DNA from: Chitinophagaceae bacterium | GTDB taxonomy: Bacteria > Bacteroidota > Bacteroidia > Chitinophagales > Chitinophagaceae | Assembly: GCA_027486835.1 (NCBI GenBank) | Contig: JAIXOJ010000204.1 | Coordinates: 1 to 63,063, forward strand | Length of the DNA stretch: 63,063 nt | Direction of reading: 5' to 3' | In this document: positions 1-63,063 of the stretch, piece after piece | Position numbering within the stretch: the stretch's first letter is position 1 | Layout of the letters: each line of letters opens with the position of its first letter | Translations under genes and position numbers: made by a program | Notes under the pieces: model-generated | What the model was told of the DNA's origin: nothing | The model's input: only the letters and a program-made list of their open reading frames with translations | Databases searched by the model: none

Positions 1-147
1 CTCGCATTAAGAATGTGATGACTCGCATTAAGAAAGTGGTGCCTCGCATTACGAATGTGGTGCCTCGCATTAAGAATGTGATGACTCGCATTAAGAATGT
101 GATGACTCGCATTAAGAATGTGATGACTCGCATTAAAAATGTGACAT
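1..147. repeat. 21-bp tandem array 1 (7 units, cut by window edge)
   Basis: Seven consecutive 21-bp units start at 1, 22, 43, 64, 85, 106 and 127. The unit core is CTCGCATTAAGAATGTG followed by ATGA or a variant such as GTGC. Each unit contains a short inverted repeat, CGCATT-AAG-AATGTG, with one G-T pair and a 3-nt spacer. Because 21 is a multiple of three, one plus frame stays open with a 7-residue repeat and stops just after the array at about 151. I see no start for it inside the window. The array may begin before position 1. The units abut without unique spacers, so this is not CRISPR. Confidence 0.95.
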
Positions 148-702
148 CCTAAAACGACTTGACACCTTTGGGTGTTAATATTTACTTTTTAGTTGGTACC
201 AAATTTTCGAAAATTATCCTAATAAATTAGTCTATATGAATGCCCTTTTGGGGATTGGCATACCTGTTATTGCAGTTAATGAATCAGGCAAATTAGACTC
301 CTTTTTAAAATGGGAAGTGTTGGGGGTATGCCTTTTTGGGTGAGCTACAACTTAAAAGTTTGTTGGTGCAGATAAGGCAATTTATGTGTTATTAGATAAA
401 TAAGGGGTGCATTAATATTTTTGCATTCACATTTCGCAAATATTAGTTTGATTATACTCAGTTTAATTTCAAAGAGTTGCGCTGAAAAGGCACAGAGAAC
501 CACTGAGCTTCGAACCACTGTGGCTCTCTATGAACCACAGTGGAACTCAGAGTAATATATAATTTCACCGTCATCCTGATTGGGTAAATGGCAAATGAGA
601 AAAGGGGCGAAAAACTTTTATAAACCCGTTTTGAGTTTAGAATTTAACTATATCGCTTTTATGTTGCATTTTTACACCCACAATTTATCAACCAATTAAT
701 TC
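148..702. other. Intergenic stretch, one imperfect hairpin
   Basis: No recognisable gene lies here. A 38-codon-scale open stretch near 235-351 starts with ATG but resembles nothing I know. An imperfect hairpin lies at 503-550: CTGAG pairs with CTCAG on the outside and CCACTGTGG (515-523) pairs exactly with CCACAGTGG (535-543) inside. It is too far from the following gene's start to call a terminator or regulator. Confidence 0.5.
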
Positions 703-1353
703 ATGCAGAAAGTTTTATCAGTACTATTTCTTCAGTTGTTTGCTTGTATTTATTTATTGGCACAAGATACAAGCAGGTCAATTGGCTATCCTCAATATTT
801 AGTATCTGGCATATACCGCAATGAAAAGGAATTCATTGATAATAACCCTTTTATTAAAGCATCTGCAATTGTTACCCCAAAATATAAAACAAATAGCAAA
901 AATGACACAACGAATATCACCTACGAAGCCAAATTTTTTAATGCGAATTTTAGTGATTCAGCAAAACAAATTAGGAATTCATTTGGATTTTGTGATGGCA
1001 AAAACAGATTTATTGAAAAGGATGGGGCTTATTATATGATTAAAAATTTTGGAAAATATCCTTATTTCTATGAAGATAGCCCTTTTGCATTTACTCTTAT
1101 AAATGGGAATCCCTTTATTATGGTAACTTCTATTTTAGTGAGTACCACATCAAACCTAATTACACCAAAAGTTTTAGTTTATTTTAATAAAAAAGGAATC
1201 CTAAGAAATGCTACTGAACAATCTATTGGCTTTTTGTTAAAACAGGATAAGGATTTGGAAAAAGCCTTCTATAAAGAGCGACCTATGAATAATAATGTAT
1301 TTTTAAAATATTTAGATAAGATGAACCAGCGTTATTATTACTTGCCTCAGTAG
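703..1353 (+). CDS. Secreted protein of unknown function
   Basis: A 216-residue open frame begins with a clear signal peptide: basic MQK, then a hydrophobic stretch to about residue 20 ending in a plausible cleavage site after LLAQ. The rest is rich in Asn, Lys, Phe and Tyr, with no membrane segment and no motif I recognise. The predicted location is periplasm or outer membrane. It is the only plus-strand gene in the first 14 kb and has no partner nearby, since gcvP downstream is convergent. The start is the only ATG that includes the signal peptide. I do not assign a function. Confidence 0.75.
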   Translation: MQKVLSVLFLQLFACIYLLAQDTSRSIGYPQYLVSGIYRNEKEFIDNNPFIKASAIVTPKYKTNSKNDTTNITYEAKFFNANFSDSAKQIRNSFGFCDGKNRFIEKDGAYYMIKNFGKYPYFYEDSPFAFTLINGNPFIMVTSILVSTTSNLITPKVLVYFNKKGILRNATEQSIGFLLKQDKDLEKAFYKERPMNNNVFLKYLDKMNQRYYYLPQ

Positions 1354-1833
1354 TGCTTAATTTATTTTTGTTAATTAGAATCTTGAATTCCGAGTGGCAA
1401 AAGACTCCATAACCAAAGTTGTAAAATCAAATTGCTTACGTTAATTTATCAGTATAAACAATATCTATAACAGCGTGTCTCAATCTCTACTAAGAAATTT
1501 CAAACATAACCTGAACTGTTATATTTCACTCCCTTTGCTTATATTAAAATAATATCCTACTAATTATAAAATTCAATACAGTATAATTACTAATTGCATA
1601 ATTCAAGAACACCAAGAATCAATTCCCAAAAAAGAAAAATATTCGAATATAAATAACTGGCGGTTATGCCGTATAAGTGAAATTAAAGTGCTTATTCAGA
1701 TAAGCAACAAGCTAGGTTAGAGCAAAAGCACAAGCCTGTAACTGCTCATAATAATATGTGCTTTCACCAACAAAAAAGGCTTACTAACCTAAATGGTTAG
1801 CAAGCCTTTTGAATAAATAATTTGAAATATTTT
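1354..1833. other. Convergent intergenic region
   Basis: This AT-rich stretch lies between the unknown secreted protein (plus) and gcvP (minus). Apart from the gcvP terminator at its right end I see no gene, RNA or repeat. Confidence 0.6.
1774..1810 (-). terminator. Rho-independent terminator of gcvP
   Basis: A 16-bp stem (1774-1789 with 1795-1810, one mismatch) closes a 5-nt loop. On the minus strand it is followed by a run of six T. It begins 24 bp past the gcvP stop, the expected place. Confidence 0.85.
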
Positions 1834-4728
1834 CTATTGATAACTTTCCGTTGGTTCACAGGTGCAAATTAGGTTGCGGTCGCCAACTGTATTATTGACC
1901 CTAGCAACACTGGGCCAGAATTTATTGTGTGCAATGTACTGTAAAGGAAAGGCGGCTTCCTTTCGGGAATAAGGATATTGCCAGTCATCACTGCAAACAA
2001 TATGCTGGGTATGTGGGGCATTTTTCAATGGATTATTTGTTTTGTGGTAAGTACCATCTTCTACCAAACTAATTTCACCTCTAATAGCAATCAATGCTTC
2101 ACAAAAACGATCTAATTCCGCTTTATCCTCGCTTTCAGTAGGCTCAATCATGATTGTACCGGCTACAGGAAAACTCATAGTTGGCGCGTGAAATCCATAA
2201 TCTATCAAACGCTTTGCAACGTCTTCCGCTTCTACTCCAGCGGTTGCTTTGAAAGGTCGCAAGTCAATGATAAATTCATGTGCTGCTGTACCATTTTGAC
2301 CCGTATATAAAATGGTGAAATACTTTTCTAATCGTGCTTTCATATAATTAGCATTCAGTATTGCATATTCGGTAGCCCTTTTAAGTCCTTGATAACCAAG
2401 GAGTTTAATGTAAGCATAACTAATCAGCAAAATGGATGCAGAACCATAGGGTGTCGCTGAAACAGCATGGAGGTTAGCTATAGGTGCTTTATTTGTTCCT
2501 GAATCGTTGTTCTCAAAAGTAGCATGTCCCGGTAAGTAGGGTGCAAGGGCTGCTTTCACACAAATTGGCCCCATACCAGGACCGCCACCGCCGTGCGGTA
2601 TGGCAAAAGTTTTGTGTAAGTTTAAATGGCAAACATCCGCACCAATGACAGCTGGCGAGGTTAATCCAACTTGTGCATTCATATTGGCTCCGTCCATATA
2701 AACCAAACCACCCAGTTCATGTATGATGGCACAGATGCTATTAATAGAAGCTTCAAAAACCCCATGGGTTGACGGATAGGTAACCATTAAGCCAGCAAGC
2801 GCATTTGCATGTAACTCAGCTTTTGCTTTCAAGTCTTCCACATCTATCAACCCCTCTTCAGTTCCTTTAACTACTACTACGTTCATGCCTGCCATTACTG
2901 CGCTAGCTGGGTTGGTGCCATGGGCTGAAATGGGTATTAGCATAACATTTCTATGCGCTTCTCCCCCAGCCTGATGGTATCCCATAATAGTGAGCAAGCC
3001 TGCATACTCGCCTTGGGCACCGCTGTTTGGTTGTAAAGAGCAAGCATCAAATCCAGTTATTTTACAGAGATAATCGGATAGCTCATCAATAATTTGTTGA
3101 TAACCTAATGTTTGCCATTTCGGTGCAAAAGGGTGAATAACACTAAATTCTGGCCAACTTAATGGTATCATTTCGGTAGCTGCATTTAGTTTCATCGTAC
3201 AACTTCCCAACGAAATCATGCTGGTATTTAAAGAAAGATCTTTGTTCTCTAAAAATTTAATGTACCGCATCATTTCGCTTTCGCTGTGATGGGTATTAAA
3301 AACCGATTGTTGCAAGAAAGTGGAAGTTCGCTGGGCAAATGCTGGTAAGCTGTAGTTAATTTCACCCTCTTCAAAGCCAATCGTGGCTTCATTTTGACCC
3401 AAAGTTTCTGCGAAGCTGTAGGCCACATCCAAAACGTCAATTTGACTTGTCGTTTCGTCTAAAGAAATAACCACATGATTATCATCCAAGTAAAAGAAAT
3501 TTTGCTTGTTCTTTTCAGCAATAGGTAGCAAAACAGCTTTCTCAACTACTACAGTTATGGTATCGAAAAAAAAGTTATTGACTATTGTAAAACCCAATTC
3601 TTGCAGCGATTCTACCAAAGCTTGAGCGAGCAAATGAATTCTTTGGGCAATTTTTTTTAATCCTTCTGCACCATGATAAACTGCGTACATGGCAGCCATA
3701 TTGGCCAGTAAAGCCTGTGCAGTACAAATATTTGATGTGGCCTTTTCTCGCTTTATATGCTGCTCCCTTGTTTGTAAGGCCATTCTTAATGCCCTATTTC
3801 CTTGAGCATCAACACTCACACCTATTAGTCTGCCGGGTATAGACCGCTTGAATTCTTCTTTAGTTGCAAAGAAGGCCGCGTGTGGGCCACCAAACCCGAG
3901 TGGTACACCAAAACGTTGGGTTGAACCCACCGCCACATCTGCTCCAAATTCACCAGGAGGAGTTAAAAGGGTAAGTGCCAATAGGTCTGTGGCTATAACT
4001 ACAAACCCACCAACAGCATGAACGGAATCTATAAATGATGAATAGTCGTTCACTTCACCCTTAAGGTTAGGATATTGTAGCAAACAACCAAAATAATTAT
4101 CGGTAATAGTGGCATTAGCTGCGTCGCCAAAAACTAGTTGTATGTTTAGTGGTGTTGCTCGGGTTATGAGGACGGATTTTGTTTGTTGAAATACATTATC
4201 ATCAACAAAAAATAAATTCTTATCCATTTTGGCAGATTTATTTGCCAAATGAAAAACCATATTCATGGCTTCGGCTGCAGCCGTGGCTTCGTCTAATAAG
4301 GATGCATTGGCTATTGGAAGGGCAGTAAAATCGCTAACCATCGTTTGAAAATTTAATAAACTTTCCAATCTGCCTTGACTAATTTCCGCTTGGTAGGGCG
4401 TATATTGAGTGTACCATCCAGGATTTTCGAAAATATTTCTCAAAATAACACTTGGGGTAATGGTACCATAATAACCTTGACCAAGATAATTCTTAAGTAC
4501 TTTGTTTTGGTTTGCTATTGCTCTTAGTTCCTCTAGATAGGTAAATTCACTAACACTTGCTGGTATTGCAAGTGGTGCTTTCAGTCGGATGGCATCTGGA
4601 ATTGTCTTAGTTATTAGTTCTTCCATTGTATCAATCCCAATAACCTTGAGCATTTCCTGCGTTTCAGTGCCGTTCGGTCCAATATGGCGTTCTTGAAACG
4701 CTGCATCCTGCTGTTTGAATAAATTCAT
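1834..4728 (-). CDS. gcvP: Glycine dehydrogenase (decarboxylating), P-protein
   Basis: This 964-residue protein is the full-length, single-chain P-protein of the glycine cleavage system. It decarboxylates glycine with pyridoxal phosphate and passes the aminomethyl group to the lipoyl H-protein in the cytoplasm. The N-terminal half opens with FQERHIGPN. The C-terminal half carries the PLP-lysine motif NLHKTFAIPHGGGGPGMGP. Length matches the family (about 950-970). The start ATG gives the usual N-terminus (MNLFKQQDAAFQERHIG). gcvH and gcvT are not adjacent, as is common in Bacteroidota. The gene is monocistronic, with its own terminator and about 900 bp of non-coding DNA upstream. Housekeeping; unrelated to the sugar genes. 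Confidence 0.97.
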   Translation of the reverse strand: MNLFKQQDAAFQERHIGPNGTETQEMLKVIGIDTMEELITKTIPDAIRLKAPLAIPASVSEFTYLEELRAIANQNKVLKNYLGQGYYGTITPSVILRNIFENPGWYTQYTPYQAEISQGRLESLLNFQTMVSDFTALPIANASLLDEATAAAEAMNMVFHLANKSAKMDKNLFFVDDNVFQQTKSVLITRATPLNIQLVFGDAANATITDNYFGCLLQYPNLKGEVNDYSSFIDSVHAVGGFVVIATDLLALTLLTPPGEFGADVAVGSTQRFGVPLGFGGPHAAFFATKEEFKRSIPGRLIGVSVDAQGNRALRMALQTREQHIKREKATSNICTAQALLANMAAMYAVYHGAEGLKKIAQRIHLLAQALVESLQELGFTIVNNFFFDTITVVVEKAVLLPIAEKNKQNFFYLDDNHVVISLDETTSQIDVLDVAYSFAETLGQNEATIGFEEGEINYSLPAFAQRTSTFLQQSVFNTHHSESEMMRYIKFLENKDLSLNTSMISLGSCTMKLNAATEMIPLSWPEFSVIHPFAPKWQTLGYQQIIDELSDYLCKITGFDACSLQPNSGAQGEYAGLLTIMGYHQAGGEAHRNVMLIPISAHGTNPASAVMAGMNVVVVKGTEEGLIDVEDLKAKAELHANALAGLMVTYPSTHGVFEASINSICAIIHELGGLVYMDGANMNAQVGLTSPAVIGADVCHLNLHKTFAIPHGGGGPGMGPICVKAALAPYLPGHATFENNDSGTNKAPIANLHAVSATPYGSASILLISYAYIKLLGYQGLKRATEYAILNANYMKARLEKYFTILYTGQNGTAAHEFIIDLRPFKATAGVEAEDVAKRLIDYGFHAPTMSFPVAGTIMIEPTESEDKAELDRFCEALIAIRGEISLVEDGTYHKTNNPLKNAPHTQHIVCSDDWQYPYSRKEAAFPLQYIAHNKFWPSVARVNNTVGDRNLICTCEPTESYQ

Positions 4729-5633
4729 TTAAACGTAATTAAGTTAGAAAATAATTCTTCAACTCAATCTTAACTGTAAAGGCTATTTTCAATCTTCAAT
4801 AATCGAAATTGAATACAAGATTAAATAATCAAAGGTTAGAATGGGAATTTTTAAACCATAGATTCTCACCGTAAGCATAAACAGCAATGATTAAGTTGCG
4901 AAAGTTCGCAAATGTAAATGGCTGGAACATGCAAATGGGCTGATTGTTGTTAGTGAGTTTGGGTATGTCCTAAAATTTGAAACGCCCGTAAAGAATTACA
5001 GGCGTTTTGTTAAACAAGCAAAAAACACAAAAATCGTTAGAGGTCAACAGTTACTACTTCATTATATCTAACTAACCATCGGCAATTAGGGTTAGTATTT
5101 CACTGCGTTACAGTTGCAATACTAGATGAAAATTTAACAATAAAATCATATTGGCTTTGACTTTTTTACCAGCTATCGATGTTTGGAAAAGTATAACATG
5201 ATATTTTTTCCGAACCGAACACTATAAAATTCAAAATCAAGCACTAAAAACCTGTATTTCTATCATTGGAAGGTGTTAATTTTTAAAAAAAAATGGGACT
5301 TCTTGTTAAATAATTGGTAACCCAAGAGAATAAAAAAGTTATCCACAATTTCTTTTCTCCAATTCCCAGTAATTGTCAATCAAAACAGTAACTGTTAATC
5401 ATGCCTTCATTTTTACTTTACTAACGGTTTATGTTTTATTCAAATAACCCAGATTTTTTGTTTAAAAAGTCAAATCAAATTTGACCCCTCATCTCAACTT
5501 CACAACCTAAGCAGAAATCCCAACTAAAACCTCAAATTCGCCAGATTTCGCCTCAAAACGCCTTTAAAAGTTCAAAATGCCAAATTGTTTTACATCTTTC
5601 TTAAAGGATTTAGACCTCCCCTATCCCACCGAC
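4729..5633. other. 900-bp intergenic region upstream of gcvP
   Basis: I find no gene here. A hairpin at 4980-5007 (AAACGCC.GTAA pairing with TTAC.GGCGTTT) looks like a stray terminator. A possible Bacteroidota -7 box for gcvP, TACATTTG on the minus strand, lies at 4909-4916, but its -33 TTTG is only about 15 bp away, so I treat it as weak. A plus-strand open frame from 5577 runs into the antisense of the next gene and is rejected. Confidence 0.5.
4980..5008. terminator. Terminator-like hairpin
   Basis: An 11-bp stem with one mismatch and a 4-nt loop is followed by TTTTGTT on the plus strand and TTTCAAATTTT on the minus strand. No gene ends close by on either strand, so its host transcript is unknown. 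Confidence 0.4.
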
Positions 5634-6407
5634 CTACCCATTCAAGCTCCCCAACAACTGTTCATGCAAAATCCCATTGCTCGCTACCACGCCTTTGAAT
5701 TGGATCTGAAAGGGATGGCCGCTAAAATCGGTTACCGTTCCGCCTGCTTCTTGGATGATGAGGGCTGCGGCGGCAGTATCCCAAGGGGCAAGGTTGTATT
5801 GGTAAAACGCATCGAAGCGGCCAGCGGCTAGCCAGCATAAATCCAAAGCCCCACTGCCTAATCGCCTAGTTGGTACGCCCTGGTTGATGAGTTTTATGAA
5901 GTGTGGAAGAGCGGCTTGTTGCGACAATTGGGGATCGTAAGGAAAATCGGTTACGATACAGGCGTTTTCAATGCGTTCTACCCTGCTCACTTGTAGTGTT
6001 TGGGTTTGATTGATAGATGCACCTTTGCCTTTTTCCGCAAAAAACAATTCGTTCATAAACGGATTGAACACCGCCCCGAGTATCGTTTCCCCTCCCTTTT
6101 GCAGCGCAATGCTGGTGCAACAAAGCGGGATGCCGTGAAAAAAATTGGTAGTGCCGTCAATAGGGTCTATCACCCATTGGTATTCGTTTTCTTGCCACAA
6201 ACTCCCTGCTTCTTCAGTAAGGATATTATGGTCGGGAAAATGTTGTTGAACAATAGAAAGAATGGCTTTCTCGCAAGCATAATCGGCTGCGGTCACAAAA
6301 TTGTTTTTGCCTTCCGATTTTACATCAATCTCCATTTTTTTGCCCGCAAATTCCAACATGGTTTTGCCAGCTACTTCTGCTGCTTTTAATAGTACTTCTT
6401 TCAACAT
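5634..6407 (-). CDS. Inositol-1-monophosphatase family protein
   Basis: At 257 residues it has normal length for the Mg-dependent inositol monophosphatase/SuhB family, which hydrolyses inositol phosphates and related sugar phosphates in the cytoplasm. Both signature motifs are present. Motif 1 is WVIDPIDGTTNFFHG (about residues 78-92) with metal ligands Asp81 and Asp84, preceded by the TEEAG acidic ligands near 65. Motif 2 is APWDTAAAALIIQEAGG near residue 205. The ATG start gives the standard N-terminal helix. It lies downstream of the sugar kinase on the same strand, with a 257-bp gap holding a dispersed hairpin repeat, so co-transcription is uncertain. SuhB-like or CysQ-like substrate choice cannot be told from sequence alone. 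Confidence 0.9.
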   Translation of the reverse strand: MLKEVLLKAAEVAGKTMLEFAGKKMEIDVKSEGKNNFVTAADYACEKAILSIVQQHFPDHNILTEEAGSLWQENEYQWVIDPIDGTTNFFHGIPLCCTSIALQKGGETILGAVFNPFMNELFFAEKGKGASINQTQTLQVSRVERIENACIVTDFPYDPQLSQQAALPHFIKLINQGVPTRRLGSGALDLCWLAAGRFDAFYQYNLAPWDTAAAALIIQEAGGTVTDFSGHPFQIQFKGVVASNGILHEQLLGSLNG

Positions 6408-6485
6408 AGTTTTTAAATTTTTTTACAATGATAATTGAAATCGGATTGACCTATTTGAATAGGATACATCTATTGCTAACATTCA

Positions 6486-6528
6486 ATGGGCTGCACCCAT
6501 TGCTAACATATTACGCCCTTTCAGGGCT
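6486..6528. repeat. 43-bp dispersed two-hairpin repeat, copy 1
   Basis: The repeat contains ATGGG-ctgca-CCCAT, a linker TTGCTAACATATTAC, then GCCCT-ttc-AGGGC. A second 43-bp copy lies at 22663-22705 with the same layout. It is in the 5' region of the inositol-phosphatase gene, 79 bp before its start. It resembles palindromic intergenic repeats I recall from Bacteroidota genomes. Function unknown. Confidence 0.8.
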
Positions 6529-6664
6529 ATGTATGGATAAGAATTTTTATTAATTGTGCAATATAAAATAATTGAATTTTTAGGAAAAAATAAGCGCGAT
6601 AGGGTAAAATATGTAGTCATTGCAAAAAAATCAATTTAATCACCCCAATCAAAAAAATCAATGG

Positions 6665-8323
6665 TCAAGATGATTTGCCCAACTCTACATATTGCTGATA
6701 CCTTTTCTCATACACAGGTACTACTATCGCATTGGGATGATAGGTTAAACCAAACCCTTGCCCCATTGCAGCCATTGCAGCTTGCACAGAGGGGTAAACC
6801 CCAGACACTGTTGCAGCAAACATGGCTGTACCAAGGGCGCAGGTCTGTTCGCTGTTGTGTACGCTAATAGGTCGGTTCAATACATCGGCCAATACCTGCA
6901 TGATGTAAGGAGATTTTTGGGCTATACCGCCCAGGGCGATGATTCCTTTGATGGCGATGCCTTCGGATTCAATCCGTTCCAAAATGGCTTTTGCGCCAAA
7001 ACATGTGGCTTCTACCAACGATTTAAAAATGCGGGGGGCATCGGTGCCTAAATGCAATCCTGTGATAGCTCCTTTTGCAAGTGGGTTGGCATCGGGGGTA
7101 CGCCTTCCATTCAACCAATCAATGGACAGTTCGAGGGTTTCAGTCAATTCTATCTTGGTGGCTTCTTGGGTTAGGTTAATCAGAATGGTATCCTGCAACT
7201 GTTGATAGAATTCCAATAGTTTACCATCCTGTTGTTGGTGGGTGGACAATAGTTGTTCCATTGGCCACAACAGCAATTGTTTGAACCAAGCATATACATC
7301 GCCAAAGGCACTTTGACCTGCTTCCAAGCCCACCATGTTGGGAATAATAGAACCGTTCACCTGTCCGCAAATTCCTTTTACCAATTTTTGGTGCATGTCT
7401 TCTGTCGGTACCACCACCATATCGCAAGTGGATGTGCCTATCACTTTGCTCAAATAATACGGTTCAATTTCTCCACCAACTGCCCCAGCATGGGCATCCA
7501 TCAAGCCAATACCCACCACCACTTTTTCTGATAATCCCAATCTTTCCGCCCATTCCTTGCTCAAAAAGCCAGCGGGTTGAGCAGCATGAAAGGTTTGAGC
7601 GGGCAATTTTTCGGCAAAACCATCCAACAAATTATCCCAAGCATTGAAAAAATCGTTGGGGGGAAATCCACCAAACTGTGCTGCCCACAACCCTTTGTGT
7701 CCTGCCGTGCAAACACCTCTTTTTACCTCGTTTACCAATGCGCCTCCCGTTAATAAAAATGGCATCCAATCCGCATGTTCCACCCATCCGGCAATATTGT
7801 TTCTTACCTCTAAATCTACCCTAAGAATGTGCAACAGCTTGGCCCAATACCATTCGGAAGAATAAATTCCGCCTACGAATTGCAAATAATCTTCCCCTTC
7901 CCAATCGGCAGCATGTTTGTTCAGTTCATCGGCTTCTTGAATGGAGCTATGGTCTTTCCACAATACAAACATGGCATTAGGGTTATGCTCAAAATCGGAA
8001 TGCAACGCAAGCGGCACCCCTGCCGCGTCTACCGCTACTGGCGTTGAACCTGTAGTGTCTATGGACAACCCCACCACAGCTTGGGCAATGCTGTCATCCA
8101 CTTGTTGCAAACAAGATTTAATTACAAATTCCAACCCCTCCACATAATCAAGAGGGTGCTGTCTGAATATTTGTGCTGCTGGATTGCAATACAAGCCTTT
8201 TGACCAACGGGGATAGGGAAAAACAGCCGTTGCCACCGTATTGCCATTGGAAGTATTCACTAAAATGGCTCTTACCGAATCGGTGCCATAATCCACCCCA
8301 AACACGAAAGCATTTTTAACCAT
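6665..8323 (-). CDS. FGGY-family carbohydrate kinase (ribulokinase-like)
   Basis: This 552-residue FGGY kinase phosphorylates a ketose with ATP in the cytoplasm. The N-terminal phosphate-binding motif GVDYGTDSVRAILV (about residues 9-22) and length match L-ribulokinase (AraB) better than the shorter fuculokinase (FucK). The C-terminal lobe has GGIAQKSPYIMQVLADVLNRP, the FGGY adenosine region. It follows L-fucose isomerase on the same strand, 145 bp away, with a strong terminator between them, so it is either a read-through gene or has its own promoter. Family resemblance says L-ribulose, while context says L-fuculose or D-ribulose. I therefore give no gene symbol. Confidence 0.88.
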   Translation of the reverse strand: MVKNAFVFGVDYGTDSVRAILVNTSNGNTVATAVFPYPRWSKGLYCNPAAQIFRQHPLDYVEGLEFVIKSCLQQVDDSIAQAVVGLSIDTTGSTPVAVDAAGVPLALHSDFEHNPNAMFVLWKDHSSIQEADELNKHAADWEGEDYLQFVGGIYSSEWYWAKLLHILRVDLEVRNNIAGWVEHADWMPFLLTGGALVNEVKRGVCTAGHKGLWAAQFGGFPPNDFFNAWDNLLDGFAEKLPAQTFHAAQPAGFLSKEWAERLGLSEKVVVGIGLMDAHAGAVGGEIEPYYLSKVIGTSTCDMVVVPTEDMHQKLVKGICGQVNGSIIPNMVGLEAGQSAFGDVYAWFKQLLLWPMEQLLSTHQQQDGKLLEFYQQLQDTILINLTQEATKIELTETLELSIDWLNGRRTPDANPLAKGAITGLHLGTDAPRIFKSLVEATCFGAKAILERIESEGIAIKGIIALGGIAQKSPYIMQVLADVLNRPISVHNSEQTCALGTAMFAATVSGVYPSVQAAMAAMGQGFGLTYHPNAIVVPVYEKRYQQYVELGKSS

Positions 8324-8416
8324 TGTTTTTAATGATTTTAATAATTTATTTGATTGTGTAAATGAGTCGTTTTATGTAATCAATTACACACCACTCTTCT
8401 TTGAACTTTTATGCTT

Positions 8417-8455
8417 AAAAAAAGATACCCACCAGCTTTTGGCAAGTGGGTATCT
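8417..8455 (-). terminator. Rho-independent terminator after fucI
   Basis: AGATACCCAC (8423-8432) pairs perfectly with GTGGGTATCT (8446-8455). On the minus strand the stem is followed by seven T. It sits 13 bp past the fucI stop and separates it from the downstream kinase, so kinase expression may be attenuated. Confidence 0.88.
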
Positions 8456-8468
8456 GATTGCTGAAATA

Positions 8469-10265
8469 TTATTTATACAATGGGCCATAAGTGGCACAAG
8501 CTCTGTAATCAGCCCCTTCTGGTTCAGAACCAAATGAAGCCCAAGCACTTGGACGGAATATGGCTGCATCAGGCACATTGTGCATGTTTACTGGGATGCG
8601 TAGAATTGCTGCGAGGGTGATTAAATCGGCTCCTATATGTCCATAGCTGATCGATCCATGGTTAGCACCCCAATTATTCATCACGGAATAAACAGAGGTA
8701 AATGCGCCTTTGCCCGTTAGGATGGGTACAAACCAAGTGGTAGGCCAGGTTTCGTTGGTGCGTTTGTCGATGGTTTCATATACATCTTGCGGCAAATCGA
8801 TGCTGTAGCCCTCGGCTATTTGCAACACAGGCCCAATCCCTTTTACCAAATTGATTCTCGACATCGTCAAGGGCATCCCTCCTTTTGATAGGAACTTGGA
8901 AGAATATCCACCGCCACTGAAATATTCGGTCATGCCGGGATACCAAGTGGTGGCGTCCAAGCAGGCTTGGGCTTCTTCTTCGGAAATATCATAGAATGGT
9001 TTTAAGGCTGGTTGGCCATCAATGGATTGATAACCACTGCCATCTAAGGTGGCAGAACCCGAATTGATGAGGTGCAAAAAGCCATTAGCGGCATCCCCTT
9101 CCAATTTTTTACCTGTGATTCTTTCAACAGCTTCAGGGCTCCAATAGGTACGAACATCCGCAAAAATTTGAGCGGTATTGGTCAACAAATGACCAAACAA
9201 CATAGTGATGCCGTTCAATGAATCATTTTCAGTAGCCACAATAAATGCCTGACGGATGCCATTCCAATCGAAAGATGAATTCAAAATGGCTTCTGAAAAA
9301 TCACCATTGGGGAAATGGTCTGTCCATTGCCTTTGACCTTGGAATCCACTGGCTATGGCATTTCTTCCCAATGCTTCTTCACCATATCCGATGGCTTTTA
9401 GGGCTGGGTTGCCAATCATCAAATCACGGATTATGAGGGTCATCTTTACCACCGTTTCCCAATTCTTATCCTTCACCTCCCTGCTCAACACTGGGCCGAG
9501 TTTGTTTACATCTTCCCCTTCTTTGCAGTTGGCTTTGGTCCAAGCCAATGCTTTTTCAAATTCTGCTTCATCGTAGATTTTGTTGTCGATCCTGCGCACC
9601 AATTCGCTCATGTCCACATAATCGTTGCGCATGCCAAGGTATTCCTGAAAGAATGGTTCGTGGATGATGGAACCTGCAATACCCATTGAAACCGAACCTA
9701 TGGAAAGATAGGTTTTCCCACGAAGCTGTGCTGCTGCCAATCCAGCTTTGATGAAACGTAAAATTTTGGTACGCACATCGTCGGGGATATAAGTATCACC
9801 CACATCTTGTACATCCTTTCCATAAATGCCAAAAGCTGGCAATCCTTTTTGGTTATGTCCTGCTAAGGCTGCCGCTAAATAAACAGCACCCGGTCGCTCC
9901 GTTCCGTTGAAACCCCAAATGGCTTTTGGCAACAAGGGATCCATATCAATGGTTTCGCTACCATAACACCAACATGGCGTAACCGTGAGCGAAACACCCA
10001 CGCCCGCTCTTTTAAACTTTTCTGCTGCCAATGCAGCTTCTGCCACGCCCCCAATGCAGGTATCGGCAATGACCACTTCCACTTCCGAACCATCGGGATG
10101 CCTTAAACTGGAACGAATAAGATTGGCCACATTGTTGGCCATTTCCATAGTAATGACTTCCAAAGATTCCCTCACCCCACCCAAACGGCCGTCAATGGCC
10201 GGGCGGATTCCCACTTTGGGGTTTTCCCCATGATAACGATGTAAACCAACTGTTTGAACTGACAT
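8469..10265 (-). CDS. fucI: L-fucose isomerase
   Basis: The 598-residue protein aligns by eye with E. coli FucI over its whole length. Shared stretches include [54 protein letters not shown] and the C-terminal [13 protein letters not shown]. It converts L-fucose to L-fuculose (also D-arabinose to D-ribulose) in the cytoplasm using Mn2+. The metal-binding Glu and Asp lie in [10 protein letters not shown], and the His lies in the [12 protein letters not shown] region. It follows the GH28-type gene by 218 bp and is upstream of the FGGY kinase. With the GH151-type fucosidase two genes upstream, this makes a coherent fucose-release and isomerisation set. No fuculose-phosphate aldolase is in the window. 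Confidence 0.96.
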
Positions 10266-10483
10266 TTAATTTCCTTTTAAAATATGAAAGAATAGTATTT
10301 ACTAATTATTGAAAGACCCTTTATAACCAATCCAACCACCATGCAATCCCATCATTTTATTTCGTGCTAATGGAAGGTCAACCTTGTTCAATAAGTATCT
10401 ATTGTTTTGAAATGATGGTAAAATCCAAGGCATAAAATGGGCTGTTAAGCTATTTAAGAAGTATTTTTTTAGGTTATAATTGC

Positions 10484-12214
10484 TTAATTATCTATGATTA
10501 ATCCATCTACAAAATCCCGCTTACCTGTGGGATTGCCACATTTGAGGAGTTGTATGTTCTTTACATGATTTTCGGGCCTGCCCATTATGTTCAGTTGTTG
10601 GAGATGGGGCAGGTTTTCAAAATAAAAATTACGGTATTGGGGTAAATAATAAAATCCTCGATAATTGTAGTTGTCAAAATGAAAATGAATCCGTTCTATT
10701 TGCTGGCATTGCCGAATGAAAACATCTCGAACAAATCCGCCTCTATCATAATTTGATTTCACCAAAACAAATCCATTAACCCCATTGCTGTCCACATAGA
10801 TATTTCGGATACCGCCCGACATTTCACTACCCAGCCCAAGGTTGGCACAGGTGGTGACCAAATAATTGTTTTTTATGATCACATTCTCGCAACTACCCAA
10901 CAATGCACCATCTCTATCCCTACCCGCCTTAATACAAATTGCATCATCCCCGGATTCTATCAAACAATGCTCTATCAAAACATCTTTGCAACTCTGAATG
11001 TCCATTCCATCATTGTTGCGGTGCAGGGATCTCACGACTATGCCCCTAAAGGTTATATTGTTGCATTTGGTGACGACATTCGTCCAAAAGGGACTATTGA
11101 CTACTTTATATTTTTCGAGCAAAATATTTTTACATTGAAAAAAGTCGATTACACTTGGTCTTGCTTCAGGTAAATAGCGTTTTTCGGGCGCAAGCTGATT
11201 ATCGGCATAATGATGCACTTTTCCATCTTTCCAATTCATTTCTGTTTGTCCTCCATCTATCACACTCGTGGAGTCTTCGCCAATAACGGCAATATCTTCT
11301 GCTCCATAAGCATATATCAAGGAAGATTTGAAACAAAGATTTCCTTCCGTAGTGGTCAAATGTTTAGGAATATAATCTTCCTTTTTGCCTCCAAAACGAA
11401 GGTGTACATTCTTTTTTAAATACAAAGCCACTTTGCTTTTTAACAGTAGGGTGCCGCAAACCAAGTAATTCCCCTCTGGGATAATGACCATGCCGCCGCC
11501 AGCTTCACTACATACTTTTATGGCTGCATTGATGGCATTTTTACAATCCTGCACCCCGTCGTTCGATGCACCATATTGGGGAATTAAAAAACTTTTTTGG
11601 GGGAACTTGGGAGGGACAATACGCTCAAGAATGGAGGGAACGTATTGCCAACCAACCGATATATCCTTTTCGCTGTATTCAATATTTTCATGTATTTTTT
11701 GGATAGAAATTTTGTCAATATTCGGACCACCGTTTGCATTGTTTACCATCAGCCTTAGCTTATTTGTTCCTTTCAGCAAACGCATTTGAATGCTAATATC
11801 CATCCATTGATCGTTTGCGGTGGTGGTACAAAAAGCATAAGTTCCTCGTGGAAGCGATTGCTTACCAAAACTGCCTCCTTTAGCGGGCGAATCCACCAAC
11901 AGTGAATCCCCATTGATGGTAATCTTGCAAGGATTCATGGTCTGTCCAGCATTGGAATAACGGAATACCACATTATAAATAGCCGCTTCGGACACTTCTA
12001 TGTTTTGCCACTCCATCCAATTGCCATTTACACCAAGGGAAACATATCCTTTACCCGTGTATCCTTTCCATTGCTGTTCCACCTTTGCACCAAACAGGGT
12101 TGCAGCCGCTTCTGCCTGATAAACCATAAAAGCATTTTTCTGCAACTGATATGGCTTTGCAATCAAACCATTAGAAAAACATTGGTAGAAAAAAAAGAGC
12201 AATACTAAACGCAT
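10484..12214 (-). CDS. GH28-type polygalacturonase-like enzyme with N-terminal CBM-like domain
   Basis: This 576-residue exported protein has an N-terminal hydrophobic signal (about 1-19). A beta-sandwich resembling CBM6/CBM35 spans about 30-170, and a GH28 beta-helix runs from about 205 (PQYGASNDGVQD) to the end. GH28 hydrolyses alpha-linked galacturonate (or rhamnose-GalA) bonds. Visible active-site parts are NNDGMD near 400-405 and SGDDAI at 421-426. The usual GHG histidine motif before GSEMSGG is replaced by CANLGLGSEMSGG (about 456-468), so the typical histidine is missing. It starts 11 bp after the fucosidase stop, so the two are co-transcribed. Substrate could be a fucosylated pectin fragment; activity is uncertain given the changed motif. 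Confidence 0.85.
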   Translation of the reverse strand: MRLVLLFFFYQCFSNGLIAKPYQLQKNAFMVYQAEAAATLFGAKVEQQWKGYTGKGYVSLGVNGNWMEWQNIEVSEAAIYNVVFRYSNAGQTMNPCKITINGDSLLVDSPAKGGSFGKQSLPRGTYAFCTTTANDQWMDISIQMRLLKGTNKLRLMVNNANGGPNIDKISIQKIHENIEYSEKDISVGWQYVPSILERIVPPKFPQKSFLIPQYGASNDGVQDCKNAINAAIKVCSEAGGGMVIIPEGNYLVCGTLLLKSKVALYLKKNVHLRFGGKKEDYIPKHLTTTEGNLCFKSSLIYAYGAEDIAVIGEDSTSVIDGGQTEMNWKDGKVHHYADNQLAPEKRYLPEARPSVIDFFQCKNILLEKYKVVNSPFWTNVVTKCNNITFRGIVVRSLHRNNDGMDIQSCKDVLIEHCLIESGDDAICIKAGRDRDGALLGSCENVIIKNNYLVTTCANLGLGSEMSGGIRNIYVDSNGVNGFVLVKSNYDRGGFVRDVFIRQCQQIERIHFHFDNYNYRGFYYLPQYRNFYFENLPHLQQLNIMGRPENHVKNIQLLKCGNPTGKRDFVDGLIIDN

Positions 12215-12225
12215 GGAATGGGCAA

Positions 12226-14307
12226 TTAATAATTGAAAACAATACCTGTGTGCATTTCAAACGTAGGTACTTTCACTACTATTCGTTTGCCCATTTGTTT
12301 AAATGACAATATTTTACCGCTTGGAATCTGGATAACCGATTTAATTTTTTCAGGCACATCCACCGAAATAGATACATTGCTGATAGGTACAAAATCTTCA
12401 ATAACAGTTACATCGCCTCGTTGCAAGGCAGGGGTGTATAAAAGATGTGTTAGATATCGCTTTTGAGAGGATTGCTGTAAAAAACTTACCCTACCGCAGC
12501 TTTGCAGTCCTTTTACCTCAAGTATTGGTGCTTTATTCAATAAACCAAGGATATTTTCAAACAATTGGCGGTGCAATTGAACCCCGTGGGCGTAGTACAA
12601 CTGGTCTAGATTATGGGAAAGAAATATGGTATTGCCATTTTGGATTACGTCAGGATAGGAGGCGTTTTCCAACCGATAAGGGGTTTCCCTATGACCAGAA
12701 TAATGTTCGTAAGTCCTGTTGAAAAAAGGTTCGCGGATATAGGCCAAGGTTGTTGCCGTAGTGGGTTTTACCACAAGGCCCGTTTCATAATTTAAGAAAG
12801 GACTTGATACCATTTTTTGGGCTATAGAGGGGGCAACCACGGTAAAGTCGAAATTAAAATCAGATTTTTTTACATAGTCGGCACCAACGTCAATCAATAA
12901 TTTCTTTTTGGAAATATCCAATCCACCCTCTCCTATTACCAATAATTTTCCGCCTTTCTTGCTCCATTCGTTTAAGATATTGGCTTGATTTTCAGTTAAG
13001 CAGGGGCTGCTCGGAATGATAACTACCGAAAGTTGTTGTAGATTTTTTTCATTGGCAACAATAAAATCGTTGTGGGTTTCCAAAAGCATGTTCACCACGC
13101 CGTGGTCTGCTGCTGTGTTCAAGGTAAGCCAAAGCCCAAGTTTACTCACAGGCACTCCGCCCAATCCGTATTTCTCAATTTTCTCAACATATTCATAAGC
13201 ATACCCGATTCGATTATAGGTTTCCAAATCCATTTCTCCCGAGGGATGCAATTGGTCGCCAAAGTTGCAAGCCACGCCATTGGAAATCATAGCAGCCGCT
13301 TCATATCGCAAAGCCCCTGGCAATTTAAACCCTCCAAACTCTCCCCAAGCCTTGTGGAATTTACCGCTCATGGCTGTGGCAGGAGTACCCTGCTGCAAAT
13401 GGTATTTGGCTTCCAAAGGCAGCTTATCATAACCTCCCCAAGTGCTGGGCAAATCTTCCAAATCTTGGTGTGTGTTCAGGTCGTATAATCGTTCTTTGAA
13501 AATGGATTTGTTGTTGATATGGTTGGCGGTATTGAAAAACACAGTGGCTTTGGGATGGTATTTTGTAACTAATTTCCTCAATGCTTGCATGTGTGCTTTC
13601 AAGGCTAAGGCAAAACTTTTTTCTACTGCTTTTACATCGCTGGTGTCCACGCCTTCTTTTTTCATTCTTTCTAAAGAGGTAGGACTGTAATCGGTAGCGG
13701 AAATATGATAGATATCAAACCAAAAACCGTCAATTTGGGGATAGCGTTGGCAAATTTCTTCCACCTGTTTTACCACATAATCATGGTAGGGGCTGCCAAA
13801 AGCAGCGTTTAATCGTGTCCAGCCATATTGCGGAAAAACATCCGTTGGCTTCGCATTGGCATTGATACCGGGGCTTTTGTCAATTTCGCCTGCCCTGTTA
13901 CGGATGCACCATTCGGGATGATTCAAAGCATCATTGGCACTCCAGCCAACAGTAAAGTAGATAGGTGCATTTACCCCGATTTCGTGACAAGCCTTCAATT
14001 GTTCGCCCAATAAATCGAAGTTTAAGTGTGGATGGATTTTTCCCACTTTAGAAGGATAATAGGCCCAACTGTGGTGGTCTTTCGCAAAAACATTGATAGA
14101 ATTGAGATGCCCAGCTTTCAAAGCAGCTTGAAATTGTTTTTTATCAAACTTGATTCCGATACCTTCAATAAATTCAGAAGTGTGGAAATCAAGGTGTACC
14201 TGACGCGAAGGCATTGGTTGATCAACAGCAAATTGTTGTTGTGCATTTATTTCATCCAAAAACGCCAACATAATAAAGCAAAGCAAACTATATTTTTTCA
14301 TATTCAA
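12226..14307 (-). CDS. Alpha-L-fucosidase, GH151-like
   Basis: A 693-residue protein starts with a signal peptide (MNMKKYSLLCFIMLAFLDEI, cleavage near residue 23). The catalytic barrel begins LDFHTSEFIEGIG, continues INVFAKDHHSWAYYPSKVG and includes HPHLNFDLLGEQLKACHEIG. These are phrases typical of the GH151 fucosidase family and of related proteins annotated with a beta-galactosidase-trimerisation region. The C-terminal half (about 430-560) has the trimerisation-like SSPCLTENQANIL and GGKLLVIGEGG segment. It is the first gene of the minus-strand set leading to L-fucose isomerase, which supports fucose release. The AraC regulator is divergent, 254 bp away. The family is recalled, not computed; a more distant GH29 or GH42 relative is the main alternative. 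Confidence 0.8.
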   Translation of the reverse strand: MNMKKYSLLCFIMLAFLDEINAQQQFAVDQPMPSRQVHLDFHTSEFIEGIGIKFDKKQFQAALKAGHLNSINVFAKDHHSWAYYPSKVGKIHPHLNFDLLGEQLKACHEIGVNAPIYFTVGWSANDALNHPEWCIRNRAGEIDKSPGINANAKPTDVFPQYGWTRLNAAFGSPYHDYVVKQVEEICQRYPQIDGFWFDIYHISATDYSPTSLERMKKEGVDTSDVKAVEKSFALALKAHMQALRKLVTKYHPKATVFFNTANHINNKSIFKERLYDLNTHQDLEDLPSTWGGYDKLPLEAKYHLQQGTPATAMSGKFHKAWGEFGGFKLPGALRYEAAAMISNGVACNFGDQLHPSGEMDLETYNRIGYAYEYVEKIEKYGLGGVPVSKLGLWLTLNTAADHGVVNMLLETHNDFIVANEKNLQQLSVVIIPSSPCLTENQANILNEWSKKGGKLLVIGEGGLDISKKKLLIDVGADYVKKSDFNFDFTVVAPSIAQKMVSSPFLNYETGLVVKPTTATTLAYIREPFFNRTYEHYSGHRETPYRLENASYPDVIQNGNTIFLSHNLDQLYYAHGVQLHRQLFENILGLLNKAPILEVKGLQSCGRVSFLQQSSQKRYLTHLLYTPALQRGDVTVIEDFVPISNVSISVDVPEKIKSVIQIPSGKILSFKQMGKRIVVKVPTFEMHTGIVFNY

Positions 14308-14350
14308 ACTCGTTCTATCCTCCCTCCCGCTTCAATACAAAAGAAGGAAA

Positions 14351-14417
14351 GATTCCATCAAAAAGACATTATTATTTCAACCAAACAAATCGTTCCAAAA
14401 TCTTATTTTATGGAATC
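14351..14417. promoter_or_regulatory. Inverted repeat between fucosidase and AraC genes
   Basis: GATTCCAT at 14351-14358 and ATGGAATC at 14410-14417 are exact inverted copies 51 bp apart in the divergent promoter region. They are candidate half-sites for the AraC regulator encoded next door. This is inference from position only. Confidence 0.35.
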
Positions 14418-14448
14418 ATCAGGAACCATGACCCATATTTACAGGGTG

Positions 14449-14456
14449 CAAAACTA
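14449..14456 (-). promoter_or_regulatory. Candidate -7 box for the fucosidase operon
   Basis: TAGTTTTG on the minus strand matches the Bacteroidota -7 consensus TAnnTTTG. No good TTTG is found at -33. If used, the leader would be about 135 nt and would contain the inverted repeat at 14351-14417. Confidence 0.3.
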
Positions 14457-14561
14457 TCAGTAGGCTATTAGGAAATATTGCACGTTTCTTACCAAAAAAT
14501 ATACTTTTACAACATCATCAGCAAGCTTCACGCTTATTATTGTATCAATCGTATTAGTTTT

Positions 14562-15428
14562 ATGGATGCTCATTTACTAAAGCCTCATCATGGCCCTGCC
14601 TATTCTTTTAGCTTACGCTATGATGAATTTCCGTATTTCTACAACCACTGGCACTACCACAAAGAGCTGGAATTGATCCACATTCATGAGGGGCATGGCA
14701 CACAATTCATGGGAGACCAAATCGGCAGGTTTAAGGAAAACGATATGATTTTAGTGGGCAGCAATTTGACGCACTTATGGCGTTGCGATGCACCTTTTTT
14801 TGAAAAGAACACTTCCCTAAAAGCAAAGGCCACCGTTATCCACTTCCTGCCAAATTGCATGGGCAACGACTTGTTCCAAAAGCCAGAATCCAATGCCATC
14901 AATGAAGTGTATAGAATGGCAGGTTTTGGTCTGTACATTGATGGGGAAACTAGAATCAACATTGAAAGCATCATGCAAAAAATGTTCACCCAAACCAATC
15001 TCCAGCGCATGATCGGCCTTCTACAAATTATTGATCTTATTTTTCATTCCAAAGAAACCAGGCCCATTTCCACTTTGGATGTACAACAATTTAATCCCGT
15101 AAATGAAACAGATAGGCTAAATAAGATTTACCAATATGTGCTTACGCATTTTAGCGAAGAAATAGATGTGGCAACAGTTGCTAACTTGATCAATATTTCG
15201 CCCAAGGCATTTTCTCGCTTTTTCAAAGCCAGGACCCGCAAAACATTTGTGGAATTTGTGCAGGAGATCCGGATTCAACATGCTTGTGGTTTATTGGCCA
15301 AACAAGAACAATCCATCAAAGAAATATGCTACGAATGTGGGTTCAACAATTTTTCCAACTTCAACCGGCATTTTAAAAAATGGATGCAGCAAACGCCGAT
15401 TGAGTATAAAAAACAGTTTAGGGGGTGA
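14562..15428 (+). CDS. AraC-family transcriptional regulator
   Basis: I place the start at the ATG at 14562 (MDAHLLKPHHGPAYSFSLRY), giving 288 residues; an upstream ATG at 14478 would add an unconserved 28-residue lead. The N-terminal part is a cupin sensor (HWHYHKELELIHIHEGHG near residues 27-44). The C-terminal 100 residues hold two HTH motifs: VATVANLINISPKAFSRFFK and SIKEICYECGFNNFSNFNRHFKKW. It is a cytoplasmic sugar-responsive activator or repressor. It diverges from the fucosidase-GH28-fucI genes, so control of that set by L-fucose or a related sugar is the simple inference. It ends in a strong bidirectional terminator. Confidence 0.92.
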   Translation: MDAHLLKPHHGPAYSFSLRYDEFPYFYNHWHYHKELELIHIHEGHGTQFMGDQIGRFKENDMILVGSNLTHLWRCDAPFFEKNTSLKAKATVIHFLPNCMGNDLFQKPESNAINEVYRMAGFGLYIDGETRINIESIMQKMFTQTNLQRMIGLLQIIDLIFHSKETRPISTLDVQQFNPVNETDRLNKIYQYVLTHFSEEIDVATVANLINISPKAFSRFFKARTRKTFVEFVQEIRIQHACGLLAKQEQSIKEICYECGFNNFSNFNRHFKKWMQQTPIEYKKQFRG

Positions 15429-15445
15429 GGGATTGGAATAAAACT

Positions 15446-15481
15446 AAAAAAGGGCGGTGGATGTTTCCACGGCCCTTTTTT
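15446..15481. terminator. Bidirectional terminator after the AraC gene
   Basis: AAAAAAGGGC.GTGGA pairs with TCCAC.GCCCTTTTTT through a stem of about 15 bp with one mismatch. There is an A-run on the left and a T-run on the right, so it can terminate on both strands. It serves the convergent AraC (plus) gene and possibly the Fic (minus) gene. Confidence 0.88.
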
Positions 15482-15572
15482 AGTACCACCGAAAAGATTT
15501 ACATCCAGTAGAATTTATCTATCTTATTTTCCAATAAACTTAAAAAAAAACACTTGATATTTAGTCTATCCA

Positions 15573-16694
15573 TTAAACAGACCCTAACAAATATCCCGTA
15601 CTTCTTCCGCTTGCATCTTCTTTCACCAATATACCATTATCTATCAATTGCCGAATATCCCTTAATGCGGAATCGTGCGAGCATTTGGTAATATTTGCCC
15701 ATTTGGCGGTGGTTAATTTCCCTTCAAAACCATCCAATAATTTGTTTAGCATTATTCGTTGGCGGTCGCTTATGGAAGTATGGGTATGTTTATCCCAAAA
15801 CTGTGCTTTTTTCAATACCAAGCTCAGCCCTTGTTCGGACGAAAGCAAGGCTGCGTTTAAATTATCTAAAAACCATAGCAACCAATTCGTAATATCAATT
15901 CCTCCTTTTTGGGTAGCTTCCAAAATTTCATAATACCCTTTCCGTTCAGAACATATTTGTGCAGACATACTGTAAAACCTATGGGGACTACCGTCTGCCC
16001 TTGCCAATTGCATATCTGTAATGGTACGGGCAATCCTACCATTTCCATCAGCAAAGGGATGGATTGTTATGAACCATATATGCGCAATCGCAGCCTTTAG
16101 AACCGGGTCAATATCCATTGTAGCATTATACCATTCAATAAATGCTTGCATTTCTTGCTGCACTACGTCTGCCTTCGGTGCTTCGAAATGCACCTTTTCG
16201 TGTCCCACAGCCCCAGATACAACTTGCATTGCCCCATTTGAACCATCCCGCCAATTGCCTACCACAATTTTATACATACCACTTCTTCCTGTGGGGAAAA
16301 GAGCTGCATGCCAATCAAACAACCTTTCTCGGGATAACGGTAGCGTGAAATTTTGGGTTGCATCAAGCATCATTTCTACTACACCCTCTACATTTCTTTC
16401 AGAATGCACCAATCCAGCAACGTCCATCCCCAATCGTCGAGCGATGGAAGAGCGGACTTGTTCCCGACTCAAGATTTCCCCTTCAATTTCATTTGATTTT
16501 AAAACATCCAGAGTAAGTGTTGATAGCATTGCCTCGTCTTTTAAAGAGAAACCGAGGTTGCTCATTTTCCCCAACAACAGGCCTTGTTTAAACCTGATTT
16601 CAATAAGTTTTTGTAAAACCAAATCGCTATTCCAATGAAACCGAGGCCAATCCTTGAGTTGATGAATGTAGGTATCGTGGGTTATTCTACGCAT
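15573..16694 (-). CDS. Fic-family protein with inhibitory helix and C-terminal winged HTH
   Basis: I take ATG at 16694 (MRRITHDTYIHQ) as the start, giving 373 residues; the frame can extend four codons upstream to a TTG. The catalytic Fic motif HPFADGNGR is at about residues 212-220, so AMP transfer to a target hydroxyl is expected. An N-terminal domain of the kind seen in Fic proteins carries SNEIEGE (about 67-73), which fits the self-inhibitory (S/T)xxxE(G/N) motif of class II Fic proteins. The last 80 residues look like a winged helix (SDRQRIMLNKLLDGF, TKCSHDSALRDIRQL), suggesting DNA binding. No separate antitoxin gene is adjacent. An inverted repeat covers the start codon and may be its own operator. 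Confidence 0.92.
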   Translation of the reverse strand: MRRITHDTYIHQLKDWPRFHWNSDLVLQKLIEIRFKQGLLLGKMSNLGFSLKDEAMLSTLTLDVLKSNEIEGEILSREQVRSSIARRLGMDVAGLVHSERNVEGVVEMMLDATQNFTLPLSRERLFDWHAALFPTGRSGMYKIVVGNWRDGSNGAMQVVSGAVGHEKVHFEAPKADVVQQEMQAFIEWYNATMDIDPVLKAAIAHIWFITIHPFADGNGRIARTITDMQLARADGSPHRFYSMSAQICSERKGYYEILEATQKGGIDITNWLLWFLDNLNAALLSSEQGLSLVLKKAQFWDKHTHTSISDRQRIMLNKLLDGFEGKLTTAKWANITKCSHDSALRDIRQLIDNGILVKEDASGRSTGYLLGSV

Positions 16695-16703
16695 AATGTG
16701 CGT
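16689..16703. promoter_or_regulatory. Inverted repeat over the Fic start codon
   Basis: ACGCA-TAATG-TGCGT is a perfect 5-bp inverted repeat with a 5-bp spacer that includes the Fic start codon. The octamer TCTACGCA occurs at 16686-16693 and again at 16720-16727, 34 bp upstream, as a direct repeat. This looks like an operator for the HTH domain of the Fic protein; inference only. Confidence 0.4.
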
Positions 16704-16857
16704 CAAATATAGCGTTTAATCTACGCAAATAGTTACGGGAAAAATATGATTTATCCTGTGTTTATAAATCATATCATGATGAATATTTCCATTTCCTAAT
16801 CCTCCAACTTCAAATAGTTCTTATCAAAACTTATAATCACCTTCTTATATTGACCAA

Positions 16858-17229
16858 TCACATCTTACCCATTACAATATCCTTGTACACTTTTAGTTCC
16901 ATTTCCAATTCTGCAATCCGTTTATCTTTTTCCGCTATTTCTGCCGCCGCTTGGGATTTCTCAGCTTGCTGGCCATTCTCGTCCAAGCTGTTTGGTGGAA
17001 GTAAAGCCGCTAGATCCTCAAAAAAATTGTGACTGATGATTTTGCTCAAATGCCACAGAATGCCCACTTGCAGAGATGGGTTGCGGGTATATCCCAACAC
17101 TCCGTTACGCGCCACTTCCATTTTTCTGGCTACGTCGGCCTTGGTCAAATGCTTCAATTTCAATTGGGCCTTTACCATTGCGCCCACATGTGGCATTTCC
17201 TGCCCTTGCAAATCAATTCTCTTTTTCAT
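16858..17229 (-). CDS. Small HTH protein with C-terminal coiled coil
   Basis: This 123-residue soluble protein has an N-terminal helix-turn-helix of XRE type (about residues 15-60, including LTKADVARKMEVARNGVLGY). It ends in a charged heptad-like helix (about 88-118, EKSQAAAEIAEKDKRIAELE) likely to dimerise. No other domain is visible. It is separated from the Fic gene by 163 bp on the same strand, and its promoter region leads into the second 21-bp array. A role in transcription control is likely from the fold; its target is unknown. Confidence 0.78.
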   Translation of the reverse strand: MKKRIDLQGQEMPHVGAMVKAQLKLKHLTKADVARKMEVARNGVLGYTRNPSLQVGILWHLSKIISHNFFEDLAALLPPNSLDENGQQAEKSQAAAEIAEKDKRIAELEMELKVYKDIVMGKM

Positions 17230-17433
17230 AATCTTTAGTTTTACCTACCAAGCCTATTCTAAGAAACAGTAACTGTGCTGGTACTTCACTTACTAACCCC
17301 ACATACGCTGAGCTTTACAATGACCCATCCCATTTTTCTATGCCAATTTATTGAAACCAATACTGCTCACTTTTAAGAATAACAAGTTGAGTGAACAAAA
17401 ATAGGGACGCCTGTCTGAAATAAAAAAATATCT

Positions 17434-17684
17434 CGTAGGTAAAACCTAACCTCCCGTAGGTTTTGTACCCCACCCCCCCACCTAGGTAGGTGGGGGGTGG
17501 GGCCTAAATACCTAACTTAGCGTAGGTAGTACCTAACTTGTCGTAGGTTACAGATGACAGGCCGTAGGTTATACCTGACAATCCGTAGGTTATTCCTGAC
17601 AAGGCGTAGGTTATAGCTAGAAGGACGTAGGTGAATGCTCAATCGTCCTAGGTTTTAGCTAACCGAGGTAGGGGAAAAGCTTGC
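17434..17684. repeat. 21-bp tandem array 2, degenerate
   Basis: Units beginning CGTAGGT start at 17434, 17455, 17521, 17542, 17563, 17584, 17605 and 17626, with decayed units at 17647 and 17668. The period is exactly 21 except around a C/G-rich hairpin at 17468-17502, where the spacing between units is 66. Many units hold a small inverted repeat such as TAGGT-AAA-ACCTA or AGGT-TAT-ACCT. The first unit has a TAA in the frame that would otherwise be open, so coding is unlikely. Confidence 0.92.
17468..17502. repeat. C-rich/G-rich long hairpin inside array 2
   Basis: A 17-nt arm of CCCC-A-C7-ACCTA (17468-17484) is followed after GG by its near-exact complement TAGGT-G6-TGGGG (17487-17502), with one C unpaired. 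It would form a very stable hairpin or cruciform. The G-rich strand might also fold as a quadruplex. Confidence 0.9.
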
Positions 17685-18065
17685 AACGAATAGACAGCAA
17701 ATTCCAACACTGGTGTTTTTCCTTGAACGTCTTGAAAGTAAAATTTACTTTTAATCCCACGATTGTAGTCAACCTATTTTTTATTAAATGGCACAAGCGC
17801 AACATGGAAATAATCAGTCACTAACTAAACCAATCGCTTCATTAACTAATCGGGATGGGTCATTATTAGAAATTCAATGTTCTATTGCTGCCTAGCACTG
17901 CTACAAAAGGTCGATTACTAAAAAAATGGACGTCACTTAATTGTAAAGCAATTCCGAACGTTTCCGAGTTTGAAACTTACCAAGATGTGTTTTAAACAGT
18001 TTGTACAGATTCTATTTTCAATATCCTACACCAGAAAAAGCATAATAATTGACACAATCTCTTCA

Positions 18066-19203
18066 TCAATCCCGTGAACGAATCAAGGTAAACTTTTTCT
18101 TTAACCTTAAAAAAGGTGTTTCAAAGAAATGATAAGATAATGAGGCAATGGAAACGGTAGCAATAAATGCCAACACAAAACCCAACAAATTGCGCCATTC
18201 ATATAAACCGATGCTGCTGCTAAAGGCGGCCAACTCTTTTTTGTAGATGTAATAAATAATCCAATAAGTGGTGATATGAAAAATGTACATACCAAATGAA
18301 ATTCGACCAAGATATAATAAAAAATTAGGCATATTTTTCATGGAGGCACCATATAATGAAAGGAAAAACAACACCCCCCCCCACAAGTACCAACAACCAA
18401 CCACCTATTGCCTGCGGGATAGTGGAAAGATGCGGCGCATCGGCATTGATTTTACAAAAAATGGAGGCTATTAACCAACACGCCAACCCTGCCATAAACA
18501 CCCCTACCCTTGCTGAACCATTCCATTTGGGTTGCCAACCTTTACAAAAAATGGATACAAGGATGCCCGCTCCAAAAAATTGAAATTGAACAAAACTGTT
18601 GGTCCATTCGCCGCTAAAGCCTTTTGTGGGATGAAGGGCATAATAAACTATGGTGAAATAAGCTGCGATGAAGGATAGCACTGAAAAGATTTTCAAGCCC
18701 TTTTTTCCCAAATAGTATAATATCAAAGGAAGCAAGAGATAGAATTGTTCCTCCACGGAAATGCTCCACAACGGATTTAAGGGATAGCAGGGCAACCATT
18801 GATGAAATATAATGTACCAATTGCCATAAAAAAAGCAGTAGGCAAGTAGATTATTGGTAGTGACGAATCCAAAATTTTTGGAAAAATGGGTGATAAACAC
18901 TATCCCGAAAAAGAAGGAGAAATACAAAGGCCAAATACGAAGAATGCGCCTGATATAAAAGGATTTGATGTTGATGGTGCCAAATTGGTCTTGCTCTTTG
19001 GTCAACAATTCGGTTATTAAAAAGGCACTCAAAAAAAAGAATAGCGGCACGCCAAACACGCCTACCAAACTGATATGGTATCCCCAATAATTTGTTGCAG
19101 CATCAATGGGCGCCAAATCCATTCTGTGGGTAAAAAACACAAAAAGAAATGCAACCAAACGCAGAATGTCTAACTCGGGCTTGTAATACCTATCCTTATT
19201 CAT
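18066..19203 (-). CDS. Acyltransferase family 3, frameshifted at a G9 tract
   Basis: Two overlapping frames make one membrane acyltransferase of the OafA/AT3 type, which O-acetylates surface polysaccharide or other glycans. The first frame (19203 to 18325, 292 residues) starts MNKDRYYKPELDILRL, has an early His in FFTHRMDL, and carries RRILRIWPLY, WSISVEEQFYLLLP and several membrane helices. The second frame (18404 to 18066) supplies the last helices (ISFGMYIFHITTYW, YHFFETPFLRLKKK). The shift falls at nine G on the coding strand (18374-18382). With eight or eleven G the frames join into about 375 residues, the normal size. Either a phase-variable switch now OFF, or a base-calling error. Confidence 0.85.
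18374..18382. repeat. C9/G9 homopolymer in acyltransferase gene
   Basis: Nine consecutive C on the plus strand (G on the coding strand) mark the exact place where the acyltransferase frame shifts. Slipped-strand changes here would switch the C-terminal helices in or out of frame. Confidence 0.9.
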
Positions 19204-19282
19204 AATTAAATATGGTGATAGTGATTAAATCGGGCTTCGCCTATTTGTTTTAATGAAAAATATAATGCAAAAAAAACTTGTT

Positions 19283-19987
19283 TTAAGCTATCCATTTATC
19301 CATCAATTTCAAAATATAGGGAGTTAGGGCAGCGGTAAAAATGCCGTTCAATAGCAATCCAAGGCTTGAATAAGCACCATAATTGGCACTGATAGCTATT
19401 GACCTGCTTGTGCCAATGCCATGTGCGGCGGTACCCATGGCCAAGCTTTGAGATATGGGGTTAGTTACCCTGGCAATTTTCAAGATGGAATAGCCAAAGA
19501 TTGACCCAAAAATGCCTACTATTATCACCACCGCTGCTGTTAAAGAAGGGATTCCGCCCGTGATGCTGGATACTTCGATAGCAATGGGGGCGGTTACGGA
19601 TTTGGGGGCGAGTGATAAGATGATTTGTTTTGAGGCGCCTAACAATTTTGCTATCACAACCACGGAAAGTATCCCAACGATACTGCCCGTGAGTTGACTG
19701 AACACAATAATGAATGTCTGCTTTTTTATTTTTTCTAGATGTAAATACAAAGGAACGCCCATGGCCACTACGGCTGGTTTCAAAAAAAACACTACAATTT
19801 TCATGTTTTGCTGAAACACCGAATATTCAATATGGCAAACTGTTAGGAAGAGGATAATAACAGCGGAAGCAATCAAAATTGGGTTTAGGATGGCTGACTT
19901 CAACCTTTGTTGTAATTGCTGTGCCAGGAAATAAACGATGAGGGTAAACCCGATAACAAATATTTCGCTCTCTAAAACCTGCCTCAT
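19283..19987 (-). CDS. LrgB/CidB-family membrane protein
   Basis: I choose the ATG at 19987 (MRQVLESEIFVIGF, 234 residues), because the longer frame overlaps lrgA and adds unconserved residues. Several hydrophobic helices and the family stretch SLAPKSVTAPIAIEVS (near the middle), followed by MGTAAHGIGTSRSIA, identify the LrgB/CidB/YohK family. These inner-membrane proteins act with LrgA-type partners in control of autolysis or in export of small organic acids. It starts one base after the lrgA stop, so the pair is translationally linked. No LytR/LytS-like sensor pair is adjacent. The exact role in Bacteroidota is not established. Confidence 0.92.
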   Translation of the reverse strand: MRQVLESEIFVIGFTLIVYFLAQQLQQRLKSAILNPILIASAVIILFLTVCHIEYSVFQQNMKIVVFFLKPAVVAMGVPLYLHLEKIKKQTFIIVFSQLTGSIVGILSVVVIAKLLGASKQIILSLAPKSVTAPIAIEVSSITGGIPSLTAAVVIIVGIFGSIFGYSILKIARVTNPISQSLAMGTAAHGIGTSRSIAISANYGAYSSLGLLLNGIFTAALTPYILKLMDKWIA

Positions 19988-19988
19988 C

Positions 19989-20327
19989 TTATTTATTTTT
20001 GCGCATGATTTGGTGCATCCAACCTGAAACCACAAATACCAAAACCGTACTGATGAATACCGAAACAACGATGGGCCAGAACGACGCTTTCAATAGGTTG
20101 AAATAAAACATCAAAGAAACGCCCGCTGGTACAAAGAAAAAAGAAAGATTTTGCAGCAATAAGTCTGAAATTCCTTTTACGGAACTCAATTTTACCCACC
20201 CTGATTTGAGCAAAAAAGTGAGCATGAGCATCCCAATTATGCTAGATGGAAATTGGATACCCATCGCCCAAACAAAAAACTCCCCAAAGGCAAGACATCC
20301 AAATAGGATGGCGCATTGTTTTATCAT
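19989..20327 (-). CDS. LrgA/CidA-family membrane protein
   Basis: This 112-residue protein has four hydrophobic segments. It carries the typical LrgA/CidA/YohJ pattern (MGIQFPSSIIGMLMLTFLLKSGWVKL near residues 22-47 and FFVPAGVSLMFYF near 73-85). It is holin-like and is expected to work with the LrgB-type protein encoded one base downstream. The ATG start gives the standard N-terminus. The gene is first in a two-gene unit, with 273 bp upstream that contain the terminator of the sugar gene cluster. Confidence 0.9.
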   Translation of the reverse strand: MIKQCAILFGCLAFGEFFVWAMGIQFPSSIIGMLMLTFLLKSGWVKLSSVKGISDLLLQNLSFFFVPAGVSLMFYFNLLKASFWPIVVSVFISTVLVFVVSGWMHQIMRKNK

Positions 20328-20505
20328 AGTAGATAATTTACATTGACTTAATTACTATAAACGAATGACAGTAAAACAAACAGCATTTCCATATGGGAAG
20401 ATTATGAGAATGAAATTCAAACGAATCAGCATAACCCACATTTTCTCCTGTATCCATGCCAATATTTTGCGCAATAATAATTACAAAAGGGATGGATTGA
20501 AAACA

Positions 20506-20549
20506 AAAAAAAAGGATTCAAGAGCTTTTAAAAGTTCTTGAATCCTTTG
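20506..20549 (-). terminator. Rho-independent terminator after the MFS gene
   Basis: AAAGGATTCAAGA.CTTTT pairs with its complement through about 19 bp with one mismatch (20511-20548). On the minus strand the stem is followed by nine T. It marks the end of the long minus-strand carbohydrate gene run. Confidence 0.9.
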
Positions 20550-20601
20550 TGGTTATTTCAAATTCATATAAATGCTTCTATTCAAACCCACCTGCTTTCC
20601 C

Positions 20602-21831
20602 CTATTCCAGCACAACACAATCCTTCCTAAAGAAATACCTTGCCCCCACAGCTATTGACAATGCCCCGATCACATACATAATAGACAAGCTGGAAAAACT
20701 GGCGGCTAACCCTAGGGTTGGCTTGAGCAAACCTAAAATCAAGGGCGCAAATGCACCTGTTAAGAAAGCAAACATGAGCATAAGACCTGTGGCTGTTGAG
20801 CGTATTTCGGGCTGCACTACCTCGTACAAAGAGGCAAAAAGGTTTGAATCATACACCCCTCTCATAAAACCAAACAAGGCCAATGCACCGAAAGTGACCA
20901 ATTGGCTTTGCGCAAAGCCCATCAGGAAAATAAAGGGTGCTCCGCAAATCAAGGCGGTGGCTTGGATAATCAAGCGACGGCGGGGGTCTATCTTGGCCAT
21001 TTTATCCGCTAGTTTGGAGCCGATCATTACACCTAAAAATGCGCCAATATGATGATATACCAAGGAAGAAAAACCAGCCTGTGTTACTGACAAACCAAAT
21101 TTCTCTACTAAAAACAACGGCATCCAAGTGAGGTAGCCGACGTTGACAAACACCATGCAGGCAAAAGCTACGATGAGCGAAAGGGCCGTGGGTTTTCCCA
21201 ATACTTTTAATCCTGCCTTGATGGATTGGCCTAAAGGTTTGCGGGCTACCACTATTTCGGTCGGGTCATTTTTTACCCGCCACATAAATATCCCTGCCAA
21301 TATTATCCCTGCAACCCCAAATATCTTGAACGAGGATCGCCATCCATACCGTTCGCCTACGTAACCTGCTAAATAACCGCTAGAGATAATGCCTACATAT
21401 ACAGCGGTTTGGTGAAGAGAAAGGGCGAAAGCGCGATTTTCTTTGTAGCGTTCCCCAAGGAGGGCGTTGGCAGATGGTGCATAAAAGGCTTCGCCGCCGC
21501 CTGTGGCAATACCTAACAGCAACACGAACGAAACCAAATTGGACGCAAAACCCGTGAAAAATGTGGATATGCTCCAAAATAAAATGCAGCAGGCAAGGAT
21601 ATTTCTTCTAGGGAAAATATCCCCTAAAAATCCTGCTACCGGTACTAGTAATCCATACGTCCAAACCAATGATGCGGCAATCAAACCAAACTGCACATCC
21701 GATAAATTTATTTCTTTTCGGATGAGGGGCAGCGTTACATTGAAGATTTGACGGTCGGCCTGATTGAGAAAAAAGGCGAACCAAAGGATGATCAATAATT
21801 CCCAATTGGAAAAAAAACTTTTTTTCTGCAT
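20602..21831 (-). CDS. MFS transporter, probable sugar or sugar-acid symporter
   Basis: At 409 residues with about twelve hydrophobic helices, this is a complete major facilitator protein of the inner membrane. The first helix NWELLIILWFAFFLNQADRQIF and the loop GFLGDIFPRRNI (about residues 68-79, the RxGRR-like motif A) are typical of the organic anion/hexuronate group. It is the last gene of the minus-strand run and starts 9 bp after the LamG protein's stop, so the two share a transcript. The neighbouring secreted glycosidases suggest it imports a released sugar or uronate. Substrate is inferred from context only. Confidence 0.9.
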   Translation of the reverse strand: MQKKSFFSNWELLIILWFAFFLNQADRQIFNVTLPLIRKEINLSDVQFGLIAASLVWTYGLLVPVAGFLGDIFPRRNILACCILFWSISTFFTGFASNLVSFVLLLGIATGGGEAFYAPSANALLGERYKENRAFALSLHQTAVYVGIISSGYLAGYVGERYGWRSSFKIFGVAGIILAGIFMWRVKNDPTEIVVARKPLGQSIKAGLKVLGKPTALSLIVAFACMVFVNVGYLTWMPLFLVEKFGLSVTQAGFSSLVYHHIGAFLGVMIGSKLADKMAKIDPRRRLIIQATALICGAPFIFLMGFAQSQLVTFGALALFGFMRGVYDSNLFASLYEVVQPEIRSTATGLMLMFAFLTGAFAPLILGLLKPTLGLAASFSSLSIMYVIGALSIAVGARYFFRKDCVVLE

Positions 21832-21840
21832 TTGTAATAT

Positions 21841-22647
21841 TTAAAGGGATAAACGTTTTAGTGTTTCATCATCAAGTACTCGATCGAATATTGCCAACCC
21901 GCCTATTTGGCCTTTAAAAAAATTGCCCATTCCAGCTTTCAACAATACGGCTCCTACCGTGAAATCTGAACCGTTGTTGCCCATTCCATGCGGGAAGTAA
22001 TAAGGATTTTTTTGTTGGACAAGTCCCTCGGGATAGCCTTCAAAACCTTGTGTGTGGTTGATGCGTTCGGGTGCTCTTTCTTCAAATTCTCCGTTGAAAT
22101 AGGATTTGATGTATTCCCCATCGTAGGTAAATGCCACAAAAGCCCATTCATTGGCGGGCACTTCTTGTTTGCTGGCTGAATAATCTATTGAGTAAGGAAA
22201 AGGGGGCGTTGGCCTTCCGGTTTTAGATATGTGTCCGCAAACTTGGTTTTTCCCATTATAGTGCGGAAGGCTTACGAACAAACCATATTGGCGTTTGCCG
22301 CCGTCTTGGTATTCGTTCCATAGGCCTCCTACAAATCCTGTTTGTTCGCCGCTCCATTTTACCCATGCCATCACGGTAATGGTTTGGTGGCTTCCATGCA
22401 GGTTGAGTTGACCAATTGCTTGGTTGGGCATGGACAAAAAATTGGTTCCATCAAATTTGGCGGAATAACCCGAGAGCGGGCCTTCGTCTGCCCTTACCAC
22501 TTCGCCAGCAGCTTCGTGAAGCGTGAAATTCTGTACGCCATGAGCTACTCTGTCTTGGCCTGTGGGTTCTTTAAAATCCCATAAGGCAATTAATCCTGGG
22601 GTTGCTAATACAGATTCGAGCAACCCGGTTTGTGCATGTATTGACAT
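21841..22647 (-). CDS. LamG/concanavalin-A-like domain protein without signal peptide
   Basis: Starting at ATG 22647 (MSIHAQTGLLESVLATPGLIALWDF), this 268-residue protein is a single LamG/jelly-roll domain. It has the usual YSAKFDGTNFLSM, TVMAWVKWSG, NEWAFVAFTYDGEYIKSYFNG and C-terminal GQIGGLAIFDRVLDDETL phrases. No signal peptide or membrane helix is visible from either the ATG at 22647 or the alternative at 22677, which is odd for this fold beside secreted enzymes. It is coupled to the MFS gene downstream (8-bp gap) and follows GH120. It could be a lectin-like protein exported by another route, or a cytoplasmic lyase/hydrolase of this fold. I assign no reaction. Confidence 0.8.
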   Translation of the reverse strand: MSIHAQTGLLESVLATPGLIALWDFKEPTGQDRVAHGVQNFTLHEAAGEVVRADEGPLSGYSAKFDGTNFLSMPNQAIGQLNLHGSHQTITVMAWVKWSGEQTGFVGGLWNEYQDGGKRQYGLFVSLPHYNGKNQVCGHISKTGRPTPPFPYSIDYSASKQEVPANEWAFVAFTYDGEYIKSYFNGEFEERAPERINHTQGFEGYPEGLVQQKNPYYFPHGMGNNGSDFTVGAVLLKAGMGNFFKGQIGGLAIFDRVLDDETLKRLSL

Positions 22648-22662
22648 GATTATCTTTTTTAG

Positions 22663-22705
22663 ATGGGCTAAACCCATTGTTAACGTATTATGCTCGGTTG
22701 GAGCT
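22663..22705. repeat. 43-bp dispersed two-hairpin repeat, copy 2
   Basis: Same layout and length as 6486-6528: ATGGG-ctaaa-CCCAT, linker, then GCTC-ggttg-GAGC. One stem position differs as a compensatory pair (C-G in copy 1, T-A here). It lies 16 bp upstream of the LamG gene start, in the same orientation relative to the gene as copy 1. Confidence 0.78.
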
Positions 22706-22759
22706 ACTTTATTCGTATTTTATGATTAATAAATTCATTTCCAAACACAGGAAAAACCA

Positions 22760-24766
22760 TTACCAAACCTTTATCACCTGTTCACCATCTGTTAGGAATT
22801 CAAAGGGGCCAGACTTTGGCGTGTTGGGGTTGCGGGGTTTTCCTAAATAATCTTGGTCGATGCGCAAATAGCTACCATCGGGGTTTTCAAATGGTGCATC
22901 AGCAATGCGTGGCATTCCCAATAAGTCAGTGGTAATCAATTGCGTGCTTGCCTTTGTGAAAGATTTGTCCATTTTTAGGTGCAGATACACTTCGTTTCCA
23001 CGTTCTTCTACCTCAACTTTGGCTTTGAACGTGCAGTCCTGAACCGTGTTTTTTTCATAGATAAATGGCTTGGCTTCTCCCCAATAGACGTTCCCTGCTG
23101 CCCATACGGGTTGTTTTACTTTGGCAAAAGTGACCACATACACGTTGTTTTCTTTTTTCAGTGAGTCTAAATAAGCTTGCAAGGATGGGGAATATATATT
23201 GTACAAATCCAACCCGAAAGCACCGCCCCTATCGTTGTTGCCCGCTGCATTAGCTTCTTCGTTGATGATTTTTTTTGATTCGGTATTGATTGAGGCAAAT
23301 ATATTGTTGTAAAACCGGGTATCACCTCCCACGATGGTGGCTGTGCCTGCCAATTGAGTGGAATGAGGAAAATGGTAAGGGGTATATCTGTTCAATACTG
23401 ATTTATGTATGGTTTTTCCTGTAATTAAATTGTGAGCGAAAGCGGTGCCTTCTGAAAAATCAAAAAAGCCTTCGGGTGACAAAAGAATATTGTTGTCCAC
23501 CACAAAAGGACCGTGGTTTACTTCTGACATAATATCCAAGGTATTTCTGTACAATAAATTAGATGAGATACGCGTGCCTTGGCATTGCCAATCCATCCAG
23601 ATGCCCATTGTGCCATTGTCGTGGATGCGGTTGTTGTGGATGGCTACGTCGAGGGCCGCATGTAGTTTGATGCCTGCCATTTCATCGCCTGCAAATTGTT
23701 TTTTGGTGTAGATATTATAGATGTGGTTGTTGTATATCTCGCTGAAAACGCAGCCTAAATGACCTACGATTCCCGCTTGCTCACAATTATAAATCGTGTT
23801 GTTGCGCACGATATGCGAACCTATCGATTCCCTGTTCCAGCCTATTTGTATGGCTTTGAACACCACTTCGAGTTGGTATTGGAAGCCCGATTTAAGCCGT
23901 TTGTTTACACCAAAGTTTTGACCCGTACTGCCCTCCTTCCCAAGGCTGATGCCGGAACATTTGGAATCGCTGATGATATTGTTTTCTATGATCCAACCCT
24001 TTGCCCAATGTGGCCCTACGGCCCCGTTTTGCTCCGCTGTGGGTGGGGCAAATTGAGTGGCGGCTTGGCTGAAATGAAAACCTCTTACCGTTAGGTAATT
24101 GATGCCTGTTTGGGCAGGATAAAAACATGTGGAGCGTACATTAATCTCTGTTAATTCCTTGTTGGGATTCTTGCCTTGAAAATTTGCCCAGATGGTTGTG
24201 AATCCATTTTTGCTTTCGCAATACCACGTAAATAAAGAGCCTGCTTGGTCGGTGGCATCCGTTAAAGGTTTAGGCAATTCCACCTTTTTTAAGGTCTCTA
24301 CTTCGTACAAGGATTTGCCGTTCAGATACACTTCGCCCGTGTGGTGTACCCTTCCCTTGGCATTGAACCAATCGGCATAAATCGTATCCTGATAGGGATT
24401 GTAGTTGCCAAAATAGCTGTTGGGCAGGGTGAGTTTCCACACATTACCGTTTACAAGCTGCCAATTATTGGCTACTTCCGAACCTTTTACAAAAACCTGT
24501 TCATCGGGTGCGGCTCGGTATAAAATCCGCTTGATATTGCTTGTGCCTCCGAAAACTGGGTTTACCCATTCCCGATACGTGCCTGCATGAACCGTTACCG
24601 TATCGCCTGCCTTGGCCTTTTTGGCTGCCCAGTTAATAGTTCTGAAGGGGGCATTTGCCGTGCCTACATTATCGTCATTGCCAGTTATTGACACATGAAA
24701 TTCGCGGGCGATAGAATGGGTTAGTGAAAAGAACAAACAAAAAATGACAACGAAATTTTTATTCAT
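22760..24766 (-). CDS. Beta-xylosidase, GH120
   Basis: This 668-residue protein has a signal peptide (1-20, cleaved after SIA). A right-handed beta-helix matches, from memory, the GH120 xylosidase XylC of Thermoanaerobacterium over its full length. Shared phrases include HAGTYREWVNP, GNVWKLTLPNS, FAPPTAEQNGAVGPHWAKGW and HLGCVFSEIYNNHIYNI. The two catalytic acids fit: Asp392 in WMDWQCQGT (nucleophile) and Glu415 in MSEVNHGP (acid/base). They are 23 residues apart, as in XylC (382 and 405). It removes xylose from xylo-oligosaccharides in the periplasm or outside. It lies between GH42 and the LamG-MFS pair on one strand, with small gaps, so one operon is likely. Confidence 0.92.
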   Translation of the reverse strand: MNKNFVVIFCLFFSLTHSIAREFHVSITGNDDNVGTANAPFRTINWAAKKAKAGDTVTVHAGTYREWVNPVFGGTSNIKRILYRAAPDEQVFVKGSEVANNWQLVNGNVWKLTLPNSYFGNYNPYQDTIYADWFNAKGRVHHTGEVYLNGKSLYEVETLKKVELPKPLTDATDQAGSLFTWYCESKNGFTTIWANFQGKNPNKELTEINVRSTCFYPAQTGINYLTVRGFHFSQAATQFAPPTAEQNGAVGPHWAKGWIIENNIISDSKCSGISLGKEGSTGQNFGVNKRLKSGFQYQLEVVFKAIQIGWNRESIGSHIVRNNTIYNCEQAGIVGHLGCVFSEIYNNHIYNIYTKKQFAGDEMAGIKLHAALDVAIHNNRIHDNGTMGIWMDWQCQGTRISSNLLYRNTLDIMSEVNHGPFVVDNNILLSPEGFFDFSEGTAFAHNLITGKTIHKSVLNRYTPYHFPHSTQLAGTATIVGGDTRFYNNIFASINTESKKIINEEANAAGNNDRGGAFGLDLYNIYSPSLQAYLDSLKKENNVYVVTFAKVKQPVWAAGNVYWGEAKPFIYEKNTVQDCTFKAKVEVEERGNEVYLHLKMDKSFTKASTQLITTDLLGMPRIADAPFENPDGSYLRIDQDYLGKPRNPNTPKSGPFEFLTDGEQVIKVW

Positions 24767-24839
24767 AGTTAATATAATTATCGATTGAAGACTATTTATA
24801 AATTGACCAAATCCAACAAGTAGCAGTTATTTTTTTACC

Positions 24840-26963
24840 CTATTTTTTGATGGAAGTTACTGGCTTCCATTTCAACACAATCGTTTGCTTTGGTTGCAAT
24901 AAAAAACTCGGCGATGCAAATGATGCAGGTTGAGAATGTGTATTAAAAAGGACTGTGGCACTCAATGGCTTTTGTTGTTTTAGCGACACTTTAGCAGATT
25001 GGTTATTACCATTGGTAATGATGGTTACATAAGTCCCTTTATTTTCCAAAACAGACATTACCACATTCGGACTTTGCTTTGAAAATACTATCGGTTGACT
25101 CTCACCAATAGCTTTGGTTTCTGTCTGTAACCAATTTGTAAAGGTGCGGCTATCACTTAACCAAGCACCTAAACCTGCCAATTGGGGCATCCAAACCACT
25201 TCGCCTTTGCCATAATTGTTGCGCACTGCCAAAACCCGGTTGCCAGACTTGGAGATGACCTTGCCCGTTTTATTCAATATTTCGATTTGCCAAATACATA
25301 CTGGCAAAGAATCGGTGGTACCTGCCACGCCGATTTCATGGATATTTTCTTCCACTCGTATGTCTTTATAAGTGGCACCGCATAATTGCTCGAAAAGATA
25401 TCCAACTTGCGGGGTGTTGACTTCGTCTGAATTGTAATATCCTGATAAACCATCGATGATGAGCTTGTTGCCGTTTGCTACAAATGTTTCTGCCTGTTTT
25501 GCTGTAGCATTGGCAATGGTGGTGGCGTTGGGCAAGATGGCGATAAAATCCTTTTTGTTTTCCCAGTCAAAATCTTCAATGAACTTGAATGTGGCTGGTA
25601 TGCCCAGAGCGGAAAGAGCTTGGTAGTAAGACAGTGCCGTGAAAATGTGTGCGTTGGGCCCTCTCGCCACTAGGGTATCTTTTGAGTTTTTGCGCAACAT
25701 CGTAATCATCGTTTCGCGACTTATTAAAATTGCAATTTGCCTTTTCAAGGTGGTTGCCCCTGCAAAAAAGTCCTTTTCTTTCTCTATGGTTTCGGCTATG
25801 GAAGCGGCCATTTGCATTCTATCACTGGGATTGCCCTGAAAATCGAGCAACGACCAATCGCCAGATTCGCCCGTTTTTGTGCGCTTGCTCAACATCCAAT
25901 AAATAATTTTTTCTGCGCCTGTTCCTATACCTGTCCATGTCCACTGTGCAATGTCGTTGGCTTCCGGCCCTAGCGGACGACCTCCGCTCCAGATATTGTT
26001 TCCGCCTTGCAATTCCGAAATCCAAAAAGGGTTGGGCTCTGAACTTCCTTTGACAATTTCACAAGAAGCGGCCACCCCTAGCGCAAACTGCTCAGGTTTT
26101 AAAATGCCAAAATGCCAAGACGGATGAATGGATGCCCCCAATGTGGTCAAAAATTTTCGCCATGCAGGGAAATCGTATTGAATTAAGTTGCCAAAAACAT
26201 TGTGTGGATTTACATGCACTTCATGCGATGTATCGTATTTCTTTATTTCATCGGCTATCCATTGCAATATCCAAGTGATATTGTCTGCCGAAAATCGATA
26301 CCAATCGTAAAACTCCACATAATTCCATCCCGCTTTTTCCCAACTAGGACTATACTCGATCTGATCAAATGCACTAAAATCGGAGGGCAGTTCGTTTTTA
26401 AGGGGCGAGGTAAAATTTCTTTGCCAAGCCTTGTTCAATTGCTCAATCGTGCCATATTTTTTTTGTAACCATTTGCGGTAAAGTTGCAATGCAAATGTTG
26501 TCTTTATAGGGCCATGGGCCGGCTCGTTGATCAACCACCAAGTTTCCAAGGAAGGATGATTTTTATAGCGGTTTACGATCAATTCCAGCTTTTTTGCGTG
26601 ATACTTTAGTTCTGCCTCGTTGTTGGGATCTTCTGGTACAGTGAATGTTAACTGCACTTTTACCCCGTATTTTTTAGCAGCGGCAAAGGCATTGTCCACT
26701 AAAACAGTATCTGCCAACCCTATAAAAACACGTACCACGGGCATGTGGCTTTTGGCCAATAACTGAATTTTAGCATCAATATATTCTGCCGTATAATGCG
26801 GTTCTAACCAAAACTCTGCTCCTAACCGTGGGATGGATTTGGGCTGAGCAAAAACCACTGCGCTGCTTGTAAGCAAAAAAGCAATCAGCAACATTCTTTG
26901 AAAAGCACGAATAGTTTTAAGGCTCATCACGACTTTGTTTGTAAAAAATAATTGACTTTTCAT
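24840..26963 (-). CDS. GH42-type beta-galactosidase, secreted
   Basis: The 707-residue protein has an N-terminal signal (hydrophobic RMLLIAFLLTSSAVVFAQ ending near residue 40). An alternative start at 26927 would shorten the leader by 12 residues. The TIM barrel begins RLGAEFWLEPHYT. WWLINEPAHG gives acid/base Glu147, and NPFWISELQGGN gives nucleophile Glu317, the spacing expected for clan GH-A and GH42. The C-terminal part (about 440-600) has a trimerisation-like Rossmann fold and then a beta-sandwich. It would remove beta-galactose from pectic galactan or hemicellulose side chains. It sits 32 bp after the GH36 gene and 73 bp before GH120, so it belongs to the same transcript. Other GH-A families are possible. 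Confidence 0.85.
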   Translation of the reverse strand: MKSQLFFTNKVVMSLKTIRAFQRMLLIAFLLTSSAVVFAQPKSIPRLGAEFWLEPHYTAEYIDAKIQLLAKSHMPVVRVFIGLADTVLVDNAFAAAKKYGVKVQLTFTVPEDPNNEAELKYHAKKLELIVNRYKNHPSLETWWLINEPAHGPIKTTFALQLYRKWLQKKYGTIEQLNKAWQRNFTSPLKNELPSDFSAFDQIEYSPSWEKAGWNYVEFYDWYRFSADNITWILQWIADEIKKYDTSHEVHVNPHNVFGNLIQYDFPAWRKFLTTLGASIHPSWHFGILKPEQFALGVAASCEIVKGSSEPNPFWISELQGGNNIWSGGRPLGPEANDIAQWTWTGIGTGAEKIIYWMLSKRTKTGESGDWSLLDFQGNPSDRMQMAASIAETIEKEKDFFAGATTLKRQIAILISRETMITMLRKNSKDTLVARGPNAHIFTALSYYQALSALGIPATFKFIEDFDWENKKDFIAILPNATTIANATAKQAETFVANGNKLIIDGLSGYYNSDEVNTPQVGYLFEQLCGATYKDIRVEENIHEIGVAGTTDSLPVCIWQIEILNKTGKVISKSGNRVLAVRNNYGKGEVVWMPQLAGLGAWLSDSRTFTNWLQTETKAIGESQPIVFSKQSPNVVMSVLENKGTYVTIITNGNNQSAKVSLKQQKPLSATVLFNTHSQPASFASPSFLLQPKQTIVLKWKPVTSIKK

Positions 26964-26996
26964 TTAATTTTATTTGGAAAAATACTGAGCTAATTT

Positions 26997-29081
26997 TTAA
27001 TCAATAATAGTGTATTCTATCAAAAGGAAGCCATTTTTAGTAGGAATTTCCACAGGAATGGTAGCTGATTTACTTACTACTATTTGAAACTGCTTATCAG
27101 AAACAATGTCTTTGCATTGCAATCTGCTACCTACGGGCAAATGCACTTTTATTGAAGATTTCACATCGGCATTGTCCTCCCTAAACAACAGGAAATATCC
27201 TTTTTTATCTTGAATAGATTGAAGACCTGTATTGGCAGTACCTGAAGGCTCATCGCCAATGGGCAAAATAGTTCCTTCATGAAAAGAATGTTGAATGGTT
27301 TTGTACTTGTTTATTAATGTACTGGTTGTAAAAGCTTCTTTTGGCAGTCCGGTCGCCTCCATCCATGCCAAGGGCGAAGCGGCCATGGTAGTAGCAAATA
27401 AATAATCGAAAGCATAATTTTTAGGGGCAAACTTATCGGAACCGTAAATGCCTTGATTGCGCCATTTGTTTAAAAACTCAATTTGTAAACGAGGGGCAGG
27501 AACATATTTTGAAAGCATCCAAAGGTTTCTAAGCGTCCAATAGGGATAATAATTTTGCCAATCGGTGTATCTATTTTCCAGAAAAACATTGCCATACTCA
27601 TTGAAGTAATAGTAACCGCCCCTTCTGCCCGCAGTTACATCCAAATTAAATACGATTTCTTGCTTTGAATCACTGACCACTTTGTCAAAAAGCAATCTTA
27701 ATCGTTGCTCGCCCAGCCTATTGCGTATTTGTACCCCATCGATTTTAAAGGTTTTGATGCCGTATTTATGGTATAACCACAACAAGGCGTTTGCATCTTT
27801 TTCCCAATCGGCAAAATCATTTTCGATGCTCGGATTGAACCATAAACAGATATTGATGCCTAACTTTTTGCCCGCATCCACAATGGGTTGTAATCCATTG
27901 GGATATTTTAGGGAATCGGGTTTCCAATAATTTGGATTTTGCCAGATGCTTTTAAACGAACCTCCTGCAAAAGCGGAATTGGCACTTTTTCCTGATTGCC
28001 AACCATCGTCAATTTGATAATGGGTAATGCCAAGTTTGGCAGCAGCTTGCAATTCGTTCAAACAAAATGTTTCGTTTACTTTTTTGTCCTGCCCCCTATC
28101 GCCCCATGTGTTCATCATAATGGCTTCGTCGGCTTTCGATTTATGCAAGCGGATTTGTTTTTGGTATTTATGGAGTTGCACATAACAATCAAATTGATTG
28201 TTCCGATATAAACCCAATACCGAACTATAGGTTTTTTGCCATTCCCCTTTAAATAAATCTTTGGCATCCATTCCCAAACCCACCACTTTCAACTCACCAA
28301 AGTTGGATACAAAATCGGCGTTGGGGTATGCCAATTGAACAAAGGAGCAGGGGGCTTCTTTCAAAAAAAAGATACCATTACCTGATTCCGAATTGTTTGC
28401 AAATAAGAGGTTGCCGCGCAACAAGGCTGTTTTATAAGACAAGGCACGGGTAGTTTGAACAAGATTATTGTTTCTATCGGTAACGTCAAACAACTCTACA
28501 GCTTCTAGTTTCCAATGTTTTCCGCCTAAAGCTACCCTATCCAACACTGGGTAAATTCCAGCGTTGCCTCCCGCTTCCACTCTTTCAATATTTTTTTGGT
28601 CAGCAACACTTTCTGTGCTCGATAGCCATGAATGGGTTGCATTACCTTTTAAATAAGTGTCTAATGCAATCACACAAACATCATTGTAGAGGCGATAAAT
28701 ACGTTTTACATCCACCGTTCCAAGAGAAAATGATACTTCTACTGCAAAATAGCTTGCGTGGATTCCATTTGAAGGAACAATAATCGACTTAAATGTGCCG
28801 TTGGTGACTTGTGCAGTTTCATTGGGCAGTTCAAAATCGGGCTTATTGTGGTGTACTGGGTATGTTCTTGCATTTGTTTTGTCAACCAATTGAATGGTAA
28901 TTAAATTTCCGTTATTCCATAAAAAGCTTCTTTCTATTTGATTGTTACCTATTTTGAAGGTATCGTTTTGTAATGTTGCATATCCGGGATGCTGCCCAGC
29001 GGCAAACATTTGAGTGGAAAAAACAACCCATAAAACACAAAAAAAAGATTTGAATACCCGTGAAAAAAATGTCTCTTCCAT
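26997..29081 (-). CDS. Alpha-galactosidase-like GH36/GH27-clan enzyme, secreted
   Basis: From ATG 29081 (MEETFFSRVFKSFFCVLWVV) the protein has 694 residues and a signal peptide ending near AAG; the longer frame from 29150 would bury the signal behind a non-signal lead. An N-terminal beta-sandwich (about 25-300) is followed by a GH-D barrel with GITHYQIDDGWQSG, a conserved substrate-binding Asp pair, and GIKTFKIDGVQIRN, whose Asp is the expected nucleophile. A C-terminal beta domain ends the protein. It would hydrolyse alpha-galactosyl or related alpha-glycosidic bonds. It lies between the heparinase-fold gene and GH42 on one strand. The exact family within the clan is a judgement by eye. Confidence 0.84.
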   Translation of the reverse strand: MEETFFSRVFKSFFCVLWVVFSTQMFAAGQHPGYATLQNDTFKIGNNQIERSFLWNNGNLITIQLVDKTNARTYPVHHNKPDFELPNETAQVTNGTFKSIIVPSNGIHASYFAVEVSFSLGTVDVKRIYRLYNDVCVIALDTYLKGNATHSWLSSTESVADQKNIERVEAGGNAGIYPVLDRVALGGKHWKLEAVELFDVTDRNNNLVQTTRALSYKTALLRGNLLFANNSESGNGIFFLKEAPCSFVQLAYPNADFVSNFGELKVVGLGMDAKDLFKGEWQKTYSSVLGLYRNNQFDCYVQLHKYQKQIRLHKSKADEAIMMNTWGDRGQDKKVNETFCLNELQAAAKLGITHYQIDDGWQSGKSANSAFAGGSFKSIWQNPNYWKPDSLKYPNGLQPIVDAGKKLGINICLWFNPSIENDFADWEKDANALLWLYHKYGIKTFKIDGVQIRNRLGEQRLRLLFDKVVSDSKQEIVFNLDVTAGRRGGYYYFNEYGNVFLENRYTDWQNYYPYWTLRNLWMLSKYVPAPRLQIEFLNKWRNQGIYGSDKFAPKNYAFDYLFATTMAASPLAWMEATGLPKEAFTTSTLINKYKTIQHSFHEGTILPIGDEPSGTANTGLQSIQDKKGYFLLFREDNADVKSSIKVHLPVGSRLQCKDIVSDKQFQIVVSKSATIPVEIPTKNGFLLIEYTIID

Positions 29082-29210
29082 ATACCTGTGCGGTAAAAAT
29101 AGGTGAAGGGATAGGTACGTACCACCGGAAGCACAAAAATTTTCATACAAACGACGATAAGATTTGCAACCCTATCATCGTTTGCGAAGCCGTCCAACGC
29201 TTTTACGCCA

Positions 29211-31142
29211 CTATTTCTTGTGAATAAAATAATCCAACTTGTTTGTTTGGAGTGGTTTTATAGCTGTAAAAAGCACTCGTTTAATCACTTTACCATCCCA
29301 TTTTTCTTTCATGTTGGAATATTCCTGCCCCTCGATGGATGGGATGTCGATACTTAGTGACAATACTGCTGGATCATATTCCAAAACAAGCGTAGCGTTT
29401 TGATCGCCGATTAGTTGCAATTTTCCTGCTTCGGTGGTATCTACCGTTGCTACCGTCATAAAACCTTGGGTAATGGAAGTAGGCAGTTTGTCGAACTGAT
29501 AATTATCGGAAATTTTTACCCAATTTTTCAACTTGTTCAGGGTTAATTCCCTTTTCAACGCCAATAATCCCGATTCTTTTGGATAGGCTTTGGCAAGATT
29601 GAGTTGCAATTTGGCTTCTTGTTGATTGATGGTATTGGCAACTTCGGTCGCCTCAAATGCGCTGCCCGCTTGTTGTGCGTACCCATTTACGGTAGGTAAA
29701 TTATGATATTGCGATTGCATTGGCCACAGATCGTATCGCTGTGCCGAAAAAGTTTTGGCGGTGTAATTGGTAGATCCTACATCGATAATAAAAGGTTGAT
29801 TATTGAAATAAACAATGAAATCCCCCACATCGTTGTGGTTATGGCTTTCGCCGTTATGACCGCCATGCGCAGCTAGAAACAAACCATCTTTTGAACGTGC
29901 CACCATCATCTGAATATCGCCGATCCATGCACTTTCGGGCTGTTTGTACTGGTTTTTTTTATCTCTTATTATTTCTCTGGTAAATAAATCATTGACCAAG
30001 CGCATTTTACTGTAGCCGCCAAGATTGTATTCCGCTTTATTCTTGCTATCAAATGAAAGGGCAAAGTCCATCAATTGATTGTCTTTCACAGCCGTTCCAA
30101 AGCGATAAATCATGGCACTGTTCACCGTTATTTTGGGTGATGCATCGCCCATGTTTACAAAGTATTTGTTGGCGATATGTACTTTATATATGTAAGAACC
30201 CATTTTTTGAATCAATGGATGGTCAAAAATATTTACGGCATTATTGGTGGCATTTTGCAGCAGTTCCAAACAGTCGAAGGCACTTCCCCCCGCTGCGTTC
30301 CAATATCCAGGCCCTTCATCACAGCCTCCGTCATCGCCCAAACTATTGAAATACCGATCCAAATACGTCATGGCTTTGTAGGCCATTTCGGTCCTGTAGG
30401 TCTGTTTTTCTACCATCATCAAATTGGTGAACAACCAGTTGCTCATTATCCAGGGGTTCCAATTGTTAACGGGTTTATCGGTGGACAAATAACCATATCC
30501 GCTTATATCGCCCATCAGAGGAGTAAAAATTCGTTTTTGTGTTTCGTTATAAATTCTTTCCGTAAACAATGGATTTACTTTTTTCATTTGGTCGCCAACC
30601 CAATAATAGACCAATGCCAATGCGGAAGCCGTTTCCGCGGAAAATAAATCAACAAAGGGTTTTTCTACATTTGGCACCCCGCCCGTACCACCGATATGGG
30701 CCGAAATGCCCCAATAACTTTCTTCGCAGATAGACCAAGTGCCATTTAAAATAGCATCTACAAAACGCCCCTTCCCTTCCACACTTTCTGCAAGCGCCAT
30801 GGCTACCAAAGCGTCTCTTTTTTTATTGGAGAGGTTGCTATATTGGCTTCTATCACCGGTTCTTTTATAAAGCAGCACAACGGTTGCAGGGATGGATTCG
30901 AACTTAAAATTCAGTTTTGATTCTCCCAATTTAATGATGGAAGCAATGGCGGTATCGGGCAATTTTTTCCGCCACTCTTCCGGTGATTTTGGGTAAGGCC
31001 GATATTCGTTATAGGGCAATAATGATTTTTGAATAGCTGCCAAAGAATATTTTGTTGCCAAAATGTTGCGCTGGGTTACTTGAGCAGATACTGCGAAACA
31101 TAGAAAACCACTTAAAAAAAATACCAAAAAACGAATCTTCAT
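29211..31142 (-). CDS. Heparinase II/III-family protein (polysaccharide lyase-like)
   Basis: This 643-residue exported protein begins with a clear signal peptide (MKIRFLVFFLSGFLCFAVSAQ). An alpha-toroid spans about 60-380 (YWGISAHIGGTGGVPN, CDEGPGYWNAAGGSAFD with likely catalytic Tyr). A heparinase II/III beta-sandwich from about 400 contains SHNHNDVGDFIVYFNNQPFIIDVG, with metal-binding His residues. Such enzymes cleave uronate-containing polysaccharides by beta-elimination. Its neighbours degrade plant-type glycans, so the substrate may be a uronate-bearing pectic or other acidic polymer rather than heparin. Upstream lies the 41-bp hairpin array, downstream the GH36-type gene at 129 bp. The lyase family number cannot be set by eye. 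Confidence 0.85.
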   Translation of the reverse strand: MKIRFLVFFLSGFLCFAVSAQVTQRNILATKYSLAAIQKSLLPYNEYRPYPKSPEEWRKKLPDTAIASIIKLGESKLNFKFESIPATVVLLYKRTGDRSQYSNLSNKKRDALVAMALAESVEGKGRFVDAILNGTWSICEESYWGISAHIGGTGGVPNVEKPFVDLFSAETASALALVYYWVGDQMKKVNPLFTERIYNETQKRIFTPLMGDISGYGYLSTDKPVNNWNPWIMSNWLFTNLMMVEKQTYRTEMAYKAMTYLDRYFNSLGDDGGCDEGPGYWNAAGGSAFDCLELLQNATNNAVNIFDHPLIQKMGSYIYKVHIANKYFVNMGDASPKITVNSAMIYRFGTAVKDNQLMDFALSFDSKNKAEYNLGGYSKMRLVNDLFTREIIRDKKNQYKQPESAWIGDIQMMVARSKDGLFLAAHGGHNGESHNHNDVGDFIVYFNNQPFIIDVGSTNYTAKTFSAQRYDLWPMQSQYHNLPTVNGYAQQAGSAFEATEVANTINQQEAKLQLNLAKAYPKESGLLALKRELTLNKLKNWVKISDNYQFDKLPTSITQGFMTVATVDTTEAGKLQLIGDQNATLVLEYDPAVLSLSIDIPSIEGQEYSNMKEKWDGKVIKRVLFTAIKPLQTNKLDYFIHKK

Positions 31143-31267
31143 GAGAAATAATTAAAATAAATAATGCTGTAAAATAAAAAAGATAAAAAACCATCGTTTA
31201 CCTTCAACCGAAAGGGAGTTTATTAACCATGGTTCGTTTAAAAGATTGTTGATTCAAAATATTTTTT

Positions 31268-31300
31268 AGCCCAGACAGGTTTTTGAAACCTGTCAGGGCT
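31268..31300. repeat. Hairpin repeat of the AAACCTGTC type
   Basis: AGCCC.GACAGGTTT, then TTG, then its complement: a 15-bp stem with one mismatch. A related hairpin lies at 62068-62102. The minus strand has A-rich DNA after the stem, so it is not a normal terminator for that strand. Confidence 0.75.
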
Positions 31301-31303
31301 TTA

Positions 31304-31525
31304 GCGGACCCTCCGCCGACACCAATCGTACACGATTGACACTTGCGAACCGTTCGCCGACTCCAATCGTACACGATTGACGCTTGCGGACCCTCCGCCG
31401 ACTCCAATCGTACACGATTGACACTTGCGGACCCTCCGCCGACTCCAATCGTACACGATTGACGCTAGCGGACCCTCCGCCGACTCCAATCGTACGCGAT
31501 TGACGCTTGCGGACCATCCGCCAAC
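31304..31525. repeat. 41-bp tandem hairpin array
   Basis: Units start at 31304, 31345, 31386, 31427, 31468 and 31509 (last one partial), exactly 41 bp apart. Each has two inverted repeats: GCGGA-CCC-TCCGC, and CAATCG-TACA-CGATTG. Unit 2 has GCGAA-CCG-TTCGC, a paired change that keeps the stem. It lies between the two heparinase-family genes. Long open frames across it exist only because the repeat lacks stops; I do not call them genes. Confidence 0.95.
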
Positions 31526-31595
31526 AAATGATTGGAAGCGATTCATCCATTTTTCTTCTACTGAAAAGCAGCCCATTGATTGATGCTTAACCCAC

Positions 31596-34500
31596 CTAAT
31601 CTTTCATAAATGATTTTTGCATCGTTTTTTTTCCTTTGATTATCAAAGTATAGGTCCCTTTACTCAAGTTGGTTATTGGAATTGTTGTATAATTTATTCC
31701 CTTTTTAAGATTCCATTTTTGCCTAAATATCACAACCCCATTCATCGCTACAATTTGCATTTCACCCATTTCATCGGTTTCATGCTGTAAGCTTACATTT
31801 AAAGTGCTTTTGGAAGGATTAGGATATACAGATAAAGTCGATGCACTATTTTGTTGACCTATAAATACGAAAATAGTATTGCTGTATTGAATTGTTCCAT
31901 TACTTCCCACTACTTTTAGTCGATAATATGCATTGCCCAACGCTGGATTTGGGTGCGTGAAAGTATAAAATTGATTTTCGGCCTTTAGGGTACCAATATT
32001 TTCAAAAGCCACACCATCTTTACTGTATTGGACAATAAAATGTGTTGCGTTGCCAGCATTGGCAATTTGCCAAAACAGCTTTATTTTTTTGTCGTTTTCT
32101 ACAGCAGTAAAAGAAAGAAATTTTATGGGCAAAACAATAGAATTTGTATCAACCGTAAATTGTCCGTTCGCCCATTTATACTCATAGATACTTTGTAGGG
32201 AATCTTGTTCACCGATGGATAATCCATTGGCAGTACTGTCTTTGGCATAAAACGTTAGTAAGCTTTGGGTATTAAAATTTTTAAAATCATTATTTAGCTG
32301 GCTTTTGTTATAAGAAAACAAATAATCCAATCGTCTTCCATCATTTAATTTCATTGAGAACCCTGACCGGGAAGTAGTGCTGTCCGATAAGTTGGTGAGG
32401 CTGGAATATGGGGGTGCGGCATTGGTTTGAGTAGGCCAAATGATGGTGGTCATTACCGAATTGTTATTGCTTTTCCAAGTGGAGAATACCTGTGGTGCAG
32501 GTATCAGATTGCCATAAGTTGGTGAGAACCAACCTAAATATGGGTTCTTTTGTCCAAAATAAAGGGTGTCATTTATTTTATTGCCTCCTATATGATACAA
32601 CAAAATATTTGGCCCTGTTGAATCATTGGTGTGAATACCTTTTGCATCAAGCACCATTTGATTTTTTTGAAATCCATAAGCAAGCGTTTTATTGTTAGCT
32701 TGATAGCCAAGGAAATTCCAGATTTGAGTAAAAGAATGTTTTGCTTTATCCAAATTGGATAAAATATCTGTAACAATCCAACAACCCAAAGACCTTACAA
32801 ATATCACCTGCCGACGATGGTTTACCCTACCCGGTGTTGGATAACCTAGCGTGTAGTTGCCTTCCAAAAAATCGAAGTTGGCAGAGGAATGCCAACGTTC
32901 ATCAATGGGTGTGGTATAGGCTGTTTGTGCTACGTTTCCCGGTATCTGGGATTTACCATCAACAATAATGGTATTTACTTTAAGAGAGGAAGTTTCGCCA
33001 AGCAAATTATTGATGGCGTTAAAGTCAGGAACGAGTGAATCGACTAGTTGAGAGGTATCATAAACCGGTGGGCCTGCTGACACCAAAAGAGGCCGCCCGA
33101 ACGCAGATACCTGAATGGCATTATGCCCCATATTTACATGCCCACGAGCAGGACGGCAATCTTGAAAGAAGAGATAATGGCTATCCCAATTCCAATTTTT
33201 CCTTTGCACATAATAGCCACTATACGGGTAATTTTTACTTGTAAAAGAAGGTGGGGCAGTCGTATTCAATGGATTGAACTGTGCGGCAATCCTTGCGACC
33301 AATGTATCATTTTGCCCTGGAATTGCTAAATAATTAGCTTTCAGCCAAGCTTTTCGAGCTACAGAATCTTTCCAAATGGGTGTTGGATTGGCAGGACTTT
33401 GACTAGACATGGCGGGTAAATTACCAATAGGTGTTCTCAAAGCGGCACTTAGTTGATAATAAGCTATTTGTTTGGAAAGAATGCGTTGAGACAATGATGG
33501 ATTGCTATTTTTAAGCAAAATAACCATATCTCCTAAAGCTGCTGCGTCTCCTAAATTATAATTAAAAGATTGCTCGAGCATTCCACCATCGGCGTAAAAT
33601 GCACCGTTCAAATAATCATCGATGCTAATCGATGTGCTATCCAAAATATTATTGCACAAAGTAAATTCTGGAAATTGAGTTGCAATCAGGAGCAATGCAG
33701 TCAACCCAGCTCTTCGCTGATTAGGTACTGCCCCCACGGGAAAGAACCTTGATTTCAAGGCAGTTGGATGGTCAAATACCAAGGAAAAGGCAATTTGGGA
33801 CAATTCTACTGCTGGAACCATAATTGAAGTTGCTAGGGATTGGTTGAGGGGATTATTAATTGTATCCCATTTAGCAGGTTTGCCCCCATTAGGCAGACTT
33901 TTGCAAATGACACCCAAAGCTTTGATAATATTTTGAACCCTATCAGATTGAGATAAAGCGGGTTGTGCTTTTGTTGACCAATTACAATTTATTAAAGCAC
34001 GGGATTTAGCATCCAATGAATCAACTAAAGGCTTTTGAACACAAGCAAAATTAGCTGTTACTTGAAACCACTTTTTTAAATACGCTATATCACCTGTTTT
34101 ATAATAATTGGAAGCTAAAGGAATGAGGTTATAAAAATTAGCATACACGTCAGGATAAACGCCAGAGGCATTTTTAGCCAGCCAATTGATGTTTGGAAGA
34201 GAATCCGTGGAACCAGAAAATCCGAAATAAACGAAGTCGTTTTTCTGTGGGCAAGCAGTAGCAAGAAAGGTAGATTTTGATATTTTTTCAGTCATATAAT
34301 CGGCATAAGGCAAAACCGAACTAGCATTTAATTGATTAGAATGCCAACCAAATTGTCCCAAATAATTTTGTCTAAGGCTCATCACCTTATAATCCCTCCA
34401 TGCTAAAAGTGCAGATTCATATTTACCTTGATTAGCAAAGCTTCTTACCGTTTGCAACCCATTCATATTTAGGTTTATCGACGCGCAAAGCAATCTGCCT

Positions 34501-34598
34501 AAACTATCTGGATTGGATGGATATAAGACTTGCGTTTTTCCAATGGAAAAGAAAAACAAAGTAAATACCCATAATAAGACGCTAGCTTTTTTCATCAT
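31596..34598 (-). CDS. T9SS-exported heparinase II/III-family lyase-like protein
   Basis: I start at ATG 34598 (MMKKASVLLWVFTLFFFS), giving 1000 residues with a signal peptide; the upstream 30 codons are not signal-like. The middle is an alpha-toroid (YADGGMLEQSFNYNLGD near residue 340-356) followed by a heparinase II/III beta-sandwich (RPARGHVNMGHNAIQVSAFGRPLLVS). A fibronectin-like module sits near 850-920 (IKLFWQIANAGNATHFIVQYSKDG). The last 75 residues form a T9SS type A sorting domain (SVYPNPSKSTLNVSLQ). It would act outside the cell on a uronate polymer. The gene is preceded by over 450 bp without a gene and followed by the 41-bp array. The usual SHNHxD is changed to GHVNMGHNA, so activity needs proof. 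Confidence 0.82.
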   Translation of the reverse strand: MMKKASVLLWVFTLFFFSIGKTQVLYPSNPDSLGRLLCASINLNMNGLQTVRSFANQGKYESALLAWRDYKVMSLRQNYLGQFGWHSNQLNASSVLPYADYMTEKISKSTFLATACPQKNDFVYFGFSGSTDSLPNINWLAKNASGVYPDVYANFYNLIPLASNYYKTGDIAYLKKWFQVTANFACVQKPLVDSLDAKSRALINCNWSTKAQPALSQSDRVQNIIKALGVICKSLPNGGKPAKWDTINNPLNQSLATSIMVPAVELSQIAFSLVFDHPTALKSRFFPVGAVPNQRRAGLTALLLIATQFPEFTLCNNILDSTSISIDDYLNGAFYADGGMLEQSFNYNLGDAAALGDMVILLKNSNPSLSQRILSKQIAYYQLSAALRTPIGNLPAMSSQSPANPTPIWKDSVARKAWLKANYLAIPGQNDTLVARIAAQFNPLNTTAPPSFTSKNYPYSGYYVQRKNWNWDSHYLFFQDCRPARGHVNMGHNAIQVSAFGRPLLVSAGPPVYDTSQLVDSLVPDFNAINNLLGETSSLKVNTIIVDGKSQIPGNVAQTAYTTPIDERWHSSANFDFLEGNYTLGYPTPGRVNHRRQVIFVRSLGCWIVTDILSNLDKAKHSFTQIWNFLGYQANNKTLAYGFQKNQMVLDAKGIHTNDSTGPNILLYHIGGNKINDTLYFGQKNPYLGWFSPTYGNLIPAPQVFSTWKSNNNSVMTTIIWPTQTNAAPPYSSLTNLSDSTTSRSGFSMKLNDGRRLDYLFSYNKSQLNNDFKNFNTQSLLTFYAKDSTANGLSIGEQDSLQSIYEYKWANGQFTVDTNSIVLPIKFLSFTAVENDKKIKLFWQIANAGNATHFIVQYSKDGVAFENIGTLKAENQFYTFTHPNPALGNAYYRLKVVGSNGTIQYSNTIFVFIGQQNSASTLSVYPNPSKSTLNVSLQHETDEMGEMQIVAMNGVVIFRQKWNLKKGINYTTIPITNLSKGTYTLIIKGKKTMQKSFMKD

Positions 34599-35054
34599 AT
34601 TCAACATGTAAACCCTCATAAATTCTTTGACAATCTTGATCAAATAAAAGATCGAATCGGCATTTTTGAACAATTCATTCGTGCCCAAACACTATTCAAC
34701 AAAATGTTTCATGCAAAATAGAAGCACAAATGATATTGAATATGCAAAAAATAAACTTCTCCTTTTTTTACATCGGTTGCGGTACATTTTTCCATAACGA
34801 GTGCTTATCAATTTGGGAAGTAAACCCTTTAAAAGAAAAGCCTAATTTTTCAAATAACCTATCAATTTCTAATCATGAGATATTGCGAACGAAGAAATAA
34901 AAAACCAATATCCGACCTAGAAGAATGCAGTAAAATTGTTACTCTTACCCATAAGAGGTTTAAAGCGGTATAGTGATTCGCAAATGATGGGACAAGCCAC
35001 TTAATCATTCAGTTCTTTTATCTAAAAATTCAACTCCAATTAGGTAACCATTCC
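34599..35054. other. Intergenic region upstream of the T9SS heparinase gene
   Basis: About 456 bp of AT-rich DNA between GH31 and the T9SS heparinase gene. It probably holds the promoter of the latter, but I see no convincing TAnnTTTG box, repeat or hairpin. Confidence 0.5.
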
Positions 35055-37814
35055 CTACTTATTCCCAATAAAAGTGTTAGCCTTCTTAATTTTTACATCC
35101 ACAGGTTCTAACCCCGATGTTGAAACCCTAAACACCGTTTTTTCTTCCAAGTATTCTTGACCTAAGAAAACAGCTATTCCATTTGCAGCATTTTTTGTTT
35201 CTGTTCGTATCAAGTTGTTTTGCTCGTCGAAAACTTCGAGCTTAATTTCATTTTTAGCATTGTCAACCAACAAATCATTATTCAAAAGTTCCACAAAAAT
35301 CCTTGTTTTTCGAGCTAACCATTTTGGGTCAACACCCATACAAATCCTTTCGGGAGGATTGGCAGTTACCAAAAGCTTATTAGGGGTTTCAGTTTTTGTT
35401 GCTTTTGCTATCAAGTTGGCTGCATTCGTTGGTTTTGCTTTTATGGTACAAACAAATCCACTATCTTCTGAAAAGAACCCTTTAGAAAGATAGACCGAGT
35501 CTCTTTCGGGATCATTATTTTGCCCCCTACTGTCGTAACCTAATTTCCAATGGTCGGTAGTCTTTACAAATAGCGTGTGAGAAGTATCATCATACCACCA
35601 AGCAGCTTGTTCTGTTTGATGAAGGAGTGATTCTTTGGAAGCTGACTTTTGGAGGTTCTTACCCTTACAAATTGCAGTTTCAATTTTTTCGAGGTGATGC
35701 ACTTGCAATAAGTAAGCTCGTTGGTTCATTTCTCTATATTTCCCAGTTCTTTTTCCTACTTGAACGGTTACCCCCATGTCGGTAGAGGTGACAGAAAAAT
35801 CTGTTTTTGCAAACTGATTCTTAGAATAATCCATTGTGTTACCATCGTCTTCATAAAGCCATCCTTTACCAGATTGTTTTCCTGGAAAAATGTCCAATGC
35901 AACCAAAATTGGGGGTTGTCCATGCAGGTTGGGGGTAACAGGTTGCAAGGGCAAAATACTTCCAGATTTCACAAACAAACCTCCCCCTTGCACACCTTTC
36001 AAACTTTGGTTTATCCATTGACCTTTGCTTACAAAACGTTCATTAGTCCAATAATCTACCCATTCCCCTTTGGGTAGATACACTTTTGATTCAAGCCCCA
36101 CTAGTAAGTTTTCTCCTAATAGATACTGTTTAGATAGATTCCAAGTAACCGAATCGTCTTGGTAAGCAAAAACCATTGGTCGCATCATAGGCGCACCGCT
36201 GAAATGCGATTGAGCTTGGGATGAATAGAGATAGGGCGTCAAACGATTCCTAAGCTTTCCATAAAAACGATGGGCTCGAAGCAAATAATTAGGATACAGC
36301 CATGGTTCATGGAAATATGCCCAAGCATCTATTAAAGCCAAGGGGCTAAGATAGCCCAAGTGAATTCCAGCCAATGAAGCAGCATCCATATCGTGGCTTA
36401 CCATAGATTGTGCTGCCAATCCTGCATTCAACAACCCTGTACCTGCTTTGGAATCACCTGCCCAACCAGTAGGCCAGCGATGTGAACCGAAGGAAGAAAC
36501 GTAAGAATTGAACAGAATAAATGTCCGTTGTCCCGTAATGCGTTGAAACTCATTGATGGCCGTTTCTGAATACAATGAATTGGCTAAGCTTTTAATAGAT
36601 TTATTGAAACGGGATTTTAAGGCTACCGTATCATTTACAAAAACCGCATCGTTCAACTCGGTACTTTGTAGCATTCTTGGATAAGGGTCGTCTTGTTTAA
36701 AAAAAGAAACTCCAATTTTTAATGAGGCTTTTATACGATCTGCATACCAATTTTTTTTTTTTTTTTTATCTTCATACCCAACAAAAGGGGCCTTCCCTGA
36801 TTCCCAAAGACCAAAATGAAACCCTTTCGCCCCCAGTTCCTTTATCATTTCTGAAGGTTTTGGAAAGCGTTCGGGACTCCATTTCCATTTCATACTGTAA
36901 GAACTATCTTCCCAACCTGGCTCTAAACTAATCATATCGCAGGGGATGTCGTGTTTCTTAAAGTTATTAGCGATTTCTAATACACCCTTTTGGTCTTCGT
37001 AATAGCGGCATATATATAAAAGACCCAAGCCCCAACGAGGAACCATCTGCGGAGCACCCGTAAGTTGAATATAGTTTTCAAGAATTGTGGCAAAATTGGC
37101 ACCACCTATTAGATAAAAATCCTGTTGACCATCTGCGGCTACAATATCAAATCCATTGGAACTTGAAGCAAAATCGAAGTGATGCTCCCAAGTATTGTTA
37201 GATAAAAAACCATAGCCCTTGGTACTTAGGAAAAAAGGTATGGTAGCATTTTCTGAACGGTATTCTCTTTTCCACGCAAAGGTTTTGCCTCGGCAATCCA
37301 TTGTTTTTCTTTGAAAACCTAATCCGAAAATATGTTCTTCTACTGGCATTTCAAATCTTAACCTACCACCACCTTTTGGCAACCATGCACTTGCAGCCCG
37401 TTGTTCAACTAATTCTTTTCCTTGGTTATCCAATAGAGCAATTTTTAGGTCTTGCTTGGATACTTTTACTGTTAGTGCCTCCCCTTTCAAGAGGGTAAAG
37501 CCTTCTTGGTCAATCACTTTAACAGGAGTTTCTTTCCAATCGTTCTTTACAAAACCAAATCTTTCCGTTAATGATGGTTCAAATCCAGCAGCGGGTGCCA
37601 ACTGTACACGAACTATGGAAGGATGAAGAAAACTGATTTTCATAGTCCAGCCTTCCTCTGTATGAATTAAGAATTTGCTCCCAGCTTTGTCTATCGTCGT
37701 TTGGTGGAGACTGAGTGAATCGTTGAAACTGTTTTTTAATTCAATATTTACTTGGCCTACAAGTATTCCTTTTATAGATATTAACAAAAGGAGCAAACAA
37801 AATATTTTTTTCAT
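35055..37814 (-). CDS. GH31-family glycosidase with an A17 tract in the coding sequence
   Basis: The 919-residue exported protein has a signal peptide (MKKIFCLLLLLISIKGILVGQ). It shows GH31 order: N-terminal beta-sandwich (about 25-250), barrel beginning PRWGLGLLYICRYY, nucleophile region GVSFFKQDDPYP (Asp375), acid/base WAGDSKAG (Asp454), then C-terminal beta domains. GH31 enzymes cleave alpha-glucosyl, alpha-xylosyl or alpha-galactosyl bonds; in this setting alpha-xylosidase or a related activity is plausible. A run of 17 A on the coding strand encodes Lys350-354 and part of Asn355, just before the nucleophile. The frame is intact at 17. It follows the interrupted beta-helix gene by 77 bp. 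Confidence 0.88.
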   Translation of the reverse strand: MKKIFCLLLLLISIKGILVGQVNIELKNSFNDSLSLHQTTIDKAGSKFLIHTEEGWTMKISFLHPSIVRVQLAPAAGFEPSLTERFGFVKNDWKETPVKVIDQEGFTLLKGEALTVKVSKQDLKIALLDNQGKELVEQRAASAWLPKGGGRLRFEMPVEEHIFGLGFQRKTMDCRGKTFAWKREYRSENATIPFFLSTKGYGFLSNNTWEHHFDFASSSNGFDIVAADGQQDFYLIGGANFATILENYIQLTGAPQMVPRWGLGLLYICRYYEDQKGVLEIANNFKKHDIPCDMISLEPGWEDSSYSMKWKWSPERFPKPSEMIKELGAKGFHFGLWESGKAPFVGYEDKKKKKNWYADRIKASLKIGVSFFKQDDPYPRMLQSTELNDAVFVNDTVALKSRFNKSIKSLANSLYSETAINEFQRITGQRTFILFNSYVSSFGSHRWPTGWAGDSKAGTGLLNAGLAAQSMVSHDMDAASLAGIHLGYLSPLALIDAWAYFHEPWLYPNYLLRAHRFYGKLRNRLTPYLYSSQAQSHFSGAPMMRPMVFAYQDDSVTWNLSKQYLLGENLLVGLESKVYLPKGEWVDYWTNERFVSKGQWINQSLKGVQGGGLFVKSGSILPLQPVTPNLHGQPPILVALDIFPGKQSGKGWLYEDDGNTMDYSKNQFAKTDFSVTSTDMGVTVQVGKRTGKYREMNQRAYLLQVHHLEKIETAICKGKNLQKSASKESLLHQTEQAAWWYDDTSHTLFVKTTDHWKLGYDSRGQNNDPERDSVYLSKGFFSEDSGFVCTIKAKPTNAANLIAKATKTETPNKLLVTANPPERICMGVDPKWLARKTRIFVELLNNDLLVDNAKNEIKLEVFDEQNNLIRTETKNAANGIAVFLGQEYLEEKTVFRVSTSGLEPVDVKIKKANTFIGNK
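36751..36767. repeat. T17/A17 homopolymer within the GH31 gene
   Basis: Seventeen T on the plus strand (A on the coding strand) code for five Lys plus the first two bases of Asn355 of the GH31 protein. Loss or gain of one base would truncate the enzyme just before its catalytic Asp. Confidence 0.92.
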
Positions 37815-38973
37815 AGCATTTCGAAGTATTAAAAATGAATCCTAATTGTGAACCAAAGTAGCGAGGTTGCTTTATTAAATTATATGCCCTCCTATTTAAA
37901 AACATTGCTTGAAGTATCAATTCCTACGACAGCACCCGTGTTGAAATAGCATTTTTGTTTTCGATTATCCATAAAAGTGTTGCCATTAATTTCAAGCTTG
38001 GTTTCACTAGGCCGTCCTCCCACATGTAGCATAGGTATTGGCCGCCTACCAGTAATTTTTGGGTAATCATTTTCTATGGTTCGCTTGTCCAATTCGCTAG
38101 GATAATCTTTATACAGCTTGCAAGTATTGTTGCGAACAATAAACTGTTCGATAAAAAGTGGCGAATCAGCTTGCTTATTGTCAATCCCCAACATGATGCA
38201 ACCATAAACACAAGCGTTAAACCCTTTGGTAGGATTAGCAATATGGCGCATCGGGAAATCCATCCCATATTCTTGTAGGCAATTATTGTTTTCTATGATT
38301 ACTTCTTTGGTGCTTTCAGTGGTTTTTGTTTGTGCATGATAAGCAATGCAGGCGTAGGCACAATTCCAAATGGTATTGTTTCGGATAATACCTGCATTGC
38401 GCAATGAAATACCAGAGCCGTAAAAACAATTATAAATCGTATTTCCTTCTACCAAAATATCGGCAGCTTTCAAATACATGCCATGACGAGCAAATGGCAA
38501 TCGGGTAACCCCAAGCCCAATATCATGAATGATGTTGTTACGCACCACACCTCCTTTAAATGGCAGTTTGGCCAATTCAGGAGATTGGTCGTTTTGGTCG
38601 CCTTTTACTTCAAACTTTACCGCATCGTCATATATGTAAGCTATGCGATTGCTTTCAATAGTAATATCGGAAGTGGTTTGATTATTATCGCCTGTGATTC
38701 TAACCCCTTGTCCAAAAACATCGATTATCTTAGAATTTTTCACAATAGTTTGCGTGCAGTTTACCAACTGAATGCCATAACCATTGGGTTCTATGAAGAT
38801 ATAAGCTGTATCGAATTTTCCTTTGCGATTTTCAAGGTTCATAATGGCTTCATTACCTACTCCCGAAATTCGACAATTGGAAATCTCCACATGTTTACAA
38901 TTGACCAGTCTAATACCATAAGTCCCGCTAGGGTTGGAGATGGTGCAATTTTTTATCTGCACATCGCTTTTGT

Positions 38974-38979
38974 TTTCAA
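38974..38979. repeat. 6-bp target-site duplication, left copy
   Basis: TTTCAA directly flanks the left terminal inverted repeat. The identical TTTCAA is at 39326-39331 beside the right end. Confidence 0.88.
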
Positions 38980-39325
38980 CCCTAACTCCGCAGAAATTAG
39001 GTAGTCTATCTTAATTATTCGTGGATGATCTCTTAAAACGTCACATTTTGTTGCTTTTTGTATCAATAAATAATACTTTTGGCTAAACTTTTCAAATTCC
39101 TTTAAGCTACCTAATTAGGTAGCTTATGGATATGCCCCAGTGGGTTCTTGCATCCAATGAACCAAAGCCAGAAATAAGATTTATGAAAGGAGTTTACTTC
39201 AAAATCGCTGTATATTATTAATATAATCACTTCAAAAAGGTAGAGGATTAGCTGAAATAACAAAAAATACAACTTCCGTCATTGAAAAGATAATTTTAGA
39301 CTACCTAAATTGAGCGGAGTTAGGG
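38980..39325. mobile_element. MITE-like non-autonomous element, 346 bp
   Basis: Terminal inverted repeats of about 29 bp begin CCCTAACTCCGC (left) and end GCGGAGTTAGGG (right). They match again at AGGTAGTCTA after a 7-bp variable stretch. A 6-bp duplication (TTTCAA) flanks the element on both sides. The centre has a perfect 24-bp palindrome (39103-39126) built around CTACCTAATTAGGTAG, echoing the TTAGGTAG of the ends. No transposase frame is inside, so it must depend on an enzyme encoded elsewhere. It interrupts a beta-helix gene, whose frame is restored in silico by its removal. Confidence 0.9.
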
Positions 39326-39331
39326 TTTCAA
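39326..39331. repeat. 6-bp target-site duplication, right copy
   Basis: TTTCAA immediately after the right terminal inverted repeat, identical to 38974-38979. Confidence 0.88.
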
Positions 39332-39590
39332 TCAATAGTCCCTTTTCATAGTTCTTTCCTTCTATCATTTCCGACCACTTTTGAGAAAATCCCATGAGAT
39401 AGCCCATTGACAATAAGATAAAAAGAAAGCCTTTTTGTGTTTTGAAATACATCTCGAATAATTTATTTAGACCGTTAAGAAAATAATGAAAGCATATTCT
39501 ATGCTTGAATGATAATGAAAGCGTAAAAGAAGCTTTTAAAAGTTTTACAATAGACAGGATAAAGCAATGAGCGAGAATTGGCTAAAAATC

Positions 39591-39624
39591 AAACATCCCG
39601 AAAACTGAATGCTTTCGGGATGTT
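39591..39624 (-). terminator. Terminator-like hairpin after GH97
   Basis: AACATCCCGAAA (39592-39603) pairs perfectly with TTTCGGGATGTT (39613-39624). On the minus strand it is followed by TGATTTTTA. It lies 80 bp past the GH97 stop and before the split beta-helix gene. Confidence 0.7.
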
Positions 39625-39703
39625 GATACAAAAAACGAACTATGAACCCCAAAATAATTAGGCACATTCTTGTCCGTTCCGCCGCTATACCGCATAAAGG
39701 AAC

Positions 39704-41524
39704 TTACTTCTTCGGAATAAACCTAAGTGCAACGCCTCCTTTTGCTACCAATGAAAATGTTTGAATGTCCTTGCTATTGGTGACTTGTTTGGATACTTTT
39801 CCCTCTGCATCCGTGTAAACCCACACTTCGTATTGCTTTTTCTTGGATAGAAAATCGGTCGGAATGGTGATGGTTCTTGCATCGTTGTTGGTTATGGCGC
39901 CTACAAACCACTCCTCTCCTTTTCTTCTAGCAATGGTTACGTTGGTGCCGGGTTCACCATCCAATACTTTGGTTTCCTCCCAAGTGGTGGGAAGGTATTT
40001 CCAAAGTTCTATTTCATCTCTATTGGTATAATTTTCGGGTCTTCCATACCAGTACAATGTTTGTAATGGACTATAATTGATGATCGACAAAGCCAATTGG
40101 TGGCATTTGGTGTTCAGCAACCTTTTTTCATTGAAACAATAGGTATAATCTGCCGCACCTGCAATAAATCTAGTAAAAGGCAGAATGGTATTGTGTGTTG
40201 CATCGGGAAATTCCTCATTTCCCCTTACCCCTTCTTGGGTGAGCAAATTAGGCCAAGTTCTGCTCCAGCCTGTTGGCGTAAATTCATCGTGTATGTCTAA
40301 TATCAATCCATAATGCGCCGCTTTTTTCACGGCATCATAAAGCCAGGTTGTCCATCTGTGAGACCCAGTGTGTACAAAACCATATTTTACCCCAGCCACT
40401 CCCCAACTTTTAAATAAAGGCAAAATAGTATCGAGTTGTCGCTCCATGGCGCGGTGGTTTACGTATAATAGCACGCCTTTACCCCTTGCTTTGCCGTAAG
40501 CAATCACCTCTTTCAAATCCAAACTTTTTAATGGGGATACCTTGGTGGCATCCGAAGCCACTTCATATTCGCTGCCGTACCATCCGGCATCAAACAAGAT
40601 ATAATCAATTTGCTGCTCCACGGCAAAGTCAATCAATTTCTTTGCGCCCACCGTGCTTAAAGTCATTTCACGCATCACTTTCCCTGGCTTGATCCAATCT
40701 GTATTGGTCAATGGGGTTGGCGGATTTAGGTTTTGGATAATAAAATTATTTTCCAACAATGCGCCTGGTTTTTCAGCCACCATCACCACGCGCCAAGGGC
40801 TGCCAAAAGGGGATGTTTCAGTGAGTTCGCCAAACAATCTGCTTTGCAATTGGTCAGTTGCCACTGTATGTAAGCGCATCCTCGGAAAATTAGATTGGTC
40901 GGCTTGCGCAATACAGGCCCATAAACCGTTGGAGAGATGTAAAGTAAGTGGCAATTCAGCCCCTGAAGTCCATCCAGTCAACGCTTTTTCTTCGTAAGCC
41001 CCCTGCGCATTTTTGGTAAAAAATGCCTTGCTATTGCTTGGAAATATAAAATTGGTCTCTTCTTGGCCTATATCCGCAATTTGGTATTTCCTATTTTCCG
41101 GGAAAAAATACTTAAATGCCACTCCTTCGTTATAAGCCCGAACGATTATTTGCATGGTAATGCCCGCTCTGTTTTTTGTTTCTAACGCTACAACAAGTTC
41201 ATTGTACTTATCTGCTATTTCCGAGCGTTCGCCATAAACGGGTTTCCACACGGAATTGGTGGATTTTTTTTCTGTTTTTGTAATACTAAATTGACTGTTC
41301 CAATTATTGCCAGCATATTGTGCTTTGGTTAACCCCAAGCCAGATGGCAAAATAATGGGCCGTTGTTTGTATTGAACCTCATAGGCTATTTTACCATCGG
41401 CATTTAAGATAAACCGATAAGAAAGTTTTCCATCAGGAGAGGAAACTTGCAAAGAATCTTGGGCATTTACTTTTCCAATAAATAAACATACCACAAAACA
41501 TAACACCATTTTTTCTATTCTCAT
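39704..41524 (-). CDS. GH97-family alpha-glycosidase, secreted
   Basis: This 606-residue protein has a signal peptide (1-21, to VNAQ), an N-terminal beta-sandwich with the GH97 opening SSPDGKLSYRFILNADGKIAYEV, a catalytic barrel, and a C-terminal beta domain. Gly382 (GVKYGFV) sits where retaining GH97 enzymes have the nucleophile Asp, as in inverting SusB-type members. PNLLTQEGVRGNEEF supplies Glu431 and the following acids. In HDEFTPTG, the position of SusB Glu439 appears to be Asp413, with Glu414 next to it; this alignment is from memory. It would hydrolyse alpha-glucosides or related bonds by inversion. A hairpin terminator follows, separating it from the interrupted beta-helix gene. Confidence 0.88.
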   Translation of the reverse strand: MRIEKMVLCFVVCLFIGKVNAQDSLQVSSPDGKLSYRFILNADGKIAYEVQYKQRPIILPSGLGLTKAQYAGNNWNSQFSITKTEKKSTNSVWKPVYGERSEIADKYNELVVALETKNRAGITMQIIVRAYNEGVAFKYFFPENRKYQIADIGQEETNFIFPSNSKAFFTKNAQGAYEEKALTGWTSGAELPLTLHLSNGLWACIAQADQSNFPRMRLHTVATDQLQSRLFGELTETSPFGSPWRVVMVAEKPGALLENNFIIQNLNPPTPLTNTDWIKPGKVMREMTLSTVGAKKLIDFAVEQQIDYILFDAGWYGSEYEVASDATKVSPLKSLDLKEVIAYGKARGKGVLLYVNHRAMERQLDTILPLFKSWGVAGVKYGFVHTGSHRWTTWLYDAVKKAAHYGLILDIHDEFTPTGWSRTWPNLLTQEGVRGNEEFPDATHNTILPFTRFIAGAADYTYCFNEKRLLNTKCHQLALSIINYSPLQTLYWYGRPENYTNRDEIELWKYLPTTWEETKVLDGEPGTNVTIARRKGEEWFVGAITNNDARTITIPTDFLSKKKQYEVWVYTDAEGKVSKQVTNSKDIQTFSLVAKGGVALRFIPKK

Positions 41525-41591
41525 AAAACTTAAAACATTTTCATAATTAAAGGGAAGTAAAAATTTGAACCCGAAATACTTTGTTATGCAG

Positions 41592-44500
41592 CTATTCCTT
41601 CACAAACTTCCTTTGCTCTATCATACCAGATCTTTCTATCCTTACGGTATAGCTGCCCATTGCCAAACCCGCTACATTTATTGAAGTACTTTCAATGCCC
41701 TTGTTTTGTTGATTGATTACTACCCTTCCCGTTGCATCAATAATTGTTATGGAAAGCATCCCCAGCCCATGGATATGTAAGAGGTCTTTAGTCGGGTTGG
41801 GGAAAATGGAAGTAGTAATTCCATCGCTTTTTCTACGAATTGTTACTGACTTGCTATACGCCTTATTCCCTGTTTTAAAAACCGCTGCAACGCGATAATT
41901 TATATAGGAAGTATTGGGCAAATGATAGTCGATAAACTGATACCCATTGGGGCTTGCATTTAAGCTGCGCTCTTTGCCAATGGCTTCATAATTACCCCCC
42001 TTTGTTTCCCTTTCAATATTACAGTAATCAACCGCTGCTGATTCATTGATTGACCAAGAAATTACCCCAGCATTGTTTTTTTCTTCCGCTAATAAATCAC
42101 CAAATAAAACAGACAATGGACTAGACTTTACAATAATCAATGCCAATCGATTGCTGCCATAACTGGCAGTGTCATTGGTGACGTAAAACGAATAACCATT
42201 TGTGAGATGAACAGCTTGTCTTGTTCCCAAAAAATTATCCTTTATCAGGTATTGAAACCCTGCATCAAAACCAGTGATTTCCCTAAGCTGTAGATGGAAC
42301 AAACCAACTTGACTGCTTTTAATGTTCAAAGAAACCGTATCGGCAGAACTGTCAAACGCCCTTGTGGCAATGGCCAATAAATGAGTGCCTTTTACACTTG
42401 TAAGCGATTGACTCCCTCCACCTAAGGAAACGGCATCCCAATCCATGGAATATTGTTTTGAACCATAATTATTGTAGCGCAAAACGCACTCATCCAACAA
42501 GTCATTGGCTGTATTAAACAATCCCAATCGAATAATTTGATTATTGCCTGCGCCGAAATATTGGAAATTGGGAATCAAAGAATCCGTTTTGTTTGACTCT
42601 TTGAACGTTACTGTATTGCCCGATTTATTTGCTTCCACAAAAAATGCCTGCCCTATCGCTAGATAATCTGCATTGGTTTGGTTATATCCCGATGCCGCAT
42701 TGCTAACCAAACCATTGGAATATGTGGTGTAATTCCCATTTCCATAGGGGCTGTATGTCCAGAATTTGTTGTTGATGTTAGTATTGGCTGCTTTAAATGC
42801 CGAAAAACTGATTTGACAGGGGTATGGATTTGCGAGCAATGTATATAGATGCAAGTTGGTGTCGTTAAGACCAACCGTAACATTTCCCTGCGTAATAGAA
42901 CCTGTTGCACTGAGTATAACAGCAGTTGGCGGTGCAGGGGCATTGCTCCCCAATTGATCTAAACAAGACCCCAAGTTCCGGTCGCCCCTGATATTCAACC
43001 TATATCCGATGCCAGGAATTAAATTGGTATTGTGTGTGTTGGGTATCGAAACCCATCTTGTACCGTTTACTTGCGTGGAATTGTAACTATACATACTTGG
43101 GGTATTGGTTTGGGTTTTGTCGAAACCATTACTATTATACCTGTCTGTTAAGCCACCATTACCAAAACTACTACCACAAACCGCTCCCCCACTGCCAACA
43201 CCTGTTATGTACACTTGTTGCTGCCAGGCGTTATTGATGGATTGGCTAATAGCACTACCCATAAAACTATACTTTCTCTGCACTTTAGCGGGAACGAACA
43301 ATTGCGAAACCACGTCCCCTAAGATATTGCCCCCTAAAGCAGGAATTCTCGCTACACCATTATTACTTGCTACCAATGTTAGATTACCCGATGATACCAA
43401 AGTGCCAGTTGTTAACTTCAAAAGGTTGGTTAGTTTCAAAGGATTTGCAAGTGTAATAGTTCCAGTAGTATTGATGGTTAATGAATTAAGCGAATTGGAA
43501 AAACCATTTGTTTGTTGGGAAAAATAAAGAGTGCCAACCCCTTGCAACTGTAAGCTCGATTGCGGTGAACCAATCAAGGAACCTGTACCCATAATCGAAT
43601 CAGCTATAGTAAAATTGAAGCCATTGAGCCCAATACTTGACCCCGCCTGAAGATTGCACTTGCCAACAGAAGTATTAGCACCCAATATGGGATAATTGGC
43701 AAGCCCACTAGGAAATGAAACATTCGCGCCACTGTAAGGCAGAAACCCTTTGCTCCAATTGTTTCTATCCAGCCAAACCCTGTTGGTTGCACCGCTCCAT
43801 TGATATTCCATACTGGCTGCATTGAGCAGAACAATCGACTGAAAGGGTGATAATAAGATGGTGCTTCCCGCTGGATATGAAATTCCTTGTGGTGTGATGG
43901 AGGGGCGGGCTACCACTATTGTTTTACTGACAGTAGTTTCATTATACTCAAACTGGATATAATCATTTACGTTGGAAGGGGTTGCTTTATAGAATTCCAC
44001 ATTGTCTATATTGATTACCCCATCTTCCGGTCCAACTAAAAACATCACACGCGGCGTTGGAACCGAGGTAGAAATTGGGATGATGTATTCGCATTCGGTT
44101 GCCACATCGTTTACTGCAATTTCAAATTGGGTGGAAGCTGCTGTAAAAGGAGATGCATTGTTTAATAAATAACAATTAATGGCGGTAGAAACAGTTCCCT
44201 TGATGGTAAATTTTAGTAAATAGAATTCGCCTTTTGTGAATGAAATGCTGGTACTTAAAGGACAAATAAGTTGCGAAGAATTGCTGGAGCCTGTCCCTGT
44301 AGTAGAAAATTGTAGGGAACCTCCAGTTAATACCCCTGTTGTAAAAACCCTGGTTGCTGTATTGCCAGTACCATTAGAAGTACTCCATCCATTGATGTTT
44401 GTGTTGAATGTACCGTTTGAAATCAAATTCGCACTCAACAAACTGGTGTATTTAGGAAAATATACAGGGCTTGATATACTGTTTGCATCATAACCACTGA

Positions 44501-46328
44501 ACCCCTTCCACCAAGATAGATTTCCAGAAATAAATGTAGTGGCTGGAAGCGAAGAAGTAGGTTTATAGAAATAATTAAATATCTCGCTTTTTGAAAATGG
44601 CTGAATGTAAAAATTATTGTTTAGCACACCCAAAGCAGCCAAATTAGAATCAGGCATTTCGCTTTTAGTACCATATTCAAGCAACTGCTTACCTGCAATT
44701 ATATCCGAACTTACAAATGTATTGTTTTGAATATCGCAGTTCTGAACCGGATAGGTTGCTGCTAAATTGTCGTGTTTTATCCATAAGCCACGCCTGCATC
44801 CATATACAAAATTGTTTTTAACTTGTACGTTCTTTACATTGTGTATATAAATACCACTATTCTTACAATAAGCTATCGTATTGCCAGTTACTTCTACATT
44901 TTGAGAGCGGTCGTCCACATAAATACCTTCCGATGGAGAATTATCCCCAGATGCCCCAACACCGTTCAATACGATATTATTGGTGACCTTTCGGTTGATC
45001 ATATTGGCGGTAGCAGTACCGTTCCACCAACAATAAATGGCCCCAGCATCGTCTAAAACGAACGTGTAATAGTTTATGTAATTTTCATTTATTAACACAT
45101 TTCCTGACCATAAAAAATATATAACACCACCACCCACCGTGTCAAAGCGATTCCGTTCTATTGTTATACCATTGCCAAGCGTATAAATGCCCCAATAATT
45201 TTGTGCAATCGAAGACATCCCAACCCATTTAGCTATGTTCTTAAATCGGTTGTTACGAAAAGTTAGGTTATCGCCATACGCATCTATGGCCGTTCCCTCA
45301 GTATTGCTAATTTCATTGTTCTCAATTAAAATATTAGTATTGGGAGATGAACTTGGCAAAATATCAATCGCGCCCTGACCACAGTTATTAATAACACAAT
45401 TACGCAAAATCAAATTATTTGATCTTGTGAAGCTTGCAGCAGAATTTTTGGATCCCACCAACTGTAGGCCATCTATAATAAAATTTGACTTTGTATGGAA
45501 ATTAATAAGGTTATTGGTATTGGCCACAGTGATGCTTTGAATATTGGGGTTCGTAATACTATACAATCGTATTGTATTACTGCCACTTATAAAACACCAT
45601 TCCCCTTCCCTATCCAAGGCATCTGGATGGTTCTGAAAAAAATAACCTTTTCCATTTTCGATTTCATATCCCGTAGCACCTGATAAAGTAATCGTATTAC
45701 CCGAATGTGACAAAACCCCTATTCGCTCAATTGTGTACGATTTATTACGGATAACCAATTCAGCTCCTGTCCAATCAGGACTAGCGGGTAATTCATTATC
45801 AGAAAATTGTGTAGAAGAACCCGTGGGATGTGTTGTAATGGTAAGATAAGGCTGGCTTGAATCACTATTAGGAAACCTGCCCAAGGGCTGCAATTGGTCA
45901 TTCACCATTAATGCAGAAGGCATACTTGTTAAGTTACTGTTGGTTGCCTCCCATAAGTTAGTACCAACATTTACCCAACTGGTCAATATTAATCGACCAT
46001 CCAAAACAGGTAATTGATTGCCACTGCCCCAGGCACCAAAATAAATCGGTTTGGTAGTTGATCCATTCACCGAAACAGAGGAAGGCAAATCGATGGTGCC
46101 ATAAAAAACCTCCCCACGTTTAAACAAAAAAGAATCGTCTGGCAATAAACTGTTTCTAAATAATGTGAATGCTGCCAAAGTTTGCCAAGGTGTGCTTGGA
46201 TTTTGCGCTTGAGCACTGGTATAACTATTTGACCCAGCATTGGCAAAATAGAATTTTCGGGCAAAACCTTTAGATGAAAAACAAACGATTATGATAAATA
46301 GACCAAAAATCCATTTCATATTTACCAT
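41592..46328 (-). CDS. Giant T9SS beta-helix protein (duplicate A)
   Basis: At 1578 residues this exported protein has a signal peptide (MVNMKWIFGLFIIIVCFSS, cleaved near FA-RKF; ATG at 46319 is an alternative). A right-handed beta-helix spans about 45-600 with many N-x-I/V repeats. A jelly-roll CBM-like module lies at about 650-800 (NTNINGWSTSNGTG and DGVINIDNVEFYK). Next come a module starting YQWSGATNRVWLDRNNWSKG and a long beta-rich region. A T9SS type A sorting domain ends it (SIFPNPTKDLLHIHG near residue 1505). It lies 63 bp downstream of a paralogue that shares about the first 650 residues at high identity. Pectin or other glycan binding/cleavage on the cell surface is inferred; no catalytic residues can be named. 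Confidence 0.85.
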   Translation of the reverse strand: MVNMKWIFGLFIIIVCFSSKGFARKFYFANAGSNSYTSAQAQNPSTPWQTLAAFTLFRNSLLPDDSFLFKRGEVFYGTIDLPSSVSVNGSTTKPIYFGAWGSGNQLPVLDGRLILTSWVNVGTNLWEATNSNLTSMPSALMVNDQLQPLGRFPNSDSSQPYLTITTHPTGSSTQFSDNELPASPDWTGAELVIRNKSYTIERIGVLSHSGNTITLSGATGYEIENGKGYFFQNHPDALDREGEWCFISGSNTIRLYSITNPNIQSITVANTNNLINFHTKSNFIIDGLQLVGSKNSAASFTRSNNLILRNCVINNCGQGAIDILPSSSPNTNILIENNEISNTEGTAIDAYGDNLTFRNNRFKNIAKWVGMSSIAQNYWGIYTLGNGITIERNRFDTVGGGVIYFLWSGNVLINENYINYYTFVLDDAGAIYCWWNGTATANMINRKVTNNIVLNGVGASGDNSPSEGIYVDDRSQNVEVTGNTIAYCKNSGIYIHNVKNVQVKNNFVYGCRRGLWIKHDNLAATYPVQNCDIQNNTFVSSDIIAGKQLLEYGTKSEMPDSNLAALGVLNNNFYIQPFSKSEIFNYFYKPTSSLPATTFISGNLSWWKGFSGYDANSISSPVYFPKYTSLLSANLISNGTFNTNINGWSTSNGTGNTATRVFTTGVLTGGSLQFSTTGTGSSNSSQLICPLSTSISFTKGEFYLLKFTIKGTVSTAINCYLLNNASPFTAASTQFEIAVNDVATECEYIIPISTSVPTPRVMFLVGPEDGVINIDNVEFYKATPSNVNDYIQFEYNETTVSKTIVVARPSITPQGISYPAGSTILLSPFQSIVLLNAASMEYQWSGATNRVWLDRNNWSKGFLPYSGANVSFPSGLANYPILGANTSVGKCNLQAGSSIGLNGFNFTIADSIMGTGSLIGSPQSSLQLQGVGTLYFSQQTNGFSNSLNSLTINTTGTITLANPLKLTNLLKLTTGTLVSSGNLTLVASNNGVARIPALGGNILGDVVSQLFVPAKVQRKYSFMGSAISQSINNAWQQQVYITGVGSGGAVCGSSFGNGGLTDRYNSNGFDKTQTNTPSMYSYNSTQVNGTRWVSIPNTHNTNLIPGIGYRLNIRGDRNLGSCLDQLGSNAPAPPTAVILSATGSITQGNVTVGLNDTNLHLYTLLANPYPCQISFSAFKAANTNINNKFWTYSPYGNGNYTTYSNGLVSNAASGYNQTNADYLAIGQAFFVEANKSGNTVTFKESNKTDSLIPNFQYFGAGNNQIIRLGLFNTANDLLDECVLRYNNYGSKQYSMDWDAVSLGGGSQSLTSVKGTHLLAIATRAFDSSADTVSLNIKSSQVGLFHLQLREITGFDAGFQYLIKDNFLGTRQAVHLTNGYSFYVTNDTASYGSNRLALIIVKSSPLSVLFGDLLAEEKNNAGVISWSINESAAVDYCNIERETKGGNYEAIGKERSLNASPNGYQFIDYHLPNTSYINYRVAAVFKTGNKAYSKSVTIRRKSDGITTSIFPNPTKDLLHIHGLGMLSITIIDATGRVVINQQNKGIESTSINVAGLAMGSYTVRIERSGMIEQRKFVKE

Positions 46329-46391
46329 GTTTTAATGTTTCAAATTTGAAGACACACAGTTTGAAATATTTACTCAAAAAAATAGCTTTCC

Positions 46392-49300
46392 CTACCTAAC
46401 AATTATTTTAGAGGAAACGCGGTTATTGATGTTGATAAAGTAATTACCACATGCTAATCCACTTGTCGATATGATTGCTATTCGATTTTTAATTGATCCA
46501 GTGCGAATTATGTTTCCAGCAATATCCGTCAATTGGTACTGGCTTTTTTCGCTATCAAATTGGTTGCTTAGGCTTATAGTAAACGAACTATTGCTTTTCA
46601 CTGGATTGGGGTAAACCAACAATCCGTCATCAATACCATTACTTTCTGTATTGATTCGTACAATATTGCTATAATGATATGCTCCATCCTTTTGCAACAC
46701 TTTTAAACGGTAAATATTTGAAGCAGAAAGGTTATTTGCAGCGTCAAAATAAACATACTCGTTGTTTTCTTGAAAAAATGAGTTCTCGTTCATACCAGCA
46801 ATTTTTTTCCAACCGTTTATTACTTGCGACCATTTCTCCAATTCAAAATAAGCAGCTTCACTCATCATATTGTTTGCCCAGCTAAGACGTATGCCCTTGC
46901 TATTCTTCACGCCCTTTAATTGGATAGATAAGGGTAACACTCCCTTAATGGTATCTTTCAACAATACCACACTACCCAAAGGAGGCAAAACATAACTGCT
47001 ACCAGCTAGGTATTTTATTCCCTGTGGAGTAATGTAACTTTCGGCCAAGATGATGCTTTTATTATTGCTTGATGCATTGTATTCGAAACGTATCCAATCG
47101 TCGGGATTGCTCAAGGTAACTTTTTGAAACACTACATTGTCTAAATAAACCGTTCCATCCTCTGGTCCTATTTCAAACATCAAGATTGGATTACTAATGC
47201 TTGCAACAATGGGCATCAGCAACTCAATTTCTTGTCTATTTGTAGAAAAAACAACAGAAAACTTTTTTGTAGCATTCGTAAATGGAGTAAAATTATCCCT
47301 TACATATACCACCATATTTCCTGTAGTGGTACTCTTTAAGCTGAATTTCAATGTATAAGTATCTCCCCCCGTTAGCGTAAATCCATTTGTTAAAACCCCT
47401 TTTAATTGAGAAGAATTAATGCCACCTGTTCCAGTTACCGTAAACGCTAAACAACCACCATCCAATTGGTTCGTCACCCTCGAAATGGTGGAAGAATTGC
47501 TTGCAGGATTCCAGTTTACCCAATTGCTGGTGTTACTGGTAAAATTGCTATTCCTCACTTCATTGGTTGAAGAAGATGGAATATATGGTGGGAAATATCT
47601 TGGACTCAACAGACTAGCACCATCATAGCCACTAAAGCCCTTCCACCAAGATAAATTACCTGTTAAGGAAGTTGTAGCCGGCAAGGCAGAACTGGGTTTA
47701 TAAAAATAATTGAATGTTTCATTTTTGGAAAATGGCTGTACGTAATAATTATTGTTTAACACTCCTAATGCTGCCAAATTAGAATCAGGCATTTCACTTC
47801 TTGTGAGATATTCCAACATAATTTTATCATTGCTAACATCTGGATTCACGAATACATTGTTTTGAATATCACAATTTTGAACAGGATAAGTAGCCGCTAA
47901 ATTGTCGTGTTTTACCCATAAAGCTCGCTTGCATCCATATACCAAATTGTTTTTTACTCGAACATTGTTAGCATTATGCACATAAATACCAGCATTTCTA
48001 CAATTGGCCACTGTATTACCTGTCACTTCCACATCTGTGGTACGATCATCAATATATATCCCCTCTGATGGAGAATTAACACCAGATGCTCCAACTGCGT
48101 TTAATACAATGTTATTGGTGATTTTTCGGTTCACCATGTTGGTAGCGGCTGTACCATTCCACCAGCAATAAATACCCCCTGCATCGTCTAAAACAAACGT
48201 GTAATAGTTTATGTAATTTTCATTTATCAATACATTTCCTGACCATAAAAAATATATTACACCACCACCCACCGTGTCAAAGCGATTCCTTTCTATCGTT
48301 ATACCATTGCCAAGCGTGTAAATGCCCCAATAGTTTTGTGCACCAGAAGACATCCCAACCCATTTTGCAATGTTATTGAAACGGTTGTTGCGGAAAATTA
48401 GGTTATCACCAAACCCATCAATAGCGGTACCCTCTGTATTGCTAATTTCATTGTTCTCAATTAAAATATTGTTATTGGGAGATGAACTTGGCAAAATATC
48501 AATCGCACCCTGACCACAGTTATTAATAATACAATTACGTAAAACCAAATTACTAGATCTTGTAAAGCTTGCAGCTGAATTTTTAGATCCCACCAACTGT
48601 AAACTATCTATAATAAAATTTGATTTTGAATTAAAACTTATAAGATTATTGGTATTGGCCACGGTGATGCTTTGGCTATTGGGATTTGTTGTGCTATATA
48701 ATCGTATTTTATTGCTTCCACTGAAAAAACACCATTCACCATTTCTATCCAAAGCAGTAGGGTGGTTCTGAAAAAAATATCCTTTTCCATTCTCAATTTC
48801 ATATCCCGTAGCACTTGATAAAGTAATAGTATTACCTGAATGCAACAAAACCCCTATTCGCTCAATGGTGTAAGATTTATTTCTAATTACCAATTCAGCT
48901 CCTGTCCAATTGGGATTAGAGGGTAATTCATTGTCCGTAAATTGTGTTGAAGAACCTGTAGGATGCGAAGTAATGGTAAGATAAGGCTGGCTTGAATCAC
49001 TATTAGGATACCTGCCCAAGGGCTGCAATTGGTCATTCACCATTAATGCCGATGGCATACTGAATAAATTGCTGTTGGTGGCCTCCCATAGATTGGCACC
49101 CACATTTACCCAACTCGTTAGTTTTAGTCGTCCATCCAAAACAGGTAATTTACTACCCCCACCCCAAGCACCAAAATAAATGGGCTTTGCTGTGCTACCA
49201 TTTACCAATACCGAAGCTGGTAAATCGATAGTGCCATAAAAAACATCCCCTTTTTTAAAAAGAAATGAATCGCCCGGCAACAAATTGTTTCTAAACGAAG

Positions 49301-49472
49301 TAAAAGCAGCCAATGTTTGCCAAGGGGTGTTTGGATTTTGCGCCTGCGTACTGGAATAACTATTTAAACCAGCATTGGCAAAATAAAATTTGCGAGCAAA
49401 TGCGCCATTAAATAACAGGATTAAAATAAATAAAATCCCAAACTGTTTCTTTGCATAACCACACTTAACCAT
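46392..49472 (-). CDS. T9SS beta-helix protein (duplicate B)
   Basis: From ATG 49472 (MVKCGYAKKQFGILFILILLFNG) the protein has 1026 residues, with a signal peptide cleaved after FA. The beta-helix from RKFYFANAG to about residue 600 is nearly the same as in the downstream giant protein, including shared long stretches such as NYWGIYTLGNGITIERNRFD. A CBM-like module follows (about 640-790, SSQLKGVLTNGFTLTGGDTY, DGTVYLDNVVFQ). A fibronectin-like segment (LSWANNMMSEAAYFELEKW) comes next, and a T9SS type A domain ends it (LVYPNPVKSNSSF). It lacks the long beta-rich insert of duplicate A. Tandem duplication followed by module exchange is the simple reading. Role at the cell surface is inferred. 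Confidence 0.85.
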   Translation of the reverse strand: MVKCGYAKKQFGILFILILLFNGAFARKFYFANAGLNSYSSTQAQNPNTPWQTLAAFTSFRNNLLPGDSFLFKKGDVFYGTIDLPASVLVNGSTAKPIYFGAWGGGSKLPVLDGRLKLTSWVNVGANLWEATNSNLFSMPSALMVNDQLQPLGRYPNSDSSQPYLTITSHPTGSSTQFTDNELPSNPNWTGAELVIRNKSYTIERIGVLLHSGNTITLSSATGYEIENGKGYFFQNHPTALDRNGEWCFFSGSNKIRLYSTTNPNSQSITVANTNNLISFNSKSNFIIDSLQLVGSKNSAASFTRSSNLVLRNCIINNCGQGAIDILPSSSPNNNILIENNEISNTEGTAIDGFGDNLIFRNNRFNNIAKWVGMSSGAQNYWGIYTLGNGITIERNRFDTVGGGVIYFLWSGNVLINENYINYYTFVLDDAGGIYCWWNGTAATNMVNRKITNNIVLNAVGASGVNSPSEGIYIDDRTTDVEVTGNTVANCRNAGIYVHNANNVRVKNNLVYGCKRALWVKHDNLAATYPVQNCDIQNNVFVNPDVSNDKIMLEYLTRSEMPDSNLAALGVLNNNYYVQPFSKNETFNYFYKPSSALPATTSLTGNLSWWKGFSGYDGASLLSPRYFPPYIPSSSTNEVRNSNFTSNTSNWVNWNPASNSSTISRVTNQLDGGCLAFTVTGTGGINSSQLKGVLTNGFTLTGGDTYTLKFSLKSTTTGNMVVYVRDNFTPFTNATKKFSVVFSTNRQEIELLMPIVASISNPILMFEIGPEDGTVYLDNVVFQKVTLSNPDDWIRFEYNASSNNKSIILAESYITPQGIKYLAGSSYVLPPLGSVVLLKDTIKGVLPLSIQLKGVKNSKGIRLSWANNMMSEAAYFELEKWSQVINGWKKIAGMNENSFFQENNEYVYFDAANNLSASNIYRLKVLQKDGAYHYSNIVRINTESNGIDDGLLVYPNPVKSNSSFTISLSNQFDSEKSQYQLTDIAGNIIRTGSIKNRIAIISTSGLACGNYFININNRVSSKIIVR

Positions 49473-49732
49473 ATTTCCAGAATTTATTTTATCACGAATC
49501 ATAATATTTCAACTTATTCAATTTTCATAACATCGAAATTGTAAATGGAGGTAATTTCACGCTACTGTAATCCTTTTCTTTTGTTAGCATAAGAACCTTT
49601 CCTAAAGGTGGAAACCCTGAGAAAGTAAATGGCCTTTTTGATGCCTATAAACCTGTTTTCTGGGAAAACCATAATCGTCATAGGAAAACTAAAAAAAGTA
49701 ATGCAAACTGTTACCTTATCCAATAAATATTG

Positions 49733-51208
49733 TCACTTTGATTCTACGCTTTTAGATATTTTCTCCAATCCTATCAAATCCGAATCAACTAAAAATCTGC
49801 CACCTCCTGAAATAATACCAGCTTTAAATCCATTGTTCATCACCATGTTTCCAAAAGTCTTTAGATGAATTTCTTTTTTATCAATTTCATTTGTTATTAA
49901 GTTATAGGATGCGTTGCAATTGAAAACACAACCATAAATATTGATGGAAGTCTTAAAATAATCCTTCATGGCCTTATTGCTTAGAAACCGTATCGTATTG
50001 TTGTTGATGCTTGAATTGCTGATGGTTACAACATCCACAGGTGTTTTAACATCTAAAAAAGGTTTTTCATTGTTGAATAGCACCCTGATATTGTCAAACG
50101 TGAATTGCTTTTGCATGGGGATCGCTGCTCCTGGATAATAAGATCGGCTGTACTTATCATTGTCAAAATGTATGGATAGTGCTATCCTAGGCTTTTCAAG
50201 GAAAATGTTTTTAAAAATAACATTCTTTACCCCGCAGGTATGTATAGTATCCTTTTGAACCATGACCCAATTTATTCCATCCAATGTACTTACCCCTGTG
50301 TCGTGTATGGGTTGGGTTAATGAAGTATATACAGTACCATCGGGTTTTGCCTTTACTCTATAAATGCGCCCATTGGAAACAATAGCATCAGATTGTTGCA
50401 CCTGCATTCCTTTTTTCCAATCTATCCAGCCTCCTGCTATTATTCTACAGAAATAACCAACCGTATCTTTTTCAGCCCCTTTCAAATCCCAACAATTTTC
50501 GATGATGCCTTTTTCTATCCACCCCAATTCAGGATTACCAGTAGCATAATCATGTGCATTTAAGGCCACTGCATCATCATAGGTATTAAAAACGCAATTG
50601 CTAATCCTAAATCTTTGCCCTTTCCCTAAATGTACCCCGTCTTTATCTCCCTTGATAATTGCATCGTCAACAATTAGGTCATCAAACGTACAAACATGAA
50701 TACAGTATTGCTGTTTCATCACATCCAAACATCTAAAGTGGGTTATCCTGAGGTCTTTCACATAAAAAAATGCTAGATGCCCTCGCAGTCCAAAAACTTC
50801 GTTGGTTTGTTTATCCATCCCATTGACCATGATTTGCAAGCCGTCAATAACAATGTGTTCATCATAGGTCTTGGTTAGGGCACCTTTATTTAGCAAAACA
50901 TGGGAAAACAGCCCCTTTTCATTCACTTTTTTCAGGAATACATTATTACCAAATTGTAAGGTGGTATAGCTTCCTATATAGACCGTTCCTGCAATTTTAT
51001 AAATGCCGGGCTTGCTAACGATGATTGTTCCACCGTTTTCAACTGCTTTTTGTAAGGCAATCGTATTTTGGATACCAGAGGAGTCAGGGGAAAAACCATA
51101 AGTGCAGGCATCTTTAAATCCAATGATTCCTAACGCCTTATTTTCTTGACCATAACCAATACCTATACAAACTATCAAACTAAAAAACAATGCAAATCTT
51201 GTGATCAT
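49733..51208 (-). CDS. GH28/pectate-lyase-like secreted beta-helix protein
   Basis: ATG at 51208 (MITRFALFFSLIVCIGIGYGQ) gives 491 residues with a signal peptide. The beta-helix has the polygalacturonase-like opening (SGIQNTIALQKAVENGGTIIVSKPGIYKI). It also has two acidic motifs in the right order, KGDKDGVHLGKG and NTYDDAVALNAHD, comparable to the NTD and DD motifs of GH28. No GHG or RIK motif is clear, so it may be a distant GH28 relative or a lyase. It begins 38 bp after the GH43 stop, at the end of a tight minus-strand operon (GH105, heparinase, GH43, this gene). It probably acts on pectic side chains in the periplasm or outside. Confidence 0.75.
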   Translation of the reverse strand: MITRFALFFSLIVCIGIGYGQENKALGIIGFKDACTYGFSPDSSGIQNTIALQKAVENGGTIIVSKPGIYKIAGTVYIGSYTTLQFGNNVFLKKVNEKGLFSHVLLNKGALTKTYDEHIVIDGLQIMVNGMDKQTNEVFGLRGHLAFFYVKDLRITHFRCLDVMKQQYCIHVCTFDDLIVDDAIIKGDKDGVHLGKGQRFRISNCVFNTYDDAVALNAHDYATGNPELGWIEKGIIENCWDLKGAEKDTVGYFCRIIAGGWIDWKKGMQVQQSDAIVSNGRIYRVKAKPDGTVYTSLTQPIHDTGVSTLDGINWVMVQKDTIHTCGVKNVIFKNIFLEKPRIALSIHFDNDKYSRSYYPGAAIPMQKQFTFDNIRVLFNNEKPFLDVKTPVDVVTISNSSINNNTIRFLSNKAMKDYFKTSINIYGCVFNCNASYNLITNEIDKKEIHLKTFGNMVMNNGFKAGIISGGGRFLVDSDLIGLEKISKSVESK

Positions 51209-51246
51209 TAAATTTTTTTTTAAAATAACTCGATAAAGCAATAACC

Positions 51247-52989
51247 TTATCTCGAAGATTGCATTTCATAATCGAACCTATCTACATCGATGTAACCTTC
51301 TATTTTCTTGTTGTTATAATTGAACAAGCCGATGTAATATCCTCGATGACCACTGTTTCTCATTTGGTATTTCTCACCAAAAGCCATGTAGTCTTTACCA
51401 TTCAAACTATAATAAAACTGATTGTTGCCGTTAAAATCAGAAACGCTTTTAAGAAACAGTTCTTTGGTTTCAGAAGGGATTTCATTACCACAGATAGCAA
51501 TATTTTTGTCCTTATTGGAGAGGAATGCTTCACTTTCATAATAACGCAAAAATCTTTTGTCGCCAATCTGCGCCACACCTATGGCTGAATAATCTCTGTA
51601 ATGAGATAAAATCAATCCAGCGTTTTGGTCATTGACTATTTTAGAAATATCCAATTTACAACTGATCGTGTTTTGTTTGTTTCTTACCAATCGCTGATAA
51701 ACCGTGTTCCCTGCAATAGCCAAATTGTTTTCTTCCACCCAATATTTCAGAGGTGACAAGGCATAAAGCCGCAAAAAACCTGGCCTTTCCGTTAAGCTCC
51801 AATATTTATTATTGGGTTGGTGATTCCACAACCATTGCAATCCCAAGACTGGGGTTGAAAATTCATCACTGGTTGCAGGAATTGTTTTGGCTTGTCCTTG
51901 AAGTGGTTTTTTAATGTTTCGCCAAAGCCTTTCATCATCCATGGTGGCTCCGAGTTCTCCTTTTGGAGTAGTTATGGGCATTACCCAACCATTTTCCCAT
52001 TTCATGGGTACAACACAAATAGGCGCCCCTTCAATTTCCGCGGCATCTAAATGGGTGACCAAGTACCAATCTTTTCCATCAGGTGTTTGCACTAAATTTC
52101 CTTGATTAGGCCCTCTATATCCCCAAATAAAATATTGCCCATGCTCATATTTGCCAGGATGCTCGAAATTACCATCAGTTCCGTCAGCTTGTTTACCATA
52201 CATGCAGCTTGACCGCATCATGCACAACCTACGCTTTCCATCTGATGCAATTTCATTGTGCCACAAATAGTATAACCCATCTTTCTTAAATAATTTATAG
52301 GCTTCCGCACCTGTTTGGTTCATGCCATAACCGTCTTTGTTTTGATGGATAACCAATCCACTATCCAGCAAAGTGGCTCCATCACTTGACAACTTGTGTA
52401 AATGGTTATTAAATTGCCTGTCAAACCCGATTTCGTTGTAAACCATGTATCCATTTCCATCCTCCTCCCACAATACTCCACAATCATCATGTCGAGGACC
52501 GATGGGTTTTCCCTGAAAAGTAACTTCCTTGGGATCGCTCCAAGGACCTTTGATTGAAGAAGCGGTTACCACAAAAAAGCCAAGCGCATTGTCGCCCCAA
52601 TGGATGTAATACAGTTTTGTTTTTTTATTGTAACTAATACAGGGTGCCCATATCCCACCGGGGTAGGTAATATTATACCAAGTATAGAGTTTGTTGATTT
52701 TGGTGATGTCGGGGACTGCTGCTGAAAAATAAGACCAATTCACTAAATCCTTTGAATGAAGAATAGTAATTCCGGGCGACATCCAAAAAGTAGAGGTAAT
52801 CATATAATAATCGCTACCAACTCGAATGATGTCGGGGTCTCTATAATCTGCAGGTAAAACTGGGTTATTAAATGTACCATCACCATTATCACCCCAAACG
52901 CCTCCTTGGTAATATTGCTGTGAAAAGGCATTACTACAAAATGTAAAGAGGAATGCAATTATTCCAACTATTCGTTTGTTTAATTTCAT
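51247..52989 (-). CDS. GH43-family beta-xylosidase/alpha-L-arabinofuranosidase
   Basis: This 580-residue exported protein has a signal peptide (to about residue 23, SNAFSQ), a five-bladed GH43 propeller and a C-terminal beta-sandwich (about 370-580) like that of two-domain xylosidases. The three catalytic acids are visible: Asp51 (YRDPDII, base), Asp169 (RHDDCGVLW, pKa modulator) and Glu229 (TGAEAYKLF, acid). It would release xylose or arabinose from side chains. Its ATG overlaps the heparinase gene's TGA (ATGA), so the two are translationally coupled. A GH28-like gene follows by 38 bp. Xylosidase and arabinofuranosidase cannot be separated by eye. Confidence 0.92.
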   Translation of the reverse strand: MKLNKRIVGIIAFLFTFCSNAFSQQYYQGGVWGDNGDGTFNNPVLPADYRDPDIIRVGSDYYMITSTFWMSPGITILHSKDLVNWSYFSAAVPDITKINKLYTWYNITYPGGIWAPCISYNKKTKLYYIHWGDNALGFFVVTASSIKGPWSDPKEVTFQGKPIGPRHDDCGVLWEEDGNGYMVYNEIGFDRQFNNHLHKLSSDGATLLDSGLVIHQNKDGYGMNQTGAEAYKLFKKDGLYYLWHNEIASDGKRRLCMMRSSCMYGKQADGTDGNFEHPGKYEHGQYFIWGYRGPNQGNLVQTPDGKDWYLVTHLDAAEIEGAPICVVPMKWENGWVMPITTPKGELGATMDDERLWRNIKKPLQGQAKTIPATSDEFSTPVLGLQWLWNHQPNNKYWSLTERPGFLRLYALSPLKYWVEENNLAIAGNTVYQRLVRNKQNTISCKLDISKIVNDQNAGLILSHYRDYSAIGVAQIGDKRFLRYYESEAFLSNKDKNIAICGNEIPSETKELFLKSVSDFNGNNQFYYSLNGKDYMAFGEKYQMRNSGHRGYYIGLFNYNNKKIEGYIDVDRFDYEMQSSR

Positions 52990-54812
52990 TTTACATTATA
53001 ATTTTCTGGTAATAATTTCACCTCAAAAGTTGTTTTCTTATTTGCTGGTACTATCACTTCAAAGCCTACAAATATTTTTCCTGGATTGGTAGATTCAAAA
53101 GCAGTGGATGGTTGTGCCGACCATGTTTTTACTTGAAATACCCCTTTTGACTTGCCCTTTAGTAGTAATTTTTTACCATTCTTTGTTAGTTCAGCCGTAA
53201 GCGAATCCAACAATTGAACAGTAGCGTCTGTCAACATATTCCAGCGCATCGTTACTTCCTTTTCATTTCCAATTACTTCATCTTCAATTGATACCAAACG
53301 TTTCTTGACTATTGAAATTTTTCTTTTGGCAGATTTTACTTTGTTGGCATAAACCGAGCTAAGATCTATTTCCGAACTCATTGCTTTGGGTAGTGCAATT
53401 ATATTGATGATTGGAGCATTGCCTTCAACCAGTTGAAAAGCACTATCAAAAGCGAGTGTGTTGTGCGACAGGTTGTTGTATCTGAATAATTTCCAGCGTG
53501 GAGCTTCTTGATTCATTGACCATAAATCAATTCCCGTTTTTTCAATGGAGTTATAATTTTCTGCCCCAAAATCCATAGCCCATCTTTCTCCATTAGCCTC
53601 CATTACAAACGAGCCGATGTCCATGTGGGCATGACTGGCAGATGCAGTTCCACCTTTTATACCCACATAAATAGCATTTGTGTCGGTCCAAGAAGTGCGC
53701 ATAAATGATACAGGAATTAAACCTTTTCCAGTCCAACTCAAATTTTTGGGAACCGAAAGATGGTTTAAATCCACTCCATTGTTCCAAATCAATACATTGG
53801 GTAGAAATGGGTCTTTAAGGTAATTTCCTTTTTCCTCATTACCCAGCCATATTTTCTCATTCCACAGTAATGAAACATCATGATTGTTTTTTGCAAACCA
53901 AAAAGCGACGGCATTTAGATTCCCACTGGCACTTGCATCCGAATAATTAAAGCATAAATGAGACGGTGCTAGATTGTGTAAAATAAAGTTTGCGGTATTA
54001 TTAAATCCAACATTCTCCTTTAAATCGTAGCTGCTGCCAAAAGATTTTTCGAGCGCATCTATTAACATCACGTTCAATCCTGTACCATAACCCCAATAGT
54101 GATAACCCTCAGGATAAGCACCATCGGGCCGATACTCTCTCATGGGTATTTTTACACTTTCAATGGCTCTGTTAATGATGGTAGAAGATAGTTTGGGAAA
54201 ATCTTCAAAAACTGCCAGTGCACCATAAACCATACCCGCATTGCACACTTGATTCCAGTTATTGTTTCTTGTTAACCAACCTTGGTTGCTTAAAGAAGGT
54301 TGCAATCCCTTAGCTACAATTGATTCCTTAATGATATTTTTTGAACTAATTGGCAACACTTCATACAGCCAATCATAGCCTATTGCCACGCCTAAAGTCA
54401 TATCTGCCACATCAAGAAAATGGGAGGGATTCCAATCTTTAAACCCGCAAACATTTAATAGTTCTGCTTCTGCCCTTTGCGCAAATTGAATATTGCCCGT
54501 CATTCTAAAAGCGTATGATAGAAAATAAACCCTACGCAAACATTCATCAGAAGTATGGAGTATTCTACGTCCAATTTGATTTCTTTCTAAAAGAGGCGAT
54601 TGGATAATCTTATTGCACGCTTCAATTAGGTCATTATGGATTCTCATTAAAAAAGTATCACTTGACAAGTTGAGCTGTAAGGCTTTCACAGAATCAACGG
54701 GCAATAATAAACGTGGATGAACCGCTATCTCCGAAGTAGGATTCACCCATTCCTTCTGTGCAAAAACCAAACAAGGGAATAAAAGCAATAACACTATAAT
54801 ATTTTTCACCAT
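52986..54812 (-). CDS. Heparinase II/III-family lyase-like protein
   Basis: Starting at ATG 54812 (MVKNIIVLLLLFPCLVFAQ) gives 608 residues with a good signal peptide; the longer frame from 54863 lacks a signal-like start. The alpha-toroid part has RNNNWNQVCNAGMVYGALA and RPDGAYPEGYHYWGYGTG, typical of heparinase/alginate-lyase-fold enzymes. The beta-sandwich has ASHAHMDIGSFVMEANGERWAMDFG with metal-binding His and Asp. It would cleave a uronate-containing glycan by beta-elimination, giving the unsaturated ends that the GH105 protein just upstream removes. It overlaps GH43 by ATGA and lies 73 bp after GH105. The polymer is not known; acidic pectic chains fit the setting. Confidence 0.86.
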   Translation of the reverse strand: MVKNIIVLLLLFPCLVFAQKEWVNPTSEIAVHPRLLLPVDSVKALQLNLSSDTFLMRIHNDLIEACNKIIQSPLLERNQIGRRILHTSDECLRRVYFLSYAFRMTGNIQFAQRAEAELLNVCGFKDWNPSHFLDVADMTLGVAIGYDWLYEVLPISSKNIIKESIVAKGLQPSLSNQGWLTRNNNWNQVCNAGMVYGALAVFEDFPKLSSTIINRAIESVKIPMREYRPDGAYPEGYHYWGYGTGLNVMLIDALEKSFGSSYDLKENVGFNNTANFILHNLAPSHLCFNYSDASASGNLNAVAFWFAKNNHDVSLLWNEKIWLGNEEKGNYLKDPFLPNVLIWNNGVDLNHLSVPKNLSWTGKGLIPVSFMRTSWTDTNAIYVGIKGGTASASHAHMDIGSFVMEANGERWAMDFGAENYNSIEKTGIDLWSMNQEAPRWKLFRYNNLSHNTLAFDSAFQLVEGNAPIINIIALPKAMSSEIDLSSVYANKVKSAKRKISIVKKRLVSIEDEVIGNEKEVTMRWNMLTDATVQLLDSLTAELTKNGKKLLLKGKSKGVFQVKTWSAQPSTAFESTNPGKIFVGFEVIVPANKKTTFEVKLLPENYNVK

Positions 54813-54885
54813 TTTACAAATAAGCTTATTCTTTTTATCCATTTTTGGTTGTTGACACTGCATTCAATTAAGTGCAAGTCTTAAA

Positions 54886-56136
54886 TTATTGTGTGCTTTT
54901 TAATTTAATCATTTCACTCCCCGCAAGTAAAAAAGCCCCTACCCCATACACTTCCGTATCCTCATAAGAAACCTTAGCTGGGTCTGCCCCTATTTCTTGC
55001 ACCCAACCTAATTTTCCATCTGTATGTACCGCGGATTCTAGTGCATTCCAAGCCTTAAACGCTATAGGCTCGTAAATTTTTCGGTCTAAATAACCACGAT
55101 TAATCCCCCATGCCAATCCGTAAGTAAAAAATGCAGTTGAACTTGTTTCAGGAATAGGATAGCTTTTGTAATCCAATAAACTTGGATGCCAAAAGCCATG
55201 CTCATCCTGCATACGGGCAATACGTGTCATCATCTCTTGGTACAATTTTATGTATCGTTTCCTAGATGGATATTGCTTGGGCATATTGTCTAAGATTGTT
55301 GCCAATCCGCCTATCACCCATCCATTGCCTCTTGCCCAATATACATTGGCTCCGTTCGCTTCCTTCATGCTTTTATACCGGGTATCTCTGAAAAACAAAC
55401 TATCTTTTTTGTTATACAATGTATCAAAAGTTGTCCAAAACTCCCTATCCATGAATTTAAAATAGCTATCCGTACCAGTTATTTTACCCAACATTGCAAA
55501 AACTGGCGGTGCCATGAACAAGGCATCGCACCAACTCCATCTGTCTTGATTGTTTGAAATCGTGAAATCCAAGGATGTTTTTTTGGGGTTGTTAATAATG
55601 TACTGTAGTCTTTTTTTGGTTGGGTTTAACATTGCAGTGTCTTTAAATTTCTTGTACATACCCGCATACATCTGCCCCACACAAATATCATCTGCATAGT
55701 AAATTTTAGGGCCCAAATCCCATTGCTGTTTTTGGCCGATGCTTTTTAGGAAATCCCAATACTCGGGGTATTCTGTTGTTTTTGCCAATTCAAGGATACC
55801 CCGATATAAAACTCCATTAGTCCATGCCCATAGTTTGTGGTCATTGGGCCATTTATACACTTTTTTTACAGATTCATCAAAATGCTTTATTTGCCAATTA
55901 GCTACCAAAACCATCATTGAATCAACGCGTTTTGACACAGGGTGAAAGGATTCCTGACCCATGCCCTCAGCTATTAATCCAGTGTTTTTGGGACTTTCTC
56001 CCGCTTTTGAAAAACTAATGTCCTGTTTGTCGAGATTATTATTAATAACCGCAGAAAATTGCTGTGAATAACTACTTGATTGAGATAGAACAGCTACTCC
56101 AAAAAATATTAAGAATTTAATTCTGCATTTTTTCAT
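54886..56136 (-). CDS. Unsaturated rhamnogalacturonyl hydrolase-like, GH105
   Basis: The 416-residue exported protein (signal peptide to about residue 25, SSSYSQ) is an alpha6/alpha6 barrel of the YteR/GH105 type. It has the motifs WAWTNGVLYRGI, YYADDICVGQMY (Asp149-150), WSWCDALFMAPP (Asp204), and NVYWARGNGWVIGGL. Such enzymes remove the unsaturated galacturonyl residue left by rhamnogalacturonan lyases. Here it directly precedes a heparinase-fold lyase and a GH43 gene in one operon, which fits a lyase-then-hydrolase pathway. GH88 is a related family, but the motifs favour GH105. The start is the only ATG that gives the signal peptide. Confidence 0.92.
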   Translation of the reverse strand: MKKCRIKFLIFFGVAVLSQSSSYSQQFSAVINNNLDKQDISFSKAGESPKNTGLIAEGMGQESFHPVSKRVDSMMVLVANWQIKHFDESVKKVYKWPNDHKLWAWTNGVLYRGILELAKTTEYPEYWDFLKSIGQKQQWDLGPKIYYADDICVGQMYAGMYKKFKDTAMLNPTKKRLQYIINNPKKTSLDFTISNNQDRWSWCDALFMAPPVFAMLGKITGTDSYFKFMDREFWTTFDTLYNKKDSLFFRDTRYKSMKEANGANVYWARGNGWVIGGLATILDNMPKQYPSRKRYIKLYQEMMTRIARMQDEHGFWHPSLLDYKSYPIPETSSTAFFTYGLAWGINRGYLDRKIYEPIAFKAWNALESAVHTDGKLGWVQEIGADPAKVSYEDTEVYGVGAFLLAGSEMIKLKSTQ

Positions 56137-56202
56137 TAATCCGAATTTTTTAAAAACCTACACGCATTGTATTTGACTACACAAAAACACCATATAATCT
56201 AT

Positions 56203-57645
56203 TTATCTCTTATTGAAATCAAGTACCGTAAAAGATAAAGGTGGTAATATAACAGAAAAATTGTCTGAGGTTAACGGTTCTGACGGAAGCTGTTTCAACG
56301 TTACATCTTCAGAATTAGGAGCAGAACCGCTGTACAACCATTTATCATATTTCAAATCTCCCTTAAATCCATTAAGTTTTACCATAGCGGTGATGTTTTT
56401 TTGGGTCGGGTTTAAAAGAAATACACTTGATTTATCTAGTGAATTATTGTGAGAATACCAAAGGATTACACTATCGGAAGTCATTTTCGGGCTTAAGTTG
56501 CTATATAAGTAGGGGGCAAATGCTGCAAGGGAAAGACCTACGGGTGTAATACTATAATCTTCCCGAAAAATATTGTAAGAAACAAATGACTCATTTGACC
56601 AACGTGTATTCCAAAAAAGGGAGGCTTTTGTGTAAGGACGGCTCAAAGCTTCTAAGTGCATCTGAATGTTCAACAATCCTTTCCAAGTAATATTGGATGC
56701 TCCTTTCGTATTTCTATCTCCATCTTCCTTGGATTTTTCTTTAGGGGTGTAACTTGCAATTTCGGTTACAAAAACCCGCTTGGCAGCATCAGGATATTTA
56801 TCCAATACCTTATGAAAGTCTTTTACACCTCCTGCCCAATCCCAACCCGCTGCATTAAGACACCATTTTTCATATCGGGTTTGGTTCAAGAATGCATAAC
56901 TATGCTCTATCCAAAAATCAGCCTTTGCTTGAACCAACGGCACCAACTCTTCAAAACCCTTTATTCCAGAAATGGAATTGGCACCACACAAAATAGTGGG
57001 GTCAATTTTTTTCAACTGTGGCACTATGTCATTGAATATCTCCGCATAAACCACCGAGTTGGAACCGCACAAATCATCTTCATTACCAATTTCCCAATAC
57101 TTGATATTGTATTTCATTTTTTTATTGGCATACTTCACAAATTCTTTGGCCGACTCTATCACTTCTTTTCTAGACATATTATCAGCTCCTAATTTGGAAT
57201 AAATAGCTTCAATCCCAATGATTACGATGGGTTCTGCACCAACTTCCCTGCACAGTTTTATGTATTGGTCAAAACCAAACTCAGGTGTAACTGTCCAATC
57301 TTCGGTATTTGCTTTGATATACCTTACCATCCAATTATCCTTATCATGTATGCCTACCTTAAATGTTGAAGGATTTTTTTTATCAAAGTGAATCCAATTT
57401 CCAGTTGCACCTTCTGGCCAACGCAAAAACTTAGGGGCGAGTTTCTTTACACTGTCCTTATTGATTTTTGCATCCAAAAACGCATTCGTAACAATTCCAG
57501 AAGCCTTATCGGCTGTCTGATTTCCACCAGTTTGTGGAAACTTAATATTGAAATTTTGAGCATAGGAATATCTCACTAGTACACCCAATAAAAACATTAA
57601 AATCCCTTTAATAACCCATGATTTCATACAGCTTACCTTTTTCAT
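56203..57645 (-). CDS. Clan GH-A glycosidase, GH51-like (alpha-L-arabinofuranosidase?)
   Basis: This 480-residue secreted protein has a signal peptide to about residue 30 (GVLVRYSYAQ); an internal ATG at residue 7 is an alternative start. The barrel shows FLRWPEGATGNWIHFD (about 73-88), acid/base YWEIGNED (Glu189), and nucleophile VFVTEIASYTP (Glu295), all clan GH-A features. The Arg-Trp-Pro-Glu-Gly stretch near residue 75 resembles GH51 arabinofuranosidases and GH79-type enzymes. A C-terminal beta domain (about 380-480) ends it. It lies 41 bp downstream of the third T9SS giant and 66 bp upstream of GH105. Arabinofuranosidase activity on pectin side chains is the likely job; the family is uncertain. 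Confidence 0.78.
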   Translation of the reverse strand: MKKVSCMKSWVIKGILMFLLGVLVRYSYAQNFNIKFPQTGGNQTADKASGIVTNAFLDAKINKDSVKKLAPKFLRWPEGATGNWIHFDKKNPSTFKVGIHDKDNWMVRYIKANTEDWTVTPEFGFDQYIKLCREVGAEPIVIIGIEAIYSKLGADNMSRKEVIESAKEFVKYANKKMKYNIKYWEIGNEDDLCGSNSVVYAEIFNDIVPQLKKIDPTILCGANSISGIKGFEELVPLVQAKADFWIEHSYAFLNQTRYEKWCLNAAGWDWAGGVKDFHKVLDKYPDAAKRVFVTEIASYTPKEKSKEDGDRNTKGASNITWKGLLNIQMHLEALSRPYTKASLFWNTRWSNESFVSYNIFREDYSITPVGLSLAAFAPYLYSNLSPKMTSDSVILWYSHNNSLDKSSVFLLNPTQKNITAMVKLNGFKGDLKYDKWLYSGSAPNSEDVTLKQLPSEPLTSDNFSVILPPLSFTVLDFNKR

Positions 57646-57686
57646 AACTTAATTATTTATTAATATATTTAGTATTATTCGAACCC

Positions 57687-60600
57687 TTATCTCGCAACTT
57701 TAATTTTAGCACTATATACTTTTTGTTCCATCCCCTTATTTAGCTTGCTAATAACTAATACGTATAGTCCGTTAGCGGCATTACAACCAATTGGATAAAC
57801 GTTACTCCAACCATTATGAACAATGAATCTTTGTGAAATTCTCCGCCCATTCAAATCATAAACACCCATTTGGTATTCCCCTTTTGTAGCTTTCTTGAAA
57901 ACTACTTGAACTGATTTTGAAGTTGAAGGATTGGGATATACCGAAAAACTATTTTCTCTTTCTGATTTAATTGCAGTAAAAGCGATATTGCTATACAATA
58001 GGCTACCATCATTTTGCACGCTCTTTATTCGGTAATAGATTTTACCATTAAAAGAAGCTGTATCGAAATATTGGTACTCCTTCTTTAAAGATTGCGATAC
58101 TTGAAAACTATCTACCGTTTTGAATGAAACCCCATCTTGGCTACTTTCAACAATATAATACTTTGCATTGTGGTATTCCATGTCATTCCAAGACAATGTA
58201 ACCCCTGAAGTTTCCGATTTTATTGTCAAATTAATGGCCCCGATAGGCAAAGGGATAGATTTAAACACAATAGCAAATCTATTTTGATAAGTTGCCTTGT
58301 TATTGGTATCCAACGTAATGTCAACATCCGTTATACCACTACCAAGGGCTGTATGACTCAATAAATACTTGTCATACAAATAGAGACTCAAGCCCGTACC
58401 AACATATTGAGTAGCATCAAATTGCAAACGATAGCCAGTTACATCACTCAAAGAATTTAGATATATCAATATACTATCCCCATTAATTGCAGGTTTTCGC
58501 CCATCTATACTCAAATTATAAAAGCCATGCGTAATGGCCAAACTATTGCTTACGGCCAAATTATCAAAAGCATTTCCTATTTTAACGGCATCCTCAACTC
58601 CATAGTTATTGCTAAAAGTGGTACTGAACACCGATACCGCCCCATCCATTTGTTTGTATTCCGTTCCATTTTGTTTAAGTAATCCAATAAAAATCTTGCT
58701 GTAATTTACTACAGCACCAAAAACACTCATTTTAGTAGCAGTATCAGATTTTTCCGCTTCGGTTATGATAAGTCTAGGAGATCCTGTTGCTGCATTTTGA
58801 ACGAAAAAAGCCTGACCTGCCTGTATAAAACGCCTATTTAATGCTCCCATGCTCGATACATTGCTCACTGGGTTATAACTCACATAAGCCCCTACCGAAC
58901 CAAAAGTGGGGTCTAAATAATAGTAGCTTGGCTGTAGATTTGTCAACCGCCCATTATCATACACTAGTTTCCAATCTATAGGACATACATAAGGGTTGGC
59001 AACCGAACTATAACCATTTGCGGTCGAATTCAATCCGAAGCTACTGTTTACATAAGTAGAGCCCGTAACAGAATTTTGTACTCCTGAAACGCTGAAAGTA
59101 ACATTACCCGTAATCAATTGCCCCTTAGCCCTGAGGGTAGTGGCATTTACCATTGGATAAATTCCCGTGCTTATTGGATTTATTGGTGTTGTGAAAATAT
59201 TAAAACTTCTATCCCCCCTAATCAATAATCGATAGCCTAAATAGGGGTTTATTTGTTCAGTAGTTGTATTGGTCAAGGCAGACCATGTACCAGATTTATA
59301 AAAGTAAGCAGATTTCACGGCATTGATGCTCCTATCAAATCCAGTTGTATTATCCACATTGTTCACCGTGCCGCTTGGAAAAGGAGTGCCGCCTGTAATA
59401 AAAATGCCATAACCAGTATTAGTGTATCTGCCTCCTTCCTGCCAATTGCTAAATACCGAACCTGCATTGAACACGCCAGCCCCAATGTCCCGATAAGCTC
59501 GGTAGCCTTTCGGAATAAACCTTTCCACAGTCACATTTCCTATGACCGACCCAATAGTTTTTCCAACAATTGCCGAATTGGCAATGGAAATACTTTTCAA
59601 AGTGAGAAAGCCGTTGGTATTAAAAGTTCCGGCAGTTGGTGTCAAAACTCCTATAATTTGTAATGCATTACCCAAATTTAGGCTACCACTATTATTTCTG
59701 TTAATCGTGAAATTATTCAACTGGTTGCTTGCGCCACTTAATGTTTGGTCAAAATAAATTGTTCCCAATGCACCACCACCACCAATCATTAGATTGGAGG
59801 TAGAAGACGCTGTAATGGCTCCCAAGCCACTCACTGCACCATCGATGGTTAGTGTTTTTCCATTGATAGCCAGTTTTGCCCCACCTTGTAAATTCAAATC
59901 ACCTATAGTTCTATTTATATCTAATAAAGGATAGTTTATTGCTGCCGTAGGAATAAAAATAGCAGCTCCACTTTTGGGGATACTACCGTTCTGCCAATTG
60001 GTAGAAATTGACCAATTGCTATTGGTTGCCCCAGTCCATTTTGCAATATTATATGCCCCAGCATCTAAACTTCCCCCCACACGTTTATTGTTTTCAATAT
60101 CAGTTGTAGGAAAATCTGTTTCAATGTTTGCAAAATCCACGGCAGGAGAAGAACCCGCCAATCGAAAATCGAAATTTGCTCCATCAACAAACCCATTCAA
60201 ATTAGAAGCGGTATAGTTACTTGAGTTCTTTGCTAAAGATGTAGTAATTGTACTTGCCCATATATTGCTTAAATACTTAGGCGTATTAGTAACGGTTCGC
60301 AAGTCAACAATGTAATTTCCATAAACTTTTACATTAGTATAGTTATCTCCCAAAAAAACAACTGGAATTGTACTTAAGGTTTGCACCCCATTGTACATGA
60401 CAACAGTATTGAATCGAACCGTAAAATCATCAAATTTCATTCCCGATGAATTTTGCCAAGGGTTGATGCCCAAAACACGGATGTCCGTATGGAGTGGTCT
60501 TGTATCGGAACTAGAAATAATATTTTGGGTTTGGTAAAAAACATTATTCTCTACAATCAATTTATTGCTTGGCCCCGCAGGCTTTTGTGCCCAATAACAA

Positions 60601-61772
60601 AACACACCAGAACGACCATTGTAACAAGTATTTCCTCTAACAACCCCAGTACTTCTGATAGAAAGACATTGACCATCAAAACAATTATAAACGGTGTTAC
60701 CCTCCACTAAACAATCCCATGCTTTTACGTACAAACCATGTTTTGGGGAATTTTGCAGAGGTGAATCGTCTTGTGCTAATCCACAATCATGAATCAAATT
60801 GTTTAAAATTTTTACACCAGGAATTGGTTTATCGTGCGTCGATTTCCCAGGCTCAACATCTACCGTACTGGTACCCTCAGTTACAATACCTCCACCGTCC
60901 ACATCATAAATCTGAGAGTTTTTGACGGTAATGTTTTGCGAATTGGCCCCATCAATGTTCAATGCACTGGAATGTCCGCTTGTAGAATGATGATTTCTTA
61001 TAATTATACTATCAATAACTACATTCGTAAAGTTATTTATTCTAACAGCTAACCCACGAGAAATGGGACTTATAATGTTATCTACTAAGCAATTTTTAAA
61101 AACAACATTTTTACAGTTATTAATCTCAACACCTGGTGATGCTGTAAAATCTTTGAATGTACAATTTTGGATAGTAAGATCAAAAAGATTCGAAATGGCA
61201 AATTGACTTGTAAATGTCTGCCCTGATATCACAATTGGACTACTTGAAATAGTGACTTTTCTTATACTGATAAATCCAGCAGATTGTTGAGTATATCTTA
61301 GTTGTACTGCAGAATCAATACCAATATTAATAGTTAAACTACCCCAAGACGGAAAAGGGAAATTTTGAGTTATAAAAGTTACCCAGCTACTTCCCGTCCA
61401 CCTTTGTATTGAAAACCCTTGGTTGGCACTACCTACGTAACCTTCAAAAGTGATTTGATTTATCTTATCGAACTTTGGGAAATAAATAATGCTTGTATTA
61501 TTATTCGTACGAAGTGTCTGTGAGGTTGTTCCTGATGTAGGTGTTCTGTTTTGTAGAATACAGTTTACAAAAGCAACATCACCACTTTGGGTTAAGCTTG
61601 AAGTCAACCCTCCAGCAGGTAAAGGCTGTACCCAAGTGGTAGTAGAAGAAAAATCTACAACAAAAGGTGCAGATAAAGTAGGTCCTGTATAAATACCACT
61701 TGAATTATAATTTTGCCCAAATAAATGATTGAATACTAATAATATCCAAAAAAAGAATAAATATCTTTTCAT
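57687..61772 (-). CDS. Giant T9SS beta-helix protein
   Basis: The 1361-residue exported protein starts with a signal peptide (MKRYLFFFWILLVFNHLFGQ). Its beta-helix (about 175-560) has many N-x-x-I repeats and a stretch (GLYVKAWDCLVEGNTVYNCFDGQCLS, quoted in two parts GLYVKAWDCLVEG and NTVYNCFDGQCLS) that closely matches the interrupted beta-helix gene at 37892. A module at about 600-760 starts AKWTGATNSNWSISTNWQNG, shared with duplicate A. A fibronectin-like segment and a T9SS type A domain (SVYPNPSTSKSVQV near 1285) end it. It is the first gene of the operon with GH51-like, GH105, heparinase, GH43 and GH28-like genes. A role in surface binding or cleavage of the same glycan is inferred; no catalytic residues are evident. 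Confidence 0.85.
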   Translation of the reverse strand: MKRYLFFFWILLVFNHLFGQNYNSSGIYTGPTLSAPFVVDFSSTTTWVQPLPAGGLTSSLTQSGDVAFVNCILQNRTPTSGTTSQTLRTNNNTSIIYFPKFDKINQITFEGYVGSANQGFSIQRWTGSSWVTFITQNFPFPSWGSLTINIGIDSAVQLRYTQQSAGFISIRKVTISSSPIVISGQTFTSQFAISNLFDLTIQNCTFKDFTASPGVEINNCKNVVFKNCLVDNIISPISRGLAVRINNFTNVVIDSIIIRNHHSTSGHSSALNIDGANSQNITVKNSQIYDVDGGGIVTEGTSTVDVEPGKSTHDKPIPGVKILNNLIHDCGLAQDDSPLQNSPKHGLYVKAWDCLVEGNTVYNCFDGQCLSIRSTGVVRGNTCYNGRSGVFCYWAQKPAGPSNKLIVENNVFYQTQNIISSSDTRPLHTDIRVLGINPWQNSSGMKFDDFTVRFNTVVMYNGVQTLSTIPVVFLGDNYTNVKVYGNYIVDLRTVTNTPKYLSNIWASTITTSLAKNSSNYTASNLNGFVDGANFDFRLAGSSPAVDFANIETDFPTTDIENNKRVGGSLDAGAYNIAKWTGATNSNWSISTNWQNGSIPKSGAAIFIPTAAINYPLLDINRTIGDLNLQGGAKLAINGKTLTIDGAVSGLGAITASSTSNLMIGGGGALGTIYFDQTLSGASNQLNNFTINRNNSGSLNLGNALQIIGVLTPTAGTFNTNGFLTLKSISIANSAIVGKTIGSVIGNVTVERFIPKGYRAYRDIGAGVFNAGSVFSNWQEGGRYTNTGYGIFITGGTPFPSGTVNNVDNTTGFDRSINAVKSAYFYKSGTWSALTNTTTEQINPYLGYRLLIRGDRSFNIFTTPINPISTGIYPMVNATTLRAKGQLITGNVTFSVSGVQNSVTGSTYVNSSFGLNSTANGYSSVANPYVCPIDWKLVYDNGRLTNLQPSYYYLDPTFGSVGAYVSYNPVSNVSSMGALNRRFIQAGQAFFVQNAATGSPRLIITEAEKSDTATKMSVFGAVVNYSKIFIGLLKQNGTEYKQMDGAVSVFSTTFSNNYGVEDAVKIGNAFDNLAVSNSLAITHGFYNLSIDGRKPAINGDSILIYLNSLSDVTGYRLQFDATQYVGTGLSLYLYDKYLLSHTALGSGITDVDITLDTNNKATYQNRFAIVFKSIPLPIGAINLTIKSETSGVTLSWNDMEYHNAKYYIVESSQDGVSFKTVDSFQVSQSLKKEYQYFDTASFNGKIYYRIKSVQNDGSLLYSNIAFTAIKSERENSFSVYPNPSTSKSVQVVFKKATKGEYQMGVYDLNGRRISQRFIVHNGWSNVYPIGCNAANGLYVLVISKLNKGMEQKVYSAKIKVAR

Positions 61773-61848
61773 CCGTTACGCTAATTTAAAATTCAAACAC
61801 CACTAATTTAATGTCTAATTTGTTTCAAAATAGACTAATAATTTTTAT

Positions 61849-61856
61849 CAAACCTA
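61849..61856 (-). promoter_or_regulatory. Candidate -7 box for the T9SS/GH51/GH105 operon
   Basis: TAGGTTTG on the minus strand fits the Bacteroidota -7 consensus TAnnTTTG and lies 77 bp before the operon's first start codon. A matching -33 TTTG is not seen at the normal distance. Confidence 0.35.
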
Positions 61857-62067
61857 TTCCACGGCTTCGCCACCCTCAGTCACAAGTGACCAGTTTTCCC
61901 AACCATTTTTTGATTCAATACCAAGAAATATTGGCTAAAAAGTGATTAACTAACATTGGTCGAACTACATTTCGCAGAAAAACTATAGTTTGGTTACCAC
62001 ATTTAAAATGAATACTTCGCCTCTGAACAAGACTAATTGTCTGCATTCACAATAAGCTTACCAGTAA

Positions 62068-62102
62068 AAAAACCTGTCAGGTTTCCAAAACCTAACAGGT
62101 TT
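62068..62102. repeat. Hairpin repeat of the AAACCTGTC type, copy 2
   Basis: AAACCTGTCAGGTTT is followed after CC by AAAACCTAACAGGTTT, so the two halves pair with one mismatch. It shares the AAACCTGTCAGG core with the hairpin at 31268-31300. Confidence 0.7.
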
Positions 62103-62369
62103 AATGCACTCCAAAACCCAGCAGCCATGAACCTTTTCAAAATATTGCCTCTATTTTTATACCAAGGCAATAGCATGATTGATAAAAGAATATCATTGAC
62201 AATCCACCGATTAAATGACCTAGAACAATAAAAACACCTTTATCATTTCCCAAATCGCGTCAATGATTGATTAATCTACCATAAAAACGATTCATCAATC
62301 ATTAACCCCAATTAAAAGCATCTGACTCAAGCCAAACTATCTTAAAAGAGGTTATAAAAACGTTCATTA

Positions 62370-62621
62370 TCCTTTCAAATACCGTGAGTATTGCATCAAA
62401 TACTTTGAATATTGAATCAAATACCTTGAATATTGAATCAAATACCTTGAGTAATGCATCGAATACCTTGAGTAATGCATCGAATACCTTGAGTATTGCA
62501 TCGAATACTTTGAGTATTGCATCGAATACTTTTAGTATTGCATCAAATACTTTTAGTATTGCATCAAATACATTAAGTATTGCATCAAATACTTTGAGTA
62601 TTGCATCAAATACTGTCGATG
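62370..62621. repeat. 21-bp tandem array 3 (about 12 units)
   Basis: Units start at 62370 (degenerate), 62391, 62412, 62433, 62454, 62475, 62496, 62517, 62538, 62559, 62580 and 62601, exactly 21 bp apart. The core is TGCATCAAATACTTTGAGTA. Each unit holds the inverted repeat TCAAA-TAC-TTTGA or a variant. Stops occur in the otherwise open frames (TGA in the units at 62412 and 62433; TACTAA on the minus strand), so it is not a coding repeat. Confidence 0.95.
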
Positions 62622-62833
62622 TTTTTTTCCAACTTCAACTTAAATCAATACTCTTAAAAAGACCTTCAAATCGCTACTCGGTACTGAATCCCCCACCAGA
62701 ACACCCCCTTAAGGATATGGGGGCTATTTCTTTCCATTCCCTTGCCCTTGGACAGAGGTTGATGTGTGGTATTAGTTTCTACAATAATCTTCGAAACATC
62801 CCTTTAGGGAACCGGGGGCAACAGCTCTGGAAA

Positions 62834-63063
62834 GACCATCAACACCTCGGAAAAGACCATCAACACCTCGGAAAAGACCATCAACACCTCGGAAATGACC
62901 ATCAACACCTCGGAAATGACCGTCAACACCTCGGAAATGACCGTCAACACCTTGGAAATGACCGTCAACACCTCGGAAATGTCCGTCAACACTCCTTAAA
63001 AGACCGTCAACACTCCTTAAATGACCGTCAACACTCCTTAAATGACCGTCAACACTCCTTAAA
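62834..63063. repeat. 21-bp tandem array 4 (11 units, cut by window edge)
   Basis: Units start at 62834 and every 21 bp to 63044; the last is truncated by the window end. The core changes gradually from GACCATCAACACCTCGGAAA to GACCGTCAACACTCCTTAAA. The junctions form small inverted repeats TGA-CCA-TCA or TGAC-C-GTCA. A minus-strand open frame of 62 codons with a seven-residue repeat runs through it, but it has no gene features. Confidence 0.95.

What the first reader, a model, noticed from the sequence alone, without database searches (positions are those of the whole stretch)
37892..39452. A 346-bp MITE-like element splits a secreted beta-helix gene; in silico excision restores it
Terminal inverted repeats with 12 identical outer bases, a perfect 6-bp TTTCAA duplication, and an exact in-frame join (1209 bp, 402 residues, signal peptide through beta-helix) together show a recent insertion. 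The joined junction GLLIE+NKSDVQIKNC reads as normal beta-helix sequence. It inactivates one enzyme or binding protein in the cluster, or leaves a switchable allele if the element still moves.
Basis: seen in the sequence. Interest (0 to 1): 0.8.

Follow-up and report, generated by a model that had tools for sequence, protein, structure and literature searches.

The report
Miniature IS1634 element splits beta-helix gene
A small crippled jumping DNA element, a shrunken relative of the IS1634 insertion sequences, sits inside a secreted beta-helix protein gene of a Bacteroidota bacterium and breaks it; the kind of event is ordinary.

Summary
A 346-bp element (38980-39325) with 12 identical terminal bases and a perfect TTTCAA duplication splits a minus-strand beta-helix gene (39452-37892). 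Without the element and one duplication the frame is 1209 bp, 402 residues, and aligns without a gap across the junction to a 51%-identical paralogue on another contig. New here is the identity: an internally deleted derivative of an IS1634-family insertion sequence. Full-length relatives (about 1.59 kb) share the CCCTAACTCCGC ends, TTAA-type targets, the palindrome before the transposase start, and both ends of the transposase gene. The own assembly holds one detected copy and no detected IS1634 transposase, so nothing shows that it can still move; a switchable allele is unsupported. A mild oddity: both ends are of the 3' type of the five closest full relatives, whose two ends differ; some more distant IS1634 relatives do have two like ends. 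IS1634-derived MITEs are already published for Methanosarcina (PMC3852290). Verdict: real, read correctly in outline, ordinary in kind.

The parts
38980..39325 (+). 346-bp non-autonomous, internally deleted IS1634-family element (transposase remnant on +)
   Evidence: terminal repeats and duplication; homology of its 5' and 3' parts to full-length IS1634-family elements
38980..39008 (+). left terminal inverted repeat CCCTAACTCCGC..TTAGGTAGTCTA
39297..39325 (-). right terminal inverted repeat CCCTAACTCCGC..TTAGGTAGTCTA; overlaps the last codons of the transposase remnant
38974..38979 (.). target duplication TTTCAA, left copy
39326..39331 (.). target duplication TTTCAA, right copy
39103..39126 (.). 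24-bp perfect palindrome at the transposase start; its half-sites resemble the inner part of the terminal repeats. Present in all five full-length relatives aligned; its 16-nt core is a perfect palindrome in G017 and has one mismatched pair or more in G435, G409, G206 and G428
39126..39253 (+). remnant of transposase codons 1 to about 40, in-frame stop at codon 32, then the deletion junction (about 39235-39253, placed by eye)
39254..39313 (+). remnant of the last about 20 transposase codons, in another frame
39332..39452 (-). 5' part of the split beta-helix gene (start codon, signal-peptide-like N-terminus by eye)
37892..38979 (-). 3' part of the split beta-helix gene (Pfam Beta_helix PF13229, E 4.9e-20, for the listed ORF 37892-38962, 356 aa from GTG)

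Best explanation
An IS1634-family insertion sequence lost about 1.25 kb of its transposase gene by internal deletion, leaving both ends and the subterminal palindrome. An IS1634 transposase acting in trans, from an element not detected in this assembly, moved the 346-bp remnant into a TTTCAA site at codons 42-43 of a secreted beta-helix gene and made a 6-bp duplication. The insertion (+352 bp, frame changed, stop inside the element) cuts the protein to 57 residues and most likely inactivates it; the GH31 gene downstream on the same strand may suffer polar loss. Shown: ends, duplication, homology, broken frame. Inferred: movement in trans, loss of function, polarity, absence of the helper.
For: Ends and duplication. 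A full-length IS in G017 (1588 bp between TTTAAA on both sides) encodes a 490-aa protein, NCBIfam IS1634 E 2.5e-40, 139 bits against a cut-off of 100. The element aligns to five such IS at its 5' end (palindrome, transposase codons 1 to about 40) and at its 3' end (last about 20 codons); blastn against G017 gives 68% over 139 nt and 72% over 78 nt. Of 27 distinct non-own ends that fit the end motif, 25 have TTAA at positions 2-5 of the flanking hexamer; TTTCAA differs from the commonest, TTTAAA (11 of 27), by one base. The gene aligns without a gap across the insertion point to the paralogue on C39. In the own assembly only the remnant answers to the transposase at E <= 0.001, and no other place carries the exact end motif.
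Against: One detected copy only, so movement as a small element is not shown. No closer parent was found: the best stretches of 74 nt or more reach 75-77%. No orthologous empty site: with the joined protein 1 of 196 genomes, the own, matched at E <= 1e-8, so the empty site rests on a paralogue. The target core TTCA is off the family's TTAA. Repeats of this minimal form alone occur in 3 of 100 shuffled windows.
Confidence: 0.8

Rival explanations
1. A full-length IS1634 element inserted here and lost its middle in situ; the 346 bp never moved as a unit.
For: One detected copy in the assembly; only partial matches, no second short form, in the genomes searched; both transposase ends still present.
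Against: The remnant has an in-frame stop at codon 32 and 48% identity to the G017 transposase over 46 codons, while the host gene shows no break in 402 codons; both ends are 3'-type, unlike the closest full IS. The last about 20 codons of the remnant are open, so the decay argument rests on few sites: moderate, not decisive.
Confidence: 0.18
2. Switchable allele: the element excises precisely now and then and restores the gene.
For: Without the element and one duplication the frame is whole.
Against: No IS1634 transposase detected in the own assembly; precise excision is rare for most DDE elements (recalled, not tested); any gene with a fresh insertion would show the same.
Confidence: 0.04
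3. Not a transposable element: chance repeats, an assembly error or an invertible segment.
For: Only that 3 of 100 shuffles show a repeat pair of this minimal form.
Against: Homology to IS1634 ends and transposase; the site lies in mid-contig; turning the segment over would leave the frame broken.
Confidence: 0.01

Closest known systems
IS1634-family insertion sequences (NCBIfam NF033559); example G017:C14, same stretch as public contig CAIYTT010000014.1 (uncultured Bacteroidetes MAG)
   Same: CCCTAACTCCGC ends, 6-bp target duplication, palindrome at the transposase start, transposase end codons inside the right repeat
   Different: 346 bp instead of about 1590; middle of the transposase missing; remnant frame broken; left end carries GGTA where the left ends of the five closest IS carry CCCC
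IS1634-derived MITEs of Methanosarcina barkeri (247 bp, 23 copies, IR 20, DR 6) and M. acetivorans (249 bp, 15 copies, IR 18, DR 0) (PMC3852290, section 16 read)
   Same: short, IS1634-type ends, no transposase; 6-bp duplication in the M. barkeri case
   Different: multi-copy and in archaea; here one detected copy, with internal homology to related IS beyond the ends
MITECca01 of Cardinium, about 240 bp, from an IS982 element (PMC9769881, passages read)
   Same: IS-derived miniature element in a bacterium of the Bacteroidota (placement recalled)
   Different: other IS family, many copies, parental IS present in the same genome
187-nt MITE in the Microcystis sbp gene, ascribed to an ISL3-type transposase (PMC11448079, passages read)
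   Same: miniature element splitting a protein-coding gene
   Different: other IS family, 31-33 copies, new insertions seen between strains

Membership tests
IS1634-derived non-autonomous element | terminal inverted repeats of the IS | tested here: met
   exact right-end motif found in 9 of 394 family genomes, the own included
IS1634-derived non-autonomous element | target duplication of the IS's length | tested here: met
   6 bp here; matching hexamers on both sides of L055, L064 and the frame-broken copy L070; L062 and L063 lack a matching pair
IS1634-derived non-autonomous element | internal homology to the transposase gene, no working transposase | tested here: met
MITE in the strict sense | multiple copies in the genome | tested here: not met
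   one copy in the own assembly (40 of 47 candidates scored); no second short form in 196 relatives, 394 family and 396 order genomes, overlapping sets in which only 2-3 candidates per genome were scored
MITE in the strict sense | autonomous partner in the same genome | tested here: not met
   only the remnant matches the transposase at E <= 0.001; a draft of 219 contigs, so absence is not absolute
MITE in the strict sense | movement by a transposase in trans | not testable with these tools
   needs an experiment

The most novel reading that the evidence does not exclude
The element carries two ends of the 3' type (inner TTAGGTAGTCTA), whereas its five closest full-length relatives have an unlike 5' end (TTACCCC..). 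It may be a symmetrised substrate, with two ends of the stronger-binding kind plus a palindrome of the same half-sites inside, that a transposase from elsewhere uses better than its own element.
Probability: 0.15. Interest if true: 0.35.

Novelty: new member of a known kind. Interest (0 to 1): 0.2.

Why it matters
It explains one broken gene in a sugar-degrading cluster, ties an unlabelled miniature element to the IS1634 family and its TTAA-type target, and shows that a single remnant can be traced to its family in a draft genome without a detectable helper. It opens no question of general weight.

Tried and rejected
IS982 was my first guess from the ACCC ends (recalled); the profile search placed the related transposase in IS1634 instead (IS982 25.6 bits against a cut-off of 130).

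A 30-nt match on G000:C118 lies in the element's middle and not at an end: taken as chance. The 13-nt end with up to 2 mismatches gave 62 sites in the own genome, 2 of them the element's ends; the reversed control gave more (90), so these are background. Of the 60 others, 28 were fetched and read, none with the inner half next to it; 32 were not read. The inner half with up to 1 mismatch gave 9 sites, 2 of them the element's own; the control gave 12.

The transposase was not found in phages, nor confirmed in viral contigs (2 candidate stretches, none a relative); on plasmids it gave only partial matches of 24.7-28% in 3 records. The exact end motif is absent from viral contigs. Promoter-like sites (6 against a mean of 7.0 in shuffles) and terminator-like sites (2 against 1.5) in 37800-39750 are no more than chance. 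A paper search for 'IS1634 family' with 'non-autonomous' and 'target site duplication' gave no paper. PMC3542288 (one passage) only lists an IS1634 element in a table.

Full report
Observation. The sequence 38980-39325 is bounded by CCCTAACTCCGC at both ends (inverted) and by TTTCAA on both sides; the inverted arms extend to 42 nt at 83% complementarity. The gene around it runs on the minus strand from 39452 to 37892. As it stands, translation from its start ends within the element after 57 codons. With the element and one duplication left out in a script, 1209 nt give 402 residues and one terminal stop. A repeat pair of this minimal form occurs once in the window and in 3 of 100 shuffled windows, so the repeats alone are suggestive; the homology below settles it.

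Empty site. The joined protein matches a paralogue on G000:C39 (51% identity over residues 6-336). A tblastn alignment extends to residue 387 with 11% gaps overall, and runs without a gap through residues 42-43, where the element sits. Two weaker matches in the own genome (C55:60390-61232 and C39:2200-2517) are also without a gap at that point. Of 196 genomes searched, only the own matched at E <= 1e-8, so there is no orthologous empty site.

Identity of the element. Searching the element in 196 relatives gave matches in 6 genomes at E <= 0.001, the own included. Those in G022, G115 and G123 are 22-32 nt inside the element and were set aside; G042 has an end at a contig edge. G017 has end matches on two contigs and a 75%-identical internal match of 81 nt. 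Its locus L055 holds a complete insertion sequence, 1588 bp between TTTAAA on both sides, with a 490-aa open frame. That protein matches the NCBIfam IS1634 transposase model at 139 bits (cut-off 100) and Pfam DDE_Tnp_1 at E 2.5e-18. Matches to the transposase at E <= 1e-20 occur in 11 of 394 family genomes and relatives at 7 loci of the genome-contig collection, two of these labelled Alphaproteobacteria. L055 is the same stretch as a contig labelled uncultured Bacteroidetes, and G017 is in the window's family, hence my placing of the window in the Bacteroidota.

Anatomy against the parent. I aligned the element with five full-length elements (G017, G435, G409, G206, G428), the closer ones of eight extracted; the three more distant ones (L066, L075, L080) were left out. 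Shared: the outer 12 bases (11 of 12 at the right end of G206); a palindrome around CTACCTAATTAGGTAG at the transposase start; transposase codons 1 to about 40; and the last about 20 codons, which run into the right repeat. The palindrome's core is perfect in the element and in G017 and imperfect in the other four; in G409 and G206 one outer pair changes on both arms together. Missing: about 1.25 kb of the gene. Extra: about 30-45 bp in the left untranslated part. The remnant has a stop at codon 32, and its two parts are in different frames. The longest open frames of the five relatives are 488-511 codons. Folded as a single DNA strand the element is stable (z -6.4 against 100 shuffles), as expected from inverted ends and palindrome.

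Ends. In the closest relatives, left ends carry TTACCCC and right ends TTAGGTAGTCTA. Five copies with both ends fitting these motifs (L055, L062, L063, L064, L070) have one of each, and so has G435, whose right end lies at a contig edge. The 346-bp element has the right-end type on both sides. Against reading much into this: two of the more distant relatives, L075 and L066, have two like ends (L075 with GGTA on both), seen. The exact right-end motif occurs in 9 of 394 family genomes, and only the own has two of them facing each other at short distance.

Targets. Of 27 distinct non-own ends that fit the motif, 25 have TTAA at positions 2-5; the exceptions are TTTACT and TCTAAA. The two ends of one copy count twice here. 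Ends outside the motif were not counted; among those, L066, L069, L079, L080, L081 and L082 have TTAA, L065 (ACCAAA) and L075 (CTATAA) do not. Matching hexamers flank L055, L064 and L070; L062 and L063 lack a matching pair. The element's own TTTCAA is one base off.

Own genome. The assembly (6.40 Mb, 219 contigs, completeness 99.33) has one copy (40 of 47 candidates scored), no other place with the exact end motif, and no match to the transposase at E <= 0.001 other than the remnant. In several relatives the IS shows as stubs of about 115-135 bp at contig starts, a sign of collapsed copies; the exact motif shows no such stub in the own assembly. A helper lost in assembly, or one with diverged ends, cannot be excluded. 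In some searches only 2-3 candidates per genome were scored, so a weak second copy elsewhere could have been missed.

Age. Of 3618 possible single changes in the joined gene 157 make a stop. By arithmetic, about 68 random substitutions leave about a 5% chance of no stop: an upper bound of about 5.6% divergence since loss of constraint; frameshifts would tighten it. This fits a fairly recent insertion and does not date it.

Effect. The gene lies in a region with GH88, GH43, GH97, GH31, GH42 and heparinase-like proteins, further beta-helix proteins, and a GH28 protein some 25 kb away, so it likely acts on a polysaccharide (inference). A terminator-like site at 39624-39592 on the minus strand lies between it and the GH97 gene upstream, though such sites are no commoner here than in shuffles (2 against 1.5); the GH31 gene follows 77 bp downstream. 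The insertion most likely removes the beta-helix protein and may reduce GH31 expression; the paralogue on C39 might partly stand in (inference).

In print. IS1634-derived MITEs are listed for Methanosarcina barkeri (247 bp, 23 copies, DR 6) and M. acetivorans (249 bp, 15 copies, DR 0) in PMC3852290 (section 16 read). That paper also reports MITE-like elements without a partner IS and names loss of the IS as one explanation. PMC11448079 and PMC9769881 (passages) describe an ISL3-type MITE splitting a Microcystis gene and an IS982-derived MITE in Cardinium. Searches made: by family terms only; none listed this particular element.

Verdict. The finding is real and its outline right; the element is a new, apparently single-copy member of a known kind, a non-autonomous IS1634 derivative. 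I do not file it as a MITE in the strict sense, because copy number and a resident partner were tested and not met.

Noticed in passing
L056:2914-3029 (G017:C98): A solitary 116-nt 3' end of the IS1634 element, 100% identical to the full copy in L055, lies in mid-contig with no partner end in the 6 kb fetched: a one-ended remnant or rearranged copy.
   Followed up: partly
window 39103-39126 and the matching place in five full-length IS: The palindrome at the transposase start resembles paired inner half-sites of the ends, so it could serve as an operator or as an RNA hairpin over the start region (function inferred).
   Followed up: partly
L070 / L073 (G206:C1:3872815-3874282): A second IS1634 copy in a single-contig genome whose transposase falls into two overlapping pieces, with TTTAAA on both sides.
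   Followed up: no
window 22760-61772: Large region of sugar-degrading genes with several beta-helix proteins; contig C39 of the same genome appears to carry paralogues of two of them.
   Followed up: partly
window 15573-16706: DUF4172 plus Fic/DOC domain protein beside the region.
   Followed up: no
L081, L082: IS1634 relatives with CCCTAACCCCGC ends on contigs labelled Alphaproteobacteria PG1894: transfer between phyla or mis-assigned contigs.
   Followed up: no
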